This document shows, piece by piece, positions 1 to 52,504 of a DNA stretch of 52,504 bases. The stretch is taken from NCBI GenBank assembly GCA_903835255.1, contig CAILMI010000040.1, positions 1 through 52,504 on the forward strand, given 5' to 3'. The notes beneath the pieces are model-generated. The model was not told the origin of the DNA, searched no databases, and was given only the letters and a program-made list of their open reading frames with translations. The position numbers and the translations under genes were made by a program. The number at the start of each line of letters is the position of its first letter. The stretch's first letter is position 1. The DNA is from an uncultured Verrucomicrobia subdivision 3 bacterium (GTDB taxonomy: Bacteria; Verrucomicrobiota; Verrucomicrobiia; Limisphaerales; UBA11358).

Positions 1-87
1 CCAGTCCAAGCTTGATCGCTTCATGCTTTTTATTCGCGGCTTGCTCCGCGCGAACTTCAGAGTTATTTAGTTTTTGTGAGTTCATAC

Positions 88-124
88 GTTGGCAGGTGTA
101 GCGCTTCGACGCTCACCTGCCAAC
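88..124. repeat. Long imperfect hairpin
   Basis: GTTGGCAGGTG (88-98) pairs with CACCTGCCAAC (114-124), and inside it AGCG (100-103) pairs with CGCT (110-113), giving a 15-bp stem with one bulged base and a 6-base loop. No T-run follows on either strand, so it does not look like a standard intrinsic terminator. It may end an upstream transcript or belong to the repeat clutter before pilT. Confidence 0.6.
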
Positions 125-207
125 AACTCATGTCATCTACCGGTCAAAAACCGGCGCGGAAGGGACGTGTGCGGGCGTCCGTTCTGGCTGCCTTCCTGGC
201 GCCTGCT

Positions 208-281
208 GAACGCGGGCGCGGACAGTGCAGTGCTGACCCTACCCTATGGGGGCGAACTTCTTTTTCGGAGTTCGGGTTCAA
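208..281. repeat. Partial copy of dispersed TIR repeat (copy A)
   Basis: The sequence from the GCGGGCGCGGACAGTGCAG block to the terminal TTCGGAGTTCGGGTTCAA aligns with the right part of the copies at 3087-3431 and 28309-28508. Only this end is recognisable; no matching left end is seen. Confidence 0.45.
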
Positions 282-360
282 GATGCGACTGGCACTCGGG
301 GATGGGGGGCCGGGCGCGTTCTCGGCTGGCGTTTGGCGGCCGCTGGATTATTCTGCGCGG

Positions 361-1449
361 ATGGAACTGTTCAACAAAATCCTAAAAATCGCCATCGATG
401 GGGGCGCCTCGGACGTCCACCTAAAAATCGGCACGCCAGTCATCTTCCGCATCAACCGGGAACTCATCGCGGTCGAGTGTCCGTTTCCGACCCCGGAATG
501 GATGGCCAAAATCGTCGCCGCCGTCACGCCGGACCATTTGAAACAACGTCTGGAGGAGGAGCGTGAGGTGGATTTCTCCTATTATGTGCCGGGGCTGGGC
601 CGGTTTCGAACCAACCTGTTTCAGCAGCGCGGGCAGTGGTGTTTTGCCATGCGCCACGTCAGGACCAACGTGCCCAGTTTCGAGCAGCTCGGCCTGCTGG
701 AGCAGATCAAGCAGGTCGCGGAATCCCCGCGCGGCATCGTGCTGGTGGCGGGTTCCACCGGTTCCGGAAAATCCACCACGCTGGCGGCGATGCTGGAACA
801 CGTCAACGCCAACTTCAAGAAACACATCATCACGCTGGAGGATCCGATCGAGTTTATTTTCGAGGACAACCAGTCCGTGATTGAGCAGCGGGAGGTCGGC
901 CTCGACACCCGATCCTTTCATCACGCGCTTAAAAATGTCCTGCGCCAGGATCCGGACATCATCATGCTGGGGGAGATGCGCGATGCGGAGAGCTTTGCGG
1001 CGGCCATGAGCGCGGCGGATACCGGGCATCTGGTCTTTTCCACGCTGCACACCACCACGGCATCCCAGTCTGTCAACCGCATCCTCGACTTCTTCAAGGC
1101 GGAGGAACGCGAACAGGTCCGCCGCCAGCTCGCCGCCACCTTGCGCGGGGTGATTTGCCAGCGCATGGTCGCCACCGTGGACGGACGGATGACCCCGGCC
1201 TTGGAAATCCTCATCAATTCGCCGCTCGTCAAAAAAATGATCGAGGACAACCGGCTCGACAAATTGGCCGCCGCTATTGAAACCAGCACGGACGATGGCA
1301 TGATCACCTTCAATCAGTGCCTGTTCAATCTCGTCAAGGCCGGGCGCGTCTCGGAAAAAGAGGCCCTGGCCAAGGCCACCAATCCGCAGGCCTTGGAAAT
1401 GAATTTCAAAGGCATCTTCCTCAACGAAGGCGGACGCATCGTGGGCTAA
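361..1449 (+). CDS. pilT: PilT-like type IV pilus retraction ATPase
   Basis: 362 aa, a normal PilT length. PilT is the cytoplasmic hexameric ATPase that retracts type IV pili for twitching and DNA uptake. The N-terminus MELFNKILKIAIDGGASDVH is the typical family start, which is why 361 was chosen over in-frame ATGs at 76 and 283. A Walker A motif GSTGSGKST lies near residues 131-139 and a Walker B-like IIMLGEMRD near 200-208, with family features such as TLEDPIEF and STLHTTTASQSVNRI between and after them. No other pilus gene is adjacent. The truncated comEC at the other end of the window is a possible partner in DNA uptake. PilT versus PilU cannot be settled from this alone. Confidence 0.9.
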   Translation: MELFNKILKIAIDGGASDVHLKIGTPVIFRINRELIAVECPFPTPEWMAKIVAAVTPDHLKQRLEEEREVDFSYYVPGLGRFRTNLFQQRGQWCFAMRHVRTNVPSFEQLGLLEQIKQVAESPRGIVLVAGSTGSGKSTTLAAMLEHVNANFKKHIITLEDPIEFIFEDNQSVIEQREVGLDTRSFHHALKNVLRQDPDIIMLGEMRDAESFAAAMSAADTGHLVFSTLHTTTASQSVNRILDFFKAEEREQVRRQLAATLRGVICQRMVATVDGRMTPALEILINSPLVKKMIEDNRLDKLAAAIETSTDDGMITFNQCLFNLVKAGRVSEKEALAKATNPQALEMNFKGIFLNEGGRIVG

Positions 1450-1522
1450 GAGCCGGGCGGCATCGGGATGAGTTTGGTTTTCCATTGACGGCGACCTTGG
1501 ATTTCGGGGATTTTGTCCGACC

Positions 1523-3073
1523 ATGGCAACCATTCAACGCGCGCTCATTTCAGTTTCGGACAAAGCCGGGCTAATCCCCTTCGCCCAGACCCTCGCCCGG
1601 GCAGGAGTCGACATCCTCTCCACCGGCGGCACGGCCAAGGCCCTGCGGGATGCTGGACTGGCCGTCCGGGACATCAGCGAGCACACCGGCTTCCCTGAAA
1701 TGCTCGACGGCCGCGTCAAAACGCTCCACCCCAAAGTCCACGGCGGCCTGCTGTACATCCGCGGGAACGCGGCGCACGAGGCCGCCGCGCAGGCCCATGG
1801 CATTACGCCGATTGATCTGGTGGTGGTGAATCTTTACCCGTTTGAGGCCACCGTTGCCCGGCCGGGCGTGAGCCTTCACGATGCGATTGAGAACATCGAC
1901 ATCGGCGGCCCATCGATGCTGCGCAGTGCGGCGAAGAACCACGACAGCGTCACGGTGGTGGTGGATCCGGCGGATTACGCAGAGGTGGCGGGGCAGATTG
2001 CGGCGGGCGGACAGACGACTCTGGCGCTGCGCCGTCAGCTGGCGGCGAAGGTGTTTGCCCGCACGGCGGCGTATGACGGCGCGATCGCAGCGCATTTGCA
2101 GAAGGAGTTTTCCGACAGCTGCACGGCGCTGCCCGCCGCCCTGTCGCTCATGGCGCCGCGGGTGCAGTCCTTGCGCTATGGCGAAAACCCGCACCAGGCG
2201 GCCGCGCTTTACGGCCGGTTCCACGAGTTTTTCCAGCAGCTGCACGGCAAGGAACTTTCCTACAACAACATTCTGGATCTGACAGCGGCGGCGAATCTGA
2301 TGGCCGAATTCGAACAGGATTCCCCCACCCTGGCGATTCTCAAGCACACCAATCCCTGCGGGGTGGGACAGGGCGCCACCCTCCGGGAAGCGTGGGACAA
2401 GGCATTTGCCACCGACCGGCAGGCGCCCTTCGGCGGCATCATCGTAGCGAACCGGCCGCTGGATGGCGCCTGCGCCGAAGCGATTGCGGAGATTTTCAGC
2501 GAAGTGATTGTGGCCCCGGAATTTTCCGTGGAGGCGCTGGCGGTGTTGCAGAAGAAAAAAAACCTGCGGCTGCTCAAGATCCTGCAGTCGCCCCTGTCGG
2601 GAGGCGCGCTGGATGTGCGCGGGGTCGGTGCGGGGTCGTTTTTGGTGCAGGAGCGCGACCTGCGACTCATCACCCGCGCGGACCTGACCTATGTGACCCG
2701 GCGGGCGCCGACAGAGGCGGAGCTGCACGCGATGCTGTTTGGCTGGCGCGTGGTGAAACACGTCAAGTCCAACGCCATTGTGTATGCCGGCGCCGACCGG
2801 ACGCTGGGCGTGGGGGCCGGTCAGATGAGCCGCGTGGACTCCAGCCGCATCGCGGTATGGAAGGCGGGCGAAGCCGGGCTGCCGCTGGCGGGCAGCGTGG
2901 TTTGCAGCGACGCCTTCTTCCCATTTGCGGACGGATTGATTGCGGCGGCGGAAGCCGGAGCGACGGCGGCGATTCAGCCGGGCGGGTCGGTGCGCGATGC
3001 CGAGGTGATTGCGGCGGCGGACGAGCGGGGGATGGCGATGGCGTTCACCGGATTCCGGCATTTCCGCCATTAG
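1523..3073 (+). CDS. purH: Bifunctional AICAR formyltransferase / IMP cyclohydrolase
   Basis: 516 aa, the usual PurH length. It catalyses the last two steps of de novo purine synthesis: formylation of AICAR and closure of FAICAR to IMP. The N-terminal ~195 residues form the MGS-like cyclohydrolase domain ([29 protein letters not shown]). The remainder is the formyltransferase domain with the [10 protein letters not shown] motif near residues 272-281 and KSNAIVYA later. It stands alone, 73 bp after pilT, and is followed by a complete copy of the dispersed repeat. No PurR site or riboswitch is evident in the short upstream gap. Confidence 0.97.
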
Positions 3074-3086
3074 CCTCAAACCCGCG

Positions 3087-3431
3087 ATTAACCCGCATTC
3101 CGAAATGGGATAGGGATGGAGTGCAGCGCCGTCCCAGTCTACAGGCGACGGAACGAGTGAGGTGGCGCGTGAAACCTGGCACAATTTCTTCCGCCCACTC
3201 CGTGCGCGCCGGCGTGGTAAACCAGGACGCGCGGGTTGGCAACCGCGGCGGGCAGAGGACTGCCCGCCCTACCCGCCCTCTCCTCCATTTCATGGAAGAG
3301 AGGGTGCAGGCAGTCGAACCAAGAGTGAGAGCCAATGCCCATGTTGTTCCGCCCGCTCCGCGCGGGCGGGGACAGCGCAGCGCTGTCATCTACCATTTTC
3401 AGCAACGACCCGCCTCGGGATTCAGGATTAA
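3087..3431. repeat. Dispersed TIR repeat, copy B, with 5-bp target duplication
   Basis: This fills the gap between purH and the FHA gene. ATTAA at 3087-3091 and ATTAA at 3427-3431 look like a target-site duplication. Inside them, CCCGCATTCCGA on the left matches the reverse complement of the right end (CCTGAATCCCGA), giving imperfect terminal inverted repeats. The body aligns with copy D (28309-28508) but carries extra internal sequence, including TCTCCTCCATTTCATGGAAG, shared with the repeat near 33960. The right-hand duplication supplies the stop codon of the FHA gene (3428-3430). Confidence 0.75.
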
Positions 3432-3817
3432 CGCATCAGCGCGTAGAGCAGAAGGAACTGCCCCAGGGTGACGAGTCCGAGCAGCAGCCACACAAATCCC
3501 TCACGGACGCGGAGGCTGCCTTGCGGCGCGGCGGCGATCCAGAACTGGAGCTTCACGGATCCAACCCCGAAGATGTCGCCATTGCGCAGCGGCGCGGCGG
3601 GCAGCGGCGCGCCGTTGACAGTGACCAGCGCCTGGGGAGCAGCAATGCCGTGAAAGCCCGACGCCGGCTGAAGTTCCAGGCTGAGATGCTGGTCCCAGAC
3701 CCCGTCGTCTTCCAGCTGCAATTCGTTCCCAGGGGCGCGACCGATCCGGAAAGGAAAACGGCGGGCCACCGCACGGGTGCCCGCCTTTTTTCCGGAAAGG
3801 ATGGTGAGTTGAATCAT
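3428..3817 (-). CDS. FHA-domain protein with C-terminal membrane anchor
   Basis: 129 aa. Residues ~1-90 form a forkhead-associated (phosphopeptide-binding) domain, with FRIGRAPGNELQL near 22-35, a WDQHLSL segment where most members have SxxH, and VNGAPL further on. Residues ~107-127 are one hydrophobic segment (FVWLLLGLVTLGQFLLLYAL), so the domain should be tethered at the inner membrane facing the cytoplasm. Its ATG overlaps the stop of the preceding export lipoprotein by one base (TGATG), suggesting translational coupling and a role in the same polysaccharide system. Binding to a phosphorylated partner, perhaps the neighbouring kinase, is inference; FHA domains classically prefer phosphothreonine. 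Confidence 0.8.
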   Translation of the reverse strand: MIQLTILSGKKAGTRAVARRFPFRIGRAPGNELQLEDDGVWDQHLSLELQPASGFHGIAAPQALVTVNGAPLPAAPLRNGDIFGVGSVKLQFWIAAAPQGSLRVREGFVWLLLGLVTLGQFLLLYALMR

Positions 3818-4419
3818 CAGAAAATGCGGCGGGCCACCACGATCTGGTCCCCGGGATAAACATGCGGATCCTTGGAGGAGTCCTGCTGCGCCTCCTCGGA
3901 GTCCACCCGGATCCGCTGACCATTGGAGCGGATGAGCAGAATGTTGCCGTGGTTGGCAAAGTCGGTGAAGTCTCCGGCAGAGGCGATGGCCTTGGTGACG
4001 GTGATTTCGCCGACATAGAGCTGGCGTCCGGGCCCTTTAACCTCGCCGCGGACATAATAGACGAGGTCGCCTGGCTTCACGGTCACCGTGAGGCGGACAA
4101 AATATTTTGGGACGTAACGGTCGTGGATTTCGTTCTGCAACTCGCCTGCGGTTTTGCCGACGGCATAGACCGATCCAATCAGGGAGAGGGTAAGGCTGCC
4201 GTCTTCCTTGATGATTTCCTCATGCGGCGCGATGATCTCAGGGGTGCCGGTCAAGAGGATGCTGACCGTTTCGCCCACATGGAAGCGGGCGACTTCGGCA
4301 CGGTTTTCCTTACTGATGGCTCTTGGGGCGTCTGCCGGCGGGGCCGTGGAGCAACCGCTCCCCATCCAGCCCGCCAACAGCAAGCCGAAAAGCAATGATC
4401 GGGCGATAGAAAATTTCAT
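3817..4419 (-). CDS. Short Wza-like polysaccharide export lipoprotein
   Basis: 200 aa from ATG 4419 (4428 is an in-frame alternative). A signal peptide ends in a lipobox with GSGC, so it should be a lipoprotein. The mature part has a Poly_export domain (VGETVSILLTGTPE, KEDGSLTLSLIGSV, GKTAGELQNEI) followed by one SLBB-type domain (VRGEVKGPGRQLYVGEITVTKAIASAGDF). It is about half the length of E. coli Wza and lacks the C-terminal helix that forms Wza's outer-membrane pore. It starts 31 bp after the kinase gene and overlaps the FHA gene by one base. Longer in-frame starts would lie inside the kinase gene and do not encode a signal peptide. Confidence 0.88.
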   Translation of the reverse strand: MKFSIARSLLFGLLLAGWMGSGCSTAPPADAPRAISKENRAEVARFHVGETVSILLTGTPEIIAPHEEIIKEDGSLTLSLIGSVYAVGKTAGELQNEIHDRYVPKYFVRLTVTVKPGDLVYYVRGEVKGPGRQLYVGEITVTKAIASAGDFTDFANHGNILLIRSNGQRIRVDSEEAQQDSSKDPHVYPGDQIVVARRIF

Positions 4420-4450
4420 AGGGCGCATTGTTTTTAAATCCCGGGCGGAA

Positions 4451-6649
4451 TCAATATTTCGGCTGGATTCCCGGGGAGCCGGGGTCGCCGCCCTCCTGAG
4501 GAACCGGGGCCGCCGGATTCTTGGCAGTGGTGAGATTGCCGGAATAGTAGCTATCGTGGTAATAGCCGCTGTAGTAGTAATAGCTTTCGTCCTGCGACAT
4601 ATTGATGTTATTGAGCACAATGCCGAGGTAGGTGCCACCGACTTTTTCAATCACCTGTTTGGCGCGGAGGTTCATCGGCTGGGGATAACGGCGGTATTGG
4701 ATCACCTGGACGACCAAGTCCACTTCACTGGCCAAGACCGAGGCGTCGCTCACGCCCAAAACCGGCGGGGAATCGAAAAAGACAAAGTCATAACGGTGTT
4801 TCAACTCCCCAATCATCTGCTTCATCGCATCTGAATTCAGAATGCTCATGGAACTGCTGGGCAATTTGCCGCTGGGCATGAAATTGAGGGTGGCAACGCC
4901 GGTGGTCTGAATGACCTCCGTGAGCGGGTTCTGCTTGAGCAGGTAGTTCGTCAGACCGATATCATTGGTGACATGCAGCAGCTTGTGCAGAGTGGGCCGG
5001 CGCAAGTCCGAATCCACCACCAGCACGCGATTGCCGGCTTGGGCGAAAACGGTGGCGAGGTTCAGGGTGGTGGTGGACTTGCCCTCGCCCGCCCCGGCGC
5101 TGACCATCACGATGGAGGTCATTCCTTGATCTTTCCGCGCAAACAGAATGTTGGTGCGCAAGACGCGGTAGGCCTCGGCATAGCGGCTGTCAGGGCCTTC
5201 ATCGATCAGGTAGCCCACATTTTGAGGGATAACCCCCAGCACGGCCGACTGGAAGACCCGCTCCACATCGTCAATGGTCTTGACGCTGGTATCCAAGTAC
5301 TCGATGAAGAAGGCCAGGCCGACCCCGACGATAAGGCCGAAGATGAGGCCCAAGGCGATGTTGAGCGGCTTGTTTGGGCGGACGGGATCTTTGCCGGGTT
5401 CAGCCATCTGGGTGGTTTCCACCACGGAAGATTTCGGGATGGCCAGATCGATTTTTTCGGTTTCAATGCGGGCGGCCAGGAGCTTGTGGAACTCCACGGT
5501 GTTTGCCAGCTTGCGCTTTTCTTCCCAGTACGGCTGACCGCGGACAGCTTCCTCCTGATCTTTCTGAGTGGCCAACTCCACCTCCTTGGTCAGGGTGTCG
5601 AGCGCCGCCTTCTCCGTGTTGAGCTTGTTCTCCATCCCGATCATGATGCCGATAATCCGGTCATCAATCTGCCGATCCACCAGGGTGATCATGGATTGGA
5701 TGCGGATGACATCCGGGTTCTCAAGCGACAGGTCGTTGGTCTTGGTGACAAATTCCTGCTGGGAGACGTGCAGTTTATCTAACAGCCCGGACAGCACGCT
5801 GTCGGGATTCAGGGTGGGGAGAACATCCCTCAGTTGACCGTGCGGCAGGGCCCGGAGCTGGACCAGTTCCTCCTTGAGCCGGTTGTAACGGGTCTGCCCC
5901 TCCATCATCATGTCGTGGTACTGACGCAATTGCTCCTGGTTCAGGGTGGGGGTCGGAATAAAGGACTGCGGGTCCGTGTCCACGATGCCCAGCTCCTTGC
6001 GCATCCGATCCACATTGCCCCGGATGCTCTGGATCCGCAGATCCTCTGACTTATACTGGTCTTCCAAAACCTGGATCGCGCCCGAGGTCCGCTGCATGCG
6101 CCGATCCACCCGGTAATCGTGATAGGCTTTGGCGATGGCATTGGCCAGATTGGCCGCCTCCTGACTATCTGCGCTGTAGACAGTGATGCTGACCAGCGTG
6201 GTATTGCGGACGGGAGACAGGGAAATCTGGTTTTTCAAAAACTCCAGTGTTTCCGCGGTTTTAAACGTGTCCACACCGTATTTTTTACCCCAGACGGTGT
6301 TCAGATTCAGGGCCGCCACCACCTTGCCTAATACTGTCGGACCCTGAAGGATTTCAAGCTGGGTCTGAAGGAAATAAGGGTCGTAGACGGTAGCGGATCC
6401 GCCCCCGCCGCTCATGTTAGGAATGTCCGATGTGACGTCCGGCTCGATGTTGATTTGGGCGGTGCTGGAATAGGAAACCGGCAGGATGAAAGTCACCGCC
6501 GTCGCAATGATGGCGGTGATGAGAAACACCGTGATGATGATCGCCTTGCGGATCCGGATGATCCGCCAATAATCCAGAAAATGCAATCCTTCCTGGGGCG
6601 AGGACGCCTTCTGCGGCGGCAGGGGGGGCTGATTTTGATCAGAATCCAT
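4451..6649 (-). CDS. Wzc-like polysaccharide co-polymerase and BY-kinase
   Basis: 732 aa. An N-terminal Wzz chain-length domain is bounded by membrane segments near residues 37-57 and 426-444, with a long periplasmic coiled-coil-rich region between. The cytoplasmic half is a bacterial tyrosine kinase with Walker A SAGAGEGKST (~516-525), Walker A' VLVVDSDLRRP (~540-550), Walker B FVFFDSPP (~620) and a C-terminal tyrosine cluster (ESYYYYSGYYHDSYYSG, ~680-700) that is the usual autophosphorylation tail. Such proteins control polymerisation and export of capsule or exopolysaccharide. No glycosyltransferase, flippase or polymerase is in the window, so the polymer genes lie elsewhere. Confidence 0.93.
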   Translation of the reverse strand: MDSDQNQPPLPPQKASSPQEGLHFLDYWRIIRIRKAIIITVFLITAIIATAVTFILPVSYSSTAQINIEPDVTSDIPNMSGGGGSATVYDPYFLQTQLEILQGPTVLGKVVAALNLNTVWGKKYGVDTFKTAETLEFLKNQISLSPVRNTTLVSITVYSADSQEAANLANAIAKAYHDYRVDRRMQRTSGAIQVLEDQYKSEDLRIQSIRGNVDRMRKELGIVDTDPQSFIPTPTLNQEQLRQYHDMMMEGQTRYNRLKEELVQLRALPHGQLRDVLPTLNPDSVLSGLLDKLHVSQQEFVTKTNDLSLENPDVIRIQSMITLVDRQIDDRIIGIMIGMENKLNTEKAALDTLTKEVELATQKDQEEAVRGQPYWEEKRKLANTVEFHKLLAARIETEKIDLAIPKSSVVETTQMAEPGKDPVRPNKPLNIALGLIFGLIVGVGLAFFIEYLDTSVKTIDDVERVFQSAVLGVIPQNVGYLIDEGPDSRYAEAYRVLRTNILFARKDQGMTSIVMVSAGAGEGKSTTTLNLATVFAQAGNRVLVVDSDLRRPTLHKLLHVTNDIGLTNYLLKQNPLTEVIQTTGVATLNFMPSGKLPSSSMSILNSDAMKQMIGELKHRYDFVFFDSPPVLGVSDASVLASEVDLVVQVIQYRRYPQPMNLRAKQVIEKVGGTYLGIVLNNINMSQDESYYYYSGYYHDSYYSGNLTTAKNPAAPVPQEGGDPGSPGIQPKY

Positions 6650-6660
6650 AAATCGTCAGA

Positions 6661-6693
6661 AATAAAAAGAGCCGTGCGCTTAAAGCCCGGCTC
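6661..6693 (-). terminator. Terminator-like hairpin between barrel and kinase genes
   Basis: On the minus strand GAGCCG (6693-6688) pairs with CGGCTC (6674-6669), followed by TTTTTATT. It lies in the 80-bp gap between the beta-barrel gene (ends 6730) and the kinase gene (starts 6649). It may reduce read-through from the barrel gene; the stem is only 6 bp. Confidence 0.55.
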
Positions 6694-6729
6694 CCAATTC
6701 GAGGTTAAATAATTTTTTTAACACCCGAT

Positions 6730-8058
6730 TTAGTAGGTGGCCGTCACCCCGGCATAAACCTCATTGCGCGAGTAGCCGCGGCCAGGAATGGGCGAGACGA
6801 GATCGTCAAAGTTGTTGCCGAGATTCAGCGAAAGATGCCGGTTGACGGCATAGGAAAAATTGATGCCCACAGTGTAAAAGTTGTCAACCTGGTTGGCATA
6901 TTCCCCGCTGTCATAGGAGGAAAACTGGAGCTGCCCAATCAGCGATCCGGTCAGCTTGGGAGTCAACAGGTGGTTGAGGGAGCCATAGACCACCGTGCTT
7001 TGCTGCGCCAGGGTGATGCTGCCGTCATTTGTATTGACGGAAACTTCATCGGTCGTGTTCATCGATTCGGTGAGCCCGATTTCAGCAAAACAGCCAGGCC
7101 GGTAAGTGTAGCTCAGCGACAGATTCCCGTAAGGATTCAGCGTGGTGGTCTGCTGCGGGTCGTTGTAATAGTCCGCATATTGGGCCCCGACCTTGCTGGA
7201 GAAAATCAGATTGGGAGAAAAACTATAGCCCACGCCCCCATAAACCGCGTGCGAACGGCTATTGCGGGAATCGCTGTAATAGGTGTAACCGGAGTTGGGA
7301 TACGGCACCCCGGGCGCTGGCGCTGGCGCTCCCCCAATATAACCAATCGGCTCATTCCCGGTGTAATTGACCTGGGAAAACGAGTAACCAATCAGCAGGG
7401 TGGTGTCCGGACCCTGCTGCCACTGAAAATCAATCCCAAACGTGTTTCCCAGCCGGTTAAGACTGCCGGCATAACTGGCCCCCTTGGAAGCCAAGTTATC
7501 CAGAGTGGTGCCGCTGTTCTGATAATCGTAAAATTCGCTCTGATAATTGAGGGTGGCGCTCAGGAGCCGCGTCAACTCCGTGTGCAGGGAGACCGCCCCG
7601 TTGTTCATGACATAACTTTGGGAGGTGCGGAAGGGAGTCGACACGGCGCCTCCCGTGTTCAACTCCGGGTTTTGGGAGACCAGAAAGGTATCCGTCACCC
7701 GGGTCTGCCAGCGTTCGGTGAAGGCGTGGTCCATCCACAAATCCGCCCGGAACGTCTGATCGAGGGTGTCCTGACTCTCATTAGCGCGCGCCTGATAGTA
7801 ATAGAGGCCGTATACGAACCGCATGCCGAACTCGGTCTGCTGCAGCGGGACATTGATGCTGAGGGCGGGGCTGACTTCAAACCCGCCGCTGCCGTCGGGA
7901 GTCGAGGCAGTGGTGTAGTTGTTGTCGTAAAAACCGCGCAGTGACCCGGACAGGCTCCACATTCTGGTGGCATCGGGGCCTTGGTCGGGCGCGTACGCCG
8001 CCTGCAGACCCGCCGTTCCGGCTGCCGCAAGCCCGACAGAAATAAATAGTTTTTTCAT
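6730..8058 (-). CDS. Outer-membrane beta-barrel protein of the export module
   Basis: 442 aa with a signal peptide (KKLFISVGLAAAGTAGLQA, cleavage near A21). The mature chain is a succession of alternating-polarity strands rich in Tyr, Ser, Asn and Thr separated by polar loops, and ends in an aromatic residue (VTATY), all typical of outer-membrane barrels. It resembles the 'putative beta-barrel porin 2' proteins found in exopolysaccharide loci, though I cannot confirm the family without a profile search. It is the first gene of a same-strand set with the kinase, short export lipoprotein and FHA protein. Because the lipoprotein lacks its own pore helix, this barrel is a natural candidate for the export channel (inference). 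Confidence 0.75.
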   Translation of the reverse strand: MKKLFISVGLAAAGTAGLQAAYAPDQGPDATRMWSLSGSLRGFYDNNYTTASTPDGSGGFEVSPALSINVPLQQTEFGMRFVYGLYYYQARANESQDTLDQTFRADLWMDHAFTERWQTRVTDTFLVSQNPELNTGGAVSTPFRTSQSYVMNNGAVSLHTELTRLLSATLNYQSEFYDYQNSGTTLDNLASKGASYAGSLNRLGNTFGIDFQWQQGPDTTLLIGYSFSQVNYTGNEPIGYIGGAPAPAPGVPYPNSGYTYYSDSRNSRSHAVYGGVGYSFSPNLIFSSKVGAQYADYYNDPQQTTTLNPYGNLSLSYTYRPGCFAEIGLTESMNTTDEVSVNTNDGSITLAQQSTVVYGSLNHLLTPKLTGSLIGQLQFSSYDSGEYANQVDNFYTVGINFSYAVNRHLSLNLGNNFDDLVSPIPGRGYSRNEVYAGVTATY

Positions 8059-8200
8059 AAAAAGACTGAGCCTCTCACTTCGACCTCACCCGCCTGTTTC
8101 CATTCAATTAAATTAACAACCCCATGGAGACGCGAAGAACTTATCAGCCGGACGGTTCAAGCGTCAAAACATATTTTACAACGACTTAGCGGCTTACCTT

Positions 8201-9307
8201 TCACGGCTCGACCCGGACCGGCAGCCCGATCCAGACCAGCGGGACCAGATACTCGGCGTCCCAGTTTGCCAGCCGGAAACAGCCGTGTGATTCCGTGCGC
8301 CCCACCTGTTCCGGGGCGGGCGTGCCATGGATGCCGTAGCCCGGCTTGTCCAAGCCGATCCAGGCGACGCCGACCGGGTTGTTCGGCCCGGGCGGAAGAA
8401 CCAACTTATGGCCCACGGCCTGGGCTTCGGGCGATTCGGGGAATACGGCCGGATCAAAGGTGTAATTGGGATGCGGCGCAAGAACCGCCACGTGCAATTC
8501 CCCAACCGGGCGTTTTTCGACCCGCGCCGCGATGCTGCACGGACAATGCAACAGCAGATGGGTCTCCGCATCGAACACCTCCAGATATTTCCCGGATAAA
8601 TGGATGACCACCCGGGCCGCGCTGGCTTCCGGCTCAGGATACTCCGCCGCAGGCAGGGTCAGGACCGTCCCCGCCGCCAGACCGGCCCAGTTCACGCCGG
8701 GATTCAGCTGGCGGATGAACGCCGGATGCGCATGGGATTTTTCGGCGATCAGTTCCAGCCCGGTCTCATATTCCAGCGCAGATTGCTCCGCCTTCTCCTG
8801 CCAACCCTTCCCAAGCGGCTGCAAGCGCGCCAAATCGTTCGTCGTCACAACATAATGTGTCATCACCGGCGCCTCGAGCGTGAGGCGCAAACGCGTGTCC
8901 GGGTCAAGAGAACCTGTAGGAGACAGGCCCTGCGAACGCTGGAAGGCGGCGATGGCCGCCCGGGTTTGCGAACCGATCGCCCCGTCAATCGGTCCCGATG
9001 AAATAGCCCGCCGAACCAACGCGATTTGCGTTTCCAAGGCGTCGCGCACCGGACGCGAAGACCCTGCTGGCGATACGACTGGCGGGACGACTGGCGGGAC
9101 GACTGGCGGGACGGGGGCGGGACGGGACGGGGAGGCGGTCGGCACTGCCGTGCGCGGAGGCGGAGGAATAAGTTTGCGGCGGGGGGACGGGGCGGGGCGG
9201 AACCAAAACCAGATCAGCCCCCCCACCAGCGCCAACACCAACACTCCGGCGAGGTGCTTCCAGCCGCCCGAACGGCGGCGACCCGGCATGAATTTACCGC
9301 GCGACAC
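8201..9307 (-). CDS. L,D-transpeptidase (YkuD) with peptidoglycan-binding domain
   Basis: 368 aa. One N-terminal membrane anchor (residues ~20-36), a Pro/Val-rich linker, a PG_binding_1 domain (PIDGAIGSQTRAAIAAFQRS), a LysM-like stretch (YVVTTNDLARL ... LAAGTVLTLP), then a C-terminal YkuD catalytic domain. The catalytic signature is complete: His ~327 in GIHGTP and SHGCFRL with Cys ~343. Enzymes of this kind form 3-3 cross-links in peptidoglycan or attach proteins to it, in the periplasm. The linker contains three copies of a four-residue repeat. A gene 113 bp upstream is pheS, probably unrelated. Confidence 0.92.
   Translation of the reverse strand: MSRGKFMPGRRRSGGWKHLAGVLVLALVGGLIWFWFRPAPSPRRKLIPPPPRTAVPTASPSRPAPVPPVVPPVVPPVVSPAGSSRPVRDALETQIALVRRAISSGPIDGAIGSQTRAAIAAFQRSQGLSPTGSLDPDTRLRLTLEAPVMTHYVVTTNDLARLQPLGKGWQEKAEQSALEYETGLELIAEKSHAHPAFIRQLNPGVNWAGLAAGTVLTLPAAEYPEPEASAARVVIHLSGKYLEVFDAETHLLLHCPCSIAARVEKRPVGELHVAVLAPHPNYTFDPAVFPESPEAQAVGHKLVLPPGPNNPVGVAWIGLDKPGYGIHGTPAPEQVGRTESHGCFRLANWDAEYLVPLVWIGLPVRVEP
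9077..9112. repeat. 3 x 12-bp tandem repeat inside the transpeptidase gene
   Basis: The unit GACTGGCGGGAC occurs three times head to tail (9077-9088, 9089-9100, 9101-9112). It encodes the VPPV repeats of the linker between membrane anchor and wall-binding domain. The copy number could vary by slippage without changing the frame. Confidence 0.9.
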
Positions 9308-9420
9308 GGGAAGAGATTAGCCACCTCCGGAAAAAACCCAAGTTGGAACGATGTTAAAAAATGACGCAGGTCGGGATGGGTCCCGGTTTACAGCCGGACG
9401 ATCCGCCACGACCCGCCCCA

Positions 9421-10443
9421 TTAGAATTGTTTTAAGAAGCGCCCGTCGTTTTCGTAGAACAGGCGGATGTCATTGATGCCATAGCGGAGCATGGCGATGC
9501 GTTCAATGCCGAAGCCGAACGCCCACCCCGACCAGACCTCCGGATCGTAGCCGACGTTCTCAAACACCTGAGGATGGACCATGCCGCAGCCGGCGATTTC
9601 CAGCCAGTCCTTGCCCATCTTCTTCACGAGCGCGCTGGTGAAATCAATCTCAAAGCTGGGCTCGGTGTAGCTGAAATAATGGGGCCGGAAACGGATCTTC
9701 ACATCGCTGCCCATGAGCTCCTTGAAAACAAATTCCACGGTGCCCTTGAGATCGCCGACGGTGACATTCCGGTCCACGTAAAGCCCCTCGATCTGGTGGA
9801 AGGTGGGGTTGTGGGTGGCGTCCGCATTGTCGCGGCGATACACGCGGCCCGGCACAAGAATGCGCACGGGCGGGGGCTGCGACTTCATCACGCGGATCTG
9901 GACGGAGGAAGTGTGGGTGCGCAGCAGAGAGGATCGCCCGTCCGCCCCTCCCGGAACGGGGGAGACATAAAAAGTGTCCTGGGCGTCGCGGGCCGGATGG
10001 TCGGCAGGCGTGTTCAGGGCGTCAAAGCAGTGATACTCATCCTCGATATCCGGCCCTTCAGCCACGGCAAAGCCGAGCTTGCGGAAGGCGCGGACGATGT
10101 CCTCGGTGACCTGCGTGAGGGGATGAAGTTTGCCGAGCGGCCGGCGGCGGCCCGGCAGCGTGAAATCCGTGGGCTCAGCAGGCAGGGCGGCGGCGAGTTC
10201 CAGCTGTTCGCGGCGGGAGGCGAGAGCGGACTCGATCTCGACCTTGGCGAGATTGATGAGCTTTCCCGCGGCGGGCTTTTCCTCTTTGGACAGCGTGCCG
10301 AGCTGCTTCATCAAAGCGGTGAACCGGCCGCTGGCGCCCAGCCAGGCGCCCTTGGTCTGCTCGAGCGCGGCGAGGTCGGGGGCCGCAGTCAATTCCGCGA
10401 TGGCGTTTAGTTTGAGCGGCTCAATGTCGTCCAGCAATGGCAT
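9421..10443 (-). CDS. pheS: Phenylalanine-tRNA ligase alpha subunit
   Basis: 340 aa, standard length. It charges tRNA-Phe as part of an alpha2-beta2 enzyme in the cytoplasm. The N-terminal coiled coil (residues ~1-90) is followed by the class II core with HPLTQVTEDIVRAF, the motif 2 region (RVYRRDNADATHNPTFHQIEG) and motif 3 (GWAFGFGIERIAMLRYGI). The partner pheT is not in the window, since the next gene downstream is the L,D-transpeptidase. The gene is 93 bp after rplT on the same strand, with a strong terminator-like hairpin between them. Confidence 0.97.
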   Translation of the reverse strand: MPLLDDIEPLKLNAIAELTAAPDLAALEQTKGAWLGASGRFTALMKQLGTLSKEEKPAAGKLINLAKVEIESALASRREQLELAAALPAEPTDFTLPGRRRPLGKLHPLTQVTEDIVRAFRKLGFAVAEGPDIEDEYHCFDALNTPADHPARDAQDTFYVSPVPGGADGRSSLLRTHTSSVQIRVMKSQPPPVRILVPGRVYRRDNADATHNPTFHQIEGLYVDRNVTVGDLKGTVEFVFKELMGSDVKIRFRPHYFSYTEPSFEIDFTSALVKKMGKDWLEIAGCGMVHPQVFENVGYDPEVWSGWAFGFGIERIAMLRYGINDIRLFYENDGRFLKQF

Positions 10444-10483
10444 AGAATGGATCGAATGATAGAGGATTGAGAAGGGAAGAAAA

Positions 10484-10514
10484 GAAAAACGGGCGACCTT
10501 TTCAGGTCGCCCGT
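10484..10514 (-). terminator. Intrinsic terminator or attenuator before pheS
   Basis: On the minus strand ACGGGCGACCT (10514-10504), a 4-base loop and AGGTCGCCCGT (10499-10489) form a perfect 11-bp stem followed by a T-rich run. It sits between rplT (ends 10537) and the pheS start codon at 10443. Confidence 0.85.
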
Positions 10515-10536
10515 TCAGAAGGGTGGATTCAACCGA

Positions 10537-10920
10537 TCAGGCTTTGGCCAGGGTGGCAGCGGGCTTGGCCTTCAAGGCGTTCTTGGCCAGGGTCACCAAC
10601 TCGCCAAACGCGGCGGCATCGGTGGCAGCCAGATCCGAGATGACCTTGCGGTCGAGGCCCACCTGGGCGGCTTTCATGCCTTCCATGAAGCGGCTGTAGG
10701 TGAGGCCGGCGGCACGGGCGGCGGCGTTGATGCGGATCTGCCAGAGATAGCGGAAGGTGCGCTTCTTGACGCGGCGGTCGCGGTAGGCGTACTGGCGGCC
10801 GTGATCGACGGCATCCGACGCGTAGCGATAGAGCTTGGACCGCTTCAGGCGAAAGCCCTTGGCGGCGGTCAGCATCCGTTTGCGGCGTTTGCGGGAGGCG
10901 GGGGAATTGGTTACACGCAT
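10537..10920 (-). CDS. rplT: 50S ribosomal protein L20
   Basis: 127 aa, slightly longer than most L20 proteins because of a short Ala/Lys-rich tail. The basic N-terminal extension (SRKRRKRMLTAAKGFRLKRS) and the globular domain (WQIRINAAARAAGLTYSRFM) are characteristic. It binds 23S rRNA early in large-subunit assembly. It is 38 bp downstream of rpmI, the usual rpmI-rplT arrangement, but infC is not the gene upstream. Confidence 0.97.
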   Translation of the reverse strand: MRVTNSPASRKRRKRMLTAAKGFRLKRSKLYRYASDAVDHGRQYAYRDRRVKKRTFRYLWQIRINAAARAAGLTYSRFMEGMKAAQVGLDRKVISDLAATDAAAFGELVTLAKNALKAKPAATLAKA

Positions 10921-10958
10921 GGTTCGTTATTCGTTAAGGGGTTGAAAGCGTCAAACGT

Positions 10959-11168
10959 TCAATGGCTGAACGGCAGGTTTTGCGTGATGCGATAGGCATC
11001 CGTCGCATCAATGACCGCGCTCTTTCCGAGGCGGCGGCGGCGCTTGGAGTTTTTGCCCTGCAGCAAATGGCGCTTGCCAGCATGGCGGCGCAGGACCTTG
11101 CCGGTGCCAGTGATCTTGAACCGCTTGGTCACGGATTTCTTCGTTTTGATGCCTTTGGGACGTCGCAT
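10959..11168 (-). CDS. rpmI: 50S ribosomal protein L35
   Basis: 69 aa from ATG 11168; the frame is open further upstream, but the L35 start (MRRPKGIKTKKSVTKRFKIT) is unmistakable. The HAGKRHLLQGKNSKRRRRLG segment is the L35 signature. It is the first gene of rpmI-rplT-pheS. The leader upstream is AT-rich and shows no obvious Shine-Dalgarno, and infC, which often precedes rpmI, is absent. Confidence 0.95.
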   Translation of the reverse strand: MRRPKGIKTKKSVTKRFKITGTGKVLRRHAGKRHLLQGKNSKRRRRLGKSAVIDATDAYRITQNLPFSH

Positions 11169-11399
11169 AAATTTATTAATTCCAATTACAAAAGGGTGCG
11201 AACTATATGTCGCCGCACCCCTCAACGCAAGCCTGATTTTAAAGTTTGCACCTGCGCCTCTCGCCTTCTCCCACCAAAACCTCATTCCAGAGAGTTCACA
11301 GAGCAGGAACCGCCAGCTTTTTCGGGGTCAGGCCTTCCCCATGCGGATCTGTTGGATAAACTGAAAGGCGTTGCTTCGCCCCGTCTGCAAGGGGAAGGT

Positions 11400-11486
11400 T
11401 GGTGCCGACGGAGGGGGTCGAACCCACACACCCTTACGGATACCAGATTTTGAGTCTAGCGCGTCTGCCAATTCCGCCACATCGGC
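11400..11486 (-). tRNA. tRNA-Leu (anticodon CAA)
   Basis: The reverse complement folds as an 87-nt class II tRNA with encoded CCA. The acceptor GCCGATG pairs with CGTCGGC (one T-G wobble). The anticodon stem CTAGA/TCTGG encloses the loop CTCAAAA with anticodon CAA, which reads UUG. The variable arm is long (GGTATCCGTAAGGGTGTG region), as expected for Leu, and the T-arm has GGTTCGACCCC. Confidence 0.95.
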
Positions 11487-11709
11487 TACCAACATCTTCA
11501 ACCCTTGAAGCAGGCTGAACCCCGCTGGACTTTGACGCTGCGCCCGGGCCGGACCCGGGAACGCGCGCACGTTGCGCCACGCGTCTCCGCACATCCGTCA
11601 AATTCCGGCGCTACGCTAACAGAAGGCGCTGAGCAAGCGCAAGCGCGCTATTTCAACAGCCTCAAAAAGGGTTCATGGCAACCGCGTTCCAAGGTGTTGC
11701 ACCTGCATT

Positions 11710-12570
11710 TTAAGGGGTATCGGGCGAGCTGCGGAGGCTGGCTCGGGGGCTGGCGGAGGAAGACAGCCTTGTCCCCACCGGGGAGAGGAGCGATGTCCCC
11801 GCTGACTGCCCGGGAATACCATGCTGGTAAGATCCGCTCTTCTGCAATTGAGCGGCCGCCGGCCCATCCAGCACGAACGTGCAGGAGGAATGCAATTGCA
11901 AGGCACTGGCAGTCACCATCCTCGTCAGCGGCCCCTCAATCGCTTGGGCCACGATTTTCGCCTTCTCCGGCCCGATCGCGAGCAAGAGGCAGCGGCGCGC
12001 TTCCAATATGGTTCCCACTCCCATGGTGATCGCCGTCCGCGGCACCCGCTTCGGCTTTGGAAAAAACGGCGCGTTCTGGTCCAGCGTCACCTGCGACAGA
12101 AGCTGCACGCGCGTGCGGGACTCGAACGCGGACGACGGCTCATTGAATCCAATGTGGCCATTGAGGCCGATGCCCAGCACCTGCAAATCAATGCCGCCGC
12201 TGGCCGCGATGAGGCGCTCATAGCGGGCGCACTCGGCATCCAAGTCGGACGCCATGCCATCCGGCAGATGGGTGTTCTGCGGGTCGATGTTCACCTTGTC
12301 AAACAATCGCTGACGCATGAAATCGTGGTAAGAACACGGATCCTCGGCCGGCAGGCCCACATACTCATCCAGGTTAAACGTGCGGCAGCGGGAAAAATCC
12401 AGGCCCTCTTTCTGATGCTTGCGGACCAGCTGATCATAGACCGCTTCCATCGTGCTGCCGGTGGCCAGCCCGAGCACCAAATTCGGCTTGTCCGTCAATG
12501 CCTGCGCGATGAAATCAGCGACGGCCTGCGCCGCCCTTCCAGCGCCTGCGGATTGAATAATGACGTCCAT
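11710..12570 (-). CDS. nagB: Glucosamine-6-phosphate deaminase
   Basis: 286 aa. NagB converts glucosamine-6-phosphate to fructose-6-phosphate and ammonia, the entry of amino sugars into glycolysis. Clear family motifs are LGLATGSTMEAVYDQL, RTFNLDEYVGL with the catalytic Asp, and VLGIGLNGHIGFNEP. The last ~30 residues (after the LDGPAAAQLQ region) do not look like NagB and are rich in Ser/Pro/Arg, as if the original stop were lost and translation runs into downstream repeat-like sequence. It is divergent from the GH20-like gene at 12701, which fits a shared role in amino-sugar use. Confidence 0.93.
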   Translation of the reverse strand: MDVIIQSAGAGRAAQAVADFIAQALTDKPNLVLGLATGSTMEAVYDQLVRKHQKEGLDFSRCRTFNLDEYVGLPAEDPCSYHDFMRQRLFDKVNIDPQNTHLPDGMASDLDAECARYERLIAASGGIDLQVLGIGLNGHIGFNEPSSAFESRTRVQLLSQVTLDQNAPFFPKPKRVPRTAITMGVGTILEARRCLLLAIGPEKAKIVAQAIEGPLTRMVTASALQLHSSCTFVLDGPAAAQLQKSGSYQHGIPGQSAGTSLLSPVGTRLSSSASPRASLRSSPDTP

Positions 12571-12700
12571 TGAAAATATGATTCACACCTTACTGGATTT
12601 GAGGAGGCTGGAAATCCCCCCGTATTGGGGGTTTCCCATTAGGCGGCGCTCCGATCTAAAATCGGGCTGCAGAAAAAATCAAACCCAAGCACTCACGCCA
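12571..12700. promoter_or_regulatory. Divergent nagB / GH20-like intergenic region with two hairpins
   Basis: The 130 bp between the two start codons must carry both promoters. Two inverted repeats are visible: GAAATCCCCC / GGGGGTTTC (12611-12635, one bulge) and CCGAT / ATCGG around a CTAAA loop (12651-12665). They could be operators or leader structures. No recognisable NagC, NagR or LacI consensus was found, and the 15-bp motif of the other two divergent regions is not here. Confidence 0.4.
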
Positions 12701-13804
12701 ATGTGGACCCCAAAAAATAACAACACTCGCATTCCCCCGGCCCCCTCTCTTTATAAAAGTCTTCTGATGGGGTGGCTGGCACTTTGCTGCGGGATAGCAT
12801 GGGGCTCTCCCACACACGCGCAAACTCTGCCGCCCGGCAACCCCAAGAGCCCATCCCACCCCTGGCGGGGCGTCCATCTCTGGATCGACCGCGAATCCAG
12901 CGCCCAGCAGCTTCTCGGCACGCTGCCCCGGCTCGCGGCCGCCGGGGTCAATGCCGTGGTCCTCGAGGTGAACTACAGCTTTGAATTCCAAGCGCACCCC
13001 GAATTGCGCAAGCGCCACTCCATCACCGGGGCCACCGCCCATAAACTCGCCGCCGCAGCCCGCCAGTGCGGCATCCGCCTGATCCCGGAATTCAACTGCC
13101 TCGGCCACCAGTCGTTCAGCGGAAGCATCGAACCGCTCCTCAAAGCCCATCCCGACTTCAATGAGACCCCGTCGCAATCGCTGACGAATAAAAATATCTA
13201 CTGCCTCGAGTGGTGCCCGCAATCCCCCGGGCTCAATGCGATTGTTTTTTCGCTGATCGACGAAATCGCCGGGGCGTTTGAGGCCGACGCCGTCCACGTG
13301 GGCATGGATGAGGTCTATCTGCTCGGCTCCGGCGAATGCCCGCGCTGTCGCGGAAAAAATCCCGCAGCCCTTTTTGCCGCCCAGATCAACGCCCTCCACC
13401 AGCACATCGCCGTTGAGAAAAAATGGCAGATGCTCATGTGGGCGGACCGGGTGATCGGCCCCAAATTCCAGGGCTATTCCAAATACGATACGGCCCGCAA
13501 CGACTTGAGCGCTGCGGAGGAGGCGATTCCGCGCGACATCGTCCTGTGCGACTGGCATTACGAATGGCGCAAAAATTATCCGTCGGTCCCCTACCTGACC
13601 GGCCGCGGCTTCCAGGTCTGGCCGGCGGGGTTTATGCCGTTGAAAGCAGCGGAGGCGTTCAGCGATTTTTCCCAGCGCCAAACCAACACGCTGATTCTCG
13701 GATGGCTCGCCACCACCTGGAACGAAACCAGCATCACCAATTCACCGGACTGGCCTCCCATCCGGGAGATTCTCCCGCGCTGGCGCAGCCCGGCGGAGCG
13801 CTAA
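12701..13804 (+). CDS. Secreted GH20-like beta-N-acetylhexosaminidase domain protein
   Basis: 367 aa from ATG 12701. A signal peptide (residues ~17-41) is followed directly by a TIM barrel resembling the GH20 catalytic domain. HVGMDEV holds the adjacent Asp203-Glu204 pair expected for substrate-assisted catalysis, and GIRLIPEFNCLGH and a C-terminal LGWLATTWNET fit barrel strands. The N-terminal GH20b domain of classical hexosaminidases is missing. The in-frame ATG at 12560 overlaps nagB and crosses the hairpins, so it was not used. Likely role: release of terminal N-acetylhexosamine in the periplasm or outside, supplying NagB. Activity is unproven. Confidence 0.72.
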   Translation: MWTPKNNNTRIPPAPSLYKSLLMGWLALCCGIAWGSPTHAQTLPPGNPKSPSHPWRGVHLWIDRESSAQQLLGTLPRLAAAGVNAVVLEVNYSFEFQAHPELRKRHSITGATAHKLAAAARQCGIRLIPEFNCLGHQSFSGSIEPLLKAHPDFNETPSQSLTNKNIYCLEWCPQSPGLNAIVFSLIDEIAGAFEADAVHVGMDEVYLLGSGECPRCRGKNPAALFAAQINALHQHIAVEKKWQMLMWADRVIGPKFQGYSKYDTARNDLSAAEEAIPRDIVLCDWHYEWRKNYPSVPYLTGRGFQVWPAGFMPLKAAEAFSDFSQRQTNTLILGWLATTWNETSITNSPDWPPIREILPRWRSPAER

Positions 13805-13812
13805 TCCGACGG

Positions 13813-14538
13813 TTATAAATCGTTCCGGCTTCGAACGCCCTGCGCCCGCCCGTCAAGATAGAGCCGATTCCAATACGAATTACCATGCACCGGCTTGTCC
13901 GGCAGAGAGTAACTGGGGAGATAGGCGACGGTCAGATCCATGTCCATAGCCATCCAGGCCTCGCTGGGACGCTGGATGACATTCATTTTGGCGGGAGCCA
14001 CGCTCTGCGTAATCGGCGACGCGCTGGAATCCCATCGCCCGAATGGATACAAGATCACCGACGACGACGAATTGGTCAGGGCCTGGTTGATGGCGTAGCT
14101 ATAAACATTGGTGCCTAGCGTGGCCCGGGCAAAGGAGGAACAGATCGCCACTTCGCCGGTGCTGTATTTGCCGCTATTGAGGGCAGGCATCGGAATGGCG
14201 AGATACGGGGCCAGGTAGCCCAGCAGTTCCACCGGGCCCGGCGAGCTTCCGCCGTTGACGCTCCGGTCGGTGACGTAAAATCTCTTGCTGATGACAAGCC
14301 CGCAGGGCCCGGGCAAAATGTCATTGTAATCCCCCAGATACATCTGCGTAGCAATGCCGATCTGCTTCAAATTACTGATGCATTTGATGCGGTTCGCCTT
14401 CTCCTTGGCCGCCGAAAGCGCTGGCAGCAGCATCGCTGCCAGAATCGCGATGATGGCGATGACCACAAGCAGTTCAATCAAGGTAAAAGCTGAAACAGCC
14501 TGACGTGATTTTCCAATTTTCCGGGATCGAGTGTTCAT
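13813..14538 (-). CDS. Prepilin-like protein (DUF1559 type)
   Basis: 241 aa. The N-terminus has a prepilin cleavage/methylation site ([20 protein letters not shown]) followed by the typical [25 protein letters not shown] of the DUF1559/type II pseudopilin-like proteins that are greatly expanded in Verrucomicrobiota and Planctomycetota. The C-terminal half is a small secreted domain with an [11 protein letters not shown] end resembling the H-x-DG motif. Function is unknown; such proteins may be minor pilins or surface proteins. It starts 4 bp after the stop of the 739-aa secreted protein, so the two are probably co-transcribed. Confidence 0.85.
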
Positions 14539-14542
14539 AAGG

Positions 14543-16762
14543 TTATTGCCGGGCGCGATAAAAACCGGCGTTGAGGTTATTGCTGGCGGATTGGTCGGTA
14601 AAACTCAAAGTGCCGCTGGGGTTTAACAGATTCGTCAACGGCAGCCACGCCCCGAGCAGATTCGTCGCGCGCTCCAGCCACACGCCATACCCCGGCGTGC
14701 TGTTCACCGTCAGAGTGACACGCCCATCCGCCTGCCGACGGATGGCGGACAGCGTCAGAGGCGACAGCGGGCCGGCAAAGGAAAACTTCACCGCATCCGC
14801 GATCACCACGCTGGGCCCGGCATTATTCGCGAGCCGAACCCATCCATTGGTCCCCGCGCTGAAAGGCCGGGCCGACGCAATCTTAAACCAGCCGCCCCCG
14901 TTGATCTGCTGGTTCACCCAGACATTGCTGCTGCCAAACGAGGAAAGGGTCCACGGAGCATTGGTGGCGCGATTGCCGCTGACCGAATGCCAGACAAACA
15001 CATCGTAAAATCCGGGATTCGGGAAGCTGGGCCGGAAGGTCGCCGTGGCGGTGACGCCCGTGCCGCTGCTGGCGTAATAGTAATTCGTCAGATAACGGTC
15101 GCTGCCGGAACTGCTGGAGATCCAGCCCCCGCTGCAGCTCACTTGGGGATCGGTGTTATCCAGAATGATGTCGGCATCCGCATAGACCAGCTTCACCCCA
15201 TCCACGGCGGCGATATTCGCGGCGTCAGAAAAATTATCCAGCACGCGAATGTAATTGGAATTGCCCGCGGCGAAGTTGAAACGCCCCACCAGCGACCAGT
15301 TGCCGGAATTCGTCTGCTGATTCGCATACGCCAGGTTCGTGCCCGCCGGCGTGCCGATGACAAAGGGGACGCCTGCCGACGCATTGGTCAGAAAGGGGTG
15401 CCACTGATACAGGTCGTAATTCCCGGGAATCACAATGTTCGGCGTGAACTGCACAAACGCCGCGCCGCTCCCCTGCCCTTTGAAAAGATAATTGGTGCCG
15501 AAGGAATTCGTGTCCGTGCCAGTCGCCCCGTAATAAGTTGCCGCCGTGGTCGTAGCCCCAAACACCCGGACGGATGTCCACCCCCCCACAACCGTGGCCG
15601 AGGCATCGTCCAGCACGAGATTATTGACGATGTTGGAATAAGTGCCGCTGGTCCCGGCGCTGACGTTTGCCCATTGATTGGTGCCGATGGTGTCGGCACG
15701 CCAGAAATTGACGCCGCGATAGCCGCCCGCCGTCTGGGCGTGGGGATCGGCAGCCACGTAATCCACGAATTCCAGCACATCTTCATCCGGATACACCTCG
15801 GTGGCCGCTCCGCCGTTGGGATTGCCGCCGGGGACCACTTCGCCATAAACATCCTGCAACGGAATGATGGGCTTGATGGCATTGGTCCAGTTGACGGCCA
15901 CACCTGTGATGTTCGTGAGCGGCAGCGCGTAAAGGCTGCTCTGCCACGCCGACCAGTTCACGTCCGACCAGTTGATGGCGGCGCTGGGCGAATCCTTGAT
16001 GCCCGCCGTGGAGAAATGATAGATCTGCGGCATCACGGCATCGCACCAGAAACCGAATTCTTTGTAGGGAAAACTGGAATGCAGGTAGATGATCGGAAAC
16101 GGCGCATGGGCGAGAAATTTATTCGGCCAGTTGGAGCGCACCGTGGAGCAGAGCTGCCACGCCTGGGCCGGCCCGTTTGTGATCCAAGAGCGACCGGACT
16201 CCCATTCCGCCTCGGCATCAAAAACAAAGCCGTCCGCCCCCTGATTGAAACAATAATCGGCCAGGCTCACCTCGCCCACGATGTTCGAGCCGTAGGAACG
16301 ATTGTAGCCGAAGACCGCAATCCCATTGGAATGCGCCGTGTTGATGAAATTACTGGTCAGCTGGCAATTATTGCTGGCCGGTCCGGGAAAGAATCGGTCG
16401 CTGGTGCCCATCTTCACCATGCAATAGCGCATCCCGGCACTGCGAAAATACTGCATGAGACTGTTCACATTGGTCACGCTGCCCACGTGGCCGCCCACCT
16501 TGTTCGTCGCATCGCCGATGTAATAAATCCAGACCCCCTTGCCAAGATTTTTGGGGTCAATGCCCCCATCCCGGACCTGCGCGCGCGCCCCCAAGACCAT
16601 TGCCAGGACCATGGCCAGCACGAAGGCGAAGACAGCGCTCTGTTTAAGCCCGAACCCCGAAGCGGATGGGGATAACTCGCTGCGATGCCCGCGTGCTGAC
16701 CCTTCCGCACGGGCGCGATCCCCTGTTACAGAGTTCGGGTTGAATGGGAGACAATTCAGCAT
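14543..16762 (-). CDS. Large secreted protein: TIM-barrel-like domain plus golvesin-like domains
   Basis: 739 aa as the longest frame. A hydrophobic segment at residues ~45-60 ([19 protein letters not shown]) looks like a signal peptide. The ~45 residues before it are repeat-derived (repeat at 16643-16744), so the true start may be a GTG or ATG near 16610-16625. The first ~300 mature residues look like a glycoside-hydrolase-type barrel ([22 protein letters not shown]). Two beta-rich domains of golvesin C-terminal type follow, each ending in AVDGVKLVY or ADAVKFSF. The C-terminal ~75 residues ([15 protein letters not shown] ... NAGFYRAR) are a common verrucomicrobial tail. Substrate unknown. 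Confidence 0.6.
16643..16744. repeat. Dispersed TIR repeat, copy C (short)
   Basis: About 102 bp, bounded by TTTAA (16643-16647) and TTGAA (16740-16744), a near-match to a 5-bp duplication. The ends GCCCGAACCCCGAAGC and GAGTTCGGG are inverted relative to each other as in copies B and D. It overlaps the 5' end of the 739-aa secreted-protein frame. The spacing (97 bp) is not a multiple of three, so here insertion would have shifted an upstream start out of frame. Confidence 0.6.
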
Positions 16763-16827
16763 GGGTGCGGCTCAAAATATCGCATTTTTAATAATCCGCA
16801 AACACCCAGAGTTCCGCGGCACCGGCT

Positions 16828-16863
16828 AAAAAAATGCAACCGGAGCTCCGGCTCCGGTTGCAT
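16828..16863 (-). terminator. Intrinsic terminator after the 856-aa protein gene
   Basis: ATGCAACCGGAGC (16834-16846) and GCTCCGGTTGCAT (16851-16863) form a perfect 13-bp stem with a 4-base loop. On the minus strand it is followed by a run of seven T. It ends transcription of the gene whose stop is at 16882 and separates it from the 739-aa gene. Confidence 0.92.
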
Positions 16864-16881
16864 TCTCTCTGACGTCTTTTT

Positions 16882-19452
16882 TTACTTTTTCAAGCGGAAG
16901 AATTTCACTTCATCCGTCGAGTTGGTGTAGGGGCTGGTGGCGCCCACCACATCCGCAAACGGCACGGTCAGGTTCGTGGTGGACTGCAAGGTGGAAGCCG
17001 AGGTGCCCCAGGTCACAACCTGCTGGCTGGCGCCGGCGGCAATAAACGCTGTTCCCGCGTAGCTCAGCGCTATAATGCCGCTGTTCGAGTCTAGCGCGAA
17101 CATCCGGCCGCCCGCCGCATCCACCGCCACCGCGCCGGTGCCATTGCCGTTGCTGTTATCCACCGGGAACAATTCCCGGTCCAGCAAGCTGCTCAAGGAC
17201 GGCCCGCCTGCGGCGAAGAGATTGAAAATGGCCAGATTCTGGGGCGTTTCATTGACGCCGATGGCGGCAACGTAGCCGTTGGAATTATCTACCCCGATGG
17301 GCGCTTCCGAACCGGGCAGCGGATAGCTGCCAATCACACCCCCCTGACCCGTCGCCAAATCATAGGAAACCTGCCGCAGATTGTAATTGGCAGACTTGGC
17401 CCAGAAGGTTTTGCCCGTACCAAAAGCGCAACCCAATGCCAGAGGCGAGTTACCCGTAAACGGATCGGTGCCGCCTATGGAGGCAACCAGATTGGTGATG
17501 GCAATAATATTCGCCGTAAAGGTGGTCCCGTCGGTCGTGGTGAAAATACAGACGTTCGTGCCATTGCGGAAAGGGCACAGAATTTCGGTATTAATGCCGC
17601 TCCCGCGAACGGCCATCGAGTCACCCAAACGACCCAGAGTCCCGCCCCCGGCAGCGAAGCCAAATGTGCCTGCTCCAAGCGGACTCCCGCCATAAGCGCC
17701 CGCTTGAATCGCCGTGCCGCTGGCATCCGCCCAGCGGTAAATTGCGAAATAGTCGGCGCCCCCAGTGGGATAATTATCGCTGGACAGCAGATTGCAAACA
17801 TAGACCGCGCCATCATCCGCCACACCGCACGCATTCATTTGATAGGTGCCCGGAATCGGGGTTAAGGTCTGCATGTAAGAGAGGTCCATTTCGCCCGCAT
17901 CCGCGCCCGTGGCCGCAGTCAGCAAATGGACGCCATTGGTCGTCGAACGGCTGACGAGCACAAGGTTTGTCAAGATCGGGTCAAACGCCAGGCCCCGCTG
18001 GGTATCGCCGGTCGTCAGATAGGTGCGACTCCCCGGGGCGAGAGACCAGAGATTGGTCGTCAACGCGGAGGCGCCGTTGGGCAACACCGTGCTGAGCGAA
18101 ACTGAATTGGTGACGGCACCGTAAAGATTGGTGGTGATGAGCGTGTACACCCCCACATTCGTAGCTTGAACACTGTTGATTGAATAAACATTGGTGGTCG
18201 CGCCGGGGATCAGCGTGTTGGTATTAAAATACCATTGATAGGTCAAAGGAGTGGATCCGGATGCGATCGCCGTAAATGTAACGGGATACCCCTGAACAAT
18301 GGTGGATGCGGATGCGGAAGCATTGACGGACGGAGGCGAATTGGTGATCCAATCGAGACCAAAAAAGCTCAAGCCATTTCCCGGAGCACCAAAAACGAAG
18401 TAGCCATTTTGGGCGTCCACGTTCCCAGCACCGTTACCATTCTGACTTCCCGTAACCGCTGGGATGTTTGAATTCAAAACCGAAATAAATGCAGCCGTCG
18501 GACTGGTAGGCACCTGGAATACGCGTGCTTTCTGATTCGCTCCGATGGTGGTGGATGTCTGTACCGTTGCCAGCAATTGTACCCCGTTTGTCGAAGCATA
18601 GTACTTCAAGCCGGTACAAGCGCTTTGATCCACCGTGTTTGTGCGGGCGCAGGCACCCGACGCCATCACCCCAGGCGTATAAGTAATCCGACGCGTTTCT
18701 TGAGAACCGGTTCGACGAATCCAAACCGCATTGTTGGTGCCTTCAAAGGCGATGCCGCCACCGCATAAAGTTAAAGCACCGCCGGGAATCGTGATGGAAA
18801 AATTTGTAAAGTTGGTGCAGTACGAGTCGGTCGGGCGTAAAACAACAAAGTTAGTCGAGATATTCGCACCGGTGCCGTTGCCGACCGCGACGATTTCAGT
18901 GTTTTCACCGCTGCCACGCACATCCATGTAATCGCCGACACGCCATTGGAATGAAGTGCCTAAGCCCGAATCATAAACGACAACCGGATCTACGCTCAGC
19001 GTTTCGCCTGCCCATTTAAATACCAAAAACCGAGATGTCGGCGCGCCAGAAATATTGCAGGTGTAAATGGATCCATCATTCGCCGCACGCACCGGCGCCA
19101 TTGCCAGCGTTCCTGCTGATACGGTCTGCTTATTCAACGCGCCCACATAATTGCTGCCGCTGGTAAAGGAGACGATGCTGACGTGGTTAGAGCTGACTGT
19201 GCTCGCATAGAGCACGTTGGTCGTAAGCGGGTCGATGGCAATACCCCGAACATTGTTGGCACTATTGTTTGTCAGGTCGTAATAACTACCGGCGGGAACC
19301 ACCCAAATGTTGGTCAAGGACGGTGTATAAATAATTTGTCCCTGCGCTGCCAACGTCAGCAGAGTGACGATGGCGGATACGATAGAAACCCGCGTTGCCG
19401 AACGCAGGCCACTGCGGAGGATTCCGAATAGGGGAGTGATTGCTGGTTTCAT
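16882..19452 (-). CDS. Large secreted protein with duplicated propeller-like halves and an Ig-like domain
   Basis: 856 aa with an N-terminal signal peptide (residues ~15-38). Two homologous halves, roughly 45-370 and 460-780, share motifs such as RGIAIDPLTTNVLYAS / RGLAFDPILTNLVLVS, AANDGSIYTCN / VADDGAVYVCN and GDYMDVRGSGENTEI / GDSMAVRGSGINTEI, so the protein arose by internal duplication; the pattern suggests a beta-propeller. Between them (~372-455) is an immunoglobulin-like domain (PSVNASASASTIVQGYPVTF ... YQWYFNTN). The end (TLQSTTNLTVPFADV ... EVKFFRLKK) is a verrucomicrobial tail. Probably cell-surface or extracellular; function unknown. It is transcribed alone, with a strong terminator. 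Confidence 0.75.
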   Translation of the reverse strand: MKPAITPLFGILRSGLRSATRVSIVSAIVTLLTLAAQGQIIYTPSLTNIWVVPAGSYYDLTNNSANNVRGIAIDPLTTNVLYASTVSSNHVSIVSFTSGSNYVGALNKQTVSAGTLAMAPVRAANDGSIYTCNISGAPTSRFLVFKWAGETLSVDPVVVYDSGLGTSFQWRVGDYMDVRGSGENTEIVAVGNGTGANISTNFVVLRPTDSYCTNFTNFSITIPGGALTLCGGGIAFEGTNNAVWIRRTGSQETRRITYTPGVMASGACARTNTVDQSACTGLKYYASTNGVQLLATVQTSTTIGANQKARVFQVPTSPTAAFISVLNSNIPAVTGSQNGNGAGNVDAQNGYFVFGAPGNGLSFFGLDWITNSPPSVNASASASTIVQGYPVTFTAIASGSTPLTYQWYFNTNTLIPGATTNVYSINSVQATNVGVYTLITTNLYGAVTNSVSLSTVLPNGASALTTNLWSLAPGSRTYLTTGDTQRGLAFDPILTNLVLVSRSTTNGVHLLTAATGADAGEMDLSYMQTLTPIPGTYQMNACGVADDGAVYVCNLLSSDNYPTGGADYFAIYRWADASGTAIQAGAYGGSPLGAGTFGFAAGGGTLGRLGDSMAVRGSGINTEILCPFRNGTNVCIFTTTDGTTFTANIIAITNLVASIGGTDPFTGNSPLALGCAFGTGKTFWAKSANYNLRQVSYDLATGQGGVIGSYPLPGSEAPIGVDNSNGYVAAIGVNETPQNLAIFNLFAAGGPSLSSLLDRELFPVDNSNGNGTGAVAVDAAGGRMFALDSNSGIIALSYAGTAFIAAGASQQVVTWGTSASTLQSTTNLTVPFADVVGATSPYTNSTDEVKFFRLKK

Positions 19453-20039
19453 AGCTGACTTTTTTGCGGTGTTGGGTTTAATTCAAATTTAAGCAGACCC
19501 CGTCATGACGAGGTGCGGCTAAAATTTATAGGCGTGAATCTAATTATTAGAACGCCGTTCTGCCATAGCCCATTTCGGGGGGGGTACTGTCAGCAGGTAG
19601 AAAATCAGACACTTCGCTTCAGATCGGAGGACGGCCGTAAAACCACCCTCTTCGGATCCCAAGGCAGAACCACTTAATAAACAAGGATGCCAGACGCCGA
19701 ATGTTTATTTCCTTATTATCAATCACTTAAGACCTGGCTGCCCCATCAAGCCCAAACTGGAGGCAGCGGCATCGCGCTGCGATACCTCCCCGCGCCCCCC
19801 CAGAAGCCGACCTAACTCGGGCACCCAAGCGGCGGGCGGAGGTCTTTCCCCCTCGCCCCGCGAACGCTTGAGCGGGGAGAGGGCCGGGGAGAGGGGCCAG
19901 CCTCTGTTTCGGAATTTGATTTAAAATTCCCAAAAAACTTTATTTGAGGAACGCGTTTTTTGTCGCGCCTGCAACGAAAGCCGCGCCCGGTGATTTTATT
20001 TCTACCGGAGCGCCCTGCGCGGGCTCTCCAGTATTGGCA
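19453..20039. other. 587-bp gap with a repeat, no gene
   Basis: No convincing coding sequence. The right half contains a copy of the palindromic repeat (19820-19925). The left part, which must contain the promoter of the 856-aa protein gene, shows only AT-rich stretches (TTTAATTCAAATTTAAG near 19480) and a run of eight G near 19577. The 68-codon frame here is simply the repeat translated and has a twin in the repeat near 34100. Confidence 0.6.
19820..19925. repeat. Dispersed repeat, copy F, GC-rich palindromic core
   Basis: The core CCCCCTCGCCCCGCGAA ... GAGCGGGGAGAG ... CCGGGGAGAGGGG (19848-19898) also occurs at 34085-34133. The right end TCTGTTTCGGAATTTGATTTAA matches the end at 34158-34180. 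The left end is not defined. Confidence 0.65.
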
Positions 20040-21329
20040 TCAGGGATTCTTGGCCACTTTCGGGGGATGGAAGAAAAGCGCCAGCGCCACCACCGCCGCC
20101 AATCCGCACACCAGCGGGACCAGGAATAGCCCGTGGAAATTGGTGACCCCGCCCGCAGTGAACACGTGCTGCCCCAGGTACGGACAAATTGAATTGGCCA
20201 GCAGCGCTCCGCCGCCCAAAATCATCACGTTAAACAATCCCTGCGCGCTCGCCCGGGCGTCCTTGGGGAAATAGGCATCCACAAAAATATAGACCGTTGC
20301 AAAGAAGAAGGCGTAGCAAATACCGTGCAGAATCTGCACCGCGATGATGAGCCAGGGGTGCCCCGGAAAATAGGCGTACACCGCAAACCGGCCGACATGC
20401 CCCAGAACGCCCACGATCAGCGTCGCGCGCCAGCCGAGCCGCTTAAGGGTCGCCCCCAGGATGAACATCGTAAGGATTTCCGCAATCTGGCCGATGCTCA
20501 TGACCGGCATGATCCAGTTGCCGGGAATCCCCACCCCGCCCGCCGCCGCACTTGTCCCCAGAAAGCTGCCCGTCCAGTTGAAATAGCAGTTGTGCACGAA
20601 TGAATCCACGAGCGCGACCAGCCACAGGACCAGCACGAACGGATGCTTGAGCAGCTTCAGCGCCTCCAGCCACGCCAGCTTCTCGCCGGCCGATTTTTTA
20701 GGCGGCGTGGGCGGCAGCACAAAGCTGAACGCCGCCAGCGCCAGCGACGCTATCCCCGCGACCCCATACGTCCAGGCCGTCGCCGCCTTTAATTTTTCGC
20801 CGGTCAATCCGGAGCCGAGCACCGTGCCCAGCCAGGCCACCAGCCCCTGCGCGTTCGCGGCGCGCACCTGGTCCCAGTCCACCAGAATAAAGGTGAACGG
20901 CCATGCGGCGAGAATCCAGCCGATGGTCCCGCCCATGCGGACGAGGCCGAACTCTTTCTGCGCATCCTTCAAGTTGGCGAAGGCAATGGAATTCACGATG
21001 GAAATCGTGGGCACATACAGCAGGCAATGAACCAGCATCAGGCCAAAGAACGGCCAGAAGGTTTTGGTGAAAACCAAGCCGATCATCGCCAGCCCCCCGA
21101 CGAGATGGCTGAAGGCGAGGAATTTTTCCGCCGCGAAATTGCGGTCGCAAAACTGGTTGCTGAAAAACATCCCCACGATGGCCGCCAGCGGGAACGCATT
21201 CAGAATCCAGGACTGTTCCGCCGGCGAAAAGCCGAGGCTCGGCAGATAGCCAAAGATCAGCGGGAGCCAGGCGCCCCAGATAAAAAATTCCAACGCCATC
21301 ATCACAAACAGTTTGAAACGCATGCTCAT
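20040..21329 (-). CDS. MFS transporter of the nucleoside:H+ symporter type
   Basis: 429 aa with about twelve hydrophobic segments. The N-terminus (FKLFVMMALEFFIWGAWLPL) and the FGLVRMGGTIGWILAAWPF segment are typical of the NupG/XapB-like branch of the major facilitator superfamily. In Verrucomicrobiota and Planctomycetota such carriers often sit in sugar catabolic clusters, and here it ends the amino-sugar operon, 18 bp after the Gfo/Idh oxidoreductase. Likely role: proton-driven import of a sugar or sugar derivative across the inner membrane. The substrate cannot be read from the sequence. Confidence 0.82.
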   Translation of the reverse strand: MSMRFKLFVMMALEFFIWGAWLPLIFGYLPSLGFSPAEQSWILNAFPLAAIVGMFFSNQFCDRNFAAEKFLAFSHLVGGLAMIGLVFTKTFWPFFGLMLVHCLLYVPTISIVNSIAFANLKDAQKEFGLVRMGGTIGWILAAWPFTFILVDWDQVRAANAQGLVAWLGTVLGSGLTGEKLKAATAWTYGVAGIASLALAAFSFVLPPTPPKKSAGEKLAWLEALKLLKHPFVLVLWLVALVDSFVHNCYFNWTGSFLGTSAAAGGVGIPGNWIMPVMSIGQIAEILTMFILGATLKRLGWRATLIVGVLGHVGRFAVYAYFPGHPWLIIAVQILHGICYAFFFATVYIFVDAYFPKDARASAQGLFNVMILGGGALLANSICPYLGQHVFTAGGVTNFHGLFLVPLVCGLAAVVALALFFHPPKVAKNP

Positions 21330-21347
21330 AGATTCCCGATTTTATTT

Positions 21348-22376
21348 TTATAGTTTGATCCACCGACCCGTCCGCACCGATTTTTCCTCCGCCTCGCAGA
21401 TCTCCAGCGCCGCCAGCGCGTCGCGGGCCGTCACGATCTCCGGCTTCCGCCCGCGCGCCACGCAGTCGACGAAATAGCGGATTTCCGCCTCATACCCGTC
21501 GCCGCGATCCAGCTTGAGGGTCCGCGTTTTTTTTCCCGCCTCATCCACGCGCAGCGCCTCCGCGCCGCGGGCGAGGTCGAAGTCCAGCGTGGCGCGCTCG
21601 CAGTGAAGGGTGAAGCTCATGTGAAACCCGCGCGCCAGAAGCCAGCTGCCCTCGGCAGAAACCGCCGGGCCGCCGGGGTAATGATATTGCGTGATGACGT
21701 GATGGATGGCGCCCGCGGCGCCGGCCGATCCGGTGGAGAAGACCCCGCGCGGACGGCCGAAAAGCCAATGCACGAAATCCGTGTCATGGATGTGCAGATC
21801 CAAGAGAGCGCCGCCCGGATGCGACCCGGCATTGCCCCATGCGGGCATCTCCGAGAGCCTACGGAAATTCGCCGCCCGCACGGCGCCGTACGTCTTGTCG
21901 GCGACCACTTTTTTCAAGCCGCTCCAGCCCGGCCAGAATCGCATGCACATGGCCGGCATCAGAAAAGCACGGGAGGCGGCGGCCGCTTTTAAAACCTTCC
22001 GCGCCTCGGCAGCCTGTTGCGCCAGCGGCTTTTCGCAGAGCACGTGCCGGCCCGCCGCCAGCGCAGCAATGGCCTGGCTCGAGTGCAATGCCGTGGGCGT
22101 GCACAGGTCCACTAGCTCCACCTCCGGGTCGGCCAGCAGCTCTTCGTACCGCCGATAAACCCGGACGTTTGCGCCCAGCTGGATATCGTCGGATTTCTTG
22201 ATATTCCCGACAACGCCGCGCAGCAGGCCGTTCTCGGGCAGCCGCCCCAGGCCGCACACGGCCACCACCCGGGCGGACGAATTTTTTAAATAGGCGCGCA
22301 GGTGGGTGACGCCCATGAATCCCAGGCCGACAACCGCCACATTCACACGCCGTTTTTTGATGGAGGAGAGGCTCAC
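21348..22376 (-). CDS. Gfo/Idh/MocA family oxidoreductase
   Basis: 342 aa. It begins with a GTG codon and starts one base after the stop of the preceding TIM-barrel gene. The N-terminal Rossmann fold (VAVVGLGFMGVTHLRAYLK) binds NAD(P), and VLCEKPLA (residues ~112-119) is the EKP motif of the family. The C-terminal domain has LLDLHIHDTDFVHWLFG with conserved His/Asp residues. Members oxidise or reduce sugars and their derivatives. Pairing with a TIM-barrel isomerase is the usual arrangement in sugar catabolic operons, and the amino-sugar context suggests a hexosamine-type substrate (inference). Confidence 0.88.
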   Translation of the reverse strand: MSLSSIKKRRVNVAVVGLGFMGVTHLRAYLKNSSARVVAVCGLGRLPENGLLRGVVGNIKKSDDIQLGANVRVYRRYEELLADPEVELVDLCTPTALHSSQAIAALAAGRHVLCEKPLAQQAAEARKVLKAAAASRAFLMPAMCMRFWPGWSGLKKVVADKTYGAVRAANFRRLSEMPAWGNAGSHPGGALLDLHIHDTDFVHWLFGRPRGVFSTGSAGAAGAIHHVITQYHYPGGPAVSAEGSWLLARGFHMSFTLHCERATLDFDLARGAEALRVDEAGKKTRTLKLDRGDGYEAEIRYFVDCVARGRKPEIVTARDALAALEICEAEEKSVRTGRWIKL

Positions 22377-22377
22377 G

Positions 22378-23223
22378 TTATGAATTCAAAAGACGCATTA
22401 CCAGTTCGCGGGCGGTGACAATGTCCGCCACGCGCTGATCACCCGCCTCGCGCTCGATCACGAGATTACCCGTGTAATTAAATTTGCGCAATACCGCAGC
22501 AAAGGCGGGCCAATCCACCTCACCGGAACCCGCCGGCACTTCCGCTCCCCACGTCCCGGGAATTGCAGTCCGCACCGCGTCCTTGATATGCACCTGGCGC
22601 ACCCACGGGGAGAGCGCCCGAAGCCCCTCCACGGGGTCGCCCTTGCCGTAAAGAATCATATTCGCCGGGTCAAAATTCACGCCGACATTCGGCCGGTTCA
22701 ACTCGGTCAAAAAAGCCGCCAGCGCCGGGGCCGTTTCCTGCCCCGTCTCCAGGCCCACCGCGATTCCTTTGGCGGCAAACAGGTCGGCCACTTCCCGGAG
22801 CCGCCCCACCATTTTATCAAACGACGGATCGGATTTTTCGTGAGGCAGAAAGCCGGCGTGGAAGGTCACCAGCCCCAGCCCCAGCGAGGCCGCTATCTCA
22901 GCACTCGCCTGAATATCCTGAAGATTTTGAGCCCACGTCGCGTCCGGCGCAATGCCCCCGGTCGCGCGGATGGTTTCCAGCGTGGAATAATCCTCGCCCC
23001 GGCAGCCAAACATGCCGGAGACAATCTTGATTTGATTCTGGCTCAGAATGCTTTCCGTCTCCGCCCACAGCGCCGGCGATTCGCGCAAGGGATCCAGCGC
23101 CAGCTGGATGCGCGGGACGCCGGCGGCACCTATTTTTTCCGCGAGCGCGCGGGGGTTCTGCGGCTGCAAAGACCAACTGCAGACAGCCACGCGGCCGACA
23201 AAATCAGAGTGAGGTTGAATCAT
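22378..23223 (-). CDS. Sugar phosphate isomerase/epimerase (AP endonuclease 2-type TIM barrel)
   Basis: 281 aa. The fold is indicated by IGAAGVPRIQLALDP, GLGLVTFHAGFLP, KGIAVGLETGQETAPALAAF, VGVNFDPANMILYG and VRQVHIKDA, with metal ligands expected from the Glu, Asp, His and Glu at strand ends (LVIEREAG). The start ATG overlaps the stop of the amidase gene by 4 bp. Such proteins isomerise or epimerise sugars or ketoacids with a divalent metal. It pairs with the adjacent Gfo/Idh oxidoreductase; the reaction is unknown. Confidence 0.85.
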   Translation of the reverse strand: MIQPHSDFVGRVAVCSWSLQPQNPRALAEKIGAAGVPRIQLALDPLRESPALWAETESILSQNQIKIVSGMFGCRGEDYSTLETIRATGGIAPDATWAQNLQDIQASAEIAASLGLGLVTFHAGFLPHEKSDPSFDKMVGRLREVADLFAAKGIAVGLETGQETAPALAAFLTELNRPNVGVNFDPANMILYGKGDPVEGLRALSPWVRQVHIKDAVRTAIPGTWGAEVPAGSGEVDWPAFAAVLRKFNYTGNLVIEREAGDQRVADIVTARELVMRLLNS

Positions 23224-24317
23224 GGGGTAGTCGATTTCTTTGTGGCGCCGCCCGAATAGCCCGGGCTGCTCGGGTTTCTATTTCCCGCCGCCCGCGGCGA
23301 AAGCAGCGGCGCGGAGTTCTGATTAAGAATTTTCCGGGCGCCGCCGATGACGCGCTCCCAGTCAAAGGCCGGGCCGGGATCGTTTTTGTTCGTCTGAATA
23401 TGATAATGCCCCAGCACCCCCTGATAGTGTTCCAATTCGCCGGCCGCCAGCGCGTGCGGCACGAGCTGACCGGCGGCATCCGCGGGATAGCGGCACTCCA
23501 GCTTTGGAAACACCGCGCACAGCGCCGCCGTCAGTCGCGTCAGCGCCTCGTACTGCTCCGGCGTGAAATCATATTGCACCAGATCCTCGCCTTGAATCAC
23601 GCCGCGCACCGGCTCATTGCGCGCGGGGCGCCCGGCAAAATTTTTTGTGCGCTGGCCGCCGTCGCCGAATCGTTTGGGAATCGTGATGGAAACGGTTCCG
23701 CCCGCGTCCGCCTGATACCACTGCGCAAAGGGATTATTGCCGGCCGGCGGATACGCGCCCATATTCGCAATTTCCACTCCAATGGAGCGGTCGTTGGACG
23801 TGGTCGCATGCCAGCCGCGCTCCTTCAGGTCCAGGGTCTGATAAATCGTGCCGTCCAAATCCAGCATGAAATGCACGCTCAAATCGCGCTCGTCCTGAAG
23901 CACCTTGAAGCACGTCCGGCTCGTGCCGCACACATCGAAGTGCATCACAAATTGATCCACCACGCGTTGCAACAGCGGCAAATCCCAGCCGCCCCCGCGG
24001 ACTTTTTCCATCTGCTCGGGCGTCAGCGATTTCTGGCGCAGCCCGTAGCGGTTGGGTGTTTTCAGCGTTTTCACTTCGGCGCAGGAATTCGACCAGTCGG
24101 ATTTTTCCAGCGGGGCAAAGCGGCGCTCGACGCGATACGCATCGTAGCCTCCGGAATCCATCCACAAGACGACGCGCGTCCCGGTGTGGAAAAATTGTCC
24201 TGCAACGACAATCTCATCGCCGCGCCGGGGCTCCAGCTGGCCAACACTTGTGACGGTGCTGCAGCCGCTGGCCAAAAGCACCCCAGCGAGACCGATCAAA
24301 AGGCATTTCACTTTCAT
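23220..24317 (-). CDS. AmpD/AmiD-like N-acetylmuramoyl-L-alanine amidase, lipoprotein
   Basis: 365 aa from ATG 24317; in-frame upstream codons overlap the deacetylase gene and lack a signal. A lipobox LLASGC with Cys19 marks a lipoprotein. The Amidase_2 domain spans ~115-330, with candidate zinc ligands His126 (MHFD), His304 (LGHYH) and Asp313 (DPGPAFDW), and Glu182 in GVEIAN. It should cut the bond between MurNAc and L-Ala in muropeptides, like E. coli AmiD, at the membrane facing the periplasm. It lies in the salvage operon, downstream of the PIG-L deacetylase by ~100 bp and overlapping the isomerase by 4 bp. The Ser/Gly/Pro-rich tail is probably disordered. Confidence 0.88.
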   Translation of the reverse strand: MKVKCLLIGLAGVLLASGCSTVTSVGQLEPRRGDEIVVAGQFFHTGTRVVLWMDSGGYDAYRVERRFAPLEKSDWSNSCAEVKTLKTPNRYGLRQKSLTPEQMEKVRGGGWDLPLLQRVVDQFVMHFDVCGTSRTCFKVLQDERDLSVHFMLDLDGTIYQTLDLKERGWHATTSNDRSIGVEIANMGAYPPAGNNPFAQWYQADAGGTVSITIPKRFGDGGQRTKNFAGRPARNEPVRGVIQGEDLVQYDFTPEQYEALTRLTAALCAVFPKLECRYPADAAGQLVPHALAAGELEHYQGVLGHYHIQTNKNDPGPAFDWERVIGGARKILNQNSAPLLSPRAAGNRNPSSPGYSGGATKKSTTP

Positions 24318-24417
24318 GAATTCAGTTAAAATGGAAGAGCCCGCCTGGAAAAAATCCGATGCAACCCTCCCCGTCCACGAGGCGGATGACTCGCCGCTTG
24401 TTCGCATCCTCCCCATG

Positions 24418-25281
24418 TCAGCGCGGGGCGCGCCCCAGGCGCTGGCATAGTTTAGACCTCACGTCCGCCTCAAATTTCCCGATGAAGCCGGCAACGTAAT
24501 CCACCAGGTCCACCGACTCGTTCACCACCAGCGGCGTGAGGTCCATCCCGAAAATCACCTGCGTGGCCGCGTCCGTCGAATGCGAATCAAAAAAAGTCGC
24601 ATTGGCCGAGCGGCGCCCCAGCGTGGCCAGGTCGTAGCGCTTGCCGCCCGCGATTTGCGAGTCAAAAATGCCGTTCAGCTTCGCGGCCAAGGAATCGCGG
24701 CCGCTCACGTCCATCACCACCTTGTCGGCATCCGCCAGCCAGTCCAGATCGCGCCAGACTTCGCAGCCGATGACGCGCTTGGGCCGCTGCGAACGCGGCA
24801 ATTCGCGCAGGGCCTGAATGACCGCCACCACCACGCCGATGTGCGTGTCGTGCTTGTCCGCCAGATTGTGGGTGTAAACCATCTCCGGCCGGGTCGCGGC
24901 CAGGATTTTCTTTAAATCATCCTTGAGCGAGGGATCGGTTGGGCTTTTCACGGCGCTGCTGGGGTAATCGAGCTGCAGCATCACGCCGAAGTGGCCGAGC
25001 TTTGCCGCCTTGTCCTGCTCGCGCCGGCGGACGGCCATCATCTCCGCATCGGTGAATTTTTTATATTTTCCCACCCGGGAACTACCGGCGCCGTTGGTGC
25101 AGGTCACGCCGCCAAACCATTTCGACCGGCTGGCATAGCATTCCAGAATCCCTTGGAACGCCATGAATTCCAGATCGTCCTGGTGAGCGCCAATGCCCAG
25201 GTGCGTGATGCGCTTGAGCGCCGCCCCGAGAGGCTTGCCATCGGGCACCCGGATTCCCGCCGTGGGCTGGTGAAATTTCAT
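24418..25281 (-). CDS. PIG-L (LmbE-like) family deacetylase
   Basis: 287 aa. The metal motif reads GAHQDDLE at residues 32-39 where the family consensus is AHPDDE, so a Pro-to-Gln change sits between two zinc ligands. The third ligand is in KHDTHIGVV (~135). PIG-L enzymes remove the acetyl group from GlcNAc-containing molecules. No signal peptide, so it is cytoplasmic. Its ATG overlaps the kinase stop by 4 bp (ATGA). In this operon it may do the deacetylation normally done by NagA, which is absent from the window (inference). Confidence 0.85.
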   Translation of the reverse strand: MKFHQPTAGIRVPDGKPLGAALKRITHLGIGAHQDDLEFMAFQGILECYASRSKWFGGVTCTNGAGSSRVGKYKKFTDAEMMAVRRREQDKAAKLGHFGVMLQLDYPSSAVKSPTDPSLKDDLKKILAATRPEMVYTHNLADKHDTHIGVVVAVIQALRELPRSQRPKRVIGCEVWRDLDWLADADKVVMDVSGRDSLAAKLNGIFDSQIAGGKRYDLATLGRRSANATFFDSHSTDAATQVIFGMDLTPLVVNESVDLVDYVAGFIGKFEADVRSKLCQRLGRAPR

Positions 25282-26663
25282 AAATTATTTTTCCTCAATG
25301 CCGGCAGGCTCGCAGCAGCAACGGCCTGTCCGACCCGCCGCGATTTTTCGTCCGGGACCCGCAATTCAATTTTTTTGGCGACCTCGGGGAAGTGCTTTTT
25401 CAAGATTTTCCGGGCCGTTTCAATCACAATATCCCCCCCCTTGCCGGTGGTGACGCGGCCTAGAATCAGTGCCTGCCGGAACGCGTAAAATTCTGCGTAC
25501 TGCGCCATGGCGCATCCGAGGTACACGCCGATGGTCTCATAAATTTTTGCTGCGCGCGCGTCGCCGCGCGCCATGAGTTTTTGCACTTCCTTGAGCCGCT
25601 CCGGCAACCCCATTTTTTCCGGCAGCCGGATTTTGGCGGCCGGCAGCAGCTGGTTCACCGCCTGCTGCGAGAAATACATCACGCCGGTGCCGCGGTCGCC
25701 CGACCATTCATCCGCGGGAGCGGCAGGATTGTAATCAACCGGCACAAACGCCAGCTCATTCAGCCAGCCAAGAATCCGGCCGGAGGGATCCATGAAGCCC
25801 GCCGCCTGGCTCGAGCCCATGGCGATGCCCAGCATGCCGCGGCTGCCGAGCGAGAGAGCGCCCGCCAGGGCCGTGACGTCGCCATCATTCATCACCACCA
25901 CCGGCACATTCCATTCTTTCTGGATGCGCTTGAAAATTTTGGATGCCCGGGGGAAGTCTTTCTTGGGAACCGCGCGCAGCAGGGATGCCACGCGGATTTC
26001 GTTATCCACAATGATGCCCGCAGAACTACCGCCAATGGCGTCCACCCTCGGCAGATAGGCCGCCGCGCGGTGCAGCGCCGAAGCCAGGTGATGGTAATGA
26101 TATCCGGGATCCGCCTGCGACTTCGGGTCCCACGGGACTTCATCCGTATAAACCGCTTCGCCATCGATCACGGCGGAGAATTTGTAATCGCTCGCCCCCA
26201 GGTCAAATCCGATGCGGCAGCCTTTGAGGTGGCCGCCGGCCGGCGTCTGGAGCTCTCTGGCCGCGGGGACTTTTTCCGCGGTGGAGAGGGCGACCTGGAA
26301 TGGCCTCCCGTAGGCCGACGTCATCATGGCGCAGTCAAACCGGCGCGGACCGCGCGCCGAATACTGGTGGCGGATGTGCTCCCCAATGCTCCTGGGTCCG
26401 CCGACGTGCAGCTTCCACCCCCCGCGCGCCCACAGCAAAAATTTCACCAGCCGTTCGACGTACCGGAGCGTGGCCTCTCCGGCTTCCGGCAGCACGACCG
26501 TCTCGTAGCGTGAGACCAGCTTGTTTTCGCGCTCGAGGCCGAGGACCAGCGGCACCGCCCGGCCGGTTTTTTTCACGGCGGCGACATAATGGCGGTTGAA
26601 AAGGACCGCCGGCTGAAACTGCGGGTCCAGCGGCGCCGGAAAAAGCGAGGACGGAAGATTCAT
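25278..26663 (-). CDS. ROK-like sugar kinase with N-terminal extension
   Basis: 461 aa. Residues ~148-400 carry an ASKHA/ROK-type fold: phosphate loop RIGFDLGASDYKFS (150-163), GGSSAGIIVD (~211), VVMNDGDVTALAGALSLG (~257-273) with the probable catalytic Asp, and MLGIAMGSSQAAGF (~277-290). The first ~145 residues are an additional domain not present in ordinary ROK kinases, and the zinc-binding cysteine motif typical of many ROK proteins is not seen. It sits between the GH20 hexosaminidase and the PIG-L deacetylase, so an amino sugar (GlcNAc, GlcN or MurNAc) is the likely substrate. The exact sugar is unknown. Confidence 0.72.
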   Translation of the reverse strand: MNLPSSLFPAPLDPQFQPAVLFNRHYVAAVKKTGRAVPLVLGLERENKLVSRYETVVLPEAGEATLRYVERLVKFLLWARGGWKLHVGGPRSIGEHIRHQYSARGPRRFDCAMMTSAYGRPFQVALSTAEKVPAARELQTPAGGHLKGCRIGFDLGASDYKFSAVIDGEAVYTDEVPWDPKSQADPGYHYHHLASALHRAAAYLPRVDAIGGSSAGIIVDNEIRVASLLRAVPKKDFPRASKIFKRIQKEWNVPVVVMNDGDVTALAGALSLGSRGMLGIAMGSSQAAGFMDPSGRILGWLNELAFVPVDYNPAAPADEWSGDRGTGVMYFSQQAVNQLLPAAKIRLPEKMGLPERLKEVQKLMARGDARAAKIYETIGVYLGCAMAQYAEFYAFRQALILGRVTTGKGGDIVIETARKILKKHFPEVAKKIELRVPDEKSRRVGQAVAAASLPALRKNNL

Positions 26664-26694
26664 GGCAATAACGTTTTTAATCAGTCTCGGATCA

Positions 26695-28515
26695 TTAATC
26701 GGGCATGGATAAGGGGCGATAATTCACTCCCATCGCATCCAGGCGTTTTTCATTCTGAGCCGCGCGCGATTTGAAATTCTCCCAGTCGCGCGAGGACGTG
26801 GGCGACCAGTCCACCTCCGCCAAGGCGCCCAGGCGAGGGAACATCATATATTCAACCTGGCGCAGGTTCGGAACATATTCCGTCCACAAATTTGCCTGCC
26901 CGCCCAGCACGTGTCCGGCAAATTCAGGCGCGAGCTTTTGCGGCACGGGTTCAAAGCTGTAAACCTGGGCCAGCGGAAGAAGGCCGCCGATGGCTTTGGG
27001 CTCCGCCGCGCGATTGGTCGATTGGTAATGATCAAAATAACAAAACTTGCCAGGGGACATCACCACATCATGCCCGCTCGCGGCCGCTTCTGCGCCGCCG
27101 CCGATCCAGTCCATCAGCGCCGCGCCGGGCGCGAGGCCGCCCTCGCGGATTTCACTCCAGCCGATGAGATTTTTGCCGCGCGCGCTCACTATTTTTTCAA
27201 TGCGCCGGATGAAATACGCCTGCAATTCCTTTTCATTTTTCAAACCTTCGCCCTTAATGCGCGCCTGGCATTGGGCGCAGGCAATCCAGTTTGATTTGAC
27301 CACTTCATCTCCGCCGATGTGGATGTACTTGCCTGGAAACAGCGGCATGACTTCCGATAAAACATTGTTGAGGAAAGTGAATGCCTCATCGTTCCCGGCG
27401 CAATAAACTCCGGTGAAAACGCCCCCTTGCGTGGGCATGGCGAACTTCACACCCGGGCAGCCAAACTGCGGATAGGCCATCAGGGCCGCAGAGGAATGGC
27501 CGGGCATTTCAATTTCGGGCACAACCGTGATGTGCCGGGCCGCAGCATAAGCGACGATTTCCCTGATTTCCGACTGGGTATAAAAACCGCCGTAGCGCCC
27601 TTTCGAGTCATAGGCTGTCGCGCTATTGGAAGCCAGGCCGAAGCCGATGCCGCTGCGCCAGGCTCCCACTTTCGTGAGGTTCGGGTATTTTTTGATCTGA
27701 ATGCGCCAGCCCTGATCGTCCACGAGATGCCAGTGAAAGGTGTTCAGCTTGTAGAGCGCCATCAGGTCCAGCACGTGTTTTACTTCGGCTTCGGTATAGA
27801 AATGGCGGCTCACATCGAGCATGAAGCCCCGCCAGGCAAACCGCGGCGAGTCCGATATCTCCACGCAGGGAATGGTCCAGGCAATGCCACGGACGGGCTG
27901 GGCGGAAAAGATTTCCGCAGGCAACAGTTGCAGGAGAGTCTGCATCCCGTAGAACAATCCGGCCTGGGCAGGGGCACGGATGAGAACGGCGTTCGTGCTC
28001 ACCACCAACTCATATCCTTCTGCGCCGAGGCGGGGATCCGCGCCGCGGGTTGTGATCACAATGCCCCCCTGCTCCGGGGCCGCCCCCCGGTTTATCTTAA
28101 AACGCCACCCGGTGGATTTTTTCAGGCGGTCCGCCAGCAGCCGGCCGGTGTCCTCAGACGCCGAGTCGGTGTCAATGTGGGTCTCCGGCGCCAGTGTAAA
28201 AAACCCCTCCCGCCGCGCCATTTTTTCCGGCTGCGGAATGAGGGACGGCTCGGCGGCGGAGGACAACGAGAGCGCCGAAAGTGACAGAGCAACCATTCCG
28301 AGGATTAATTTAACCCGAACTCTAAAATGGGGCAGGGATGGCGCGCTGCGCCGTCCCGGTCGCCGAGCGCAGCGCCAGGCGACGAAGCGGGTGGGGTGGC
28401 GCGTGAAACCGGGCTCCATTTGTTCCGCCCGCTCCGCGCGGGCGGGAACAGCGCCGCGCGCTGTCCCAACCATTTTCCGTAAAAGCTCGCTTCGGAATTC
28501 GGATTTAATATTCAT
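26695..28515 (-). CDS. Beta-N-acetylhexosaminidase, GH20, with repeat inserted in signal-peptide region
   Basis: 606 aa from ATG 28515 (an ATG at 28533, directly after the NAGLU stop, is in frame). The mature protein has a GH20b domain (LIPQPEKMARREGFFTL ...) and the GH20 barrel (FAWRGFMLDVSRHF, FHWHLVDDQGWRI, VVPEIEMPGHSSAAL, YIHIGGDEV with the catalytic Asp-Glu). It removes terminal beta-GlcNAc or GalNAc, here probably from peptidoglycan fragments or glycans in the periplasm. A 195-bp repeat (28309-28508) separates MNIK from LILGMVALSLSALS; without it these join as a normal signal peptide. The present product has ~65 Arg-rich residues before the hydrophobic core, or translation restarts at ATG 28296. 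Confidence 0.9.
   Translation of the reverse strand: MNIKSEFRSELLRKMVGTARGAVPARAERAEQMEPGFTRHPTRFVAWRCARRPGRRSAPSLPHFRVRVKLILGMVALSLSALSLSSAAEPSLIPQPEKMARREGFFTLAPETHIDTDSASEDTGRLLADRLKKSTGWRFKINRGAAPEQGGIVITTRGADPRLGAEGYELVVSTNAVLIRAPAQAGLFYGMQTLLQLLPAEIFSAQPVRGIAWTIPCVEISDSPRFAWRGFMLDVSRHFYTEAEVKHVLDLMALYKLNTFHWHLVDDQGWRIQIKKYPNLTKVGAWRSGIGFGLASNSATAYDSKGRYGGFYTQSEIREIVAYAAARHITVVPEIEMPGHSSAALMAYPQFGCPGVKFAMPTQGGVFTGVYCAGNDEAFTFLNNVLSEVMPLFPGKYIHIGGDEVVKSNWIACAQCQARIKGEGLKNEKELQAYFIRRIEKIVSARGKNLIGWSEIREGGLAPGAALMDWIGGGAEAAASGHDVVMSPGKFCYFDHYQSTNRAAEPKAIGGLLPLAQVYSFEPVPQKLAPEFAGHVLGGQANLWTEYVPNLRQVEYMMFPRLGALAEVDWSPTSSRDWENFKSRAAQNEKRLDAMGVNYRPLSMPD
28309..28508. repeat. Dispersed TIR repeat, copy D, in-frame insertion with TTTAA duplication
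   Basis: TTTAA at 28309-28313 and at 28504-28508 flank the element. The inner ends CCCGAACTC and TCCGAATTC (reverse complement of the right end) form imperfect terminal inverted repeats. The insertion adds exactly 195 bp (element plus one duplication). The body aligns with copy B, sharing the GGCGCGTGAAACC and CGCTCCGCGCGGGCGG blocks. It carries no gene, so it resembles a miniature, non-autonomous transposable element; no transposase for it is in the window. Confidence 0.85.
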
Positions 28516-28533
28516 TTTGTTTTTTTGGTTCAT

Positions 28534-30771
28534 TTATTTCCCGCTCTTCCCGGGTTGTTCATTCAAAAGATCTTGCGCGAAGGCATCGGAGGAATAGCGG
28601 GCGAGCTGTTTTTTGGCAATGGCGACGGTGTCGCCGGACGGCTCAGCTGGAAAGGAATCTGTCGCGCGCGTCCAGCCATATTCCCAATCCTGGATTTTCT
28701 GACGGATGGGCTCCGGATCGAACGGGCCCGGCTGGCCCACGGCATCGCGGAGGGCCGACAGCCACATCTGCCAGCGATGATAATAAAACCCGCCCAGCAA
28801 TCCGTTCCACTGGCGGTTGGCGTAGTCGACGTGGCTTTGCGGCACCGTCCACGTCGTCAGCAGAGCGCGGGCATTTTCTTCGCAGAGTTTTTTTTCATCC
28901 GGCGTCTGGCCCCAGGCACGGGCATCGGCAATCCAGGAGCCGAGCAGAAATTCTTTGCGCGTGCCCGCCAGCGTATCCATGTCGCGGATGAGAGCGAGCA
29001 TCCGCTGGCTTAGCACTTCAAGCTGTCGAGCGTCCCGGGCGCGAAAGGCGCGAAGGATGGCCTGATGATAACGCGTTCCCAGGTCCGCCATGACTTCACG
29101 CCCCAGGTCCGCCACATCGTAGCGATAGGCATCGCTGGCGCCACAGGCAGGCGCGGCGTCCAGCAGCTGACGCCAGGCCACCACCAGATTTGTTTCCCCA
29201 TAGGGCGGCGCGGTGCCGGCGGAGGGACTGGCGCGCTGATTAGGATCCAGCGACGGCCGGGCGCAGACGGCAGATCCGTGATGGAGGATTTTAGGTCCCT
29301 GCCTTGGCCCCTGAACATTCCAGGCGGAATCAAAAAGCGTCTGGAGCGCGCGCCGGGCCGCCGGATCGGCGGCGCCGTAGCGGCAGCGCATATATTCGTC
29401 CAGCCACAGCTTGTAATCCGGGGGATTGGTTCTCCACGACTGGGCAAACAGCATTTCCCAGACAGCGGGATGGGTGTCACTGCCTTCCATCAGGCCGCCG
29501 ATGCCGCGCATCATGCCCTTGCCCGGACCGGCCTCCGCCAGCGCCTTCGCCGGCCCCTCCGCCATCCAGGCGAGCCGGCTCGCGATGAAATGATTGCCTC
29601 CGAAATTATGGATGGAACACCATAGCCAGGGCGCACCGCCGAATTGATCTCGCGACCGCCAATTTTCATGATCCTCGCAATACAGGTCGAGAACCAGACA
29701 GCGGCTTTTGTCCAGCGCGTCCAGCATGGGCTGGCGCGGATTCACCCACCACGATTGAAAAACCCAAGTGACATCGGGGTAGGCATTTGACATCGGCGCA
29801 TAAATTTGACGCGCACACGCGGCGAGGTCAATTCCGTTGGTATTGCCGCCTTCGTGGAACGGGTCTGCGGCAAGAAATTCCGCATTTCCGAAATAGTCCC
29901 TCTGAGACCGGTAAAATACCGCCGCAAATTTGGCGAACAACGGATCGGCCGGGTCCAGCAAATCGGGGCGCTTGAGAGTGCTCCAGTTTCCCTGAGCGCG
30001 GACGCGGGCCTCCGGAAACCGTTTGTGAAAATCCGACGGCACCATGCCGTAATACCCCTGCTGCACCGGCTCCATCCCCAGCTCGCGCATCCGAGCAATG
30101 ATTTTCTGCCCCAATTTCAGACGGCGCGCCACAAGGCTTTCGGGCACTGGTCCGCCGTAATTTTCCATGTTGGACATGAACTGCCACGGCTGGTGCGAGG
30201 GCATGACCAGCCATTGGCGGACTTCCGCATCGGTGTAGCCAAACTCTTGGAGCGCCTTTATCCAGACCTGCTCCTGACCCTGGATGATGAGCGCCAAATT
30301 GACGCCGTGCATTGCCAGATCGTCCAGCTCGCGCTCCCAGCGCGGCCAATCCCACCACGCCATCGTGTAGCCGTGCGTGCAGTAATTATAGCTGAATCGA
30401 AATGGGTACGGGCTGACAACCCGGATTTTTTCCGGCACAGGCGGCAGGCTTTCCGGCAGGCGCATCTGGCTGCCGGCGTGCCAGCCGGGATCGGCGTGAC
30501 AAAAATCCGCCAGGTAGCGCTTCAATGCGGACGCAACGGACACCCCGCTGTTGCCGCGCAGGACAATTTTTCCCGCACGGCTTTCAATTTCATAAACGTC
30601 CCTGCGATTTTCGGCGGGGATGGATTCAACAATAAATTGATTCGCCTGCTGCGGAATCATCCGGCGAATCAAGCCCTCGGCGGCGCTCCCGCCTCCGGCG
30701 CCGGCGGCTTGCAGCGCAAGGCAAAGCGGCCCGGACAGCAGGCTTATTATGGCAATCCGAAATCTCTTCAA
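28534..30771 (-). CDS. Alpha-N-acetylglucosaminidase, GH89 (NAGLU family)
   Basis: 745 aa with a signal peptide (RFRIAIISLLSGPLCLALQA). The three NAGLU domains are recognisable: a small N-terminal domain, the catalytic barrel beginning around residue 120 (YCTHGYTMAWWDWPRWERE, DDLAMHGVNLALIIQGQE, WVFQSWWVNPRQPML) and a helical C-terminal domain. The family removes terminal alpha-linked GlcNAc; the human enzyme acts in lysosomal heparan sulfate breakdown. The ATG overlaps the MFS stop by 4 bp. A NagX/HGSNAT homologue lies in the same locus (37212-38441), matching the partner step of the human pathway. Confidence 0.92.
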   Translation of the reverse strand: MKRFRIAIISLLSGPLCLALQAAGAGGGSAAEGLIRRMIPQQANQFIVESIPAENRRDVYEIESRAGKIVLRGNSGVSVASALKRYLADFCHADPGWHAGSQMRLPESLPPVPEKIRVVSPYPFRFSYNYCTHGYTMAWWDWPRWERELDDLAMHGVNLALIIQGQEQVWIKALQEFGYTDAEVRQWLVMPSHQPWQFMSNMENYGGPVPESLVARRLKLGQKIIARMRELGMEPVQQGYYGMVPSDFHKRFPEARVRAQGNWSTLKRPDLLDPADPLFAKFAAVFYRSQRDYFGNAEFLAADPFHEGGNTNGIDLAACARQIYAPMSNAYPDVTWVFQSWWVNPRQPMLDALDKSRCLVLDLYCEDHENWRSRDQFGGAPWLWCSIHNFGGNHFIASRLAWMAEGPAKALAEAGPGKGMMRGIGGLMEGSDTHPAVWEMLFAQSWRTNPPDYKLWLDEYMRCRYGAADPAARRALQTLFDSAWNVQGPRQGPKILHHGSAVCARPSLDPNQRASPSAGTAPPYGETNLVVAWRQLLDAAPACGASDAYRYDVADLGREVMADLGTRYHQAILRAFRARDARQLEVLSQRMLALIRDMDTLAGTRKEFLLGSWIADARAWGQTPDEKKLCEENARALLTTWTVPQSHVDYANRQWNGLLGGFYYHRWQMWLSALRDAVGQPGPFDPEPIRQKIQDWEYGWTRATDSFPAEPSGDTVAIAKKQLARYSSDAFAQDLLNEQPGKSGK

Positions 30772-32543
30772 CGGTTTTTCCCCTCAAAATGCTCCTCGAT
30801 TTCCTCCAAGGTTTTCCCCTTGGTTTCCGGAAGTAAAAACGCAGCGGTGATGAAGTAAATGACCGTGCAGCCCGCAAACACGAAGAACATCGTGGAATAA
30901 CCGTACTGGCCCACGGTCGGCAGAAACACCGCCGCAATGCCTGTGGAGACGGCAATGTTGATCAGCAGGGCAATGCTCATTCCGTTGGAGCGGATGCGCG
31001 TGGGCATGAGCTCCGACAGCGCGAGCCAGACGCAGACGCCGGGCCCGACCGCGAAGGACGCCATGAAACAGTAGATCAAAACGGCAATGAGCCACCCGTT
31101 CTGCGCGGACGGCACGGGCGTGATGATGGCGTGCTCAATTTTCAGCGGGGCGAGCCGCGCCGCCTTGAGGTCGGCGAAGGGATTTTTAAAGAAGGCCGAC
31201 ACGCCGGTCGCCGGCACGCAGCTCTCGCGGTCAAGGGTCAGCTGCGCGCCAAGCTCGTCGGAGCGCACGACTTTCGTGGCGGCCTGAAAGTCGCCATAGG
31301 AATAAATCACCACCAGGGTTTTGGGCGACGCGATCGCTTTGCCTGACTGCGCCAGCAGCCCCGCCGCGAGCTCATCGCTGAATTCAAGAACCGCCGTTTG
31401 ATTTGAAGAAACAACCCGGGATTGAACGGCGTCCCTCACATCCACCCGCTGCGCCTCGGTCTTATGAAACACAAAACCCGTGGCCAGCAGGGAAAGGATG
31501 ACGCCGGCGCTTCCGACCGACAGCAGAAACTTTCTGCCCTTCCGATCCACCAGCATGATGGCGCCGATGGTCATCAAAAAATTCACCAGGGTCAGCAGCA
31601 CATAGCCAAGGTGCGCCTGCTTGTCGCTCAAGCCCGCCTGAATCAGGATGGTGGCATTGTAGCCGATGATCGAGTTAACGCCGGTGGCCTGATTGCAGGC
31701 CAGAATCACGCAGGCGAGGACAAACGGGAGGATGTATTTGCGCTGCAGGAGCGACTCGCGGGATTTGGTGACGCCGCCCAGCGCTTTCGACTTTTCAGCG
31801 GAGGCCGCTTCCTCCATCTCCTGCAGTTCAATCTGGGCGCGCTCTTCGGAGCGCGAACGCAGCAGCGCGCGGAGAGCGGCTTCTTTTTTACCGCGCCGGA
31901 AAAGCCAGCGCGGGGACTCCGAAACCATCAGGCTGCCGATGATAAAGAGAATTCCTGGCGGCAACGACACCCAGAAGATGCCGCGCCAGGCCTTGTCTTT
32001 GAAGGAGAACAATTGGGCCGCGTCGCCCAGTTTGGCGACTTCCTCGACCCGGCCGCTGAAATAAAACCCGATGACCGCCGCGGCGACAATGCCGAGCGTG
32101 AGCAGCCACTGGAAAATTCCCGTGCCCTTGCCGCGATCGGCGGCGGAAAGGCACTCCGCCAGATACAGCGGCACCACAACCCCGATCAGGCCGCCGCTGA
32201 CGCCCTGGAGCAGGCGCCCAAACACCAGCGCTTCATACGAGTGCGACAGGGCGATGATCGGCACGCTGACGACAAACAGGAGGCCGCTGATAAACATCAT
32301 GAATTTGCGGCCGACCAAATCCGCGAGCGCGCCTGCAAACAAAGTTGAAATCACGCCGCCCAGCAGAACGGCGGCGACGATGAACGACAGCTGCCCCGCA
32401 TTCAGGCCGGATGTGGCTTCAAGATACGGCAGCGCGCCAGATATGATGCCCACATCCACGCCAAAAAGCAGGCCGCCGAGCCCGGCCACCAGCAGCAAAA
32501 AGCGATTGTAGGCGGACTTGGGAGAAGCGTCTGAATGGGTCAT
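30768..32543 (-). CDS. Sugar-porter MFS transporter with long periplasmic insert
   Basis: 591 aa from ATG 32543; the frame is open further upstream through hairpins, but the family N-terminus (SAYNRFLLLVAGLGGLLFG) supports this start. Sugar-porter signatures include ADLVGRKFMM, SESPRWLFRRGK, NQATGVNSIIGYNATILI, VDRKGRKFLL and LPETKGKTLEEIEEHF. An extra ~110 residues (~375-490), soluble in character, interrupt the segment before the last helices and should face the periplasm. It is the first gene of the ten-gene operon and probably imports the sugar released by the two secreted glycosidases encoded next. Proton-sugar symport is inferred from the family. Confidence 0.88.
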   Translation of the reverse strand: MTHSDASPKSAYNRFLLLVAGLGGLLFGVDVGIISGALPYLEATSGLNAGQLSFIVAAVLLGGVISTLFAGALADLVGRKFMMFISGLLFVVSVPIIALSHSYEALVFGRLLQGVSGGLIGVVVPLYLAECLSAADRGKGTGIFQWLLTLGIVAAAVIGFYFSGRVEEVAKLGDAAQLFSFKDKAWRGIFWVSLPPGILFIIGSLMVSESPRWLFRRGKKEAALRALLRSRSEERAQIELQEMEEAASAEKSKALGGVTKSRESLLQRKYILPFVLACVILACNQATGVNSIIGYNATILIQAGLSDKQAHLGYVLLTLVNFLMTIGAIMLVDRKGRKFLLSVGSAGVILSLLATGFVFHKTEAQRVDVRDAVQSRVVSSNQTAVLEFSDELAAGLLAQSGKAIASPKTLVVIYSYGDFQAATKVVRSDELGAQLTLDRESCVPATGVSAFFKNPFADLKAARLAPLKIEHAIITPVPSAQNGWLIAVLIYCFMASFAVGPGVCVWLALSELMPTRIRSNGMSIALLINIAVSTGIAAVFLPTVGQYGYSTMFFVFAGCTVIYFITAAFLLPETKGKTLEEIEEHFEGKNR

Positions 32544-32826
32544 AGTTTTGGTGCAATGAATTTCGGCGACACATTGGCAAAAAATTATCGCCATGACCAG
32601 CTCAACGGAGCCCCCTGAATAGGGGGTGCGCATCCGAAATACGGATGCCCGCCCTTCAAAAAAAAACCGGCGAGCCCGCACCGGGGAGTTCCATTTTCAT
32701 GACAGCGGCATGCCCCGCCCTCTCGGGTAGGCAGAAATGAAAAGGGGCAGAGGTATAGCCAATTTAGGGTGGTCGCAATCATTTCAATCCGGTTGCAACT
32801 GCGGGGAAACATGTTTGAATTAGGCA
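32544..32826. promoter_or_regulatory. Divergent control region between the MFS operon and the epimerase
   Basis: 283 bp that must hold both promoters. Two strong hairpins lie side by side near the MFS side: CCCCCT/AGGGGG (32611-32626) and GCATCCG/CGGATGC (32630-32648). Nearer the epimerase is the 15-bp motif (32759-32773) shared with the other divergent region. No repressor or activator gene is adjacent. Confidence 0.5.
32759..32773 (+). promoter_or_regulatory. Shared 15-bp motif CCAATTTAGGGTGGT, copy 1
   Basis: Identical to 37123-37137 and in the same orientation. It lies 53 bp before the GTG of the dipeptide epimerase gene. A regulator-binding site or promoter part is the simplest reading; no known consensus is recognised. 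Confidence 0.5.
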
Positions 32827-33876
32827 GTGAAATTATCCGCCCGCTCGTACGAGCTACAGCTTGCAAACCCCTGGAAAATCGCCAGCACCAAAGGCTGCAC
32901 CACCCACCGCACCGTCCTCGTTGAACTCATGGACGCCGACGGCATTCACGCCTACGGCGAGGCGGCGCCCTCCGCTTTGTATGGCGAATCGGTCGAGGGA
33001 GTCCTGAATTTTCTCCAGCCGCTGAATGCTCAACGGCTGTCGTTCAGCGATATTCCGGGCAGCATGAATTATTTAGAATCCCTGCCTGGCATTCCAGACG
33101 CTGCCAAATGCGCGCTCAACGTCGCCCTGCTCGACGGCGCGGCGAAGCGCGAGGGCAAGCCGCTCTATGACTATCTGGGGCTCGGTTTCCGCGAAGGACA
33201 TCACCTCACCTCCTTCACCATCGGCATCGACACGCCGGAAATGATCCGGGCAAAGGTTGTCGCTGCGGCGCAATATCCGGTGATCAAGCTCAAGGTGGGC
33301 GATCCGCGCGACCGCGAAAATCTTGCCGCGCTGCGTTCCGCCCCCCCGGAAAAAGCGGTCCGCGTGGATGCCAATGAAGGCTGGAAAACCAAGGAGGAAG
33401 CGCTGCGGATGCTGGAATGGCTCGCCGCAACGGACACCCACATCCAGTTTGTTGAACAGCCGATGCCGCGTGACGCGGCCGAGTCGGATTTAATCTGGCT
33501 CAAAGCGCGTTCGCCTCTCCCGCTCTTCGCTGATGAATCCTGTCACACCGTCCAGGATATCCCGCGCTGCGCCATCGGGTTTCATGGCGTCAATGTGAAA
33601 CTGGTGAAGACCGGCGGCATCAGCATGGCCCACGAAACACTGCAGTCCGCGCGCAACGCCGGACTGAAGACGATGATCGGCTGCATGCTGGAAACAAGCG
33701 TGCTCATCAGTGCCGCGGCCCATCTGGCGGAACTCGCCGACCATCTCGACCTGGATGGAAATCTGCTGATCACGAACGACTCCTTTGCCGGCGTGATGGC
33801 GGAAAAAGGAGTCCTCTCCTTCGCCGCCGCCCAAGAAAAATGCGGGCTTCGGGTCACTCCTCGCAGGCCAGAGTAA
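32827..33876 (+). CDS. Dipeptide epimerase (L-Ala-D/L-Glu epimerase type)
   Basis: 349 aa, GTG start. An enolase-superfamily protein of the muconate-lactonising subgroup. VIKLKVG near residue 153 has the K-x-K catalytic lysine, metal ligands are expected in VDANEGW (~180), FVEQP (~210) and FADES (~235), and the second lysine is in VNVKLVKTGG (~257). Such enzymes turn L-Ala-D-Glu from peptidoglycan into L-Ala-L-Glu so that ordinary peptidases can use it. Being in a locus with a muramyl amidase and a NamZ homologue supports this substrate, although related members epimerise other dipeptides. No signal peptide, so cytoplasmic. Confidence 0.87.
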   Translation: MKLSARSYELQLANPWKIASTKGCTTHRTVLVELMDADGIHAYGEAAPSALYGESVEGVLNFLQPLNAQRLSFSDIPGSMNYLESLPGIPDAAKCALNVALLDGAAKREGKPLYDYLGLGFREGHHLTSFTIGIDTPEMIRAKVVAAAQYPVIKLKVGDPRDRENLAALRSAPPEKAVRVDANEGWKTKEEALRMLEWLAATDTHIQFVEQPMPRDAAESDLIWLKARSPLPLFADESCHTVQDIPRCAIGFHGVNVKLVKTGGISMAHETLQSARNAGLKTMIGCMLETSVLISAAAHLAELADHLDLDGNLLITNDSFAGVMAEKGVLSFAAAQEKCGLRVTPRRPE

Positions 33877-34228
33877 AACGCGGACTATTTTAAACTCCAC
33901 TTCCGAAGCAGGCCAGCCTCTCGCAGCCCTTCGGACCCCAGCGACGCCTCGCCCCAGCCCTCTCCTCCATTTTCATGGAAGAGAGGGAGCGACGGCAGGG
34001 ACGCTGGATTCCCCTCTTAATTTCAGAATGGAGATTTAAATTAAAACGTTCACCCGCCGAATGAGGCGGGCCAAGCTCAGGGTCTCCCCCTCGCCCCGCG
34101 AAGCAGGAGCGGGGAGAGCGCCGGGGAGAGGGGTCCATTTTTTGGCGCTGGCGAGCCTCTGTTTCGGAATTCGGGCTATACCCGCCGCACCCGCAGCCCG
34201 CTGACTGCGGGGATGATCGAGGCCATTT
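33877..34228. repeat. Composite repeat cluster between epimerase and NamZ genes
   Basis: No gene. The gap is almost filled by members of the dispersed family: one unit from about 33888 (TTAAACTCCACTTCCGAAGC) to 34040, containing TCTCCTCCATTTTCATGGAAG, which is also in copy B; and a second to about 34180 with the GC-rich core at 34085-34133 and the right end TCTGTTTCGGAATTCGGGC. The genes on both sides converge here, so this is also where transcription should end. Confidence 0.65.
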
Positions 34229-35677
34229 TCAGCGGTACAGCAGAAAAGGCTCGCGCAACTTGGCGAACTCCGCGAGTCCCGGGGAAAAACCGGAGACAAT
34301 CTGATCTGCCGGCGCGCCGGATTCCAAGGCCCTGCGCACGCTGGAGGTGCCCATGACGCTATCGAAATAGCGGTCGTGCAGCTCCAATTGATCCCCGTAG
34401 ACTTCTTTGACCACCGATAAAATGACGAGGGCGGTAGCGACCGACTGGTAGGCGGAGCGGTTCGTGACATGCAACTGACAGCCGCCGCAGGTCTTCCCTG
34501 AAAATTTTGAAAAGGTGGGCGTAAACCAAACCTCCCGAAATTTGACACCGGGCAAATGGCGCTCATTCAACTTTTTCGCCAGCACAAAACCGTCGATCCA
34601 TGGCGCGCCGAAAAATTCAAACGGCTTTGTGGTGCCACGCCCCTCGGATAAATTTGTCCCCTCCAAAATCACCTGACCGGGATAAACGGCAGCGCTATCG
34701 GACGTCGGCAGATTTGGCGAGGGCAGAACCCAGGGCAGCGACGTCTCATCAAACCACTCACTCCGGCGCCAGTTTTCCATGGGGACGACTGTGAGCTTCA
34801 CTTTTTTTGTCAGAAATTTCTCATTGAACAACTGCGCCAGCTCTCCGGCGGTCATGCCGTGCCGCAGCGGAATGGGATACAGCCCGATGAAGGAACTGTG
34901 CTGAGGGTATTCCAGAACCGGACCTTCCATGGCGGCGCCATTGATGGGATTAGGGCGGTCCAAGACAATAAACGGGATGCCCGCCTCGGCCGCCGCCTGC
35001 ATGGCAAAAGCCATTGTAGCGATATAGGTGTAGACGCGGGTGCCGACATCCTGAAGATCAAACACCATCACATCCACCGAGCGCATCATGCCGGGCTCGA
35101 CCTGTTTGCCGGCGTGCTGCGTGTCAAACGCGCGCATGTATTCATCGATATTCGTCATCATGTTGGCCGGCGGCTTTTGGGTCTGGCCATAGAGGCTGAA
35201 AACAGGAAGCTTAAAATGCGCATCAAAATAAAAGGGGACATATTCGCCCGCCTGCGCATTGCCGCGCACGCCGTGTTCCGGGCCATAAAGAGCGGCGAGT
35301 TCCACGCCGGGCTGCGCGCGAAAAAGTTGAACAATGCTCTCCAGATTCCCATCATAACCGGTGGGGTTGGTGATGAGGCCGATGCGCTTGCCGCGAATTA
35401 AATCGGGATGCTTTTCAAACAAGACCTGGACGCCGAGCTTTACCGGCGGCCGCGGGGAGGGATGAGGTGTGTTCATGGCGTGACAACCGGCAATGAGTGA
35501 TGCAAGGCAAATAAAAAGCGGCAGCTGCAAAATAATAGCGCAAAACCGGCGGCGGGCACCGGCCGCCCCCGCGCCGTCCCCGAGGCGATCCGGGAGATGA
35601 AACGCATGGCGCGTCACCCCAAAAACATCTCCGCTCCAGCGATCGCATCCCCCATCTTCATCATTCTTGGAAATCAT
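34229..35677 (-). CDS. namZ: NamZ-type exo-beta-N-acetylmuramidase (DUF1343, GH171), lipoprotein
   Basis: 482 aa. Residues ~80-480 are a complete DUF1343 domain (GKRIGLITNPTGYD, ALYGPEHGVRG, DVMVFDLQDVGTRVYTYI, FIVLDRPNPING, EGTNLSEGRGTTKPFEFFGA). The characterised Bacillus member NamZ removes MurNAc from the non-reducing end of peptidoglycan fragments. A hydrophobic stretch with lipobox LASLIAGC at ~55-66 suggests a lipoprotein, but ~50 unusual residues precede it. The ATG at 35677 overlaps the serine-hydrolase stop by 4 bp, so either the N-terminus is extended (repeat-like DNA) or a TTG nearer the hydrophobic part is used. Confidence 0.88.
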   Translation of the reverse strand: MISKNDEDGGCDRWSGDVFGVTRHAFHLPDRLGDGAGAAGARRRFCAIILQLPLFICLASLIAGCHAMNTPHPSPRPPVKLGVQVLFEKHPDLIRGKRIGLITNPTGYDGNLESIVQLFRAQPGVELAALYGPEHGVRGNAQAGEYVPFYFDAHFKLPVFSLYGQTQKPPANMMTNIDEYMRAFDTQHAGKQVEPGMMRSVDVMVFDLQDVGTRVYTYIATMAFAMQAAAEAGIPFIVLDRPNPINGAAMEGPVLEYPQHSSFIGLYPIPLRHGMTAGELAQLFNEKFLTKKVKLTVVPMENWRRSEWFDETSLPWVLPSPNLPTSDSAAVYPGQVILEGTNLSEGRGTTKPFEFFGAPWIDGFVLAKKLNERHLPGVKFREVWFTPTFSKFSGKTCGGCQLHVTNRSAYQSVATALVILSVVKEVYGDQLELHDRYFDSVMGTSSVRRALESGAPADQIVSGFSPGLAEFAKLREPFLLYR

Positions 35678-37077
35678 TTCAATCCAGCAGAAAGTCTTAT
35701 CATGGCGTCGTCAATCGACTTGCCGAGCATTGGAATCCGCTGCGTGTAGGCAACCGGACCGACCGGGTCAAAGGCCGGAAAACGGGTGCGCTCCGCAAAA
35801 ACTTCGTCCGCATAGCGAAAACCCAGATTGCCGATAAATGCGATGACGTAATGCCTGAACGGCTTGCCCGGAAGAGACGTCACAATGCCGGCATCCGATC
35901 CGTAATTAAACGTCAGTCCGGTTTTATGCGCAAAAGCGACTTCCGCCTGAGCGTTCGCAGGGCGGATATCCACGCCAAAATCCTGGCCGTCCAAGACAAC
36001 ATGCCCGTTGGACGAATTGATCCAGCGCTCGGCAACGCGCGAGGGGATGCCGGGCCGGACATGAGCCGCTCCGGGAAAATTGGCCGTGGTCAGCACGTCA
36101 TTGAATCCCTGTTCAGAGAATATTTTTTTAAGGTATTCCCGGGACGGATCTGAAAGCAAAGCCGCTGTCACGGGCTGTCCGCTGGCACCGCGCCACAGCA
36201 CGCCCGGACCGCCGTCGATCAGCCAGAATAACCGCGCCGCATCAAACGCGGTCATATGAATTTGCCCCGGAGCCCATCCCAAGCCGTCCGAGGCGCGCGT
36301 CGCGTTGATTTGCAGCGTGCCAAGATTCAAATCGCGAAACTCGCGGTTGAGCAGCTCGATTTCGTTTCTGTCATGCAACATTTTTAGCAAGGCGCTCGTC
36401 GCATGGTTATCGCTCACGGTAATCATCGGGTCCAGCCAGTCCCGGATTTTGCGCGGCTCCGGCGTTGCGCCCGCGACGGCATAAATGTATTCCGTGTCCA
36501 AGGCCAGCCGGCCCCCGTCGATCATCCTCATGACATGAAAAGCAACCAGGCTTTTGAACAGCGACGCCGGATAAGGCGCCATAAACTGGTAGGGCGCGCG
36601 CGCGCGGCGCGGCAGGATATCTTCGGCTTCGGTGAGCGGAGGGGAATTCGACCATCCTTTGGTTGTGAGCGCATGTCCGTCCTCACGCGAAAATGTGCCG
36701 CCGTCAAAACGCTGACCGTCCCAGCGCAGGAAACGAACACTGCGGGCACCCGCATCGGCATCCAGAGGCACGATCAGACCCTCGGGATAATCCCGCGAAA
36801 GCAAAACGCAGGCGCGGTCCACCAGGCGCCCCTCGCGGTCAAGCTGGAGGACCGCCACGTTGATATTGGGGGGGTGGGCAACGGTCCGCGCGGGCAAACC
36901 CAGAGCAGCCCTTACCGGCCGGTTTTCATTGCCTGCGCCAAAATCAATGATCCGCTCAAAATGGGCGGCGCGGACGGAGTGGAGCAGCACGGTTTCCAGC
37001 GGAGTTGAAGCTGGGGCAGCGCTCATGGTTTTTGAAAAAAACAAAACGGCAAAGGCAACGCTGACATATTTTTCCAT
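35674..37077 (-). CDS. Secreted serine hydrolase of the class A beta-lactamase fold
   Basis: 467 aa from ATG 37077, which gives a good signal peptide (EKYVSVAFAVLFFSKTMSAA); the in-frame ATG at 37167 lies beyond the shared 15-bp motif. All three catalytic motifs of the fold are present in order: SLFK (SxxK, ~171), SDN (VSDNHAT, ~220) and KTG (HKTGLTF, ~381). The ~140 residues before SxxK form an extra domain. It overlaps namZ by 4 bp and sits in a peptidoglycan salvage locus, so an endogenous role on muropeptides or peptidoglycan peptides is at least as likely as antibiotic hydrolysis. The omega-loop Glu of true class A enzymes was not confidently located. Confidence 0.8.
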   Translation of the reverse strand: MEKYVSVAFAVLFFSKTMSAAPASTPLETVLLHSVRAAHFERIIDFGAGNENRPVRAALGLPARTVAHPPNINVAVLQLDREGRLVDRACVLLSRDYPEGLIVPLDADAGARSVRFLRWDGQRFDGGTFSREDGHALTTKGWSNSPPLTEAEDILPRRARAPYQFMAPYPASLFKSLVAFHVMRMIDGGRLALDTEYIYAVAGATPEPRKIRDWLDPMITVSDNHATSALLKMLHDRNEIELLNREFRDLNLGTLQINATRASDGLGWAPGQIHMTAFDAARLFWLIDGGPGVLWRGASGQPVTAALLSDPSREYLKKIFSEQGFNDVLTTANFPGAAHVRPGIPSRVAERWINSSNGHVVLDGQDFGVDIRPANAQAEVAFAHKTGLTFNYGSDAGIVTSLPGKPFRHYVIAFIGNLGFRYADEVFAERTRFPAFDPVGPVAYTQRIPMLGKSIDDAMIRLSAGLK

Positions 37078-37122
37078 ATGAAACGGCGAAAGTTTCACCC
37101 CAAACCCGGGAGAACGCCATGA

Positions 37123-37137
37123 CCAATTTAGGGTGGT
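37123..37137 (+). promoter_or_regulatory. Shared 15-bp motif CCAATTTAGGGTGGT, copy 2
   Basis: Identical to the copy at 32759-32773. It lies in the 134-bp divergent region, 74 bp before the NagX start at 37212 and 46 bp from the serine-hydrolase start. A small inverted repeat TGAAAC/GTTTCA (37079-37097) is next to the serine-hydrolase ATG. Confidence 0.5.
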
Positions 37138-37211
37138 GCTTCTGGAGGGTTTGGGATGGACAATCACGCCAGCCTGTTCATCCTGCCCCTTTTAAAGCAC
37201 CTCTATAACGC

Positions 37212-38441
37212 ATGTCTACCGGGATCCCCCCCTCCGCCGGCGATTCAAAAAGACTCCTGTCGCTGGATGCCCTCCGCGGCTTTGATATGTTCTGGATACT
37301 CGGGGCCGATTCGCTGGTCTACGCCCTGCAGGGAATCGCGCAGAGCGCGCCCACAAAGCTCCTTGCCGCCCAGCTCGACCACGCCGAGTGGGAAGGATTT
37401 CGTTTCTACGACCTGATTTTTCCACTGTTCATCTTCATGATGGGCGTCTCGACAGTTTTTTCGCTGACCAAGATTCTTGAGCGCGAAGGGCGCGCCGCCG
37501 CCGTGAAGCGCGTGCTGGGGCGCGGAATTTTATTGTTCCTGATCGGCCTGATCTATTCCGGCGGCTTCACCAATCCGTGGCCGGACATGCGCCTGATGGG
37601 CGTGCTCAACCGGATCGCGCTCTGCTACACCGCGGGCGGCCTCCTGTTCATTTTCCTGCGGACCCGCGGTCTTGCGGCGGTCGCCGCCGCGCTGCTGCTG
37701 GGCTATTGGGCAATGCTCGCGCGGGTCCCCTTCCCCGACGTGCGACCGACGCCGGGCGGCAGCGCCGTCATCACCAAAGAAGCCGGGTACAAAAACATTT
37801 CGCAACTGAACATGGGCAGCACCAACCGGCTCCGGGGCTCCTACCTTCAAGGCGTCAACTTGACGGATTATATCGACCAGAAATATCTGCCCGGCAGAAA
37901 ATACGACGGGACTTACGACCCCGAAGGTTTATTAAGCACGCTGCCCGCGCTGGCCAGCGGCCTCCTGGGGATTTTTGCCGGCCTGCTGATCCGGAACCAA
38001 TCTTGGCCCGACGGGAAAAAAGTTGCGGGCCTGCTGGGCGGAGGCGCGGCGGCCGTGGCGCTGGGCTGGATTTGGGGAATGGAATTTCCGGTCATCAAAA
38101 AAATCTGGACGTCCTCGTACGTCCTGGTGGCAGGAGGCTACAGCGCGATTCTGCTCGGCTTATTTTACTGGATCATCGACGTTAAAAAATGGCAGCGGTG
38201 GTGCCAGCCCTTTGTATGGATCGGCATGAATCCGCTCGCCATCTATCTGACGAGCAATTTTCTGGGCGGGCTCGGGTTTGAAAAACTGGCCCGGCGGCTT
38301 GCCGGCGGACCCGTGAAAAGCTTTTTTGACACGCACGTGACCTCCGGCTCCGGAGATCTGATCATCGCCGCCCTCTCCATTGCGCTGTTCCTCTGGTTTG
38401 CCCACTTTCTCTACCGTCGACAAATCTTCCTGCGGCTCTAA
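37212..38441 (+). CDS. nagX: NagX: HGSNAT-like transmembrane acetyltransferase
   Basis: 409 aa with about ten membrane segments. The N-terminus RLLSLDALRGFDMFWIL and the HAEWEGFRFYDLIFPLFIFM segment match the heparan-alpha-glucosaminide N-acetyltransferase family, including the conserved His (residue 57) that in the human protein carries the acetyl group. In the human lysosome this protein acetylates terminal alpha-glucosamine using cytosolic acetyl-CoA. Bacterial NagX proteins occur in GlcNAc and chitin gene sets. Here it is divergent from the serine hydrolase and overlaps the end of the convergent PLP-enzyme gene by 4 bp. Periplasmic glucosamine or its oligomers are the likely acceptors (inference). 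Confidence 0.85.
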   Translation: MSTGIPPSAGDSKRLLSLDALRGFDMFWILGADSLVYALQGIAQSAPTKLLAAQLDHAEWEGFRFYDLIFPLFIFMMGVSTVFSLTKILEREGRAAAVKRVLGRGILLFLIGLIYSGGFTNPWPDMRLMGVLNRIALCYTAGGLLFIFLRTRGLAAVAAALLLGYWAMLARVPFPDVRPTPGGSAVITKEAGYKNISQLNMGSTNRLRGSYLQGVNLTDYIDQKYLPGRKYDGTYDPEGLLSTLPALASGLLGIFAGLLIRNQSWPDGKKVAGLLGGGAAAVALGWIWGMEFPVIKKIWTSSYVLVAGGYSAILLGLFYWIIDVKKWQRWCQPFVWIGMNPLAIYLTSNFLGGLGFEKLARRLAGGPVKSFFDTHVTSGSGDLIIAALSIALFLWFAHFLYRRQIFLRL

Positions 38442-39544
38442 TCCCGCCGCGACTTGAAAGACACCAGCGCGGCGATCAGGCATTTCAACTGCCTGCGGGT
38501 GTGCTCGCTGGAAATGACAAAACGGAAGGCCCCCTGCGCCGACGCAGCTCCATACCGGAGGAACGGAGGATAGATGCCTGCTGCCAGCAAACGCTTTTTT
38601 AAGAGATTCGCTTCCGGACCGGACATCACGGGGAGCCGGACAATGGGCCCGGGCGTTTCAGAAAGAGCCCAGCCCGCACCGGTTAATTTTGTCCTCACTA
38701 AAAATACGTTTTGCAAAAGCGCTTTGCGCCTCGCCGCACTCCCCCGCATTTGTTTCAGGGCGGCCAGCGCGGCACCCGCCAGCGGCGGCGGCAGCGGCGT
38801 GGTGCCGGTAAACGATCGGCTGCGCTCAACTATCCTGTCCCGCTGCGCGCGGGACGCCAGCACGGCGCCGCCATACACGCCGAACGCCTTGCTCAAGGTC
38901 ACACACTGGACGATGCGCTCGCGCCCCACGCCTTCGTGCTCCAACGAACCCCTTCCCGTCGCCCCCACAACCCCCGCACCGTGGGCGTCGTCCACCAGCA
39001 CAATTCCCCGCGCCGGCAGGATTTTGAGATAGTCGCGCAAGGGCGCCACCGAGCCGTCGTGCGAAAACATTCCATCCGTCAGGACGATGTGACGGGCAGT
39101 GCGTCCGCATTTGGAAATCCGCCTCGCCAGGTCCGCGGCATGATGATGTTTGAATTGCTTCACCGGACACTCCAGCATCCGCGCGGCATCCGCCAGCGCT
39201 CCGTGGGCGAATTCGTCCACCCACGCATGGGTGAATTCACCCGCCAGCGACTGGGCCGCGGCCACGGGAGCCAGATACCCATCCGGCATAATAAGGGCGG
39301 CTTCCGCCCCAAAAAATCCGGCGAGCTCTTTTTCGAGCTGCCCGTAGATTTTATGATTTCCGGTAGTGGCACGCGAGGCGGCCACATTCAAGCCGTGTTC
39401 GGCAAGCGAAACGCGCATCGCGCGGGCAAGGGCGGGATCCCGGGCGAATCGATAATAGTCGCAGCCTGAAAAATAGAGCAGCGGCCGGCCCCGTCCGCGC
39501 ACTTGATTCACACCCAAAAACTGCAATGACTCTGGCTCGGTCAT
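38438..39544 (-). CDS. BioF/KBL-like PLP-dependent alpha-oxoamine synthase family enzyme
   Basis: 368 aa. Fold-type I aminotransferase family: NVAASRATTGNHKIYGQLEKEL, LTDGMFSHDGSVAPL, LVDDAHGAGVVGATG (~187) and VTLSKAFGVYGGAVL with the PLP lysine near residue 217. It resembles 8-amino-7-oxononanoate synthase and 2-amino-3-ketobutyrate CoA ligase, which condense an amino acid with an acyl-CoA. No other biotin or threonine-catabolism gene is nearby. A homologue acting on Ala, Glu or another peptidoglycan amino acid would fit the neighbouring epimerase, but this is only an idea; serine palmitoyltransferase-like activity is another option. Confidence 0.75.
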   Translation of the reverse strand: MTEPESLQFLGVNQVRGRGRPLLYFSGCDYYRFARDPALARAMRVSLAEHGLNVAASRATTGNHKIYGQLEKELAGFFGAEAALIMPDGYLAPVAAAQSLAGEFTHAWVDEFAHGALADAARMLECPVKQFKHHHAADLARRISKCGRTARHIVLTDGMFSHDGSVAPLRDYLKILPARGIVLVDDAHGAGVVGATGRGSLEHEGVGRERIVQCVTLSKAFGVYGGAVLASRAQRDRIVERSRSFTGTTPLPPPLAGAALAALKQMRGSAARRKALLQNVFLVRTKLTGAGWALSETPGPIVRLPVMSGPEANLLKKRLLAAGIYPPFLRYGAASAQGAFRFVISSEHTRRQLKCLIAALVSFKSRRD

Positions 39545-39744
39545 GGAAACAGTCTAAATCCGGCCCGCGCAAACCACACGCTCAAAAACTTCCGCGAGCC
39601 AACACGGGCCAGGGTCCAGTTCCGCTTATTTCCCCTGAGCGAACTGCGCAGAATCATTGGCCAAAAAGTCGGGAGCGCTGAATGGGGCGTCGATCCGAGC
39701 TTCAACCCCGACCGACGCGCCCGGAGGATTTGAGATTGAACTTT

Positions 39745-41196
39745 TTAGGCGGACACCGCGCGCGCGGCGCGGTCGGCCTTGCGCTGGCTGAGGCTCTTGA
39801 AGAATTCGAAGCCTTCGCGACTGCGGCGCACCATCACATCCTTGTCCTCCAGCATCGTCTTGATGATGCGCAGAATGGGTTTGGGGCGCAGATAATAGCC
39901 GCGATAAAAACGGTCCAGCTCCTCGGCGATCTTGTCCTTGCTCAGGCCCGGATATTCCAGCGTGCTTTGCTGCAGGCCGCCGCTTTCACACAGGTCGGTC
40001 TTGTCCTTGTTGGTGAACCAGCCGTTCTGTTTGGCCATCTCGTACAATTCTGTGCCGGGATACGGCGCGGCCAGCGAGACCTGAATGCTAAACACATCCA
40101 GCTCCTTGGCAAAATCCATGGTGTTCTGGATGCTCTGGGGCGTCTCCACCGGCAGTCCGAGGATGAAGGTGCCATGGATGAGGACATCCGCCTGGTGGCA
40201 GGCCTTGGTGAACTGGCGCATCTCGGCCATGGTCACGCCCTTCTTGATGCGCGTCAGGATGTCGTCGTTGCCGCTCTCATAGCCGACCAGGAACAGGCGC
40301 AGCCCCGTGTCCTTGAACGATTTGATGGTGTCGTAATCAATGTTCGCCCGGCTGTTGCAGGACCAGGTGAGGCCCAGCGGCGCGATTTTTTTGGCAATCT
40401 CCCGCGCGCGCGGCAGGTTCGCCGTGAAGGTGTCATCGTCGAAAAAGAATTCCTTCACCTCGGGAAACACCTTCTTCAGATAGGCCATCTCATCGGCGAC
40501 ATTCTGGGCGGAACGGACGCGATACTTGTGGCCGCCGATGGTCTGCGGCCAGAGGCAGAAGGTGCACTGGGCCGGGCAGCCGCGGCCGGTGTACATGCTC
40601 ATGTAGGGATGCTGCAGGTAGCCATTGAAATATTTCTGGATGTCCAGGTCGCGGCGGTAGACATCCGCCACCCACGGCAGCGCGTCCATGTCATGGATCA
40701 GCTCGCGCTCGGCGTTGTGCTTGATCTTGCCATCCCGGTCCTTGTAGGAAAGCCCGTTGATGTTAGAAAAATCTCGGCCCTCGGCGACCTCCTTGCAGGT
40801 GTAATCAAACTCCTTGCGGCCGACCCAATCGATTGCGGACGAGGCCTTGAGCGTTTCGGTGGGGAGGACGGCGGCGTGGGCGCCGACGAAGCCGATCCGG
40901 GTGTCGGGCTGCTGGGCCTTGATCGCCTCGGCCACCTTGCAATCGTTGCGCAGCGAGGGGGTGCTGGTATGGATGATGACGTGATCGTATTCGCGCGCGA
41001 TTTTAAGGCATTCGTCTTTCTTGATGCCGTGCGGCGGGCAGTCCAGCAGCCGGCTATTGGGGACGAGGGCCGCGGGCTGCGCGAGCCAGGTGGGGTACCA
41101 GTAACTGGTGACCTCGCGCCGCGTCTGGTAGCGCGCGCCGGCGCCGCCGTCATACCCTTCAAAGCTCGGCGGGGAAAGAAACAATGTTTTGCTCAT
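39745..41196 (-). CDS. hpnJ: HpnJ-like radical SAM protein (hopanoid-associated)
   Basis: 483 aa. The N-terminal ~160 residues resemble a cobalamin-binding domain (FEGYDGGAGARYQTRREV, IIHTSTPSLRNDCKVAEAI). The radical SAM core follows, with CPAQCTFC (CxxxCxxC, near 204-211) binding the 4Fe-4S cluster, then VKEFFFDDDTFTAN and LVGYESGNDDIL. The opening and overall layout match HpnJ, assigned to formation of the cyclitol ether head group of bacteriohopanetetrol from its glucosamine form. The gene stands alone here with no squalene-hopene cyclase or other hpn gene in view, so the assignment rests on sequence resemblance only. Confidence 0.7.
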   Translation of the reverse strand: MSKTLFLSPPSFEGYDGGAGARYQTRREVTSYWYPTWLAQPAALVPNSRLLDCPPHGIKKDECLKIAREYDHVIIHTSTPSLRNDCKVAEAIKAQQPDTRIGFVGAHAAVLPTETLKASSAIDWVGRKEFDYTCKEVAEGRDFSNINGLSYKDRDGKIKHNAERELIHDMDALPWVADVYRRDLDIQKYFNGYLQHPYMSMYTGRGCPAQCTFCLWPQTIGGHKYRVRSAQNVADEMAYLKKVFPEVKEFFFDDDTFTANLPRAREIAKKIAPLGLTWSCNSRANIDYDTIKSFKDTGLRLFLVGYESGNDDILTRIKKGVTMAEMRQFTKACHQADVLIHGTFILGLPVETPQSIQNTMDFAKELDVFSIQVSLAAPYPGTELYEMAKQNGWFTNKDKTDLCESGGLQQSTLEYPGLSKDKIAEELDRFYRGYYLRPKPILRIIKTMLEDKDVMVRRSREGFEFFKSLSQRKADRAARAVSA

Positions 41197-41286
41197 AATC
41201 CAATGACGGGAAAAGTGTATTCACACCCCGCCGGAGGCATCAATGGTTTTTTTATCGCCCATGCGGGGCGACACCGCCCCGGGCAT

Positions 41287-41306
41287 TCGTCACTAAATTG
41301 TCACCG
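41287..41306 (+). promoter_or_regulatory. PHO box upstream of the PhoB-like regulator
   Basis: Two direct repeats TCGTCAC and TTGTCAC (41287-41293, 41298-41304) are separated by TAAA, closely matching the PhoB box pattern CTGTCAT-N4-CTGTCAC with an AT-rich spacer. It ends 55 bp before the GTG of the response-regulator gene, a suitable position for autoregulation. Confidence 0.7.
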
Positions 41307-41360
41307 GGTTGTTGCCGGATTGAAATTGTGCACCACCGCGGGGCGTGACATGATTCACAT

Positions 41361-42041
41361 GTGAAGCAGAAAATACTGGTCGTGGATGACGAGCCGGAGG
41401 CGGTGGAACTGGTGGAGTTCAACCTGAAGCAGGCCGGATACGCCGTGACCACCGCCGAGGACGGGGCGGAGGCGCTGAAAAAAGCGCGGACGCAATCCCC
41501 CGATCTGATTGTGCTGGACGTGATGCTGCCGGAAATGGACGGCTTCGAGATCTGCAAAGCGCTGCGGCTGGATCCGGCCACCCGCCGCATGCCCATTCTG
41601 ATGCTCACGGCCAAGGCGGGGGAAATCGACCGGGTGCTCGGCCTTGAACTTGGCGCGGATGATTACCTGACCAAGCCCTACAGCCCGAGGGAGCTGCTGC
41701 TCCGCATCAAAAAAATCCTCGCCCGCGGCCAGGCGGAGGAAAAGCCACGGGAACAGATGCGCTTCGGCGACCTGGTTCTCGACGTGCCGCGGCACCTTGC
41801 CAACTGGAAGGGCAAGCCCCTGGACCTGACGGCGACCGAATTCAAACTCCTTACCCTGCTGGCGCAGCGCGCCGGGCGCGTGCAATCCCGCGACCATCTG
41901 CTCCGCGACGTCTGGGAATATGACAGCCTGATTGACACCCGCACGGTGGACACCCACATGCGGCGGTTGCGGGAAAAGCTCGGCCCGGCCTCAAAGCATC
42001 TGGACACCGTGCGCGGCGTCGGTTATCGGTTTGTCGAGTGA
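41361..42041 (+). CDS. phoB: PhoB-like response regulator (OmpR family)
   Basis: 226 aa, GTG start. Receiver domain with acidic DD at 9-10, phospho-acceptor Asp53 (VLDVMLPEMDG), Thr83 and Lys105 (DYLTKPYSPREL). The C-terminal winged helix (LDLTATEFKLLTLLAQRAG, RTVDTHMRRLREKLGP, VRGVGYRF) binds DNA. The similarity to PhoB, the PhoR-like kinase gene 91 bp downstream and the PHO box in front all point to the phosphate-starvation regulator. No pst or phoU gene is in the window. Confidence 0.88.
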   Translation: MKQKILVVDDEPEAVELVEFNLKQAGYAVTTAEDGAEALKKARTQSPDLIVLDVMLPEMDGFEICKALRLDPATRRMPILMLTAKAGEIDRVLGLELGADDYLTKPYSPRELLLRIKKILARGQAEEKPREQMRFGDLVLDVPRHLANWKGKPLDLTATEFKLLTLLAQRAGRVQSRDHLLRDVWEYDSLIDTRTVDTHMRRLREKLGPASKHLDTVRGVGYRFVE

Positions 42042-42132
42042 AACGGGCCCATCGACCCCCCAACTGCAGCACTCGCCTCCGGGCGTTTGACGCGGAAGGC
42101 CCGCTGTTTTTAAATCTTCAATTTTCCAACCC

Positions 42133-43350
42133 ATGTGGCCGCTGCTGACTCTTCTGGCCTTGGGCGGGGGCGCTGGCCTTCACTTCTGGTGGCGCGGCCA
42201 GTTCCGTCGCCAGCAGAGGCAACTGCTTGACGAAAGGGAGGCCTCCCGCCACCGGCAGGAACAGTCCACCCACCAGGCCCAGGCCCGGCAGCAAATCCTT
42301 TTCAATTCCATGCTGGAGGGGCTGCTGCTGCTCGACAGCAACCACCGGATCGACCTCGCCAACCGCGCCTTCAAAAACCTCTTCAACCTGAAAAGCGAGC
42401 TGCACGGCAAAACCATTCTGGAAGCCCTCCGCCTGCATGAGCTCGCCCGCCTGGTGGAACGCGTCGAAACAGAAGGCCAGGTTTTTGATCATGAATTGAA
42501 ACTGCCCGAACTGGCCGGGCGCTGGCTGCAGGTCAATGCCGCCGTCATCACCAATGCCGCCGGCAAACGGGAAGGCACCATCCTCGTGTTTCACGACCTC
42601 ACCCGGATCAAACACCTCGAACGCACGCGCGAGGATTTTGTCGCCAACGTCAGCCATGAACTCCGCACGCCCCTGTCGCTCATCAAGGGCTACGTTGAAA
42701 CCCTGCTGGACGGCGCGCGCCACAATCCCGAGGTCGCGGAACGCTTCCTCCGGATCATCGAGCGCAATGCCGAGCGGCTCGATCTGCTCATTCAAGATCT
42801 GCTCACCATTTCCGCCCTCGAATCCGGCCGGGTGGAGCTGCAACGGCAGCCGGTGGCCCTGCGCGCGCTCACGGACAAAGTGTTCGCCGACCTGCATTCC
42901 CGGGCGGAGCAGAAGCGCGTGCAGCTCGTCAATGAACTGCCGGAACTCGCCGCCAACGCCGACATCAACCGCCTCGACCAGGTCCTCTCCAACCTCGTGG
43001 ATAACGCCATTAAATATGGACGGCCGGAAGGCTCGGTGCGCGTCAGCGGAAAAACAACCGCCGAAGGCTGGATGGAAATCGCGGTGCGGGATGACGGCCC
43101 CGGAATCCCGGCCGAGGCGCTGGACCGGGTGTTCGAGCGGTTTTATCGGGTGGACAAGGCGCGCTCCCGGGATCAGGGCGGCACCGGCCTGGGGCTTTCC
43201 ATCGTGAAGCACATCATCCACAGCCACGGCGGCGAGGTGCGGGCCGAAAGCGGCTCCGGCCAAGGCGCGGCGTTTTTCTTCACCCTGCCCGGCGCCGACG
43301 GGAGCGGAAGCAACCAGCCGCCTCAGGCGGGGTTGGCCGCCAGCCAGTAG
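42133..43350 (+). CDS. phoR: PhoR-like sensor histidine kinase
   Basis: 405 aa. One N-terminal membrane segment (residues ~2-20), a PAS domain (~50-160; LFNSMLEGLLLLDSNHRIDL), a HisKA domain with FVANVSHELRTPLSLIKGY and phospho-acceptor His ~174, and a HATPase domain with the N box (QVLSNLVDNAIKYG), DDGPGIP and GTGLGLSIVKHI. The lack of a large periplasmic sensor is typical of PhoR, which senses through the Pst transporter. It partners the regulator just upstream. Its last 28 bp overlap the convergent TPR-lipoprotein gene. Confidence 0.88.
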   Translation: MWPLLTLLALGGGAGLHFWWRGQFRRQQRQLLDEREASRHRQEQSTHQAQARQQILFNSMLEGLLLLDSNHRIDLANRAFKNLFNLKSELHGKTILEALRLHELARLVERVETEGQVFDHELKLPELAGRWLQVNAAVITNAAGKREGTILVFHDLTRIKHLERTREDFVANVSHELRTPLSLIKGYVETLLDGARHNPEVAERFLRIIERNAERLDLLIQDLLTISALESGRVELQRQPVALRALTDKVFADLHSRAEQKRVQLVNELPELAANADINRLDQVLSNLVDNAIKYGRPEGSVRVSGKTTAEGWMEIAVRDDGPGIPAEALDRVFERFYRVDKARSRDQGGTGLGLSIVKHIIHSHGGEVRAESGSGQGAAFFFTLPGADGSGSNQPPQAGLAASQ

Positions 43351-45023
43351 CGGATATCGGCGGCCTGAGGATTGTGCGGATCGAGTTCCAGCACTTTCAA
43401 ATAATGTTTCCGCGCCGAGCTCGGATTGCGAAACTGTCGCGCATAGAGGTTTCCGAGCGCAAGATGTGCGCGGACTTCGGCAGGATTGGCCGCCGCAATT
43501 TTCTCCAGCTCATTCACCGCATCCGTGGCATAGCCCGCCGACTTGAGCGTGAGCGCAAAATTATAACGCGCATCCGCGGAACCCGGCTGCAGGGCCAGCG
43601 CCTTTTCATAGACCGACAACGCCGCCGGAAAATTGCGCAGCCGGTACGCGAGCACCCCCTGATTGTACTGGGCCTCAAACCAGCTGGGGTCCGCGGCCGC
43701 CGCCCGCCGGTACCATTCCAGGGCCTCGGTCCAATGCGACCCCTGCTCAAAGAGGCGCGCCTTTGAGAACGCATACCCCGCCGCCACCCGGTCGCCCGGC
43801 GCCGGCTTGGCTGGCGACACATACAGGTAACGCGGCAAGACCGGCGCCGCGGGGGCGGGTTTTTCAACTGAAGCAGCGATGGTCGGGGCGGGGGCGGGCA
43901 GATTAAACTTCGGAGGCAACAAGGGCGCGCCGGCCGGGGCCGACCCCGCCGGCGGCAGCGGGGTTACCCCGGTTTTCACATAATGTTCAGGCAGGGAAGA
44001 GGTCGCCGGGGCAACCAGGGCGGGGGGCGCAACGGCAGCGCGCGGGGGGGCAACCGGCGCCACCGCCACCGGTTCCGTTTTGACCTTTGCCGCCGGCGCG
44101 GGCGGCACCAAGCGCGGCGCCGGACTGGGGCTTTCCCTCAGAATTACCGGCTTGAGCGATACCACCGGACGGGGAACGGAGGATATTTTTATTTCGGCAG
44201 CCACGGGTGAAGGCACAGGAACGGAAGCGCGCAGTGCGGGCGAGGCAGCGGGGGAGGCAGCTGCCGCGGGGGAGGATTTCCCCTCCAAATTTCGGGCGAG
44301 CGTGTTCACGGCCTCCCAATTCTCGGGACGCGGATCCAGGGCCAGATACGCTTGGTAATGCTGCAGCGCGAGCCGGACATCGTGCAAATCCTGCTGCGCC
44401 ACCGTGGCCAGATTCAAACGAGCAGGCGCATAGTCGGGATGATATTGAACGGCGCTGGCAAAAAATTGGGAGGCTTCGCGGGGGCGACCGCGCTGGAGAC
44501 GCGCCAGCCCCAGTCCATTCAAGGCCTCGGCATTGTTGGGGCTCAGCGCCAGAGCGGTGCCGAAGCTTTTCTCCGCCGCAATGAAATCACCGGCGCGCAG
44601 CTGGGCCGCCCCCAGCTGGAGCCAGCCCTCCGGCGCGTTGCTGCGACGCAGGGTGTAGGCGGTAAACTCCGTCTTGGCCTCCGCCAGCCGGTTCTGCTCC
44701 AGCCAGAGCGAACCGAGATTATAATGCGCCTCCATCAAATCCCGGTCGAGGACCAGGGCGCGCTGATAGGCGATCGCCGCCTCAGCCGGCTGTCCAGCGC
44801 GCTGGCAGGCGACGCCCAGATAATTCCAAGCCTGCGCATTGGCGGGCAGCAGGGCAGTGGCCGTTTTCAATTCCTCCACGGCGGCGGCGGGATCCCCGCG
44901 CTCCAGAAACGTCTTTCCCCTCAGCAAGGCGCGCGGGCCAGGCGGGGTGCATCCGGCGACAACTAGGGCGAGCGCCAGGATTAGGAGCGCTCCGGAACGA
45001 CTGAAGATTTTTTTTGCCAGCAT
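43323..45023 (-). CDS. TPR-repeat lipoprotein
   Basis: 566 aa from ATG 45023. The signal peptide ends in a lipobox (VVAGC), so it is probably anchored in a membrane facing the periplasm. TPR helices fill ~35-240 (AQAWNYLGVACQRAGQPAEA, AHYNLGSLWLEQNRLAEA, AEALNGLGLARLQRGRPREA) and ~425-560 (FEAQYNQGVLAYRLRNFPAA). The ~190 residues between are a Pro/Ala/Val-rich, low-complexity linker. TPR proteins are scaffolds; the partner is unknown. The gene is divergent from the DUF362 gene with only ~30 bp between, so the promoters must overlap coding sequence. Confidence 0.8.
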   Translation of the reverse strand: MLAKKIFSRSGALLILALALVVAGCTPPGPRALLRGKTFLERGDPAAAVEELKTATALLPANAQAWNYLGVACQRAGQPAEAAIAYQRALVLDRDLMEAHYNLGSLWLEQNRLAEAKTEFTAYTLRRSNAPEGWLQLGAAQLRAGDFIAAEKSFGTALALSPNNAEALNGLGLARLQRGRPREASQFFASAVQYHPDYAPARLNLATVAQQDLHDVRLALQHYQAYLALDPRPENWEAVNTLARNLEGKSSPAAAASPAASPALRASVPVPSPVAAEIKISSVPRPVVSLKPVILRESPSPAPRLVPPAPAAKVKTEPVAVAPVAPPRAAVAPPALVAPATSSLPEHYVKTGVTPLPPAGSAPAGAPLLPPKFNLPAPAPTIAASVEKPAPAAPVLPRYLYVSPAKPAPGDRVAAGYAFSKARLFEQGSHWTEALEWYRRAAAADPSWFEAQYNQGVLAYRLRNFPAALSVYEKALALQPGSADARYNFALTLKSAGYATDAVNELEKIAAANPAEVRAHLALGNLYARQFRNPSSARKHYLKVLELDPHNPQAADIRYWLAANPA

Positions 45024-45053
45024 CGGCGATGGTGTTAGCATCCGCGCTTGCAA

Positions 45054-46169
45054 GTGTCAAGAAACGCACCACTTCAATTCGTCGGATTGTTCTTCCGCCT
45101 CGCCGCGGCCCTTCTGCCCTGCCTCGCCCCCGGACCCGCGCGCGCCAGCGAGGCGCCCCCGGTCCTCGCCGGCCACGCACAGGTGGTGAGCGTTGAAAAC
45201 CCGGGAGCCATCACGGATTTCCAGGCCTCCCCGGCAGTGGTCCAGCAGATGGTGGACTCTGGCCTCACCCGTCTCACCGGCAAACCCACTGCGGCCGAGG
45301 CGTGGCGCAGCCTCGTTTCTCCGAACGAGGTCATCGGCCTCAAGGTGTTTTCCGAACCCGGCATGCTGTCGGGGACCCGACCCGCCGTCGTCGCCGCCGT
45401 CATTCAAGGCCTCATCGCGGCCGGAATCCCAGCCACCAACCTCCTCATCTGGGACAAGCGCGAGGACGATCTGCGCGCGGCCGGTTTTTTCCGGCTGGCA
45501 GCGCAATGGGGCGTGCCCATCGCCGGCAGCTTGGAGGCCGGCTATGACCCCTCGAGCTTTTACCAGCCGGACACCGCCATTCTGGGAAATCTGATCTGGA
45601 GCGACCTGGAGTTCGGCCAGACCAATGCGGGGGCCGGTCGGAAATCTTTTTTCTCCCGGCTCGTCAGCCAGCGGATGACCCGGATCATCAGCCTCGCGCC
45701 CCTGCTCAACCAGGAGGCTGCCGGGGTCTGCGGCCATCTTTACGGGCTCGCCCTGGGCAGCGTGGACAACACGCGCCGGTTTGAAGCCGACCCCTATCGC
45801 CTGGCGGCTGCCGTGCCGGAACTCTACGCCCGGCCCCTGCTCGGAGACCGCGTGGTGCTCAACATCACCGATGCGCTCATTGGCCAATACGAGGGGGGCG
45901 CGCGCAGCCTCCTGCATTATTCCTGCGTGTTGAACCAGCTCTGGTTCAGCCGCGATCCCGTGGCGCTCGACATGTTGTCCAACAAGGAACTCGACCGCGA
46001 ACGCCGCATGCTCGACGCCCCGCAGTTCCGACCCAACCTCGACCTCTACGCCAACGCCCACCTCCTTCAGCTCGGCCAGAACGACCTTGCCCAGATTCAT
46101 GTCGAGAAAATCCAGCTCTCCCCTGCCCGCCCGGTGCCGGGGGGAATCCTTCCAGCGCCCATGAAATAA
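45054..46169 (+). CDS. Secreted DUF362-like protein
   Basis: 371 aa from GTG 45054 (TTG 45048 is an alternative; no clear Shine-Dalgarno decides). A signal peptide covers ~8-32 (VGLFFRLAAALLPCLAPGPA). The body resembles DUF362 proteins: VISPN-like EVIGLKVFSEPGMLSGTRPA, LLIWDKREDDLRAAGF, RIISLAPLLNQEAAGVCGHLYGLALGSVDNTRRF, and VVLNITDALIGQYEGG. Members often contain iron-sulfur ferredoxin domains, but no cysteine cluster is present here. Function unknown. Confidence 0.7.
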   Translation: MSRNAPLQFVGLFFRLAAALLPCLAPGPARASEAPPVLAGHAQVVSVENPGAITDFQASPAVVQQMVDSGLTRLTGKPTAAEAWRSLVSPNEVIGLKVFSEPGMLSGTRPAVVAAVIQGLIAAGIPATNLLIWDKREDDLRAAGFFRLAAQWGVPIAGSLEAGYDPSSFYQPDTAILGNLIWSDLEFGQTNAGAGRKSFFSRLVSQRMTRIISLAPLLNQEAAGVCGHLYGLALGSVDNTRRFEADPYRLAAAVPELYARPLLGDRVVLNITDALIGQYEGGARSLLHYSCVLNQLWFSRDPVALDMLSNKELDRERRMLDAPQFRPNLDLYANAHLLQLGQNDLAQIHVEKIQLSPARPVPGGILPAPMK

Positions 46170-46201
46170 TCCGGCCCGCCTGAAGCCCGCCCCGCAAAGC
46201 G

Positions 46202-46579
46202 TCAGCCCTCCAGAACCGCCGTAGCGGCGGCATACTGTTCCGTGTGGCTCAGGCTAACGAGCAGCTGCCGCGCGCCCCGCGCCGCGAACAAGTCCGCGCC
46301 CTTGCCGTGCAGCACCACGAACGGGGCGCCCGATTCCCGGCGGCCAATTTCCACATCCTGCCAGCCCAGCGCCGCGCCAAAGCCGGTGCCAAACGCCTTG
46401 GAGACCGCCTCCTTGGCCGCAAAGCGGGCGGCGATAAAGGGCGCGGGGGTTTTATGTGAGAGGCAATAGGCGATCTCCTGCGGGAGCAGGATCCGGCTCA
46501 GGAACGGCTCGCCGAATTTTTCAAATGAGGCCGCGATGCGCGCCACCTCGACGATGTCGATGCCGGTGCCGAGGATCAC
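46202..46579 (-). CDS. acpS: Holo-[acyl-carrier-protein] synthase
   Basis: 125 aa, standard length. AcpS transfers phosphopantetheine from CoA to acyl carrier protein. The N-terminal GTGIDIVEVARI holds the metal-binding Asp, and RFAAKEAVSKAFGTG holds the conserved Glu; SLSHTEQYAAATAVL is the C-terminal signature. The ATG overlaps the pdxJ stop by 4 bp; the pdxJ-acpS pair is a common bacterial operon. Confidence 0.96.
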   Translation of the reverse strand: MILGTGIDIVEVARIAASFEKFGEPFLSRILLPQEIAYCLSHKTPAPFIAARFAAKEAVSKAFGTGFGAALGWQDVEIGRRESGAPFVVLHGKGADLFAARGARQLLVSLSHTEQYAAATAVLEG

Positions 46580-47328
46580 GCGCCGTATCCCTTCATGAGG
46601 GCCAGCATCTCATGCACGGCCTTCTGAAGTCCGGTGAAAACCGCGCGGCTGACCAGGCTGTGGCCGATGTTCAGTTCCACCAGATGCGGGACGCGAAACA
46701 GCGCCGGCAGATTGTCGTAGTTTAAACCGTGCCCGGCATTCACCTTCAGGCCGAGCGCCTGGGCCTGTTGCGCCCCGGACACCAGCCGCTGCAACTCCCT
46801 TTCCGATGCCACCGTTGAGATTCCGGATTTGGAAAAATGTTCCGCGAACCGGCCGGTGTGAAGCTCGATGAACTGCGCACCCGTCCGCGCCGCCGCCGCA
46901 ATCTGGCTCTCATCCGGCGCGATGAAAAGGCTCACCTCAATGCCTGCGTCGTTCATTTTCATCCGCATCTCCGCCAAGGACTTCTCGGCCGCCACCACGT
47001 CCAGGCCGCCTTCCGTGGTCACCTCCTGACGCCGTTCGGGCACGATGCAGACGATGGCCGGACGCACCTTCAGCGCCACGGCAATAATTTCGGGCAGGTT
47101 CGCCATTTCCAGATTGAGCCGCGTCTCGATTTTCTCGCGCAAGTCGAGAATGTCGTGGTCTTGGATGTGCCGCCGATCTTCGCGCAGGTGCGCGGTGATG
47201 CCATGCGCCCCGGCCGCCTCACACATGCGCGCCGCCTCCACGGGGCTAGGCTCACCGCCACTCTGTCCGCGGTACCGCGCCTCGCGCAGGGTGGCGACGT
47301 GATCAATGTTGACGCCAAGTTTAAGCAT
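46576..47328 (-). CDS. pdxJ: Pyridoxine 5'-phosphate synthase
   Basis: 250 aa, standard length. PdxJ closes the ring of vitamin B6 from 1-deoxyxylulose 5-phosphate and 3-amino-2-oxopropyl phosphate. LGVNIDHVATLREARY at the N-terminus, GITAHLREDRRHIQDHDI, VTTEGGLDV and GLKVNAGHGLNYDN are all family signatures. It starts 2 bp after the upstream secreted-protein stop and overlaps acpS by 4 bp, so the three genes are probably co-transcribed. Confidence 0.97.
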   Translation of the reverse strand: MLKLGVNIDHVATLREARYRGQSGGEPSPVEAARMCEAAGAHGITAHLREDRRHIQDHDILDLREKIETRLNLEMANLPEIIAVALKVRPAIVCIVPERRQEVTTEGGLDVVAAEKSLAEMRMKMNDAGIEVSLFIAPDESQIAAAARTGAQFIELHTGRFAEHFSKSGISTVASERELQRLVSGAQQAQALGLKVNAGHGLNYDNLPALFRVPHLVELNIGHSLVSRAVFTGLQKAVHEMLALMKGYGA

Positions 47329-47330
47329 AA

Positions 47331-48914
47331 TCAGTGGGGGGCGGGGAGGACGGGAGCGCTGGCCCCCTTGGTGGACGGAGGCAGGTTCCGGACCCGGCGG
47401 GGCGGCGGCAACCGCAGGTCGCAGCCGGGAAAATTGGTCGCATCCAACCAGTTGGCCAGCGCGAACAGTTCCAGGGCCGTCAGACCGCCGGGAGCCCGGC
47501 GGGTGAAGGTGAGTTCGTTGGGCGCCGTCTGGGTAATTTCCGTGGTGCTGTTACCGAGTGTTGGGCCGACGTGATTCAGCCATTTGCCGGCGGCAGATTC
47601 GGTGTCGAACTGCTTATGCCGGGTGGCCATGAGCGTGAGCTGAGCGGGCTGCAGCAGCATTTCCAGCCGTTGGGCGGTGATTTCCCAGTGGTAAAGAACC
47701 AGGTTTGCAGTCGCAAGCCGGGCGAGCAATTCCGGCGGCAGCGGTTTTCCCCGGGGGGCATTTGGAAACAGCCCGCCCAGCAGGAAATCACCGGACGCCT
47801 CGCGCACTACCCGAACATGGGGTGCGACAAACGGCAGGCCGACCCAGGTGATCTCCCGGTCGGACAGGCTCATGGACATGGGGAGGGCCATCTGACTGTG
47901 CCAGTTCGTCGAACCGGCGGCGGCCCGCTCATGCAATTGCACCAGTGCGGCAGACGCGTCCGGCACCGGCACGGCGGCATACGTCTGGAACGGGATCCCT
48001 TGCAGCGCCCAGAAGAAAACCTGATTCGGCGCGGGCGAAATTAAATACGGCTGCGCCCAGGCTTGCCGCTGAAGCCAGGGCGCAAGGCCGCGCAGGGCGG
48101 TAAAGCTGATCACGGGCTGATGAATCGTATTGGTCGGCATCCGCCAGGAATCCAGCGTGAACGCGAACGGCTCCCCCGCAATTATCTTCCCATCCAATCG
48201 CAGATTGCCGTCGCGCCCCACCACCCGCAACCGGGTCTCTGGAATATCCAACGCGCTCAGCGCCGGAAATCTCGCCGAAAATCTTTTTGCCAAGCGCGGC
48301 CAGTCGACGTCCAGGCTCAGCCAATCCGAGCGGGCCCCCGGGGCGGACACCGCCGCCGCCGCCCCCTTGCTGAGGACGCCATCATCCGGCTCACAACTGA
48401 ACACGCACCCATCGCCCGCGCGGACAAAACGGAGGGGATGGGATGCCGGGGATCGCTTCCACTGCCAGCCGCCCGGGATTTTTTGGGGGGCGATTTTAGT
48501 CTGCGCCTCCATGACGGCGGCGAGGGCATCCTGCCAGAAAGCGGCGCGGCCGGCTTCCAGCCGGAGAGCCAGAGCAAAGGCCAGGGAACCTTCTGGGCTG
48601 CTGCGCACATCCAAAAACCATTCCGCCCGGAACAGATCCTCCAGCAACGGCCGCAGTGACTCTGCCCCCGCCCCCGCGAATTCGGGGCCGTTCCCCCAGC
48701 GAACCAGCGCGCGGGAAAGCTTGTCCAGCGTCTGAGCCCGGACCGCCTGCGCCTCGGCAGAACAGAAAAAATTGGTGAAGGCGGCGGAATTCGTATCCGA
48801 TAAAATCCGCTCAGCGCCAATGAAATGAAGGCGCACGAACGGATCCATCGCCGGAGAGGCGGGCACGGCAATCGCCCAAACCAGCACCAGACTGAAGAGT
48901 AACAACTTTTTCAT
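47331..48914 (-). CDS. Secreted protein of unknown function
   Basis: 527 aa from ATG 48914, which gives a clear signal peptide (KKLLLFSLVLVWAIAVPASP); 48962 is a longer in-frame alternative without a better signal. I do not recognise the family. The protein is rich in Ala, Leu, Trp and Pro, with repeated FAFTLDSWRMP- and LFWALQGIP-like amphipathic stretches and no cysteine pattern, membrane helix or catalytic motif I can name. It is the first gene before pdxJ-acpS (2-bp gap) and is divergent from vanZ. Confidence 0.75.
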   Translation of the reverse strand: MKKLLLFSLVLVWAIAVPASPAMDPFVRLHFIGAERILSDTNSAAFTNFFCSAEAQAVRAQTLDKLSRALVRWGNGPEFAGAGAESLRPLLEDLFRAEWFLDVRSSPEGSLAFALALRLEAGRAAFWQDALAAVMEAQTKIAPQKIPGGWQWKRSPASHPLRFVRAGDGCVFSCEPDDGVLSKGAAAAVSAPGARSDWLSLDVDWPRLAKRFSARFPALSALDIPETRLRVVGRDGNLRLDGKIIAGEPFAFTLDSWRMPTNTIHQPVISFTALRGLAPWLQRQAWAQPYLISPAPNQVFFWALQGIPFQTYAAVPVPDASAALVQLHERAAAGSTNWHSQMALPMSMSLSDREITWVGLPFVAPHVRVVREASGDFLLGGLFPNAPRGKPLPPELLARLATANLVLYHWEITAQRLEMLLQPAQLTLMATRHKQFDTESAAGKWLNHVGPTLGNSTTEITQTAPNELTFTRRAPGGLTALELFALANWLDATNFPGCDLRLPPPRRVRNLPPSTKGASAPVLPAPH

Positions 48915-49004
48915 CCAAGACTTTTTCTGCCAAAAAACTGCCGGCTTTGCAAATTGAATCACATTCTGATTGCCTCGCCATCCCGGTTCCGGTTTGCTTC
49001 GGGC

Positions 49005-49475
49005 GTGTCACAAGGACGCGTATTCTTCAAATACTGGCTGCCCGCGCTGGTGTGGATGGCCGTGATTTTCACCGCCTCTGGCGATACCGAGTCGGCGCAC
49101 CGTTCCTCCACCCTGTTTGAGCCGCTGCTGCGCTGGCTGTTTCCGCACCTCCCCCTGCCACACATCGAGACGCTGCACTATATCTTTCGGAAAATTTGTC
49201 ACCTCACGGAATACGCCCTGCTCGCGCTGCTGCTCTGGCGGGCATTGCATCATTCCCGCGACGGTCTGTCCTCCTGGTCCTGGCCGAAAGTCGGCGGCAC
49301 ACTGCTCCTTGTTTTTCTTTATTCCGCAACCGACGAGGTCCATCAGGGGTTCGTGCCGGGGCGGACGGCGCAGTTTTCAGATGTGCTGATCGACACCCTG
49401 GGGGGAGCCATCGGCCTGCTGACCTTTTGGCTTTACCGTCATTTTCGGAGGCGCTTCCGCTCGCCGCCGCCATGA
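49005..49475 (+). CDS. VanZ-like membrane protein
   Basis: 156 aa from GTG 49005 (TTG 48954 would add 17 residues with no support). About four membrane segments. The VanZ signature is present: ICHLTEYALLALLLWRAL and YSATDEVHQGFVPGRTAQFSDVLIDTLGG. VanZ itself gives low-level teicoplanin resistance, but most members have unknown roles at the cell envelope. Its stop overlaps the comEC ATG (ATGA). Confidence 0.85.
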   Translation: MSQGRVFFKYWLPALVWMAVIFTASGDTESAHRSSTLFEPLLRWLFPHLPLPHIETLHYIFRKICHLTEYALLALLLWRALHHSRDGLSSWSWPKVGGTLLLVFLYSATDEVHQGFVPGRTAQFSDVLIDTLGGAIGLLTFWLYRHFRRRFRSPPP

Positions 49476-50299
49476 AGCATCCGCTCGCCGCTTCGGTGAT
49501 CTGGTACGCCGCCGGATTGATTCTGGCCGAAACGTTTTACCTGCCGCCCGTGGCGCTGTTTGCCGCCGCCTTCCTAATCCTCCTCCCCGCCCTCCTCCTC
49601 AAAAAACTCCGACCGCTGCTGATCGGGCCGCTGCTCGCCCTCGCAGGCTGGACCCATCTGACGGTTCAAAGCGGCGCCCTCTCGCCGCATGATTTGCGCG
49701 CGCGGGCCGGCGACTCCCCCGCCCTCGTGACCATTCGCGGGACGCTGGGAGACACCCCAGGCCTGAGAATTCTCGAACGCGACGGTCGGCAAACCGAACA
49801 CACGCTGGCCGAGGTGCGCCTCAGCGAACTTCAAGGCACCAACGGCTGGCAACCCGCCCTCGGCAGCGTCTTGGTGACAACTCCCGGCACGCTCCCCCCA
49901 CATTTTTTTGCCGGCCAGACGGTGGAGATTTCCGGCGTCCTCAGCCCTCCGCCGCGACCGCCGGCCCCGGGGCTTTTTGATTACCGCGCGTACCTGCAAC
50001 GGCAGGGGATTTATTTCCAGCTCAAGACCGGTTCCGCCGCCGACTGGCAACTGCGTTCCACCCGCTCCTTGGCGCCGCCTTGGAGCGACCGTTTCCTGGC
50101 GTGGTCGCAGAAAACGCTTGCCTATGGATTGCCGGAGGAGGACGAACCGCTGCGCCTGCTCTGGGCCATGACGCTCGGCTGGAAAACGGCGCTCACCAGC
50201 GCCGTCACTGAACCCTTCATGCAGTCCGGGACGATAAACGACTACCTTTTTAGAAGAATGGATGAAATCCACTGTTTACAGCGGAATTTTGAAGTTTAG
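49472..50299 (+). pseudogene. comEC: Truncated comEC (DNA-uptake channel), N-terminal part only
   Basis: The frame starts at ATG 49472, overlapping vanZ, and recognisable ComEC sequence runs to about 50233 (~254 aa). It has two or three N-terminal hydrophobic segments and the DUF4131 soluble domain (FFAGQTVEISGVLSPPPRPP, GLFDYRAYLQRQGIYFQLKTG), then LLWAMTLGWKTALTSAVTEPFMQSGT. Intact proteins continue here with the competence domain (GT.H.LAISGLH), normally several hundred residues more. Instead the frame runs into unrelated AT-richer sequence and stops at 50299. ComEC moves single-stranded DNA across the inner membrane, so this copy cannot work unless the rest is rejoined. Confidence 0.85.
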
Positions 50300-50439
50300 C
50301 CCTGCCGCTATGCGCTGCAATCTGCCACCCTCTGCCCGTTCGGTCAAGTTGGCAATCAAAACGCATCCTGCGCCGTCTGGCGAGCTTATGCGGCGGGAAT
50401 TAAATTGACCACGGCAACTACATTTAGTCTGCTTACCGC

Positions 50440-50610
50440 ATGAAAAATAAACGCATCGCAAAATTGAACCCCAAGGAAAATCACGCTTGGGAGTTTGCTT
50501 TTTGCTTTCACTTGGAAGACGGCAATTCCGATGCTAAAGCCGATAGGCTCGCATGGAAAGATTTGCAGGCAGACTTTCCTAGACTCAAAAAGTATCAGGG
50601 TTGCCGTTAA
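50440..50610 (+). CDS. Small protein (56 aa) at the head of the R-M operon
   Basis: ATG 50440 to TAA 50608-50610. The translation begins MKNKRIAKLNPKENHAWEF, continues through HLEDGNSDAKADRLAWKDLQ and ends DFPRLKKYQGCR. The DG.SD..ADR.AW.D.Q..FPRL pattern resembles short conserved proteins often seen on mobile elements and in environmental bacteria; I know no function for them. It is 27 bp upstream of the methyltransferase on the same strand, so it could be a controller or simply cargo, although no helix-turn-helix is evident. Confidence 0.65.
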   Translation: MKNKRIAKLNPKENHAWEFAFCFHLEDGNSDAKADRLAWKDLQADFPRLKKYQGCR

Positions 50611-50637
50611 ACTACCCGCTGGCATCCATATTGACCG

Positions 50638-51576
50638 ATGAAAAAAGCCGCCAAGGTGGAAAATGCACCTGCCCCCAAGCTAATTAACCGCGTAGAAGTC
50701 TTGGACGATTGGCAACTAAAGCCAAAAGACACAGCAGAAGCTAACGCCAACATTCCATTGCCTGAGCTTTACCTTTCAAACGCCCAAAAAGGCGTCTGGC
50801 TTTACAAAGGCAACTGCTTAGAAGTAATGGATTCAATAATTGAGAAGCACAAAGACGGTTGCTTTGATGCTATTTTTGCAGACCCGCCTTACTTTCTATC
50901 TAATGGCGGCATTACTTGCCACGCGGGAAAAATGGTTAAAGTTCACAAGGGAGATTGGGACAAGTCACAAGGCTATGAATACAACCACGAATTTAACATG
51001 GAATGGTTACGGCGATGCCAGAGCTTGCTAAAGCCAAACGGGACTATCTGGGTAAGCGGAACGCATCATGTAATTTTCAGCATTGGCTATGCGATGCAGC
51101 AGCTTGGTTTCAAGATTCTAAATGATATAGCTTGGGAAAAGCCAAACCCCCCGCCAAACCTTTCTTGCCGCTACTTTACCCATTCAACCGAGACAGTGCT
51201 TTGGGCAGCTAAGAATGAGAAAAGCAAGCATCTGTTTAACTATGCAGATATGCGGAAAGCTAACGGCGGAAAGCAAATGAAGACAGTCTGGCGATTTACT
51301 GCGCCTTCAAAGTCTGAAAAAGCATCTGGCAAGCATCCAACGCAAAAGCCGATAGCTTTAATTGAGCGTTGCTTGCTCGCATCCACAAAACCAAACGATT
51401 TAGTGCTAGACCCATTTGCAGGGAGCGCGACAACTGCCATATCAGCAATGCGGATAGGCAGGCGTTGCGTAGTGGTTGAAGAAGACCCTAGCCATGTCAA
51501 TCTAGCATCAAAGCGGATAGAGGCTGAGTCTAACAGCGCAAAAGATTTATTCGGAACAAAACTTGAAGGGAAATAA
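50638..51576 (+). CDS. Site-specific DNA-methyltransferase, beta class (N6-adenine/N4-cytosine)
   Basis: 312 aa. The catalytic motif IV is DPPY (AIFADPPYFLSNGG, ~83), and the SAM-binding motif I comes near the C-terminus (LDPFAGSATTAISAMRIG, ~258). This order, with a target-recognition region between, is the beta class. KHPTQKPIALIERCL is the typical motif X. It resembles DpnA-like companions of DpnII-family enzymes. It would protect DNA from the endonuclease encoded 2 bp downstream. An additional Dam-like alpha-class methylase, present in the classical DpnII system, is not seen here. Confidence 0.92.
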   Translation: MKKAAKVENAPAPKLINRVEVLDDWQLKPKDTAEANANIPLPELYLSNAQKGVWLYKGNCLEVMDSIIEKHKDGCFDAIFADPPYFLSNGGITCHAGKMVKVHKGDWDKSQGYEYNHEFNMEWLRRCQSLLKPNGTIWVSGTHHVIFSIGYAMQQLGFKILNDIAWEKPNPPPNLSCRYFTHSTETVLWAAKNEKSKHLFNYADMRKANGGKQMKTVWRFTAPSKSEKASGKHPTQKPIALIERCLLASTKPNDLVLDPFAGSATTAISAMRIGRRCVVVEEDPSHVNLASKRIEAESNSAKDLFGTKLEGK

Positions 51577-51578
51577 TT

Positions 51579-52472
51579 ATGCAAAGCCGTCTTCAATACA
51601 TCACCAAGCCGCAAGAATTTGTCACCAAATTTTTGGAAACTATCATGCCAGGTGTAATCCCCCGCGCAAACTTCATTGATTGGGCAAGTATTGACAGCAA
51701 GACGGAAGGCTTAAAAGAATCACTGGAGTTTTACACAGTGATTGCAGCGAAGAAACTAAGCGAAGAATGTTTTTTGGTTGAACTAAGGGACGCAATTTTA
51801 GCCCATGATAACCCAACGCCATTAGTTAAATGCGCGTTTGAACTTCTTGGACATACCAATAATGATTTTGTCTCGCGCCAAGATGATTTGAATGTCGAAA
51901 TCTTGGGGCTAGAGATTCAAAAAGGCTCACAGGAACAAGCGGCCTATCTTGCCAGCCTGCTAAATGACTTGGGATTTAGAAAGCTACTCGACAGGGAAGA
52001 TTTACAAGACTTGCTCTTAGGTGTTCAAGTTGGACTCGAAACCAATCGGCGCAAGAACATCGGCGGCGAACAATTTCGGCTTGTGGTTGCTCCTATACTC
52101 AAACGGATAGCAACGCCGCTAGGTTTGACTGTCCTAGAAGAACAAGTCATGTATTACGGCGACGGCCTGAGCAAGAAAGTTGATTTTACATTAACCCGCG
52201 ATGGCAAGCATATCATCGGCATTGAAATAAACTTCTACACTGTCAGCGGTTCAAAGCCAACGGAAATTAAACGGAGTTACGGCGGGATTCTGCATGGTAT
52301 GCAGGAACATAAAACGGAGCTAGTTTGGATTACAGACGGCAAGGGTTATCGGTCTATGCTGCGCTCATTGCGCGATGCCGTCGTTATCTTCCCAAACATT
52401 TACAACATCAAAATGCTTGAAGAACATTTCGCGCAAGACGTGGCGGCGAAGTTGAAAGAGCTAGACAAATAA
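51579..52472 (+). CDS. DpnII-family type II restriction endonuclease
   Basis: 297 aa. It resembles DpnII/MboI-type enzymes: GLETNRRKNIGGEQF (~148) and a nuclease core with VDFTLTRDGKHIIGIEINFYTVSGSKPTEIKRSY (about residues 206-239, given here in full as one family signature shortened to VDFTL...GIEINFY and SGSKPTEIKRSY), providing the Asp and Glu expected for metal-dependent cleavage. Prototype members cut at GATC. The ATG is two bases after the methyltransferase stop. Zero GATC sites in the island agree with that specificity, but related enzymes with other targets exist. Confidence 0.85.
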   Translation: MQSRLQYITKPQEFVTKFLETIMPGVIPRANFIDWASIDSKTEGLKESLEFYTVIAAKKLSEECFLVELRDAILAHDNPTPLVKCAFELLGHTNNDFVSRQDDLNVEILGLEIQKGSQEQAAYLASLLNDLGFRKLLDREDLQDLLLGVQVGLETNRRKNIGGEQFRLVVAPILKRIATPLGLTVLEEQVMYYGDGLSKKVDFTLTRDGKHIIGIEINFYTVSGSKPTEIKRSYGGILHGMQEHKTELVWITDGKGYRSMLRSLRDAVVIFPNIYNIKMLEEHFAQDVAAKLKELDK

Positions 52473-52504
52473 AAAACCCGCCACCATATCGGCGACGGGC
52501 TAGG

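What the first reader, a model, noticed from the sequence alone, without database searches (positions are those of the whole stretch)
50200..50300. comEC broken at its conserved 'SGT' motif by a foreign R-M block
ComEC homology is good up to AVTEPFMQSGT (about 50233), then stops abruptly at the start of low-GC DNA. The break lies just before the highly conserved HLLAISGLH segment of the competence domain. An R-M system inserting into the DNA-uptake channel would both close natural transformation and add a second barrier to foreign DNA. pilT at the other end of the window shows the lineage has pilus machinery.
Basis: partly seen in the sequence, partly recalled or inferred. Interest (0 to 1): 0.75.

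Follow-up and report, generated by a model that had tools for sequence, protein, structure and literature searches.

The report
Serine-recombinase element splits competence gene comEC
A mobile DNA element carrying a restriction-modification system has inserted cleanly into comEC, the gene for the channel that lets this uncultivated Verrucomicrobiota bacterium take up DNA, and relatives of its recombinase have broken comEC or a second DNA-uptake gene, dprA, in sister species.

Summary
The break is real. The window is one whole contig (G000:C40). comEC ends at codon 254 (...MQSGT, 50233). The rest of comEC, from codon 255 (MHIFAISGLH...), lies on contig C26 of the same genome, with no codon lost; in 78 of 80 named relatives the two parts are contiguous. 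No other comEC exists in the assembly. Both contigs enter 46% GC DNA at the break. The left part carries an N6/N4 methyltransferase and a DpnII-family endonuclease. The right part carries a large serine recombinase (LSR) and a cut-off resolvase. The ends share a 2-bp AT core inside an imperfect dyad, as expected for LSR integration. So the agent is an LSR integrative element with R-M cargo; the R-M block is not itself the inserter. A decayed relative (50% identity) sits at the same codon, reversed, in sister genome G004. The other members of that LSR clade (G007, G018) sit inside dprA, another transformation gene; other LSR lineages hit dprA in three more genomes and comM in one. Streptococcal Phi1207.3/Tn1207.1 is the precedent for comEC. 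What looks new is one recombinase clade split between comEC and dprA. Loss of transformation, excision and R-M activity are untested.

The parts
49472..50233 (+). comEC 5' part, 254 codons, ends ...AVTEPFMQSGT
   Evidence: DUF4131 E 5e-24; contiguous with the C part in relatives
50234..50235 (.). AT core: left junction of host and element (GGGACG-AT-AAACGACT); the right junction on C26 at 2368-2369 is AGTCAACT-AT-GCATATC
   Evidence: same core at the G004 junction
50236..52504 (.). left part of the integrated element (45.7% GC against 60.5% for the host), running to the contig end
50440..50610 (+). small ORF, 56 aa, function unknown (not searched against families)
   Evidence: read directly from the sequence
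50638..51576 (+). N6/N4 DNA methyltransferase, beta class, close to CcrM and DpnA
   Evidence: PF01555 E 2e-57; CcrM and DpnA structures; PADLOC MTase_II
51579..52472 (+). DpnII-family type II restriction endonuclease
   Evidence: PF04556 E 1e-36; PADLOC REase_II
76..1449 (+). pilT, context only, not part of the element
   Evidence: TIGR01420 E 6e-127

Best explanation
A site-specific integrative element, moved by its own 596-aa large serine recombinase, recombined its attP with an attB inside comEC at the codon pair T254|M255, through an AT crossover. This split comEC into a 254-codon N part and a 557-codon C part without loss of sequence. The element carries a two-gene DpnII-type R-M system and a second serine recombinase or resolvase. 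The likely effect is loss of the DNA-uptake channel, hence of natural transformation, for as long as the element stays. That would protect the element from removal by homologous transformation, while the R-M genes guard against other incoming DNA or make loss of the element costly. Precise excision should restore comEC. Shown: the split, the clean site, the domains, the recurrence in sister genomes. Inferred: loss of transformation, excision, R-M activity, and the benefit to the element.
For: Both parts of comEC are found in the genome, complementary to the codon. Low GC on both sides of the break only inside the element. LSR domain set Resolvase + Recombinase + Zn ribbon, next to the right junction and reading away from it. 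Shared AT core, and end arms forming an imperfect dyad with 12 of 20 bases matching, p about 0.002. G004 has a 50%-identical but deleted LSR at the same comEC base in reverse, with a similar end (AT-AGTTGAC..), as a palindromic AT core allows. The nearest LSRs in the genus lie in dprA (G007, G018), in one clade with the comEC recombinases (100/99 support). Complete methyltransferase and endonuclease genes with family matches. The insert has no GATC, CCGG or GTAC sites (0 seen against 15, 14 and 7 expected), a mark of DNA that has passed through restricting hosts.
Against: The two contigs are not joined, so that the R-M half and the recombinase half are one element is inferred from matching junctions. 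The assembly is a draft and intact-comEC cells in the population cannot be excluded. No RDF, phage structural or transfer genes are visible, so how the element moves between cells is unknown. Competence has not been tested in this genus. GATC specificity of the R-M pair is not shown, since other palindromes are missing too.
Confidence: 0.88

Rival explanations
1. Chance disruption: LSR elements enter many conserved genes because their attB lies in conserved sequence, and comEC is simply one such target without selection for blocking transformation.
For: Other LSRs in the genus lie next to or inside dinB, thiG, gatB, mutS, ftsK and NUDIX genes (read by eye from flanks).
Against: All four members of the LSR clade that holds this one lie in comEC or dprA, two unrelated genes of one pathway, at three different sites. 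Other LSR lineages hit dprA in G002, G016 and G429 and comM in G013.
Confidence: 0.35
2. Reversible switch: the element excises under certain conditions and restores comEC, as phages do in Listeria comK and as the XisF-excised fdxN element does, so competence is regulated rather than lost.
For: Clean site, no codon lost, intact LSR frame, distant XisF-like match.
Against: No RDF identified. In G004 the element is decayed and comEC lost 17 codons, and in G429 a 330-bp low-GC stretch replaces part of comEC, so insertions there ended in permanent loss.
Confidence: 0.25
3. Assembly or binning error: two unrelated contig ends put together.
For: Both contigs end inside the foreign DNA; draft assembly.
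Against: Exact complementarity of the comEC parts, equal GC of both foreign pieces, shared AT core, the same site used in G004.
Confidence: 0.04
4. The R-M block moved by itself and the LSR is a separate older insertion.
For: A 66%/52% identical methyltransferase-endonuclease pair exists in G505, in another family of the order, with no match to this LSR in the 9 kb read.
Against: The pair lies inside the same low-GC insert bounded by one pair of junctions; no separate junction is seen.
Confidence: 0.2

Closest known systems
Phi1207.3 / Tn1207.1 / Phi10394.4 in streptococcal comEC (celB)
   Same: Integrate at a specific dinucleotide inside comEC; Phi1207.3 carries three serine recombinases and SpyI R-M genes (PMC4260502). 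Tn1207.1 in comEC stopped transformation-driven exchange in pneumococcus (PMC8321556).
   Different: GA core rather than AT; macrolide-resistance and phage genes; different R-M type; Firmicutes rather than Verrucomicrobiota. Whether the codon is the same was not tested.
Mobile elements that disrupt competence genes (comYC, comK, comFA, comM, comEC), Croucher et al. 2016
   Same: Integrative disruption of transformation genes at conserved sites by related integrases in many species (PMC4774983).
   Different: dprA was not found among the targets in the passages read; here one recombinase clade is split between comEC and dprA; new phylum.
Piscirickettsia salmonis comEC
   Same: comEC interrupted by mobile DNA with other transformation genes kept (PMC12955456).
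   Different: There by various transposable elements at non-identical positions; here by LSR integration at a fixed base.
DpnII-type R-M system
   Same: DpnII-family endonuclease beside a beta-class methyltransferase like DpnA.
   Different: One methyltransferase only; specificity untested.

Membership tests
Large serine recombinase integrative element | Recombinase with Resolvase N-terminal, Recombinase and Zn-ribbon domains | tested here: met
   PF00239, PF07508 and PF13408 all above cut-off
Large serine recombinase integrative element | Same short core at both ends, target not lost | tested here: met
   AT at both junctions, codons 254 and 255 intact
Large serine recombinase integrative element | Recombinase gene next to an att site | tested here: met
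   Start codon about 40 bp from the right junction
Large serine recombinase integrative element | Excision and integration activity | not testable with these tools
   Needs reads or bench work
Type II R-M system, DpnII family | DpnII-family endonuclease beside a cognate methyltransferase | tested here: met
   PF04556 1e-36 and PF01555 2e-57, adjacent genes; the pair is conserved in G505
Type II R-M system, DpnII family | GATC specificity | tested here: inconclusive
   GATC missing from the insert, but so are CCGG and GTAC
Phi1207.3/Tn1207.1 elements | Serine-recombinase insertion in comEC | tested here: met
   This locus; PMC4260502
Phi1207.3/Tn1207.1 elements | GA core dinucleotide | tested here: not met
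   Core is AT
Phi1207.3/Tn1207.1 elements | Phage structural genes, mef/msr cargo | tested here: inconclusive
   None in the 4.6 kb seen; the middle is missing
Competence-gene-disrupting mobile element | Insertion splits a gene of the transformation pathway and no intact copy remains | tested here: met
Competence-gene-disrupting mobile element | Transformation is lost | not testable with these tools
   Uncultivated species

The most novel reading that the evidence does not exclude
One clade of large serine recombinases is specialised at the level of a pathway: its elements have moved between unrelated genes (comEC and dprA) but stayed within natural transformation, because only insertions that block chromosomal curing by transformation persist. 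Verrucomicrobiota would then show the same conflict known from streptococci, with R-M cargo as a second layer.
Probability: 0.45. Interest if true: 0.7.

Novelty: new variant of a known kind. Interest (0 to 1): 0.52.

Why it matters
Mobile elements that silence DNA uptake are key evidence for the idea that transformation serves to cure chromosomes of parasites. So far the cases come mostly from well-studied, often pathogenic genera. Here, in an uncultivated soil and freshwater lineage, one recombinase clade is found in two different genes of the same pathway, and several other recombinase lineages hit that pathway too. It turns 'do elements choose transformation genes?' into a question that can be counted across metagenome-assembled genomes.

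Tried and rejected
Scan of 85,000 genomes with the LSR found no relatives; an alignment of LSR fragments was not conserved enough to scan with. IMG/VR gave one weak LSR match and none for the endonuclease. Phage records hold only LSRs at 31% identity or less among those listed, and no endonuclease relative; four plasmid records hold weak ones. No solved structure matches the endonuclease or the LSR by sequence. A missing contig with the resolvase start was sought and not found. I first took the absence of GATC as a sign of the R-M specificity, but CCGG and GTAC are absent as well, so I do not claim it.

Full report
What is there. The window is the whole of contig C40 of a 70-contig draft genome, 97.5% complete. 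comEC begins at 49472 and runs for 254 codons to ...AVTEPFMQSGT at 50233. The frame then enters DNA of 45.7% GC (host 60.5%) and stops after 21 further codons. The remaining 557 codons of comEC start at base 2368 of contig C26 with MHIFAISGLHIALIAG. Aligned to relatives in the order, the N part ends at residue 254 and the C part starts at 255, contiguous, in every relative that holds both parts apart from broken copies. Among 80 named contigs, nearly all titled Verrucomicrobia or Limisphaerales (subdivision 3), 78 are contiguous; the two exceptions are themselves broken comEC genes. The genome has no other Competence-domain gene. dprA is intact in this genome and pilT is present at 76-1449.

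The element. Left part (window 50236-52504): a 56-aa ORF; a beta-class N6/N4 methyltransferase at 50638-51576, nearest in solved structures to CcrM and DpnA; and a DpnII-family endonuclease at 51579-52472 (PF04556 E 1e-36; PADLOC REase_II). Right part (C26 1-2367): a resolvase lacking about its first 36 residues at the contig edge, and a 596-aa large serine recombinase (LSR) on the minus strand whose start lies about 40 bp from the junction with comEC. The missing start of the resolvase is not elsewhere in the assembly, so a piece of unknown size lies between the contigs.

Junctions. Left: GGGACG-AT-AAACGACT. Right: AGTCAACT-AT-GCATATC. Joining the host flanks gives ACG-ATG, the Thr-Met pair of intact comEC. 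The two element arms form an imperfect dyad around AT: 12 of the first 20 bases match, reached in 0.2% of random pairs from the insert. This is the pattern of large serine integrases, which cross over at a 2-bp core (general knowledge of the family).

Recurrence in the genus (49 genomes). Searching with the LSR, the nearest matches by identity are G004, G007 and G018, at 47-59% over fragments. G004: a deleted LSR copy in comEC at the same base, but in reverse orientation, with an element end similar to ours (AT-AGTTGAC-AT-TATTT); the far side lost 17 codons of comEC. A palindromic AT core allows both orientations. G007 and G018: LSR fragments inside dprA, the gene for the protein that loads RecA on incoming single strands, at two different sites (VLGTGIN and FAVPGRI). 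A tree places our LSR with G018, then G004, then G007 (clade 100/99; our LSR + G018 97/81; the fragments are short). Thus one clade is split between comEC and dprA. A fifth LSR fragment (G429, 37-41% to ours, 50% to the G007 copy) is in dprA at the same site as G007, though the tree puts it just outside the clade. Other LSRs, 85% alike with each other, sit in dprA of G002 and G016, and a quite different one truncates comM in G013. comEC is also broken in G007 about five codons further on by other DNA, in G429 with a 330-bp low-GC scar just before the site, and in G016 at another site. Not all LSRs in the genus do this: flanks read by eye show dinB, thiG, gatB, mutS, ftsK and NUDIX neighbours. 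These are draft genomes, so some breaks may be assembly effects; the LSR-bounded ones are the safest.

How it most likely works. The LSR integrates the element at a conserved base of comEC. The truncated 5' part cannot make the membrane channel; the 3' part has no evident ribosome-binding site and lacks the N-terminal domain. DNA uptake should stop. Mobile elements gain from this because transformation with homologous DNA lacking the element can delete it (PMC4774983); in pneumococcus, insertion of Tn1207.1 in comEC did stop exchange (PMC8321556). The R-M pair would act on DNA that enters by other routes, or keep the element in place. [quoted passage not shown] The insert lacks GATC, CCGG and GTAC, which suggests a past in restricting hosts but does not identify the specificity of the carried endonuclease.

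What is known. Phi1207.3, Tn1207.1 and Phi10394.4 integrate at a GA dinucleotide in streptococcal comEC; Phi1207.3 carries three serine recombinases and R-M genes (PMC4260502). Integrative disruption of comYC, comFA, comM and comK is described in many species (PMC4774983), and comEC is broken by transposable elements in Piscirickettsia (PMC12955456). So the kind of event is known. I found no report of dprA as an integration target, of a recombinase clade split between two transformation genes, or of such elements in Verrucomicrobiota, within an open-access library only and from titles, abstracts and passages rather than full reading.

Verdict. Observation confirmed; interpretation partly right. 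New variant of a known kind, of moderate interest on its own and more if pathway-level targeting holds in a full count.

Noticed in passing
G018 locus L140:5149-5523 (dprA parts 5527-6414 and 4368-4730); G007 locus L139:38-1205; G429 locus L178:2001-3995: LSR fragments related to the comEC recombinase interrupt dprA at two sites (VLGTGIN in G007 and G429, FAVPGRI in G018).
   Followed up: yes
G002 loci L115, L273, L274; G016 loci L122, L275: LSRs 85% alike interrupt dprA at its PPLVLYV motif in two genomes.
   Followed up: partly
G013 locus L272:2347-4906: A different LSR truncates comM (YifB Mg-chelatase family) inside its AAA+ domain.
   Followed up: partly
G007 loci L137 and L037; G429 locus L142:6010-6348: comEC is also broken in G007 about five codons downstream of the site, next to MazG-like and TPR genes, and in G429 by a 330-bp low-GC scar.
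   Followed up: partly
Loci L276-L279 (PV036435, PV036436, PV036434, PV036424): Ca. Heliusvirales phage records from gut Lachnospiraceae end in a comEC 3' fragment that begins at the SG-LH motif, so these prophages seem to integrate in comEC about 8 codons from the site seen here.
   Followed up: partly
window 50236-52504 and L003:1-2365: GATC, CCGG and GTAC are wholly absent from 4.6 kb of insert (15, 14 and 7 expected).
   Followed up: partly
G505 locus L271:2388-4132: The same methyltransferase-endonuclease pair (66% and 52% identity) in another family of the order, with no match to this LSR in the 9 kb read.
   Followed up: partly
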